A stretch of 27,482 nt of DNA. Origin: an uncultured Pseudomonadota bacterium. GTDB taxonomy: Bacteria > Pseudomonadota > Gammaproteobacteria > Steroidobacterales > Steroidobacteraceae. The stretch is taken from assembly GCA_946479515.1 (NCBI GenBank), contig CAMLGF010000047.1, forward strand, positions 1 through 27,482, in the 5' to 3' direction. Below, in pieces: positions 1 to 27,482 of the stretch (the stretch's first letter is position 1; every line of letters starts with the position of its first letter). The position numbers were made by a program, and so were the translations under genes. Below the pieces are notes generated by a model that saw only the letters and a program-made list of their open reading frames with translations, ran no database searches and was not told the DNA's origin.

Positions 1-189
1 GTGCAGCATTGCGAGACCCTTTTTTTTTATTGACCAAACGGGACAGGCGAGATGTCCCCGAGCCGCCGAAACGGCGCCGCTCCCTATCTCTGTCACGTGT
101 CGGAGTTTTGCCTCACCTTCACAAGAAAATTTTAGGCCTCTTTTGGCCTATGTCTGATAGAAATTCAGCTTGACGCTGGTCACGGCGAG
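1..189. other. Intergenic left edge with T-run and small hairpins
   Basis: No gene is supported here. A run of nine T lies at 20-28. It is followed by a short inverted repeat, GGGACA at 40-45 and TGTCCC at 53-58, with a 7-nt loop. A second 6-bp hairpin (TAGGCC at 133-138, GGCCTA at 145-150) lies nearer the first gene. The T-run could be the tail of a terminator of a gene outside the window, but its stem is not visible here, so this is only a description. Confidence 0.4.
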
Positions 190-199
190 TTGCTATGGG
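170..199 (+). promoter_or_regulatory. Possible sigma-70 promoter of the TonB-like gene
   Basis: A TTGACG -35-like hexamer (170-175) is followed after 18 nt by TATGGG (194-199), which is preceded by TGC in extended -10 style. Transcription would begin near 206. That lies downstream of the TTG at 190 and upstream of the ATG at 229, so it supports the ATG as start. The -10 is a weak match; this is a sequence-pattern call only. Confidence 0.35.
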
Positions 200-228
200 C
201 CAGGGTAATCGGCGATGAGGGAAATCGA

Positions 229-810
229 ATGGCCGCTCCAATATCCAATCTGAAGCACGACAAGAGTCGCGGCGGCGAGCGGCCGACGCCGGCTCGCATC
301 GCCAGCGCGTGCGTCGTAGGGATTGCGCACGTCGCGATCATCGGTTGGCTGGCGGGTCACATATCTGCCGCGCGCCGGATGGACATCCCGGTCGAACCGA
401 TTGTTGCCGAGATTCTGGCGATGCCCGCCGAAGGGCCCAAGACTGGCGACATATTCACGCCGGCCGATCGGCCGATCGAGCTCGAGCTTCCGGACGTGAC
501 GATCGTGTCCGAGCCGGAAATGGCTATCGACGCGCCGCGCATCGATCCAGGCCTCGCCGTCGATATCGCCCCTTACACGGCGCGTGCGGAGCTGATGCCG
601 GGAATCATCGCAACGATACTGCTGCTGCTCGAGATCGCGCCGGATGGGTCGGTCATCTCCGCGGAGATAGTCAGGAGCAATGCGGGGGATGCCGCCAATG
701 CAGCCGCGGTTCAATATGCCCAAGCTACCCGCTGGATGCCGGGCAAGATAGGCGGCGAGCCCCGCGCGATGCAGGCGAGCCTCACGGTGATCTTGGGTGA
801 ACGCGGCTGA
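229..810 (+). CDS. Small TonB-like protein (single TM, TonB C-terminal domain)
   Basis: A 193-residue protein. The ATG at 229 is preferred over the TTG at 190 because GAGGGA lies six bases upstream. A basic N-terminal cytoplasmic stretch leads into one membrane segment around residues 24-45 (ACVVGIAHVAIIGWLAG). A periplasmic linker follows, and then a C-terminal domain of about 75 residues with the TonB_C pattern: 'APDGSVISAEIVRSNAG', then 'A..YAQATRWMPGKIGG'. TonB proteins carry energy from ExbB/ExbD to outer-membrane receptors. Here the usual long Pro-Lys/Pro-Glu spacer is missing and no exbB, exbD or receptor gene is nearby. A true energy transducer is therefore uncertain, and a protein that merely uses the TonB_C fold is equally possible. 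The gene converges on the SRPBCC gene, with 39 bp between their stops. Confidence 0.8.
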   Translation: MAAPISNLKHDKSRGGERPTPARIASACVVGIAHVAIIGWLAGHISAARRMDIPVEPIVAEILAMPAEGPKTGDIFTPADRPIELELPDVTIVSEPEMAIDAPRIDPGLAVDIAPYTARAELMPGIIATILLLLEIAPDGSVISAEIVRSNAGDAANAAAVQYAQATRWMPGKIGGEPRAMQASLTVILGERG

Positions 811-849
811 GCCTCTGCCCAGCCGCGTCACGATCCATTCGATTCCACC

Positions 850-1299
850 TCACGCCCCGTCAGGAATCTCCGGCTCGACCAACGCCTTGAGATTGGCCAG
901 CGACTCCTGCCAGCCGAGATAGCAGCCGGCTTCGGGAATGACGTCGGGGACGCCCTCCTGCGTGATGTGCACTTCCGTGCCGCAGAACACCTTCTTGAGC
1001 GTGATGGTCACGTTCATCGAGCCGGGCAGATTGGGATCGTCGAACTTGTCCGAATACCGGACGCGCTCGCCCGGCACGAGTTCCACGAACTCACCGCCGA
1101 ACGAATGGCTCGAGCCGGTGGTGAAGTTGGTGAATGACATGCGGTACTTGCCGCCAACGCGCGCGTCGTGTTCGTGCATGCGCGCCGTGAAGCCATTGGG
1201 CGGCAGCCACTTGCACTTGGCATCTGCGTCGATGAAGGCCTTGTAGACGCGCTCCGGCGGGGCCGCGAGTACGCGATGCAGGCGGATGGTGCTGGGCAT
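850..1299 (-). CDS. SRPBCC (AHSA1/polyketide-cyclase-like) domain protein
   Basis: A 149-residue single-domain protein of the START/SRPBCC superfamily, AHSA1 branch. The N-terminal 'RVLAAPPERVYKAFIDAD' is the classic first strand and helix. It is followed by 'KWLPPNGF', a 'GGKYRMSF' strand and the 'W.ESL..L..LVE' C-terminal helix. Family members form a helix-grip fold with a hydrophobic pocket and often sit next to ArsR regulators; none is visible here. The ATG at 1299 was chosen because AAGGAG lies six bases upstream. In-frame starts at 1320 and 1428 would put that motif inside the coding region. No ligand can be inferred. The gene follows a terminator, so it is probably transcribed alone. 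Confidence 0.85.
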   Translation of the reverse strand: MPSTIRLHRVLAAPPERVYKAFIDADAKCKWLPPNGFTARMHEHDARVGGKYRMSFTNFTTGSSHSFGGEFVELVPGERVRYSDKFDDPNLPGSMNVTITLKKVFCGTEVHITQEGVPDVIPEAGCYLGWQESLANLKALVEPEIPDGA

Positions 1300-1341
1300 G
1301 GCAGTCTCCTTGAAAGTCATTTCGGGGGTGTGCGCAGGGTA

Positions 1342-1367
1342 GTCGAACCCGGCGGCGGGTTTTCGAC
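1342..1367. promoter_or_regulatory. Inverted repeat upstream of the SRPBCC gene
   Basis: GTCGAACCCG (1342-1351) pairs with CGGG plus TTCGAC (1356-1359 and 1362-1367), with a two-base bulge and a four-base loop. It lies 43 bp upstream of the SRPBCC start codon and downstream of the terminator of the preceding gene. It could be an operator or a 5'-leader hairpin. No regulator gene is adjacent, so its role is open. Confidence 0.3.
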
Positions 1368-1376
1368 AGCCCAATG

Positions 1377-1409
1377 AAAACGCCGGATGGCCCATCGGCC
1401 ACCCGGCGT
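1377..1409 (-). terminator. Rho-independent terminator after the SPOR-like gene
   Basis: On the minus strand two 13-base arms (plus-strand 1397-1409 and 1380-1392) pair fully, with one G-U wobble, around a four-base loop. TTTT follows immediately. The element begins about 30 bp after the stop codon of the SPOR-like gene and before the SRPBCC gene. It therefore separates the two transcription units. Confidence 0.8.
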
Positions 1410-1439
1410 CTCCGTCTCCCTGGGTCACGAGACCCGAAA

Positions 1440-3338
1440 CTATTTCTTGCCCGAGAGCCTGTCGATCAGCGAGGCGAACTTCGAGCCCTTCTTGTCGACC
1501 TTGACGCGCAGATGGCGCACGCCCGTGTCGCCGCTGCTGTCGTTGGTGATCTCGAGGGTGTGGGCGCCCAGGATTTCCAGCGTCTGGTCGAGGGTCTCCT
1601 CGTCCACCTGGGCGTGGGCATCGCGGCGGATGGACTTCGCCGGCGGCTTGCGCGGCCTGGCGGCCGGCGCTGGCGGCGCGGCGGGTTTGGCGGCGGCCGG
1701 CTTCTCGGCCTGTTTGAAGAATCGCGGCGAGGCTTCGCCGTCCACATCCTGCTGGATCTGCTCGGGCGTGTCGTCGTCCAGCAGCTTGAAGATGCCGCTG
1801 TTGGAAGCAGCGATGGACTGCGGCGTCGGCGCGGGGCCTTCCTTGATGTTGGCGGCGCGGTGGATGCCGCTGCGCTCGGCGTTGAGATCCGTGGCGCGCT
1901 CTTTCTCGATGGTGGTGACGGGCACCACGGACACGGTCTTGAAATCGGAGCGCACGTAGTACGCCACCTGCTTCGCGGACACCGCGTCGCTGAAGAAGCC
2001 CAGCCGCAGGCCGTACCAGTTGCGGCCCTCGCGGCTCGCTTCGGTGGTGTACAGCGTGTACGCGTTGAAGATGGCGAGCGGCGGCACCTTGCTCATGTCG
2101 AACGGGGTCACCGACCAGTCGAGCTGCACGGCGAACAGCACGGGCGCGTTGCGCGTCACCGCGCTCTTGATGGCCGCCATGGACTGCGCGTCTTCGGGCT
2201 TGATGACGCGGATGGCCTCGTCGACGCTGGCTTCCTGCGAGCCCTCGCGATACGGCGTGTGCCGCTCGAGCAGGCGGATGGTCTGGGTGTCGGAGAGATC
2301 GTCGAGTTCCTCGAGCACCTGGCGCACGTTGTTGAGCGACGGCAGCGGTGAGTTCGTGGCGCTCAGCGCCGGCATCTGCACGGTCGGCTCGGGCGGCGGC
2401 GCCTTGGCGGCGACGGGTGCGGGCGGCGTGGCCGCGGGCCTGGCGGACGCGGGCTGCAATGCCGGCGCGGAGACCTGGGCAGCGATCTTCGGCGCGGGAG
2501 TCCTTGTTTGCGCGCCCGGGCTCGCGGCAACCGGTGCGGCCGATGGGGCCGGCCGCGTGGCGGGTCTGGCCGGCGCCGCGGCCCTGGTGGGCGCGGCGGT
2601 TGGCGCGGGAGGCCGGGTCACGGGTTTCGTGGCGGGCTTCGCGGCGGCGGGCTTGGCAGGCGCGGGTTTCGCGGCCGCGGGCTTGGCGGCCGGCTTTGCG
2701 ACCGGAGCCTTGGCAGTCGCCTTGGGCGCAGGCCGGGCGGCGGCCGCGGGCCTAACTACCTCGGCCTGGGGCGCGGGCGGATGCACCACGGGCACGTCGA
2801 TGGGCCGGAAATCGGTATCGCTGTCCGACAGCACGAAGGGCTCTTCGAATTCGGGCTTGGGAGCCGGCGGCGGCGTGGACGCAAAGGGATGATGCGCGGG
2901 TGCCGCGGGCTTGGCCGCGGGCGTGGGCGCGGTGCTTCTGGTCGCGGCCGGGGCGGCGGGCGCAGCCGCTGCGGCAGCGGGCGCGGCGGGCTTGGCGGCG
3001 GGTTTCGCGGCCGCCGGCGTGGCGTCGGCCTTCGGCTTCAGATTCTTGCCCGGCGCTTCCCCGGCCCAGGCCTGGGGATAGATCTCGCGCACGATGGTCA
3101 GCATTTCCTCGGCGGCCTGCAGGGTCTCGAAATAGCCCATGTGCAGGCGGAAGCGCTCGCGGCCGTCTTCGCGGCGGCGGCTGACGAAGAATGTGTACTG
3201 GGCGAGCGTCGGGTCTTTCGGCTGCGACAACGCCATCGGCGTGGTCGATGACGTGAGATTGATGACAAAGCCGCCGGACGCGGCCGCGCCGGTGGGCCGC
3301 GTCAGCTTGCTGACGACGTAATCTGCCTTGGCACTCAT
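1440..3338 (-). CDS. SPOR-like protein with two similar domains and a long Ala/Pro/Lys-rich linker
   Basis: A 632-residue protein. Residues about 22-95 form a first SPOR-like unit ('QYTFFVSRRREDGRERFRLHMGYF', then 'AEEMLTIVREIYPQAW'). Residues about 400-478 form a second ('VLFAVQLDWS', 'WYGLRLGFFSDAVSAKQVAYYVR'). Between them lie roughly 250 residues built from KPAA, AAKP and PAP repeats, like the AlgP or histone-H1 type. A second KPAA patch precedes the acidic/basic C-terminal 80 residues. SPOR domains bind denuded peptidoglycan at division sites, but no signal peptide or membrane segment is seen, so the location is unclear and the SPOR assignment rests on pattern only. The ATG at 3338 fits the start of the conserved part. 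A GTG at 3407 would add 23 residues, and neither has a strong ribosome-binding site. A clear terminator follows the gene. Confidence 0.75.
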   Translation of the reverse strand: MSAKADYVVSKLTRPTGAAASGGFVINLTSSTTPMALSQPKDPTLAQYTFFVSRRREDGRERFRLHMGYFETLQAAEEMLTIVREIYPQAWAGEAPGKNLKPKADATPAAAKPAAKPAAPAAAAAAPAAPAATRSTAPTPAAKPAAPAHHPFASTPPPAPKPEFEEPFVLSDSDTDFRPIDVPVVHPPAPQAEVVRPAAAARPAPKATAKAPVAKPAAKPAAAKPAPAKPAAAKPATKPVTRPPAPTAAPTRAAAPARPATRPAPSAAPVAASPGAQTRTPAPKIAAQVSAPALQPASARPAATPPAPVAAKAPPPEPTVQMPALSATNSPLPSLNNVRQVLEELDDLSDTQTIRLLERHTPYREGSQEASVDEAIRVIKPEDAQSMAAIKSAVTRNAPVLFAVQLDWSVTPFDMSKVPPLAIFNAYTLYTTEASREGRNWYGLRLGFFSDAVSAKQVAYYVRSDFKTVSVVPVTTIEKERATDLNAERSGIHRAANIKEGPAPTPQSIAASNSGIFKLLDDDTPEQIQQDVDGEASPRFFKQAEKPAAAKPAAPPAPAARPRKPPAKSIRRDAHAQVDEETLDQTLEILGAHTLEITNDSSGDTGVRHLRVKVDKKGSKFASLIDRLSGKK

Positions 3339-3558
3339 TGGTGGACCGATTCCCCGAAAGACGTTGAGACCGGACCGCGCCCCTTCCCGGACGCGATCTT
3401 TTTTCACTCACTGAGGGAGTGTGCGAAGCGACCCATATACGGTCAACGGGCGAACTGAGCACGCTGTCGCAGAACACAGACCGAAATATGCGCTGCCCTA
3501 GAGGAAATGAGACATAACGGCCCGGCCGGCAATGCTGCACGGCGAGAGCCGCAGGCGG

Positions 3559-4092
3559 CTAGCGATCGAAGCGATCCCAGTAGCGGCCGGCCGATGAGAA
3601 GCGCTGCGCGTAGTACTGGTCGTCGAGCGAATCGACGGTGACGGGTTTGCCGGCGCCGGGTGCGTGCACGAAGCGGTGATCGCCCACGTAGATACCGACG
3701 TGATTGACCTTCCGACTGCCGATCTTGAAGAACACGAGGTCGCCGCGGCGCAGTTTGCCGGGCTTGATCTGGCGCGCGCCCTCGGCCTGATCGCGCGACG
3801 TTCGCGGCACGCTGAGGCCTAACTGCCGGTGCGCGTAGAACACGAGTCCGCTGCAATCGAAGCCGGCGCGCGTCGCACCGCCGTAGCGATACGGCGAGCC
3901 TCGCAGGCGCAGCGCGAAGGCCGCGACCTCTTCGCCGAGCGTGCGCAGGTTCGCGGCGCCGCCGCTGCCGTCCCAATGTTTCTGCCCATGGTGCGGCACT
4001 GAGGCGGCTTTGGGGGCGTGGGTGGGCCTGGGCGGCGGCGAGCTGGCGCAGGCGGTGAGGAGAAGGAAAATGGGGACATGCCTAATTTTCAT
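3559..4092 (-). CDS. NlpC/P60-family lipoprotein (C40 cysteine peptidase)
   Basis: A 177-residue predicted lipoprotein that should cleave cell-wall peptides in the periplasm. The signal peptide is very short, and its lipobox (LTAC, Cys15) predicts lipid attachment. After a Pro/His-rich linker comes the NlpC/P60 fold. Nucleophile Cys80 lies in 'GFDCSGLVFYAH', catalytic His131 in 'NHVGIYVG', and His143 in 'RFVHAPG', so all catalytic positions are present. The first nine codons and two bases of the tenth lie within one arm of a 39-bp perfect inverted repeat. The start codon would thus be buried in an RNA hairpin if transcription comes from the GGDEF-EAL gene upstream. Family members such as Spr/MepS are murein hydrolases; which bond this one cuts cannot be read from the sequence. 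Confidence 0.9.
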   Translation of the reverse strand: MKIRHVPIFLLLTACASSPPPRPTHAPKAASVPHHGQKHWDGSGGAANLRTLGEEVAAFALRLRGSPYRYGGATRAGFDCSGLVFYAHRQLGLSVPRTSRDQAEGARQIKPGKLRRGDLVFFKIGSRKVNHVGIYVGDHRFVHAPGAGKPVTVDSLDDQYYAQRFSSAGRYWDRFDR

Positions 4093-4174
4093 TGTCACAT
4101 TCCCGCCGCCATGCGCCGCTGGCAATGGTGCCGATGAATGTGACAATGAAAATTAGGCATGTCCCCATTTTCCT
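4064..4174. repeat. 39-bp perfect inverted repeat with a 33-nt spacer
   Basis: The left arm (4064-4102) and right arm (4136-4174) are exact reverse complements over 39 bases, and the match ends at both sides. Each arm contains TGGGGACATGCC followed by an AT-rich TAATTTTCATTGTCACATTC, unlike the GC-rich surroundings. The right arm touches the last base of the GGDEF-EAL stop codon, and the left arm contains the start and first nine codons of the NlpC/P60 gene. In RNA it would form one very stable hairpin. Palindromes ending in GGGGACA/TGTCCC resemble small repeats mobilised by REP-associated (RAYT) transposases in Gammaproteobacteria. That link is inference from memory, and no transposase is nearby. 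Confidence 0.9.
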
Positions 4175-6714
4175 CAGGAGGCGGCGCGGTGGTCGGCGAT
4201 CTCGCTTCCGGGCCGGCGTGACTCGAGGATCTCGGTGAGCGCGGCGGCCGACATGGGTCTGGCCAAGTAGAACCCCTGCGCGGACTCGCAGCCGCGCGAG
4301 CGCAGGAAGTCGAGCTGTGCGCCCGACTCCACGCCTTCGGCGGTCACGCGTTTTCCGAGCGTATGCGCCATGGTGATGACCGATTCGACCAGGGCCCCCG
4401 CGGATTCGTTCTGTGGGACTTCATCCAGAAAGCTGCGGTCCAGTTTGACCGTGTGCACAGGATAACGCCGCAGGTAGTTCAGCGACGAGTAGCCGGTGCC
4501 GAAGTCATCCAGGGCCAGTTGCACGCCGAGCTGCGCCAGGGCGCGCAGCGGCTCCTCCACCTCGCTGTCGGCCAGCACGGATTCCACCAGTTCGAGCTCG
4601 AGGCAGCCGGGGTTGATACCGTGATGGACGAGCGCCGCCTGCACCAGCTTCACGAAATTGGCATCCTTGAGCTGCTGCACGGACACGTTCACCGAGAACA
4701 TGCGCGGCGCGATGCCCGCCCGCACCCACTCCGCGTACTGCTGGCAGGCGGTGTCCAGCACGAAGCCGCCGATGTCGGTGATGAGCCCGGAATGCTCCGC
4801 GGCCGGGATGAACTCGCCCGGTAGTTTGATGCCGTCGTAGCGCGTCTGCCAGCGCAGCAGCGCCTCGATGCCGCACAGCCGCCCGTCCTGGAGCGAGAAC
4901 TGCGGCTGATAGAAGAGCGCGAACTCGCGCCGGCGCAGTGCGCGGTGCAGGCCGCTGTCGGTGAAGGTGACGCGGCGCTGCGCCATGTCGCGCTCGAAGA
5001 ACACGGCGCGGCCGCGCCCCTGCGACTTGGCGCGATACATGGCGAGGTCCGCCTGGCGGATCACGTCCTCGAGATCCACGCCGTCGTCCGGGAACAGCGT
5101 CACGCCGACGCTGGCGCGCATCTGGTGGTCGCGTCCGCCGAGATTGGCCGGGAGCGCCAGCGAGCGGATCACGCGCTCGGCGATCTGCCGCACGGTGTCG
5201 AGGTCGCCGACGTTACGCAGCAGCACGGTGAACTCGTCGCCGCCGAGCCGGGCCACGGTGTCGCCTTCCTTCGTGCACGCTTTCAGGCGATGCGCCACGA
5301 TGGACAGCAGCTGGTCGCCGGCCGAGTGGCCCAGCGTGTCGTTGACGCGCTTGAAGTGGTCCAGGTCCACGTACATGAGCGCGCCGCGCGTGAGGCCGGT
5401 GGCCGCGGCGGCCAGTTCCTGCGCGAGACGGTCGCGGAACAGCGCGCGGTTCGGCAGCTGGGTGAGCGGGTCATAGTGCGCCTGGCGATACAGGCGTTCG
5501 TCGCGGGCGCTGTTGGACAGCGCCGCTCGCAGCCGCTCGGCGAAGGCCGCGCCGTAGTCGGCCACGGCGGGGTCGCGCGCCGGTTCGCCGTGATAGCCCA
5601 CCACCAGCAGGGCCGAGAGACGGTCGTCGTCCAGCACGGGCCACAGCCAGAAGAATTCCGAGCCCACGTCGCGCATGGAGAGCAGGAAGGAATGCCGCGG
5701 TTCTTCGATGCGCGCGATGGTCAGGCCCTCGGGCGCCTCGCGCACCGTGGCGATCATGGCGAGATCGAATGTCACGCGCTGCACGGGCAGTTCCTCCGCG
5801 CCCAGCGCCGCCATGAACAGCCGGCCATGGGAATGCGCCGTGGGGTCGAGCAGTACCACGCCCACGCACTGGCTGCGCGTGAGCTCGCGGAATTTCGGCA
5901 GCACGACGTCGAGCGCCCGATCGATCTCGCTGGCGGCGAGCAGCGCGCGATCGACCTCGCCCAGCACTTCGAAGGCCCGCCAGTCGCGCGACAGCGAAAG
6001 CGCGGTGGTGTTGAACTCGCGCTCGAGCGGCGCGAATTCCGTCACGGTGGTGTGCGGCAGGGATTCGAAGCGGCGCTCACGCAGCCGGACGAGCCCGCGC
6101 TGCAGGGCGCGCAGCGGCGGCAGGTAGTGTTCTGCAATGAGCGCGGCGACCGCGAAGGCCACCAGCAAGGTCAGCACCAGCAGTCCCAACGCCATGGGCG
6201 CGAGCTCCGCGGCGGCCGCGCCGAAGCTGGCCTCGGGAGCGAATACCACGACGATGTTCGCGGAGGCCGGGTCATCCGCGTGCGCCGGCGGCAACCAGGT
6301 CATGGCGCCGCGCCACTCACGGCCGGAGGCATACCAGGCGAGGATGGTGGTGCCATTCGGCACCGCCACGGCGTGCGGTGCGCGCCGCGCGAACAGTTGC
6401 ACCAGCTCTTCCGGCACGGGCGAATTGCTGAACCGCGCCGCGCCGACGCCGTCGAGCACGACCAGATAGCGGCCGTCGAGGCCGCGCGCGAAATCCCCGG
6501 GCAGCGTGCGCGCATTGAACAGCAGCGTGGACGCCTTGTCGCGCGACAGGGCGACGAGCTCCTGGTTCTGCAGGGTGGCGCGCCGTTCCTCCGCCTCGAA
6601 CCAGTGCGACAGCACGGCGATGCCCACCGGAATCAGCATGGCGATGCAAATGATCAGCCACAGCCGGCGCGTGAGCCCGCTGCGCAGGATCGAGTTGTAC
6701 GGTGGTTCGCCCAT
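4174..6714 (-). CDS. Membrane GGDEF-EAL protein (c-di-GMP cyclase/phosphodiesterase)
   Basis: An 846-residue inner-membrane signalling protein. The order is TM1 (about 17-36), a periplasmic sensor of about 135 residues, TM2 (about 173-195), a HAMP-like segment (about 196-245), a GAF-like region (about 250-400), GGDEF (about 410-570) and EAL (about 580-835). GGDEF is intact at 491-495 (RLGGDEF). The inhibitory I-site, normally RxxD five residues upstream, reads KEGD, so product inhibition may be lost. The EAL domain keeps EAL (617-619), ELVES (709-713), DDFGTGYSSL (736-745), KLDRSF and EGVES, so phosphodiesterase activity is expected. The net direction (making or degrading c-di-GMP) cannot be decided. 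The ATG at 6714 has only a weak GGAAG upstream. A 39-bp inverted repeat begins at its stop codon. Confidence 0.95.
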   Translation of the reverse strand: MGEPPYNSILRSGLTRRLWLIICIAMLIPVGIAVLSHWFEAEERRATLQNQELVALSRDKASTLLFNARTLPGDFARGLDGRYLVVLDGVGAARFSNSPVPEELVQLFARRAPHAVAVPNGTTILAWYASGREWRGAMTWLPPAHADDPASANIVVVFAPEASFGAAAAELAPMALGLLVLTLLVAFAVAALIAEHYLPPLRALQRGLVRLRERRFESLPHTTVTEFAPLEREFNTTALSLSRDWRAFEVLGEVDRALLAASEIDRALDVVLPKFRELTRSQCVGVVLLDPTAHSHGRLFMAALGAEELPVQRVTFDLAMIATVREAPEGLTIARIEEPRHSFLLSMRDVGSEFFWLWPVLDDDRLSALLVVGYHGEPARDPAVADYGAAFAERLRAALSNSARDERLYRQAHYDPLTQLPNRALFRDRLAQELAAAATGLTRGALMYVDLDHFKRVNDTLGHSAGDQLLSIVAHRLKACTKEGDTVARLGGDEFTVLLRNVGDLDTVRQIAERVIRSLALPANLGGRDHQMRASVGVTLFPDDGVDLEDVIRQADLAMYRAKSQGRGRAVFFERDMAQRRVTFTDSGLHRALRRREFALFYQPQFSLQDGRLCGIEALLRWQTRYDGIKLPGEFIPAAEHSGLITDIGGFVLDTACQQYAEWVRAGIAPRMFSVNVSVQQLKDANFVKLVQAALVHHGINPGCLELELVESVLADSEVEEPLRALAQLGVQLALDDFGTGYSSLNYLRRYPVHTVKLDRSFLDEVPQNESAGALVESVITMAHTLGKRVTAEGVESGAQLDFLRSRGCESAQGFYLARPMSAAALTEILESRRPGSEIADHRAAS

Positions 6715-6842
6715 CTAACTTCCGCTGGCCCGCGCGCGTGTGCGCACGGGGTCTCCCTGATATCAGCGGGACTTTACGGAATGCAGCCGCGCGCAAATGC
6801 GCGGCGCGTCACGATTGCGGGCGCGCTCGGCGCTCGCGGGAA

Positions 6843-7562
6843 TCAGGCGGGGCGGTTTTTGGCGGGTTGCACCGCGATGGGCTGCGGTGGCCGCAAGGCG
6901 GCGAGCTGACGAATCCCCGCATGCGTGTAACGGTAGACGCCGCGGGCGCCGCGGCGCGAGGCTCCCAGCATGCCCCGGGCGACCGTCTCCGCGGGAATGG
7001 CGCGGTAGATCTCGCGCTTGCCGGTGAGCAGCGGATTCACCAGCGGCGCAAACAGCCGCCCGGCGAGCTCCAGCGGTCGCAGCTGCCGACGTGGCCCTGA
7101 CAAGAGACTGGGCTGGAGGATGTCCAGCGACGGAAAGCCCACCGCGGTGACGGCCTCTTCCATTTGGCCCTTGGTGCGCAGGTAGAACTTCTTCGAGGCC
7201 GCATCGGCCCCCACCGAGGAGACCACGATGAAACGCACGGCCTGCAGCGCCCGGGCCGCCTGCGCGAATTGCAGCACCGCGTCCAGGTCCACATCGCGGA
7301 AGGCTTGTTGGGAGCCGGCATCGGCGATCGTGGTGCCGATGCAGCAGTAGGCGTCGGTGACCACCAGGCCCTTGAGCTGTTCGGCCATGCGCGGAAACAC
7401 CACCACGCGGTTGGCGAGGCGCGGATGCTCGCGTCCCAACGGCCGGCGGGTGACCGCGTAGACCCGCGCATAGTCCGGTGCCTCGAGCAGGATGTTCAGG
7501 AGCTGGCCGCCGACCATGCCGGTGGCGCCGGCGACCAGCGCAATCTTGGGCGTACTGTTCAC
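6843..7562 (-). CDS. Atypical short-chain dehydrogenase, HTATIP2/NAD(P)-binding type
   Basis: About 239 residues with a Rossmann fold. The N-terminal nucleotide-binding glycine motif is GATGMVG, followed by a basic 'AVTRRPL' after strand two. 'SSVGADAASKKFYLRTKGQMEEAV' carries a YxxxK pair, and 'LDILQPSLLSGPR' is typical of the HTATIP2/CC3-like atypical SDRs. Such proteins bind NADP(H); many have no known substrate. The start is uncertain. A GTG at 7562 puts the Rossmann strand at the usual distance from the N-terminus but lacks a clear ribosome-binding site. An ATG at 7598 would add 12 residues. The gene follows the FMN reductase gene by 62 bp on the same strand, suggesting a two-gene redox unit. 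Confidence 0.85.
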   Translation of the reverse strand: MNSTPKIALVAGATGMVGGQLLNILLEAPDYARVYAVTRRPLGREHPRLANRVVVFPRMAEQLKGLVVTDAYCCIGTTIADAGSQQAFRDVDLDAVLQFAQAARALQAVRFIVVSSVGADAASKKFYLRTKGQMEEAVTAVGFPSLDILQPSLLSGPRRQLRPLELAGRLFAPLVNPLLTGKREIYRAIPAETVARGMLGASRRGARGVYRYTHAGIRQLAALRPPQPIAVQPAKNRPA

Positions 7563-7624
7563 GCGGCGAAGCTTAGGGCAACTCCGCGCAAGTTGCATGG
7601 GCGCGGTCGGCGCCAGTTTGTTTG

Positions 7625-8176
7625 TCAGCCCGAGAAGCGCTTCACCCACATGGCGTACTTGTCCATCCAGCCGTGCAGGAATTTTCGCGTGTCGGCATTG
7701 GCGATGCCGCCGGTCTCATCGAAGAAACCGTCCTTGATCTGCAGATAGACCTCGGGCTGCCCGAGCGTGGGCATGTCGAGATACGCGAGGATGGTGCGCA
7801 GATGCAGCTGCGCAACCGCCGTGCCGATGGCACCGATGGACGCCCCGAGGATGCCCGCGGGCTTGCCCGCCCACGCGCTCTGTCCGTACGGCCGCGAGGC
7901 ATTGTCGAGCGCGTTCTTGAGCACGCCGGGCACCGAACGGTTGTACTCGGGCGTGAAGAAGAGCACCGCGTCCACGGCGCGCAGCTCGCTCTTGAGCCGC
8001 TGCACTTCCGGCGCCTGCGCGTTGTCCTGGTCCTGGTTGTACAGCGGCAGATCGCCAATGCGCAGTTCCTTGAAGCTGAAGTCCGCGGGCCCGAGCTTGA
8101 CGACGGCGTTGGCCAGCTTGCGGTTGATGGATTCCTTGCGGAGGCTGCCGACGATGTAACCGATCTGCTTGGGCAT
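7625..8176 (-). CDS. NADPH-dependent FMN reductase / quinone reductase (flavodoxin fold)
   Basis: A 183-residue flavoprotein of the YieF/ChrR group. The phosphate-binding loop for FMN is 'GSLRKESINRKLA' near the N-terminus. 'LPLYNQD' and 'FFTPEYNRSVPGVLKNALD' are the family signatures around the flavin and dimer interface, and 'KPAGILGASIGAIGTAVAQ' forms the next strand and loop. These enzymes reduce quinones, chromate or other electrophiles by two-electron transfer and can guard against oxidative stress. The ATG at 8176 is well supported by AAAAGGAG six bases upstream. It is probably the first gene of a unit with the SDR gene that follows. Confidence 0.92.
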   Translation of the reverse strand: MPKQIGYIVGSLRKESINRKLANAVVKLGPADFSFKELRIGDLPLYNQDQDNAQAPEVQRLKSELRAVDAVLFFTPEYNRSVPGVLKNALDNASRPYGQSAWAGKPAGILGASIGAIGTAVAQLHLRTILAYLDMPTLGQPEVYLQIKDGFFDETGGIANADTRKFLHGWMDKYAMWVKRFSG

Positions 8177-8689
8177 TCCTGACTCCTTTTGCCCGATCTT
8201 CGCAGAATCCCGCGATCGATCTGTAGGAGGACGGGTGTGGCTGCGCCCCGCGTCCGGGGAGCGCACACCCTCCCCTGCGCCGACTGCTACGCACCAACCT
8301 GGGTCGCGCGCGGGCGGAACCCCATGGGCCGGCGACCAGCGGTTCGCTGCCCGTATGCCAGGCGCGGGCCGCCGCTCGCGAAGCGCTCTGGCCGGGTGTC
8401 GGCCGGCCACGCGAGCTAACTACCCAGGCGACACTGCGCGTTCGCCCGCGTGCCGGGCGCCCGCACGTATTTCCGGCATCGACGCCATGCCGGACCGGGC
8501 GTTCCCGGCCGCCAGCCGGGGAAGGCCGGCCGTCCTGAGTCGGGAACCGGCGCGACCCGGACCGGCCGTGGACGCTGGGCTGGCGGGTGCGCAGCGAATT
8601 TTTCCCGCGACGCGCGGAACTTTGGGGCATCGGCGCGAGACAAGAGTGCTGGTATCGCAACGTCTTCGAGAAGCGTTAGAGTCTCGCTC
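8177..8689. other. 513-bp intergenic region between divergent genes
   Basis: This separates the minus-strand FMN reductase gene from the plus-strand TPR gene and should hold both promoters, although I cannot point to convincing hexamers. The only structured element is an imperfect hairpin at about 8233-8270, preceded by GTAGGAGG (listed separately). The rest is GC-rich with short open frames that lack ribosome-binding sites and family-like features. Confidence 0.5.
8222..8270 (+). repeat. REP-like imperfect palindrome with GTAG head
   Basis: TGTAGGAGG is followed by a GC-rich imperfect hairpin. Outer arms are GGGTGT (8233-8238) and ACACCC (8265-8270). Inner arms are GCGCCCCG and CGGGG-A-GCGC. 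REP elements of Pseudomonas, Stenotrophomonas and relatives begin with a GTAG/GGAG head and an imperfect palindrome. Only one copy is in the window, so membership of a repeat family is unproven. Confidence 0.35.
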
Positions 8690-10120
8690 ATGTCAGCACG
8701 CTTTCACCTGCCGTGGCTGGGCGCCGCGGCACTGTTCCTGTCCGCCGCGCCGGTCCTGGCCGTCACCGATGCCGACCGCGTGGCGGTGTACCGGGATTTC
8801 CTGGCCCAATACCAGGCCAGGAAATACGCCGACGCGCAGCCGCTGGCCGAGAAGCTGGTGGCGCTCACCGAGGAGCAGTACGGCGCGGATGACCTGCAGC
8901 TCACGAGCCCGCTCACCAATCTCGCGACGGTGCACTATCGGCAGGGCCACTACGCCGAGGCCATCGAGAACTACCAGCGTTCGCTGCGCATCCTGCAGGC
9001 CAAATCCACCATCGCCGACAAGCAGCAGATCATCCCGCTGCACGGCCTGGGCGTGGCCTTCCTGGCCAACAAGGATCCGGAGTCGGCGGTGGTCGCGCTC
9101 AAGCGCGCCGCGGATCTGTCGCGCAACACCGATGGCCTGTTCAACATCCACCAGATCGAGTTCATCGATCCGCTGATCAATGCCTACGCAGCCACGGGCC
9201 GCTACGCCGAGGCCGACAAGGAAGCCCAATACGCACTGCGAGTCGAGGAAGCGGCGTTCGGCCGCAACTCGGTGGAGCTCATCCCGCGGCTCGACAAGCT
9301 GGCACAGTGGTTCGAGTACGATCGCCGCTATACCAGCGAGCGCAACGTTTACGAGCGCGCGCTCGGCATCCTCGCCCGCGGCGCACCGGAAAACGACCTG
9401 CGGCGTGTGGAACCGCTGCGCGGCATTGCCCGCGCCTATCGGCTCGAAGCCTTCTATGGCGCCGAGGGCGCCGACTCGGGCGCAACCTTCAATACCGGCG
9501 GCGCCGGGGCGCCGGTGTTCAGCGACGGCACGCAGCAGCGCCGCGGAGAGGCCTCGCTGCTCGCCGCGCTGGCCGTGGTGGAGGCCAACCCGCCGATCGA
9601 TCTCAACCTGCGCGGCGCGGTGCTCACCGATCTCGGCGACTGGTACCTGGTCACCAATGTGCAGCGCCGCGCGTACGACACTTATGCGGAAGCCTGGAAG
9701 GCCTTTGCGGCGGTGGGCAACAGCCAGGTGCTCTCCGCGCCACGACTGCTGGCGTATCGCCCGCCCATCAGCTCCGTGGATCGCTCGCAGCTCGACCCGG
9801 CGGAGGCCGTGGTCAAGGTGATCGAACTACACCTGACGGTGGATCGTGACGGACGCGTCGACAAGGCGACCTCGCCCACGACCGATGTGCCCGACGCGAT
9901 TCTGCGCAGCACTCTCACCGCGGTGAAGCGCGCGCGCTATGCGCCGCGCATCGACAACGGCGTCGCGGTGCCCACCGAGGACGTGCTGTTCTACGAGAAG
10001 GTGCTGGTCAAAGCGCCGCCGGCGGACTCGCAGCCGTCATCCGGGACGGCGGAGGAGCCGTCGGTGGAGCCTCCGCCGGAGGCTCCGGCGCCGGTTCCGC
10101 TGGAGCCGGCGAAGACGTAG
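8690..10120 (+). CDS. Exported TPR protein with TonB-like C-terminal domain
   Basis: A 476-residue protein with a clear Sec signal peptide, cleaved near 'APVLA|VT' (residue about 24). Residues about 30-260 are helical TPR repeats ('NLATVHYRQGHYAEAIENYQRSLRI', 'GLGVAFLANKDPESAVVALKRA', 'AYAATGRYAEADKEAQYALRVEE'). Residues about 380-455 follow the TonB_C pattern ('VIELHLTVDRDGRVDKAT' then 'AVKRARYAPRI'). A Pro/Glu-rich tail ends the protein. TPR plus TonB_C suggests a periplasmic scaffold that binds partner proteins. The ATG at 8690 is fixed by the signal peptide, but its ribosome-binding site is weak. The last 113 bp overlap the convergent lipoprotein gene. Its position at the end of the ten-gene cluster suggests a related role. 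Confidence 0.9.
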   Translation: MSARFHLPWLGAAALFLSAAPVLAVTDADRVAVYRDFLAQYQARKYADAQPLAEKLVALTEEQYGADDLQLTSPLTNLATVHYRQGHYAEAIENYQRSLRILQAKSTIADKQQIIPLHGLGVAFLANKDPESAVVALKRAADLSRNTDGLFNIHQIEFIDPLINAYAATGRYAEADKEAQYALRVEEAAFGRNSVELIPRLDKLAQWFEYDRRYTSERNVYERALGILARGAPENDLRRVEPLRGIARAYRLEAFYGAEGADSGATFNTGGAGAPVFSDGTQQRRGEASLLAALAVVEANPPIDLNLRGAVLTDLGDWYLVTNVQRRAYDTYAEAWKAFAAVGNSQVLSAPRLLAYRPPISSVDRSQLDPAEAVVKVIELHLTVDRDGRVDKATSPTTDVPDAILRSTLTAVKRARYAPRIDNGVAVPTEDVLFYEKVLVKAPPADSQPSSGTAEEPSVEPPPEAPAPVPLEPAKT

Positions 10121-10859
10121 CCGGCGGCTCGGGCAGGCTGGCGGGCGCGTTCTTCGCGACCACCGGTATCTCGTTGATGGGCAGCGCCTCGATGGTCAGT
10201 TCGGAAGCCGCGGCTTGCGCCTCGGGCGAGCCCGGCGTCGGCGCCACCTTGGGCGTGAGCGCTTGCGAGGCGAGCAGCGGCTTGGCGACGTCGAGCGCCT
10301 GGAATTGCGTGAGGAACTTGGCGGCCGCGTCGCGCATGGCGGCATAGGAGGCGATCGCCAGCTCTTCCTGGCCGTTGCCGATGGCCGGCGGCGGACCGCT
10401 GCCGTAGCCGGTGAGCGTGAGCATGTCGACCTGCTCGCCGGCCGGCGAGTAGATGTAGATCTGGTAGCGGATGGTCACCGCGCAATAGGCGCCGCCGGTC
10501 TCCTTGGCATTGGCGAACGAGTACTGCTCGATGCGCGGCTCGAAGATGGCCAGCACGCCGGGTTCCTTGCGAGCCGAATCCAGATCGTCGAAGAATTTCG
10601 CGTCGCGGAATTCGGCGGCGAAGATCTCCTCGACGATGTGCTTGTGCGCCGGGCCGAGATGCGCCTCGTAGTCGACGCTGGCGCGGGTTTCCTTGTGCAC
10701 GTAGTTGGCCACTTCGGGCGTGACCACCACCGCCACCTTGGCCGGCACGGCCTCGATAAGCGGCTTGGGCAGGTCGCCCTCGGGCTGCACCGCAACCGCG
10801 GCGCAGCCGGCCGTGACGAGCATGACCGCGAGCAGGGCAAGTGGCGCGAGGCGTATCAT
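10008..10859 (-). CDS. Lipoprotein with Pro/Ala-rich tail, last gene of the kinase-vWA cluster
   Basis: A 283-residue predicted lipoprotein; the lipobox is VTAGC with Cys19. The mature part (about 30-200) is an alpha/beta domain ('KVAVVVTPEVANYVHKETRAS', 'GVLAIFEPRIEQYSF', 'VTIRYQIYIYSPAGEQVDMLTLTGYG'). It resembles the small envelope lipoproteins found next to secretion or assembly systems, but I cannot name its family. From about 210 to the end it is Pro/Ala/Glu-rich. It follows the first vWA gene by 26 bp. Its 3' end overlaps the opposite-strand TPR gene by 113 bp, so both tails are read from the same DNA. Confidence 0.85.
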   Translation of the reverse strand: MIRLAPLALLAVMLVTAGCAAVAVQPEGDLPKPLIEAVPAKVAVVVTPEVANYVHKETRASVDYEAHLGPAHKHIVEEIFAAEFRDAKFFDDLDSARKEPGVLAIFEPRIEQYSFANAKETGGAYCAVTIRYQIYIYSPAGEQVDMLTLTGYGSGPPPAIGNGQEELAIASYAAMRDAAAKFLTQFQALDVAKPLLASQALTPKVAPTPGSPEAQAAASELTIEALPINEIPVVAKNAPASLPEPPATSSPAPAEPAPEPPAEAPPTAPPPSRMTAASPPAAL

Positions 10860-10885
10860 GAGACTGCTCCCGGTCTAACTATTGC

Positions 10886-11935
10886 CTAGCTGATGCAGCG
10901 CGGCGCGCCGAGCACGTCCACCTTGACCGCGCAACCCGGACCGCCGATGGTGAGGCCGACGAACGTGCCTTCGTTGTCGTCGCACATGGCGCGCATTAAA
11001 ACAGAAAAGCGCGCGTTGATGTGCGCGGGCGAGCTCGTGCCATTCGGCATGCCGATGGCGTGGATGCGGATCTTGTGGCGGCCCTGCCGGTCCACGGGGT
11101 TGTACTTGCGCACGGCGGCCAGCGCCGCTTCCACCGAGGCGCCGGTGAAGTCGTCGCCGATGACGTACACGCTGATCTTCTTGTCCGCCGACCACCAGCC
11201 CTGCACCGCGGCGCCGATGCCTTCGATGGGGTTGGAGTTGCTGTAGGACTTCCAGTTCACCATGGCCGAGAGCACCTTGGCGCGCTGCGCCGGTGTGTCC
11301 TGCAGCCACTGGCCGCGGGTGCTCGCGAACATGGGCTTGCCCTCGTCATCGAGCACCTGCATGCCCTTCACCTTGGGATAGATGTCGAGGATCTCCTTCA
11401 TCACGTTCTGGGCATTCTCCCAGTTGTCGGCCTGCATGCTGCCCGACGTATCGATGACGAAGATGATCCACTCGCTGTCCACCGGGATGCCGGCGACCGC
11501 GAGCACGCTGGGGTCCTTGCGCGGCGCGTTCTTGAGCAGCCGGGCCATCTCGGCCGTGAGCGTCTGGTGCGCGGCGACGAGCTCGGTCTCGACGATGTTG
11601 GTGACCGTGGCCTCGCCCTTGCTGGCCTTGAACTCGCCGCGGATCTTGGAAAGGTCGCCGGCCATGAGCGCGACCTTGCGCTGCGCCTCGTTGAGCACGC
11701 TCATGCGGCCCTGCAGCTCGCGATTGAGCACGTCGGTCTCGCCGCGCAGATCGAACAGCTGCCGCTGCAGGGCGTCGATCTGCTGCTTGAGATCCTTCTC
11801 GCTGCGTTCGATGACCACGGGCTGGCCGACGTCGGTGAGCACCAGCAGCAGGATGATGGCGCCGAAGCCACAGCAGATGCAGTCGAGGAACGACAGCGTG
11901 AAGACTTCGAATTCGCGACGTTTGCCGAGAGCCAT
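10886..11935 (-). CDS. Membrane-anchored vWA-domain protein 1
   Basis: A 349-residue protein. A short basic N-terminus leads into the motif FTLSFLDCICCGFGA and a single membrane span (about 13-35), which places an Asp (residue 18) at the start of the span. A coiled coil follows (about 43-100). The von Willebrand A domain begins near residue 155 and has an intact metal-ion motif, DTSGSM (162-167). A later 'YVIGDDF' segment fits the following conserved strand. vWA domains bind ligands through a divalent metal at that motif. The protein is a paralogue of the next gene upstream (21-bp spacing), with the same N-terminal motif. The ATG at 11935 has AGAGG about nine bases upstream. Confidence 0.92.
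   Translation of the reverse strand: MALGKRREFEVFTLSFLDCICCGFGAIILLLVLTDVGQPVVIERSEKDLKQQIDALQRQLFDLRGETDVLNRELQGRMSVLNEAQRKVALMAGDLSKIRGEFKASKGEATVTNIVETELVAAHQTLTAEMARLLKNAPRKDPSVLAVAGIPVDSEWIIFVIDTSGSMQADNWENAQNVMKEILDIYPKVKGMQVLDDEGKPMFASTRGQWLQDTPAQRAKVLSAMVNWKSYSNSNPIEGIGAAVQGWWSADKKISVYVIGDDFTGASVEAALAAVRKYNPVDRQGRHKIRIHAIGMPNGTSSPAHINARFSVLMRAMCDDNEGTFVGLTIGGPGCAVKVDVLGAPRCIS
10989..11015. other. AT-rich patch flanked by GCGCGC inside the vWA1 gene
   Basis: GCGCGC at 10989-10994 and at 11009-11015 flank 14 bases of A/T-rich sequence inside the vWA1 coding region. On the coding strand it reads Phe-Ser-Val-Leu with TTT, TCT, GTT and TTA codons. TTA is exceptional in this GC-rich window. 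It can form a hairpin with an AT-rich loop. It may be a local mutation or a structure; no function is shown. Confidence 0.4.
11871..11911 (-). repeat. 41-bp exact direct repeat, copy in vWA1
   Basis: These 41 bases are identical to 12993-13033 and encode the shared EVFTLSFLDCICC segment of the two vWA paralogues. The match stops sharply on both sides, while the rest of the two genes has diverged. The copies are 1,122 bp apart in direct orientation. Confidence 0.95.
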
Positions 11936-11956
11936 GTGTCGTGCGCCTCTTCTGCC

Positions 11957-13057
11957 TTACGGCCAGTCGCGTGACGGAACCACGAACGAGCCACTGGTGC
12001 GGCGCGCGAGCCGCCAGAAGGCGTGCGTGGACAGTGGATCGCCCTTCATGGGCAGCATGACCACGTCCATGGGCGTGTCCTTCTCGAGCGTGCCCATCGC
12101 GTCGTCGAACAGCTTCTCGCGTTCGCGGCCGTTGATGAACTTGCGCGCCGGCGGCACCGAGCCCTGCGTGGGCAGGCCATCGGTGATCAGGATGATCTGG
12201 TCGGGCTTGGGGTCCATGGTGCGGATGGCGAGAAAGGCGTTCACCAGGCTCGTGCCTTCGGCGGGCGTGATGCCGCGCGCCGCCGCCAGCACGCCGTTGA
12301 TGGCGCGCGGATCGTTCGAATCCAGCCACTGGCCGGCGGTGCTCGCCTGCACGGGCCTGGCCTTGGCACTGAAACCGATCACCTGGAACTTGCTGTTGTC
12401 GGGCAGTTGGGCCGTGAGCCACTCGACGATGTCGAGCGCGCGCCGCCACTTGAGCGCGGCGCGCCGCATGGGCTCGGGCTGGTTGCGCAGCCGGATCACC
12501 TTGGCGATGTCCTCGTCCATCATGCTGGCCGAGGTGTCGAGCAGCACCAGGATGCGCCGCCCCTTCACCTGCATGGCGCTGATGTATTTGCGATTGCCGC
12601 GGCCGCGGAAGGATTTCACACGCTCGCCGGCCGGCGCCTTGTCGAGTGCGCCGCCCTGCAGGCGCTTGACGCCCTCCTCCAGAGACTTGATGTCGGCCTT
12701 GAGCTGGTTGATGTGCTCGCGGCGCGCGATGCTCTCGTCGTCGTAGCTCGACGACTGCTCGCGGCGCTCCTTGAGCTCGGCGGCCACGCGGATGGCGCGC
12801 GCCCGGGCGGCGTCGGCATCCTCGTCGGTCTTCTCGAGCGTGTTCCGCAGCAGCACCAGGTTCTTGGTGCCCTCCTTCACTTCCTCTTCGAGCTTGGAGA
12901 CTTCGCCGGTGAGCTGATCGATGCGGATGATCTCCTGCGCGCCCACGTGCGCCTGCACGATGGTGTAGAAGAGCACCACCGCGCCGAAACCGCAGCAGAT
13001 GCAGTCGAGGAACGACAGCGTGAAGACTTCGAAGGCGCGGCGCTTCTTCACTGCCAC
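11957..13057 (-). CDS. Membrane-anchored vWA-domain protein 2
   Basis: A 366-residue paralogue of vWA protein 1. Residues 9-26 repeat the EVFTLSFLDCICCGFGA membrane motif, followed by a span to about residue 36 and a long charged coiled coil (about 44-135). The vWA domain starts near 165 with metal-ion motif DTSASM (174-179). 'EGTSLVNAF' supplies the conserved Thr and 'LITDGLPTQG' the conserved Asp, so the metal site is complete. The GTG start at 13057 is supported by GGAGG eight bases upstream and lies one base after the FHA gene's stop (TGACGTG), which suggests translational coupling. The two paralogues keep the same layout, which fits a hetero-oligomer or a duplicated adaptor. Confidence 0.92.
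   Translation of the reverse strand: MAVKKRRAFEVFTLSFLDCICCGFGAVVLFYTIVQAHVGAQEIIRIDQLTGEVSKLEEEVKEGTKNLVLLRNTLEKTDEDADAARARAIRVAAELKERREQSSSYDDESIARREHINQLKADIKSLEEGVKRLQGGALDKAPAGERVKSFRGRGNRKYISAMQVKGRRILVLLDTSASMMDEDIAKVIRLRNQPEPMRRAALKWRRALDIVEWLTAQLPDNSKFQVIGFSAKARPVQASTAGQWLDSNDPRAINGVLAAARGITPAEGTSLVNAFLAIRTMDPKPDQIILITDGLPTQGSVPPARKFINGREREKLFDDAMGTLEKDTPMDVVMLPMKGDPLSTHAFWRLARRTSGSFVVPSRDWP
12993..13033 (-). repeat. 41-bp exact direct repeat, copy in vWA2
   Basis: This is the second copy of the repeat at 11871-11911 and encodes the N-terminal membrane motif of vWA2. Recombination between the copies would fuse the vWA2 start to the vWA1 body and remove one gene in frame. Confidence 0.95.
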
Positions 13058-13058
13058 G

Positions 13059-14408
13059 TCACTGCCCTCCGAATGCGGCCGCGGAGATCAGCGTGAACTC
13101 GACGCCCGGCGTGCCGACGCGCACGCGATCCCCGGGGCGCACGCCGGCGCGCTCGCGCACGCGCGCGCCGTTGACCCAGGTGCCATAGCGGCTGTGGTCG
13201 ATGAGCACGGTGCGCTCGCCCTCGCGGCGCAGGGAGCAGTGCCGGCGCGACACGCCGGCCGCCGCGCGCGGCAGCGTGATGTGCGGCGAGTCGCTGACTT
13301 CCTCGGTGCCGATGGTGAGGCCCGCCTCGGGGAAGCGCATGGAATCGCCGCCATAGAGAATGTGCGTCACCGGCAGCGCGCGCGCGGGTGAGGTGGTGGC
13401 CGATGCCACGTATTCCACGTCGGCCGCGAGAGAATGCCCGTCGATGCGTGCCGCGCGGCGCCGCAGGCGTGGCGCCTGGGCGGCTTCGGCCTGCTGCAGC
13501 GAGGCGGCCACTGCGGCGATGCCGGCCGGCGCGATCACCAGGCCGTCCTGCTCGAGCTCGAGCAATCGCGTGAGGAATCCCGGCCAGCGGCGCGACTCGG
13601 CCGGCAGCACCAGCGCCGTGCCCTCGCCCGCGATGCGCGCCGAGCGCGTGAGGCGCGCCAGCTCACGATAGAACGACTGCGCGGCATCGACGAACAGCGG
13701 CGCCTCCACGTCCACGGCGAAGCGCGCGCCGTCGGATTCGACCACGGCTTCCACCTTGCCCTCGACCGCGGCACGCGCGGCCAGCGCGGGCAGGTCGGCG
13801 AACAGGCTCTGCTCGGTAGTCAGGCTCAGCAGCGGGTCGAAACGCGTGTTCTTCACCAACGCCGCGGCGACCACGCTCAGCCACAGGTCGTACACATCCA
13901 GCAGGTTGGCGCGTTCGCTGACGAACGATTCCTCGAACGCGCACTCCGCGCCGCCGAGCACGCGCGTTGCGGTGGCGGAGCGCCAGCCGGCTTCCAGCAC
14001 CACGTAGTGTTCGCGATCCGTCACGGCGGCGGCGGTGAGCGTGGCCGCATCGACGAAGTCGCGCACGTCGGCGCCGGCGGCGCTCAGCGCTCCGCGCAGG
14101 CTCGCCAGGGCCGGGGCATCGAGATCGGGCGGCACGGCCACGACCATGTCGACGCGTTCGCTCACGCCGAGCGCACGCAGGTGCGCCTGCATCTCGCGGG
14201 CCACGTTGCGCGCGGCGTGCTCGTCTCGACCGAGCTGACGCCAGTGATTCAGCGACACCTCGTCGGGACGGCCGCGCGCCACGGCGAGCGCCACGCGGCC
14301 GAAGCGCGGCTCGCGCGCCACGGTCTCCACGGCCAGCGGCTCAGTGGCGAGCAGCGCGCCATCGCGGGCGAGAGACAGCGTGTGGTGATCGAAATGCAGG
14401 CCGTACAT
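13059..14408 (-). CDS. FHA-domain protein with a possible actin/Hsp70-like N-terminal region
   Basis: A 449-residue soluble protein. The C-terminal part (about 345-442) is a well-kept forkhead-associated domain: 'LTIGTEEVSDSPHITL', then 'GVSRRHCSL' with the Ser-Arg-x-His phosphothreonine-binding motif, 'HSRYGTWVNGARV', and 'RPGDRVRVG'. It should therefore read phosphothreonine marks, probably made by the kinase encoded upstream. The first 330 residues ('MYGLHFDHHTLSLARDGALLATEPL', 'VDMVVAVPPDLDAPALASLRGALSAAGADV', 'VVLEAGWRSATATRV') have the rhythm of an ASKHA (actin/Hsp70) fold, but I see no intact phosphate-binding loops. That assignment is tentative. The start lies four bases after the stop of the small Pro-rich gene, and the stop is one base before the vWA2 start. 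Confidence 0.85.
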   Translation of the reverse strand: MYGLHFDHHTLSLARDGALLATEPLAVETVAREPRFGRVALAVARGRPDEVSLNHWRQLGRDEHAARNVAREMQAHLRALGVSERVDMVVAVPPDLDAPALASLRGALSAAGADVRDFVDAATLTAAAVTDREHYVVLEAGWRSATATRVLGGAECAFEESFVSERANLLDVYDLWLSVVAAALVKNTRFDPLLSLTTEQSLFADLPALAARAAVEGKVEAVVESDGARFAVDVEAPLFVDAAQSFYRELARLTRSARIAGEGTALVLPAESRRWPGFLTRLLELEQDGLVIAPAGIAAVAASLQQAEAAQAPRLRRRAARIDGHSLAADVEYVASATTSPARALPVTHILYGGDSMRFPEAGLTIGTEEVSDSPHITLPRAAAGVSRRHCSLRREGERTVLIDHSRYGTWVNGARVRERAGVRPGDRVRVGTPGVEFTLISAAAFGGQ

Positions 14409-14412
14409 GTGG

Positions 14413-14823
14413 CTAGGTATTCGTGGGGAAACTGACGCTCGAATCGGCGTCGTATTGCAGGTCGGGCGGCAGATCCTCGGGCGCGATGCCCTCGTAGGGA
14501 TCCTTGTCCGCCTGCGGCTCTTCGCTGCCGCTGTCGCCGGCGGGCCGGGCAGCGCCGGCCGTGGGCTCGGCCGGCTTGCCTGCGCCGCCCGGCGCGGGCT
14601 TGTCGGCATCCGGAATGGAGGCCGGCGGCGCCGGGCGGTCCCCGGAGGGCGCCGGCGCACTGTCGCCCGGCGGCGCGCCGACCGGCGGCGTGCCCGAGGC
14701 TGGCTTGTCCGCGGGCGGTGGCCCGATGCGATGCACAGGTGTGTTCAGCATGGCCGTGGTCGCGGCAATCGCGGCCACCGCGGCGAGCGCGATGGCGAAC
14801 AGGCTGAAAATCACGTTCCTCAC
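14413..14823 (-). CDS. Small membrane-anchored Pro/Ala/Gly-rich protein
   Basis: A 136-residue protein. An N-terminal hydrophobic segment (about 4-25, 'VIFSLFAIALAAVAAIAATTAML') is either a signal anchor or a signal peptide. A disordered stretch rich in Pro, Ala and Gly fills about 30-105. A conserved-looking acidic end follows ('DPYEGIAPEDLPPDLQYD'). The GTG start overlaps the preceding gene's stop by four bases (GTGA), a sign of translational coupling. No family is recognised. As a short anchored linker between the FHA/PEGA protein and the FHA protein it may be a docking peptide. It also contains Thr and Ser that could serve as kinase targets, but nothing in the sequence shows that. Confidence 0.75.
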   Translation of the reverse strand: MRNVIFSLFAIALAAVAAIAATTAMLNTPVHRIGPPPADKPASGTPPVGAPPGDSAPAPSGDRPAPPASIPDADKPAPGGAGKPAEPTAGAARPAGDSGSEEPQADKDPYEGIAPEDLPPDLQYDADSSVSFPTNT

Positions 14824-17309
14824 GGCTGCACCGCCGGCACGTCGGCCGCGGGCGTCTCGCCCGCCGGCGGATCGGGCGGCGCGACGTAGCGCGCGACGCG
14901 GAAGCCGATGAAATCGGCGGCCTCGGCGGCGCCTTCACGCCAGGGGAAGCGCAACTCGCTGGCGTTCACCGTGCGCCAGCTGGAACCACGGTAGGTGTGT
15001 CCCTTGCTGTCGTTCGGGCCGAGCGGATCGGTGACTGGCGTCGACGGCACGAATGACAGGTACTTGTCATTGGTCCACTCCGAGACGTTGCCGGCGAAAT
15101 CGTAGAAACCCAGCGGATTCGGCGGAAACAGTGCGGGCGCCGCAGTGACCGGAAATTCGTCGCGATGGCCCTCGAGTGCCGCGCCGAGCAGCGCGTAGGC
15201 CTCGTTGCCGGCGACGTTGGCGGACCCGGACACCACCGGCAGGTCGGCGCCCCAGGGATACTTGAGCACCTTGCCGGTGCTCGCGGCCCGCGCGACGAAT
15301 TCCCACTCCGCCTCGGTGGGCAGGCGGAAGCCGATGTTCACGGGCGTGATGAGCTCGAAGCCGCCGCCATCGGCGGCCTGGTAGGCCGGCGGCAGCCCCT
15401 CCTGCGCCGACAGCCAGTTGCAGAACTCCGCGGCTTCTTCCCAGGTGACCCGCACCACGGGCTGTTTGTCGAGATCCAGCGACTGCTGGCCGAAGGCGCC
15501 GGAATTGTGCTCGGTGCGGAACTGGCGGAACTGCCCGTTGGTGACCTCGCGCTCGCCCATGTAGAAGGGGCGGAACAGCGTGACGCGATGACCGCCTTCA
15601 TTGGGGCGGCGCCCCTGCTCGCGACGATCGGTGCCCGCCTGGAACGTGCCCCCGGCCACCACGAGTAGTTTGATGCCGCTCTTGGTGGTCAGCTTCTGCG
15701 GCGCATTGCCGGCGACGTCCCGCGGGTCGATGAGCTTGAAGCCAAGCGTGCGGCCGATGCCCGGCGCCAGTGCCACGTCGGTGACGTAGGGACTGTAGCC
15801 TTCCTTGCGGACCTCGATGTGGTGGCGGCTGGCGGGCAGCTGCAGGGTCACCGGCGCCTTGCCGCGCGAGGTGCCGTTGACGAACACCTCGGCGTCGGAC
15901 GGCTGGCCCTGGATGCGGACCTCGACCAGCAATGCCGCGAGGCGCGCATCGAGCGCGCTCTCCTTGCCAGCCTCGGCGAAGACTTCCCGCACCCAGGGCG
16001 CATAGCCGGCGCGTGTGATGGAGATGGCGTGGTTCGCCCCGGGCGACAGCGACAGCGTGAGCGGCGTGAGGCCCTGGAAGGCGCCGCCGGTCGTCACCTG
16101 CGCGCCGGACGGAACCGAGCGCACCGTGACGCGCGCATCGGCCGCCCCCAGCTCGATGGGCCCGATGGTCTGCGCGACGCCGGCGTTCACCACCACGCTG
16201 GAATTCCAGACGCGCAGTCCGGGTGCGGACAGCTGCACGCGGCGGATGCCGGCATCGAGATCGAGACGGGCGGGCGTGACCCCCGCGGCCTTGCCATCGA
16301 CTTCGATCGCAGCCCCGGCCGGCACCGAGGCGATGCTGACCCAGGCGAAATTCGGCTTGAGCCGGACCGTGAGCTTCTGCTGCTCACCGCCGCCGGCAAT
16401 GGTGACGCGTTCGATGTGATCGAGATGCCGCGCGGCCTTGAAAGTGAGCGTGCGCTCGCCGGCGGGCACCTCGACCACGCCCGGAACCTGACCGAGCTTC
16501 GCGCCGTCAGCGCTGATCTGCGCGGTCACGCCGCCGGTGTCCACTTCGAGCCGGCCCGGCAGTTTGACCAGGTGGATGAGCGCGCGCGCCGGCTGTGGAC
16601 CACCCACCTTCACGGTGACGTCGGCGGGTAGATAGCCAGCGCGTTCGGCGTGCAGCCGGTGCTCGCCGGGGAACACGAACACGCTCGATGCCGACTGCCA
16701 GGAGAACGCGCCCTGCGAGCGCACGCGCGCATCGCCGGGCTTCAGGTCCAGCGCGATGGGCTCGAGCAGCGCGAACATGCCGAGCACCAGCGCGAGCAGC
16801 GCGGCCATGATCCACGCCGCGTAGTTCCAGTGGCTGCGCGCCTGCGGGCGGGCGCGCGCGGCGAGGACGCCCTCGATGGCCGGCACGTCCCCCAGGTCGA
16901 TGGCGAGATCTTCGGCCGGTGGCGCCAGCGTCCGCACGCTGTCGCCCACCGGCGGCAAGGTGTCGTTGCCGACGAGCTCGAAGCGACGCAGCGCGAGCGA
17001 GCCCGGCGCCGCCTCTTCGACCAGCAGCTGGATGCCCGCGATGGAGACCACGTCGCCGGAGTGGATGACGCGCGCGCCACCGAGCGGCACGCCATTGACG
17101 CTGACGCGCGCGCCCGGCGCGGCATCCAGCAGCCAGCGCGTGCCGGTCGCGCGCAGCGAGGTCTGGGGCGGCGCGTCAGGGGCCGGCGCCTCCACGTCGG
17201 AACGCATCGCGCCCGTGGCCGCGTCGAACAACACCCGCCCGCTGTAACGCGTGTCACCCGCGTCGGAACGCAGGATGACGTGGGCATCGAGGGCGCGGGA
17301 CGGTTCCAT
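14820..17309 (-). CDS. FHA-like / TM / PEGA repeats / formylglycine-generating-enzyme-like protein
   Basis: An 829-residue fusion. Residues about 8-100 look like an FHA fold ('VSVNGVPLGGARVIHSGDVVSIAGIQLLVEE') but lack the Ser-Arg-x-His motif, so phosphothreonine binding is doubtful. One membrane span at about 163-183 puts this part in the cytoplasm. Outside are roughly four PEGA-type beta repeats (about 249-526; 'SVPAGAAIEVDGKAAGVTP', 'SVPSGAQVTTGGAFQGLTP', 'PSDAEVFVNGTSRGKAP'). Residues about 546-808 form an FGE-sulfatase/SUMF1-like domain ('FRLPTEAEWEFVAR', 'GFYDFAGNVSEW', 'YRGSSWR', 'IGFRVAR'). The catalytic cysteines that follow 'GGSW' in true formylglycine enzymes are absent, so a binding or structural role is likely. 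Its start is six bases after the kinase gene. Confidence 0.92.
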   Translation of the reverse strand: MEPSRALDAHVILRSDAGDTRYSGRVLFDAATGAMRSDVEAPAPDAPPQTSLRATGTRWLLDAAPGARVSVNGVPLGGARVIHSGDVVSIAGIQLLVEEAAPGSLALRRFELVGNDTLPPVGDSVRTLAPPAEDLAIDLGDVPAIEGVLAARARPQARSHWNYAAWIMAALLALVLGMFALLEPIALDLKPGDARVRSQGAFSWQSASSVFVFPGEHRLHAERAGYLPADVTVKVGGPQPARALIHLVKLPGRLEVDTGGVTAQISADGAKLGQVPGVVEVPAGERTLTFKAARHLDHIERVTIAGGGEQQKLTVRLKPNFAWVSIASVPAGAAIEVDGKAAGVTPARLDLDAGIRRVQLSAPGLRVWNSSVVVNAGVAQTIGPIELGAADARVTVRSVPSGAQVTTGGAFQGLTPLTLSLSPGANHAISITRAGYAPWVREVFAEAGKESALDARLAALLVEVRIQGQPSDAEVFVNGTSRGKAPVTLQLPASRHHIEVRKEGYSPYVTDVALAPGIGRTLGFKLIDPRDVAGNAPQKLTTKSGIKLLVVAGGTFQAGTDRREQGRRPNEGGHRVTLFRPFYMGEREVTNGQFRQFRTEHNSGAFGQQSLDLDKQPVVRVTWEEAAEFCNWLSAQEGLPPAYQAADGGGFELITPVNIGFRLPTEAEWEFVARAASTGKVLKYPWGADLPVVSGSANVAGNEAYALLGAALEGHRDEFPVTAAPALFPPNPLGFYDFAGNVSEWTNDKYLSFVPSTPVTDPLGPNDSKGHTYRGSSWRTVNASELRFPWREGAAEAADFIGFRVARYVAPPDPPAGETPAADVPAVQP

Positions 17310-17315
17310 GGGCGT

Positions 17316-19700
17316 CTAGATAGGCTCGAGACAGCGGATCACGATGGTCTGCCCGGACTGTCCCGGCGCCACGGTGATGTCCCGGCGCACGTCGCGGAAA
17401 CCCGCGCGCTTGCCGGTGACGGTGTAGCGGCCGGGCTTGAGCTGCACTTCGCGCTGGTCGAACGCACCCAGGAAACCCACTCTCTGGATGGCGACTTCAG
17501 TGGCGCTGTCGGATTCGAGTGTCAGCATGACCGGCTGGTTGAACGTGGGTAGCAGCAGTTCCAGACGCGAGACCTGCGAGCGGATCACCGGGCCCTGCGT
17601 GGGCAGCGCCCGGGCCCGCGCCAGCAGGCGCTCTGCCTGTGTTCGGACCTCGTCGGCGGCCAGACGTTCCGGCCTGTCGATGAGTGCCTGCAGCTGTTCC
17701 CCGAGTTCCGCGCGCGGCGCCACCGCGGCCCGGCCGTCGATGGCGAACTGCAGCGTGGGATCGCGCGCCAGCGCCTCGTCGTATAGCTCCAGCGCCTCGG
17801 TCCAGCGCTCCTCGGTCGCCAGCCGCGCGGCGCGGTTCTCGATGTCGGCGAGACTGCGGCCGGAGCCCATGTCGGCGACGCGCTGCAGGGCCGCGGCCAC
17901 CTCGCTGCTGTCCGGGCGCAGCGTCCGGGCGCGCTGCAGACGGGTATTCGCCTCGGCGAGGCGGCCGGCATTCAGGGCCGAGAGCCCGGCGCCCATGGCC
18001 GCGTTGAATTCGGCATCCGCCATCGACCGGTTCACGCGCGCCAGCCCCTGAGTGGCGGCGAGGTTGCCCGGGTTGCCTGCCAGCACCTCGGTGAACAGGC
18101 GCTTGGCCCGCGGGTAATCCTTCTGTGCCTCGGCATTCTCGGCATCCGCGATCGTGGGCAGCACGCCGCTGGCAGAGGCCACCTTCGCCAGCCATGCCGT
18201 GGCCTCGTTGTTGCCGGGCTCGATCTTGAGCGCGGTATCGAAGGCATGGCGCGCGTTCTCGAACTCGCCGGCCGCGAGCGCACGCTTGCCCTCGGTCATC
18301 TGTGCCGCGAGCGCCTCGGGCACGCGCGCCTCGATGGCGTCCAGCGACTTCTGCAACTGCGCGAGGGTTTCCGGCGCGCCGTCGTACTTGCGACGTTCGA
18401 GCATGCCGCCGATCTCGTCGAGGGAGTGGCGCGCGGCAGCGAACTGCTCGCCGCCCCACTGCGCGGCGGCGCGCGAATCGAGATCCTGCAGGCGCTGGCG
18501 CAGCTCGGCATGCTCATCCACGAGCTGCTCGACGCGCTTCTGCTCGTCCTGCTCCGCGGGCGTGGGACCACCGGGAATCTGCAGCACGGACGGATCGATC
18601 CGCGTCATGCTCGTGAGCTTTGGCAGCCACACCGCCACGCCGGCGGTGGCCGCCACCAGCACGGCCGCGATCACCCAATTGCGCCGCCGCGTGCTGGCGC
18701 GATGCTGGCGCTCCGCGGCCGCGCGGATCTCGTCGACGCGCGGCAGCACGTCGGGGGATATTTCCTCGAGTTCGCGCAACGTGCTGACCGCGGGCAGGGC
18801 GTCGTCGCCCGCCGTCGCTGGCGCGAGCTCATCGGCGGTCATTCCCGGCAGCGAGCCGTCGTCTTCCGCGGCCGCTGCCTCGGCGGAGGAGTCGAGACCC
18901 AGCGTGTCCTGCAGAACCGCGCTCATCTCCTCCGCCACGTGCTTCATGGAAGGCGGGCGTTCGCGACCGTGCTTGGCGAGCAGCCAGGAGACCAGTAGTT
19001 CGAGCCGCGGCGGTATCGGCTTCACCGGCTTGAGGCGCGGCACCGGCTCGCTGGCGATCTTGCGCGCGTCGAACACGGGATAGAACGGCGGGTAGCCCGA
19101 CAGCAGCTCGTAGGCCAGCGCGCCCAGCCCGTAGATGTCGTCGCTGGGGCGCGCAGGCTCGTTCGCGATCTGCTGCGGACTGGCGGAGAAGGGCGAGCCC
19201 GGCGGGCCGCTCGAGACATCGCCCTCGGAGGCGCCGGCGCCAAAATCCGCGAGCAACGGCCGACCCGCGGCATCCAGCAGGATGTTCGAGGGTTTGAGGT
19301 CTCGGTGCACCACGCGGCGCGAATGCGCGTGTTCCAGCGCGGCGGCCACATCGATGAGCAACGGCAGGATGCGGGTATACGAGGCGCCGCGCAGCTGACG
19401 CAGGTCACCGCCCGCCGCGTAGACCATGGGCAGCACCACGGCGTCCGCCGCGCGCACCGGCTCATGAACGCGCAGCACGCCGGGATGATTCAGCCGCGCG
19501 GTGAGCATGAACTCGCGCATGAAGATGTCCCACGCAGCTTCCGAGTTCATGAGCTGCGGGTAGAGCACCTTCAACGCGACTTCGGTGTCGCGCAGTTCGT
19601 CACGCGCGCGCCATACCTCGCCATGGCCGCCGGCGCCGAGTTTGTCGATGAGCACGAAGCGGCCGCACAGCTTCGTGCCCGCCTGGTTCTGGTTTGTCAC
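17316..19700 (-). CDS. Transmembrane serine/threonine protein kinase with PEGA-like tail
   Basis: About 794 residues. The kinase domain (about 14-270) has the glycine loop GAGGHGEV (22-29), the ATP-binding lysine in VALKVL (44), HRDLKPSN (132-139), DFG (152-154) and an activation-loop end SPQQ, so it should be active. A membrane span lies at about 342-360. Outside the membrane come a coiled-coil/TPR-like helical region (about 385-700) and a C-terminal PEGA-type beta domain ('EVQLKPGRYTVTGKRAGFRDVRRDITV'). It resembles PknB-like sensor kinases that read envelope state. The start is uncertain: the GTG at 19700 lies just before the kinase fold but has no clear ribosome-binding site, and the upstream gene ends 38 bp earlier. 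Likely targets are the FHA partners encoded downstream. Confidence 0.93.
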   Translation of the reverse strand: MTNQNQAGTKLCGRFVLIDKLGAGGHGEVWRARDELRDTEVALKVLYPQLMNSEAAWDIFMREFMLTARLNHPGVLRVHEPVRAADAVVLPMVYAAGGDLRQLRGASYTRILPLLIDVAAALEHAHSRRVVHRDLKPSNILLDAAGRPLLADFGAGASEGDVSSGPPGSPFSASPQQIANEPARPSDDIYGLGALAYELLSGYPPFYPVFDARKIASEPVPRLKPVKPIPPRLELLVSWLLAKHGRERPPSMKHVAEEMSAVLQDTLGLDSSAEAAAAEDDGSLPGMTADELAPATAGDDALPAVSTLRELEEISPDVLPRVDEIRAAAERQHRASTRRRNWVIAAVLVAATAGVAVWLPKLTSMTRIDPSVLQIPGGPTPAEQDEQKRVEQLVDEHAELRQRLQDLDSRAAAQWGGEQFAAARHSLDEIGGMLERRKYDGAPETLAQLQKSLDAIEARVPEALAAQMTEGKRALAAGEFENARHAFDTALKIEPGNNEATAWLAKVASASGVLPTIADAENAEAQKDYPRAKRLFTEVLAGNPGNLAATQGLARVNRSMADAEFNAAMGAGLSALNAGRLAEANTRLQRARTLRPDSSEVAAALQRVADMGSGRSLADIENRAARLATEERWTEALELYDEALARDPTLQFAIDGRAAVAPRAELGEQLQALIDRPERLAADEVRTQAERLLARARALPTQGPVIRSQVSRLELLLPTFNQPVMLTLESDSATEVAIQRVGFLGAFDQREVQLKPGRYTVTGKRAGFRDVRRDITVAPGQSGQTIVIRCLEPI

Positions 19701-19738
19701 GATGCGGTTGTCAGCTGTCTGAACCCAGCCCGACTCTA

Positions 19739-21022
19739 TCAGCTGGCGGGCTGTGCCGGAGTCGCCGCCGTGGTGGCACCGGCCGCCGGCTGTGCCGCCG
19801 GCGGCGGCGCCGCGGCCTTGCCGGTCTCTTCCAGGTAGAGCTGCTTGAGCATCTTGCGCCACTCGCGGTACTGGTCCTCGGCGGTGCCGGTGAGCCGCAG
19901 CGTGTGGCCTTCCACCTCCACGACCTGCGGCGCCACTTCCGACTGGAAGCTCAGCGTGAGTTCCTTGAGCGCATCGGCGTGGGTGCGCGCATCGCCGTAC
20001 TTCTTGATGCCGGACAGCACCGCGGCGATGCCGCCCATGGTGCCGGCGGTGCGCGCCGCATTGTTGATACGGCAGCTGTCATACGTGCTGCAGGAGTTCG
20101 GCGCGAAGATCGCGGCGATCAGCGCCGCGGCACCCAGCACCGTGCGCGTGCGCGCGGCCGAGCGGGCGCGCATTTCCTTCTCGAGCTCGGAGAAGCTGGT
20201 CTGGCGCCAGCTGTCGTACGAGTCGTCCATGTTGTCGGCGAAACTCGCGTAGTAGTCGTTGACGGTGTCGACCACCGCGGTGTCGCGTTCCCGGATGCGT
20301 TCGATGCGGCTCAGCGTCGGATCGCCTTCGGCCGGCAGTCGCACCACCTGCGTGATGCCGTTCTTGTCCTCGGCCGTCATGCCGGCCATGGCGTCGGGCG
20401 CGAGATCCTGCGCGAATTTCAGCGCCGCGACCCGGCGGATGTTTTCGCGGTCGAGTGCGGTGAGCTTGTCGCGCGCCGCCACCAGATCGTTGGCGATTTC
20501 CGAGTAGACGTTCTGAAAGGGATCGCGCGCCTTGAGCGAGGCCTGGGTCTTGTAGGCGCCGAGATCGACGAGGCTCGAGTAACGCTTGTTGCTGATCCAG
20601 GTGCGACCGGCGGCGTCGACGGCGCTGATGTCGATGGCCAGGAAGCCGCCGTTCGAATCGACCAGCGTGCCGCTGACGATGACGTCGACGAACTCGGCGG
20701 TGGCGGGAATGACGCGCACCGCGCCCCATTGCGCGGTCTCCTCGAGCGTGGCGCGCAACAGCGTGGGCATGTAGCGCGCCTCGGCCTTGCGCAGGTCGGG
20801 GTAGATGCGCTTCTTCGCCAGCGCTTCCTCGTCACCCTCGAGATTCTTGGGGATTCCCGGATCGAAGACGCGGATGCCGACGTCGAGCAGCTCGGCGTCG
20901 GGAATGTGCACCGTGGCCTGCTTGGCCTGGATCTTCGGAAGGGGCCTGGTTTCCGCCGTGACGCAGCCGCTGAGCGACAGCACTGCCGCGATCGCACCGG
21001 CTGCCAGTAGTTTGACTGTCAT
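19739..21022 (-). CDS. Large lipoprotein of unknown family
   Basis: A 427-residue predicted lipoprotein, lipobox LSGC with Cys20. The N-terminal half (about 30-200) has an alpha/beta pattern ('VHIPDAELLDVGIRVFDPGIP', 'VIVSGTLVDSNGGFLAIDISAVDAAGRTW'), recalling the periplasmic halves of CsgG-type or assembly lipoproteins. The middle is helical. A short hydrophobic stretch ('VLGAAALIAAIFA', about 302-314) is followed by two cysteines in 'NSCSTYDSCR'. The end is Pro/Ala-rich. The ATG at 21022 has GAGGA eight bases upstream and is 16 bp from the preceding stop. I cannot name the family. Its place directly before the kinase gene suggests it works with the kinase's outer part. Confidence 0.85.
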   Translation of the reverse strand: MTVKLLAAGAIAAVLSLSGCVTAETRPLPKIQAKQATVHIPDAELLDVGIRVFDPGIPKNLEGDEEALAKKRIYPDLRKAEARYMPTLLRATLEETAQWGAVRVIPATAEFVDVIVSGTLVDSNGGFLAIDISAVDAAGRTWISNKRYSSLVDLGAYKTQASLKARDPFQNVYSEIANDLVAARDKLTALDRENIRRVAALKFAQDLAPDAMAGMTAEDKNGITQVVRLPAEGDPTLSRIERIRERDTAVVDTVNDYYASFADNMDDSYDSWRQTSFSELEKEMRARSAARTRTVLGAAALIAAIFAPNSCSTYDSCRINNAARTAGTMGGIAAVLSGIKKYGDARTHADALKELTLSFQSEVAPQVVEVEGHTLRLTGTAEDQYREWRKMLKQLYLEETGKAAAPPPAAQPAAGATTAATPAQPAS

Positions 21023-21038
21023 GGCGCTGGTCCTCGTA

Positions 21039-21908
21039 TCAAGAAGCAGACTTCTTGTACTCGTTGTATTCCTTCCAGAGCCGCTCCTTGAGCTCCGGGT
21101 CCGTCTCTTCCTCCGCGGCCTTGCGCAGGCGCTTGGCGACGATGTCGTCGTCGTCACCGGTGCGCGCCCGCTGATGGCCGGCGCCGCTGCCACCGGCGCT
21201 CTTGCCGTTGCCGTTCACCGCGCCCGGGTCGCCCTGGTTGTTGGCGCCCTTCGAGGGCGAACCCGATGACTTGAGGTCGCCGTTGCGTGCCGAGCGATCG
21301 TTGTTGGAGCCGTCGCCGCTGCCGCCACCTGCCGTGCCGTCATCGCCGGAACCTTCGCCCTCGGCGCTGCCCTTGGCATCGCGCTCGCGCGCGACGCGCT
21401 CCTGCTCCTTGCGCAAGGTCTTGTCGAAATCGCCGAGCGAATCGTCGAGGGCTTTCTCGCCTGCCTGTCGCCGCTCGTCCGGCGTCTGCGCGCCGCCGGG
21501 GCCCTCGGGCGTGCCGCTGCCCGACTGATCGCTGCCGCCATTGGTGCCGCCGTTCGAGCCGCTGGAGCCGCCACTTGGCGCGCCCTTGCTCGAGTTGCCG
21601 TCACCGTCGCCGGAATCTCCGGGCAGGCCCATGGTGCCGGAAGTCGATGAAGAGTCTCCGGGCATGCCGGGAAGACCCGTGCTGCTGCCACCGGGCATTC
21701 CACCGGGTGAGCCACCCGGCATTCCACCGGGCATTCCGCCGGGCATTCCGCCGGGCATTCCGCCGGGCATGCCATCGCCGCCCGGCATGCCGCCACCACC
21801 ACCGGGCATGCCTCCGCCACCCGACGGGCTCGGCATGCCGCCGCTCGACGCGCAACCAGCGATCACCGCCGCGGCGGCTATCAGGGAAATCAGGATGGGT
21901 GCGCGCAT
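21039..21908 (-). CDS. Lipoprotein with MPGG tandem repeats
   Basis: A 289-residue predicted lipoprotein, lipobox IAGC with Cys19. Right after the lipid site comes a run of MPGG units (about 24-70). A long disordered Gly/Ser/Asp/Asn-rich stretch follows with a helical charged island in the middle ('[31 protein letters not shown]'). A charged helical tail ('[31 protein letters not shown]') ends the protein. The layout suggests a flexible tether from the outer membrane to a C-terminal helix that binds a partner. The ATG at 21908 has a strong GAGGAGG five bases upstream. It is second in the cluster, 22 bp after the first lipoprotein gene. No family recognised. Confidence 0.85.
21688..21772 (-). 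repeat. 12-bp tandem repeat array coding MPGG
   Basis: About seven units of a 12-bp repeat (GGCATTCCGCCG and close variants on the plus strand) encode successive Met-Pro-Gly-Gly tetrapeptides, one changed to Ser-Pro-Gly-Gly. The four units in the middle are nearly identical. Such arrays change copy number by slippage in steps of four residues without breaking the frame. Confidence 0.85.
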
Positions 21909-21930
21909 ACGAACCTCCTCGAGGTCTCGA

Positions 21931-22623
21931 CTAGTGGGTGCCGGCGGTCTGCTCGCCGGTTCCCGTGAAAAAGCTGCGCAGCTGGTGCGACATGCGATTG
22001 CATGCGGTGGCCTGCACGCGCGCGATGAAAGGCAGCGGAACGATGGCGCCGACGATGGCGGAAGTTCCGGTCACATTGGTCCCCACGCTACCGGCCGACT
22101 TGGCCTGTTTCAGATCCCAGATGGTCGCTTCGTAGTCCGATTCCTTCTGCCACCAGCCGAAGCCGATGCAACCGGCGCCACCGGGCGCGGCGCCGCAGGC
22201 CAGGCTGCCGCCGCCGTCGGTCTTGCGCGTGCCGCCGTCGAGCCAGACTACATAACGCACGCCGCTCTGCGATATCTGCTCGGCCACACCGGGTCGCGCC
22301 AGCAACGCGCTCATGGCCTCGGGCTTCGCCGGCGCCGTGCTCGGCTCGAACCACGGGAACATGCGATCGACGAACTCGTTGTTGTCGTGAACCTGCAGCT
22401 TGCCACCGGCGAGATTGTGGCCGACACAATCCATGAAGGTGTCTTCGGCGCCGGATCCTTCGATCTGCGGCTTGGCCAGGATCACCACGCGCTCGCCCTT
22501 GGCGATGGGAGTGGCGAGCTCGCGGGATTCCTCGATGCGCGCCTGCATGCAGCCCGAAAGCAGGACCAGCCCCAGGCATGCGGCACCCGTCATGCCCAAC
22601 TTGCGGATCATCGAGCTCTTCAT
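21931..22623 (-). CDS. Lipoprotein, first gene of the ten-gene cluster
   Basis: A 230-residue predicted lipoprotein, lipobox LLSGC with Cys25. The mature part has an alpha/beta character ('[14 protein letters not shown]', '[14 protein letters not shown]', '[20 protein letters not shown]') and at least three cysteines ('DCVGHN', '[18 protein letters not shown]') that could form a disulfide. It is similar in style to stress- or assembly-linked outer-membrane lipoproteins, but I do not recognise a named family. The ATG at 22623 has AGGGAG about nine bases upstream. The 96 bp between it and the radical SAM gene should carry the cluster promoter, although no clear hexamers stand out. Confidence 0.85.
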
Positions 22624-22719
22624 CGCTGGACTCCCTTTCTACGGGCGCGGAGAAGTATGCCACGTCGCAGCATCAACTCTTTGTGACCTCCGGCCCCCGT
22701 GCGGGTTCCCAATGTGACA

Positions 22720-24249
22720 CTACAGGTCGAGTGACAGTTGAGGAGGAGTACTTAGTGGCGGGCGGAACAGATGCGTGGCCAGCCCGGCATCACGGTCAGC
22801 GGGAAAACCCAGCCTGCGGCTGGCCAGCCGGAAGCGCTGGCGTATCAGCTCGGCCACCGGACCGACGGCGTGCATCCTCGTCCCGAAACGGGGGTCGTTG
22901 TCGCGTCCGCCGCGCATGGCGCGCACCTGCGACATCACATGTTCCGCGCGATCAGGGAAATGCTCAGCCAGCCATTCGCGGAACAGATCTTTCACTTCCC
23001 AGGGCAATCGTAACAAAGTGTATCCGGCCGCCGACGCGCCGGCCTCGCGGCTGGCCGCGAGCACGTCTTCGATTTCGTGTTCGGTGATCACCGGGATGAT
23101 GGGCGCCACCAGCACGCCGACGGGAACGCCGGCCTCCGCCAGCGTGCGCATGGCCTTGAGGCGGGCCGCCGCCGCCGCGGCCCGCGGTTCCAGCCGGCGC
23201 TTCAGATCGTTGTCCAGCGTCGGGATGCTGAACATCACGCGCACCAGGCCATCGCGGGCGAGTTCCGCCAGCAGGTCGGCATCGCGCGCCACCAGTGCGC
23301 CCTTGGTGGTGATGTTCACGGGATGCCGGTAACGCAGCAGCACTTCGAGGATGGACCGCGTGACCTTGTGGGTTTTCTCGATGGGCTGGTACGGATCGGT
23401 GTTGGCGCCGAGCATCAGCGGCCTGCAGCGGTAGCCCTTCGCATCGAGTTCGGATTGCAGCAGGCGCGCGGCGTCGGCCTTGTAGAAGAGCCGGGTCTCG
23501 AAATCGAGGCCCGGTGAAAGGCCCACGTAGGCATGGCTCGGCCTCGCGTAACAGTTGTGGCTGACCACGCCATTGGCGATGAAATCTTCGCTGCCGGTGG
23601 TGATGTCGTAGAGGCGCAGCGCGCGGCCCAGCGGCTCTATCTTCTGCACGGCGAAGCGCTCGTCGCTGCGGACGGGCTGCGCGGCGAGATCGCGATCAGG
23701 ATCCGGCCCCATGAGTCGCTCGTCGGGTGCCAGATGCGGCCGCGGCGCCGAATCCTCCGGCGCGCCCCGCACGAACTTCCAGCCGAAGTCCGTGAGGAAG
23801 CGATGCTCGCCGCCGGTGATGAGCTCGACGCCGTTCTTCAGCGTGACGCGGAAGGCGGGCTTGATGACGCTCCAGTGCGCGAGCACTTCGGTCTTGATGT
23901 AGTGGCGGTGGGAACCGATGCGCCGCGTGCCGTAGATGGCGTCGCCGACGCGCAGCTCGGCGAGCGGCTTGGTGGCGCCATTCGCCAGCAGCACCGGGGT
24001 CTCCCCGGACGCGCAGTAGATGCAGCCGTGTTCGCAGCCGCGATACGGATTGATGGACGAGTCGAAACCGATGTCGGGCGACCGATTGTGGCTGATGATC
24101 GAGCGTGCGGGCTCGGGCAGCACGACGGTTTCGAGCTTGCCGGGCTCCTCCTCTTCATACCAGCCGTCGTGCTCGAGGGAGCGGGTGAGCTTGTCGAAGC
24201 GGCCGGGCGGCTGGGACAGGGCGCCGCGCCCCTTTATAGAGGTGGACAT
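22720..24249 (-). CDS. PA0069/Rv2578c-family radical SAM protein, interrupted by an intein
   Basis: The precursor is 509 residues; after removal of the intein the enzyme would be 355, the usual family length. The N-terminus (KGRGA, then 'NPYRGCEHGCIYC') gives the radical SAM CX3CX2C cluster motif at Cys72, Cys76 and Cys79/233. The rest forms the SAM barrel ('GANTDPYQPIEKTHKVTRSILEVLLRYRHPVNITTKG', 'FSIPTLDND', 'GVPVGVLVAPIIPVITEHEIEDVL'). The family is related to spore photoproduct lyase, and PA0069 belongs to the LexA regulon of Pseudomonas aeruginosa, so a DNA-damage role is likely. The ATG at 24249 starts the conserved region, has no ribosome-binding site, and coincides with the predicted transcription start. 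A LexA box overlaps its promoter. Confidence 0.93.
   Translation of the reverse strand: MSTSIKGRGALSQPPGRFDKLTRSLEHDGWYEEEEPGKLETVVLPEPARSIISHNRSPDIGFDSSINPYRGCEHGCIYCASGETPVLLANGATKPLAELRVGDAIYGTRRIGSHRHYIKTEVLAHWSVIKPAFRVTLKNGVELITGGEHRFLTDFGWKFVRGAPEDSAPRPHLAPDERLMGPDPDRDLAAQPVRSDERFAVQKIEPLGRALRLYDITTGSEDFIANGVVSHNCYARPSHAYVGLSPGLDFETRLFYKADAARLLQSELDAKGYRCRPLMLGANTDPYQPIEKTHKVTRSILEVLLRYRHPVNITTKGALVARDADLLAELARDGLVRVMFSIPTLDNDLKRRLEPRAAAAAARLKAMRTLAEAGVPVGVLVAPIIPVITEHEIEDVLAASREAGASAAGYTLLRLPWEVKDLFREWLAEHFPDRAEHVMSQVRAMRGGRDNDPRFGTRMHAVGPVAELIRQRFRLASRRLGFPADRDAGLATHLFRPPLSTPPQLSLDL
23554..24015 (-). other. Mini-intein (154 residues) at the third radical SAM cysteine
   Basis: The intein runs from Cys1 (precursor residue 79, 'CASGETPVLLANGATKPLAEL', block A) to Asn154. 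Block B is 'ELITGGEHRFLT', with a Thr and a His four apart. Block F is 'RLYDITTGSEDFIANGV', and block G is 'VSHN' followed by the +1 Cys. All protein-splicing residues are present: Cys1, block B His, penultimate His, Asn and Cys+1. There is no room for a homing endonuclease, because blocks B and F are only about 55 residues apart. Splicing would join 'GCIY' to 'CYARPSHAY' and complete the iron-sulfur motif. Annotated 'intein-containing Rv2578c family' radical SAM proteins are known in Actinobacteria; I know of none I can cite with this arrangement in a proteobacterium. Confidence 0.93.
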
Positions 24250-24255
24250 GGCGGA

Positions 24256-24284
24256 ACTGTATGTATGTACAGGTCGCCCGTCAA
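24256..24284 (-). promoter_or_regulatory. Promoter of the radical SAM gene, predicted leaderless transcript
   Basis: On the minus strand TTGACG (plus 24279-24284) is followed after exactly 17 nt by TACAGT (24256-24261), a good sigma-70 pair. Only six bases separate the -10 from the ATG, so transcription should begin at or within a base or two of the start codon. That gives a leaderless mRNA and explains the missing ribosome-binding site. The promoter sits in the 47-bp gap after the MFS gene. Confidence 0.75.
24257..24272. promoter_or_regulatory. LexA (SOS) box
   Basis: CTGT (24257-24260), eight alternating bases ATGTATGT, then ACAG (24269-24272). This matches the CTGT-N8-ACAG operator of Escherichia and Pseudomonas LexA, including the AT-rich alternating core. 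It lies eight bases upstream of the radical SAM start codon and between or over its -35 and -10 elements, so LexA binding should block transcription until DNA damage. PA0069 in P. aeruginosa is a known LexA target, which supports the reading. Confidence 0.9.
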
Positions 24285-24296
24285 AGGACCTGAGAA

Positions 24297-25535
24297 TTAC
24301 CCGGTGCCGGCGGGCTCGGGAAAGCGGTCCAGCCTGCGCAGCTGCGGGAACAGGCCGAGGTAGCTGCCAACCACGGCGAGGGTGCACACGCCGCCCCAGA
24401 TCATCGATGGCACGATGCCCATCCACGCGGCCTGCATGCCGGCGCGGAATGCGCCGAGTTCATTGGACGCGCCGATGAACATGGAATTCACCGCGCTCAC
24501 GCGGCCGCGAATCGAGTCCGGCGTTTCCAATTGCACCAGCATGCCGCGCACGAACACGCTCACCATGTCGCCGGCGCCGGCGGCGATGAGAATCGCGATC
24601 GTGAGCCAGAGACTGGCGGAGAGGCCCACGCCGATCATGCACAAGCCGAACACCGCGACGCCCCCGAACATCCACGTTCCGGCGTGCCGCTGGATGGGCT
24701 TCATGCCGAGCCAGAATGCGACCATCGCGGCACCCACGCCGGGCGCGGCGCGCATCAGACCCAGACCGACCGGGCCCACGTGCAGGATCTTGTCCGCATA
24801 GGCGGGCAGCAGCGCCACCACACCGCCGAACAGCACGGCGAACAGATCGAGCGAGATCGCGCCGAGCACCGGCTTCTTGCGCCAGACGAACACGAAGCCA
24901 CCGAGGATGTCGCGCCAGTGCCATTCCGCCGTGGACTTCGCGCGCACCGGCTTCACGCCGAGCATCATGCTGATCGCGGCAACGAGCAGCGCCACCGCGA
25001 GGCCGTATGACCAGTCGATGCCGAGCATGAGCGTGAGGCCTGCGATCGCCGGACCGCTGATGGTGGCGATGGTGAACATCAGCGTGTTCATGGAAATCGC
25101 GCCGGACAGCAGGTCCTTCGGCACGAGATTCGGCACCATGGCCTGACCCGCCGGCGCCCAGAAGCTGCGCCCGATGCCTAACAAGGCGGCAACGAAGAAC
25201 AGCACGATCACTTCCGTGCGGTCGAACAGCGTGAAGAACAACAACGCGGCCGCCGCGACCAGTTCCAGGCCATAGGCGAGCGCGATGATGAGCCGGCGAT
25301 CGAAGCGATCCGCGATCTGGCCTCCCGGCAGCAGCAGTACGACGAAGGGCAGGAACTGCGCGAGGCCGATGAGGCCCAGGTACTCCTCCTTCCGCGTCAG
25401 CTCCCACACCTGGTAGCCGAGCACCACGTCGATCATCTGCCAGGCCAGCGTCGCGGCGAAACGGCCGTACGCGTACCGCGCGAAATCGGGATGGCTCAAA
25501 GCCTGGCGACCGGGCGATCGGGAGGTGCTGCTCAA
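24297..25535 (-). CDS. MFS transporter (EntS/MFS_3-like exporter)
   Basis: A 412-residue multi-span membrane protein with about 11-12 hydrophobic helices. The MFS loop 2-3 signature is 'GGQIADRFDRRLII', and the early 'HPDFARYAYGRFAATLAWQM' is typical of the EntS/TetV-like MFS_3 family. The equivalent of that loop in the second half is weaker ('ETPDSIRGRVSAVNSM'). Such proteins export siderophores, drugs or unknown small molecules by proton antiport. The substrate is unknown. The only start near the conserved N-terminus is a TTG at 25535, and no clear ribosome-binding site precedes it. A later TTG is possible. The gene is divergent from the DUF885 gene and ends 47 bp before the SOS-controlled radical SAM gene. 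Confidence 0.9.
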   Translation of the reverse strand: MSSTSRSPGRQALSHPDFARYAYGRFAATLAWQMIDVVLGYQVWELTRKEEYLGLIGLAQFLPFVVLLLPGGQIADRFDRRLIIALAYGLELVAAAALLFFTLFDRTEVIVLFFVAALLGIGRSFWAPAGQAMVPNLVPKDLLSGAISMNTLMFTIATISGPAIAGLTLMLGIDWSYGLAVALLVAAISMMLGVKPVRAKSTAEWHWRDILGGFVFVWRKKPVLGAISLDLFAVLFGGVVALLPAYADKILHVGPVGLGLMRAAPGVGAAMVAFWLGMKPIQRHAGTWMFGGVAVFGLCMIGVGLSASLWLTIAILIAAGAGDMVSVFVRGMLVQLETPDSIRGRVSAVNSMFIGASNELGAFRAGMQAAWMGIVPSMIWGGVCTLAVVGSYLGLFPQLRRLDRFPEPAGTG

Positions 25536-25622
25536 GGGGGATCGGGAAGTTGGGGGATGCGCACTTTAGCTGGTAACGTCGCGATCCGCAGGCCAAAGCG
25601 CCCTGGCGTGAGGGAGCATCCA

Positions 25623-27431
25623 ATGAAGACGCGTGTCATTGCAGGATCGCTGGTGGTCGCGGCGCTGGCGCTCGGCGCCTGTGTCGCCACGCCGCCGCCG
25701 CCACCGCCGCCGGCACCCGCGCCGCCGCCGGCGCCCACCGCCGACCAGCAGTTCGACGCACTGTCGGCGAAGTTCCTGCAGGAATTTCCCGAGCAGTCGC
25801 CGGTGAACGCCACGGCGCTCGGCGATCACCGCTACGACGCGCGCCTCGATGACGTGAGCGCCGCCGCGTGGCAGGCGCGCCAGGTGTTCGCGGAGCTCTA
25901 TCTAGCGGCGCTCGACGGCATCGACCGCGCGCAGCTGTCCCGTGACCGCCAGGTGGATGCGCGCCTGCTGCGCAACGAGCTGGAGCAGACGCGCTTCCGC
26001 GTGCAGGAACTGCAGGACTGGCGATGGAACCCGCTGGTCTACACGCGCATCGCCGGCGACGGCCTGTATTCGCTGCTGGCGCGCGACTTCGCGCCGCTCG
26101 AACAGCGGCTGGCCAGCCTGGGCGCTCGCCTGGAGGAGATTCCGGGCTACCTGGCGCAGGTGCGCGAGGTGCTGGAGCCGGCGCGCGTGCCGAAAATCCA
26201 TGCGGAAACGGCCGTGCGCCAGAACCAGGGACTCACGTCGATGCTCGACGGCGAGATCGCCGCCGCGATCGCGCAGCTGCCCGGCGCGCAACAGGAACCC
26301 TTGCGCGCGAGCCTGGCGCGCGCCCGCAGCGCCATCGCGCAGCACCAGATCTGGCTGGAGAAGAAGCTGCTGCCCGAGGCCGCCGGCGACTTTCGCATCG
26401 GTGCGGCGCTCTACGACCGCAAGCTCGCGTTCGCGCTCGACTCGCCGATGACGCGCCAGGAGATACGCGCGCGCGCCGAAAGTGAGCTCGCGGCCACGCA
26501 CCAGGCCATGTACGCGGTGGCGCGCGAGGTGCTCAGGAGCAGACGACGGCCGCCGCGCATGCCCGACGAGCCCGACGACGCGCAGCGCCTGCGCGTGATC
26601 CGGGCGGCGCTGGAAATCGCCTACGCCGACCGCCCGAATCGTGACGAGGTGCTCGACGCGGCGCGCGAGTCGCTGGAAGTGGCAACCCGCTTCGTGCGCG
26701 AAAAGAACATCGTCACGGTGCCCGAGGACCCGCTCGAGATCATCACCATGCCGGAGTTCCAGCAGGGCGTGGCGCTGGCGTATTGCGATTCACCCGGGCC
26801 GCTGGAACGCGGCCTGGCCACCTTTTACGCGGTATCGCCCATTCCCGCGGACTGGACGCGCCGGCAGGTCGACTCGTTCCTGCGCGAGTACAACGCGCGC
26901 TCCATACACAATCTCACCATTCACGAAGCCATGCCCGGGCACTACCTGCAGCTCGCGCATGCGAACCGGTACCCGTCGGTACTGCGCGCCGTGCTGTCCT
27001 CCGGCACGTTCGTCGAAGGCTGGGCGGTGTATGGCGAGCGCGTGATGGTCGAGCAGGGTTACCGCGGCGGCGACCCGCTGATGAAACTCATCCAGCTCAA
27101 GTGGTACGTGCGGACCATCGTCAACGCGCTGCTCGACCAGGCCGTGCACGTCGATGGCATGACGCGCGAAGCGGCGATGCAGCTGCTCATGGAACAGGGC
27201 TTCCAGGAGGAACGCGAGGCGGCCGGCAAGTGGGTGCGCGCGCAGCTCACCTCGGCACAGCTGCCCACCTACTTCGTGGGCGCCCAGGAACACATGGCGC
27301 TGCGCGCCGAGGCGGAGCGGAAGCTAGGCGCGGCGTTCAATCTCAGGGAATACCACGACCAGGTGCTGTCGTACGGCTCGCCGCCGGTGCGGTATGTGCG
27401 CGAGCTGATGTTCGACCTGCCCATCGACTGA
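25623..27431 (+). CDS. DUF885 lipoprotein, putative metallopeptidase-like
   Basis: A 602-residue predicted lipoprotein (LGAC, Cys20) with an eleven-residue Pro-rich tether after the lipid site. The body is mostly helical and belongs to DUF885 ('LSAKFLQEFPEQSPVNATALGDHRYD' at the start, 'QAVHVDGMTREAAMQLLMEQGF' and 'PTYFVGAQEH' near the end). The conserved HEAMPGH (434-440) and EGWAVYGE (465-472) resemble a gluzincin-type zinc site: two histidines and a glutamate about 25 residues later. A metal-dependent peptidase acting in the periplasm is therefore likely, though activity of this family is poorly documented. The ATG at 25623 is fixed by the signal peptide and by GGGAG six bases upstream. 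Confidence 0.92.
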   Translation: MKTRVIAGSLVVAALALGACVATPPPPPPPAPAPPPAPTADQQFDALSAKFLQEFPEQSPVNATALGDHRYDARLDDVSAAAWQARQVFAELYLAALDGIDRAQLSRDRQVDARLLRNELEQTRFRVQELQDWRWNPLVYTRIAGDGLYSLLARDFAPLEQRLASLGARLEEIPGYLAQVREVLEPARVPKIHAETAVRQNQGLTSMLDGEIAAAIAQLPGAQQEPLRASLARARSAIAQHQIWLEKKLLPEAAGDFRIGAALYDRKLAFALDSPMTRQEIRARAESELAATHQAMYAVAREVLRSRRRPPRMPDEPDDAQRLRVIRAALEIAYADRPNRDEVLDAARESLEVATRFVREKNIVTVPEDPLEIITMPEFQQGVALAYCDSPGPLERGLATFYAVSPIPADWTRRQVDSFLREYNARSIHNLTIHEAMPGHYLQLAHANRYPSVLRAVLSSGTFVEGWAVYGERVMVEQGYRGGDPLMKLIQLKWYVRTIVNALLDQAVHVDGMTREAAMQLLMEQGFQEEREAAGKWVRAQLTSAQLPTYFVGAQEHMALRAEAERKLGAAFNLREYHDQVLSYGSPPVRYVRELMFDLPID

Positions 27432-27445
27432 TGAAGAGGAGACTG

Positions 27446-27482
27446 ATGGCGGGGCGCCCGCGGCCGCGTCAGCCGGGCGCGG
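27446..27482 (+). CDS. 5' end of a further gene, cut by the window
   Basis: An ATG at 27446 follows GAGGAG (27436-27441) and reads Met-Ala-Gly-Arg-Pro-Arg up to the window end. An in-frame ATG at 27431 overlaps the DUF885 stop (TGATG) and would give five more residues. Either way the gene appears coupled to DUF885. Too little is present to name a product. Confidence 0.45.
   Translation, partial: MAGRPRPRQPGA

Follow-up and report, generated by a model that had tools for sequence, protein, structure and literature searches.

A mini-intein directly before the third cluster cysteine of a PA0069-family radical SAM protein from an uncultured Steroidobacteraceae bacterium

The closest described counterparts of the intein reported here are those of the intein-containing Rv2578c proteins defined by NF038136, which belong to the same intein family and lie at the same site, before the third cluster cysteine, but in a different host subfamily. 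DnaB mini-inteins (Npu, 4o1r; Ssp, 1mi8) and the Mtu RecA splicing domain (3ifj), all with TxxH in block B, reside in other hosts and are 20–30% identical to the present intein. MoaA, too, belongs to the radical SAM enzymes and shares their cluster motif. The MoaA intein of Pyrococcus abyssi is archaeal and interrupts an enzyme of another family, but combines an N-extein Cys-3 with Cys1 as found here (CIY followed by C), and the available parts of PMC10663303 and PMC3922620 describe a Cys-3/Cys1 disulfide that blocks its splicing under oxidation. Other inteins are inhibited by metals at active-site residues (PMC10663303). The mycobacterial SufB intein, as presented in the accessible text of PMC8891592, is likewise canonical and has a host that takes part in iron-sulfur metabolism, SufB being a cluster assembly scaffold whereas the present host is a radical SAM enzyme. 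The available portions of PMC6195587, PMC8891592, PMC3922620 and PMC10663303 make no mention of a PA0069 or Rv2578c intein, and no description was found among the matches listed for literature titles and abstracts, a scope outside which most subscription papers fall; among the matches listed for photolyase, SplB and spore photoproduct lyase an intein was also absent, and the papers listed for PA0069 inteins do not name PA0069.

The interrupted gene and its intein

The window analysed is a stretch of 27,482 nucleotides (contig CAMLGF010000047.1, assembly GCA_946479515.1) carrying an interrupted radical SAM gene on its minus strand (Table 1). With ATG 24247–24249 as start codon, as in a nearly identical 509-aa protein from another database record (P0002), the precursor comprises 509 aa and terminates at the stop codon 22720–22722; the reading frame upstream of this ATG is still open. 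Removal of 154 residues gives a predicted spliced product of 355 aa, in agreement with the two product sizes proposed in a previous sequence-only reading of this DNA. That reading had also suggested a PA0069 protein in a gammaproteobacterial host. The window protein matched PF04055 and scored 475.4 bits against NF033668 (PA0069 family, curated cut-off 360 bits), placing it in that family, and as a whole reached only 392 bits against NF038136 (curated cut-off 700 bits), unlike an actinobacterial locus (L001) that passes this cut-off with 753 bits. The gammaproteobacterial origin is supported by the closest genome, which belongs to the same order as a Steroidobacteraceae MAG, and by two top homologues named Steroidobacteraceae.

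Table 1. Features of the interrupted gene (window coordinates)
Feature	Position	Strand	Evidence
PA0069-family radical SAM gene with in-frame intein	22720..24249	-	NF033668, PF04055, homologues
N-extein, 78 aa, last residues CEHGCIY	24016..24249	-	translation, empty-site comparison
Cys codon 1 of CX3CX2C, intein position -7	24034..24036	-	worked out from translation
Cys codon 2 of CX3CX2C, intein position -3; possible redox partner of Cys1	24022..24024	-	MoaA-intein geometry
Mini-intein, 154 aa (precursor residues 79-232), class 1 residues, without endonuclease	23554..24015	-	translation, profiles, fold, empty site
Intein Cys1, presumed splicing nucleophile	24013..24015	-	translation; residue alignment
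Block B His71 in GGEH; Gly instead of TxxH Thr	23803..23805	-	
Linker with apparent endonuclease-flank remnants (RPHL...LMG...RDL...RSDERF)	23653..23742	-	linker comparison
Block F Asp137	23605..23607	-	
Block G His153-Asn154	23554..23559	-	
Cys+1, third cluster ligand, first C-extein residue	23551..23553	-	
C-extein, 277 aa, first residues CYARPSH	22723..23553	-	translation, NF033668, empty-site comparison

The intein occupies exactly the position given in the sequence-only reading, its 154 codons opening with Cys, closing with His-Asn and being followed by Cys. The catalytic residues listed there were all confirmed: Cys1, the block B His, the His-Asn ending and Cys+1 are intact. Block A with Thr6 and the block F Asp are present as well, Cys1 being the sole cysteine within the intein. 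The predicted fold is that of a Hint domain. At 154 aa and with no match to the one LAGLIDADG-like pattern used, the segment qualifies as a mini-intein, as had been claimed. The profile search recommended at that stage returned TIGR01443 above its cut-off (21.2 against 15.6) and TIGR01445 and PF14890 below their curated cut-offs, whilst the intein alone matched the corresponding portion of NF038136 (E 7.7e-49). One element of the earlier description needed revision; the placement at the third cluster cysteine stood, but CX3CX2C is not simply broken, since Cys1 fills the place of the third cysteine and the precursor still reads CX3CX2C. A model of the whole precursor was poor (pLDDT 65.8), so that the cysteine-cysteine distance for cluster geometry is not to be judged from it. 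These data indicate that the segment is a genuine mini-intein. NF038136 had already documented its family and insertion site in Actinobacteria, and the present host is a PA0069 protein related to those of Steroidobacterales. That it should instead be an ordinary enzyme domain, or a non-splicing bacterial intein-like (BIL) or hedgehog-type domain, is highly improbable given that it interrupts the enzyme at its cluster motif, retains the complete class 1 residues including Cys+1 and is precisely missing from close relatives.

Elsewhere in the window, positions 10886–19862 contain a run of genes that encode VWA, FHA, PEGA plus formylglycine-type and Ser/Thr kinase domains; of two VWA matches, one is under the cut-off. 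The run looks like a single signalling or envelope cluster. A GMPGG-repeat protein with a lipoprotein-like start, judged by eye, is encoded at 21039–21908 and had no Pfam match, and a GGDEF-EAL protein is encoded at 4174–6714.

Occupied and empty sites among relatives

Comparison with intein-free homologues, also proposed in the sequence-only reading, revealed a colinear relative with a precise 462-base gap at the intein position, and the in-frame insert is precisely absent in homologues. The refuting condition set in that reading, relatives lacking such an exact deletion, does not apply. When the intein-bearing precursor was used as query, a same-site intein was parsed in 119 of the best 120 homologues (of 7999 scored); in the other, P0073, the N-terminal junction was present and the C-terminal junction was not parsed. 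These best 120 comprised 60 mini-inteins (148–178 aa) and 59 full-length inteins (306–349 aa), counts that include the window and leave out P0002 and P0073. As this search favoured intein carriers, a second was performed with an intein-free relative as query, and here 101 of the 120 homologues listed had intein-free lengths (345–387 aa), the remaining 19 being known carriers. Ninety-six of the 101 were parsed as empty sites, the five unparsed homologues, four with CYSR or CFSR at the third Cys together with P0152, being left out; L091 is the same protein as P0122, and with both rows there are 97 empty-site rows. An early impression that the intein is present in nearly all of the clade was rejected once the intein-free query had brought out many empty alleles, and L091 was dropped as a clear case of intein loss after empty-site parsing.

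Scanning genomes with the intein profile yielded 360 relatives, 80 of which were kept, and in all 80 the intein lies behind CX3CX2 and before Cys. Judged by record title, the carriers are mainly Actinomycetota, and the Rv2578c inteins of Actinobacteria, cited in the sequence-only reading as annotated examples, do share the insertion site; the others are five Betaproteobacteria, six Gammaproteobacteria/Steroidobacteraceae, one member of the Armatimonadota and one Deltaproteobacterium (Myxococcota in the extein tree). In a sample of the order to which the Steroidobacteraceae genome belongs, 126 of 246 genomes matched, and among the matches listed seven genomes (centre included) matched into the intein, with two weak, unlisted matches left unjudged. 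The corresponding sample of the phylum Pseudomonadota gave 172 matching genomes of 398, with an intein in the centre genome only among the matches listed. For the phylum of the actinobacterial centre, where the query was itself intein-bearing, 120 of 296 genomes matched and 29 (centre included) had the intein among the matches listed. Viral contigs were considered as carriers and discarded, none of 26 pattern matches encoding a relative by tblastn. One Steroidobacteraceae MAG (G001) holds two intein-bearing copies of the gene on contigs C76 and C134, representing either paralogues or a mixed bin. The genome of the intein-free relative (G230) has another intein-like insert, at locus L180, in a 911-aa frame scoring 37.7 bits to the intein profile and reading, by eye, like the replicative helicase DnaB.

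The three states were compared on the extein tree using 97 empty, 60 mini and 59 full rows. Intein presence required at least 62 changes, of which starred branches force 28; shuffling gave a mean of 71, and so few changes occurred in 5 of 500 shuffles. The three states together required 87 (shuffled mean 96). Within the limits set by metagenome protein clusters, weak forks and best-match selection, this distribution appears slightly clustered and near random. The nearest empty forms, minis and full form are 87.5%, 87.3% and 85.6% alike to the window protein, respectively.

History of the intein family and origin of the mini form

The sequence-only reading had offered horizontal spread or an old shared insertion as alternatives, and of these horizontal spread is favoured. 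In the extein tree (143 rows, SH-aLRT only) a starred branch parts Actinomycetota and Armatimonadota, on the Rv2578c side, from Proteobacteria and Myxococcota, on the PA0069 side, the Armatimonadota and Myxococcota rows being long. An intein that predated this PA0069/Rv2578c split and was lost many times would account for the identical site in both subfamilies and for the single group (96, starred) that holds 43 of the 45 proteobacterial inteins in the intein tree, which was built from 106 rows and 140 columns and has stars on 10 of its 103 inner branches; the other two, L019 and L095, group with two Actinomycetota rows and an Armatimonadota row (88, unstarred). Such an origin is nevertheless unlikely in the light of sequence identities. 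Mean identity within the Steroidobacterales clade is 82.7% for exteins and 67.9% for inteins, whereas between this clade and Actinomycetota the order is reversed, at 32.6% for exteins and 57.6% for inteins, and the best such intein pair reaches 74.3% with exteins at 32.4%. Given that inteins are less conserved than exteins within the clade, their close resemblance between phyla points to a transfer that postdates the divergence of the exteins. Strong constraint on the intein could keep similarity above some minimum, but would not explain why the average within-clade intein pair falls below the best cross-phyla pairs. Intein distances also track neither extein well (r 0.23 and 0.28), whilst N-extein and C-extein distances track each other (r 0.49), and the rarity of the intein among the matches listed for Pseudomonadota likewise argues against an old insertion. 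The intein family has therefore most likely crossed between phyla. Correlation of the intein with the C-extein declines unevenly, from 0.27 (the highest) in the first 46 columns through 0.16, 0.15, 0.21 and 0.13 to 0.10 (the lowest) in the last, which may hint at co-conversion, but no more. The G+C content of the intein (0.69) equals that of the window (0.69), with exteins at 0.66, so that composition gives no hint of recent arrival.

One LAGLIDADG-like pattern was found in 95 of 110 full-length inteins and in 1 of 117 minis, and full-length relatives have approximately 190 extra residues at the site of the window linker. Mini linkers keep apparent pieces of endonuclease-flanking sequence, as in P0076 (LMGTGGFAAAISRKLDISGQ) compared with the full form P0018 (LMGTGRFAA...AISRKRDITGQ); the window intein reads RPHLAPDERLMGPDPDRDLAAQPVRSDERF here. 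The lengths and junctions of minis vary, suggesting several losses. Between the mini and full states, the extein tree requires 36 changes (about 40 after shuffling) and the intein tree 11 (40 after shuffling); minis are thus grouped on the latter and scattered on the former, and a single in-situ loss with strictly vertical inheritance thereafter does not fully account for the pattern. The median root-to-tip distance is 0.91 for minis and 0.66 for full forms in the intein tree (8 of 121 forks starred), and because the grouping of minis may reflect long-branch attraction or shared relaxed constraint, no lateral movement of minis is claimed. A scheme of vertical minis and mobile full forms was unsupported, with Mantel r 0.41 for minis and 0.46 for full forms. 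Two betaproteobacterial MAG loci (L014 and L048) have nearly identical C-exteins (dN 0.07), yet one carries a 156-aa mini and the other a 347-aa full intein. These inteins differ much more (dN 0.33), which would fit an exchange of the intein or its rapid change following endonuclease loss.

In all 227 parsed inteins, which include at least nine second copies of a locus, Cys1, Thr6, His71, Asp137, Asp144, Ser152, Asn154, Cys+1 and Tyr-1 are invariant, and His153 is present in 226. The patterns used to find the rows required or restricted Cys1, Thr6 (loci), His153, Asn154, Cys+1 and Asp144 of the DF motif (loci), so that only the remaining invariant residues are independent evidence. At position -3 to the block B His, where the available text of PMC10663303 gives Thr as the textbook residue (TxxH), the 227 inteins have Gly (120), Ser (105) or Ala (2). 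The single exception at His153, L042, has Leu in its place (ISLN) and is perhaps a decaying intein. Intein dN/dS was 0.12–0.45 in 14 pairs of related loci, 13 of them mini versus mini, all from outside the window's clade and with dS above 1 in six and several near saturation; these values indicate that purifying selection acts on the mini-inteins of those loci, which is what a continuing need for splicing would lead one to expect. The small size and the lack of an endonuclease and of the block B Thr might suggest a dead intein decaying in a pseudogene, but this is very hard to reconcile with the retained catalytic residues, the intact exteins, the selection on minis of related loci and the occurrence of an almost identical protein (P0002) in another record.

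Proposed splicing reaction and possible gating

Taken together, the class 1 anatomy, the predicted fold and the precise empty allele make it very probable that the segment is a class 1 intein able to splice and devoid of an endonuclease, and that it represents the mini form of a mobile family at one PA0069/Rv2578c site. By analogy with known inteins, this class 1 intein, situated directly before the codon for the third [4Fe-4S] cysteine, would splice by an N-S acyl shift at Cys1, forming a thioester with Tyr-1, followed by transesterification of the N-extein to Cys+1, the future third cluster ligand. Asn154, aided by His153, would then cyclise, and an S-N shift would generate a normal peptide bond and restore CEHGCIYCYARP, so that the thiol acting as splicing nucleophile would subsequently serve as a cluster ligand. 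In-frame endonuclease loss is the most likely origin of the mini form, which occurs in a clade where full-length LAGLIDADG, mini and empty alleles coexist and which has most likely been kept because the enzyme works only after splicing.

The window sequence has the first feature of the MoaA-type redox trap, Cys-3 of the N-extein together with Cys1, and redox or metal gating is plausible by this analogy. The extein cysteines are also kept in intein-free relatives for the sake of the enzyme, and their presence is therefore no evidence for gating. A natural switch, in which splicing would be blocked by a disulfide between Cys-3 and Cys1, by a metal ion or by a [4Fe-4S] cluster with the two extein cysteines and Cys1 as ligands, is regarded as possible but doubtful. 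If it did operate, cells would obtain the oxygen-sensitive enzyme only under reducing conditions and with sufficient iron, the repeated occurrence of inteins at radical SAM cluster motifs (PA0069, Rv2578c and MoaA) would be adaptive, and mini forms would have been kept for regulation rather than by chance. As Cys1 doubles as place-holder for an iron-sulfur ligand, redox or metal sensing by inteins becomes directly testable in a small precursor. With a single conserved site, one intein family spread over several phyla, and empty, mini and full alleles intermingled among hosts with exteins approximately 80–90% alike, the system offers an unusually rich natural archive of how inteins are gained, lose their endonuclease and invade again.
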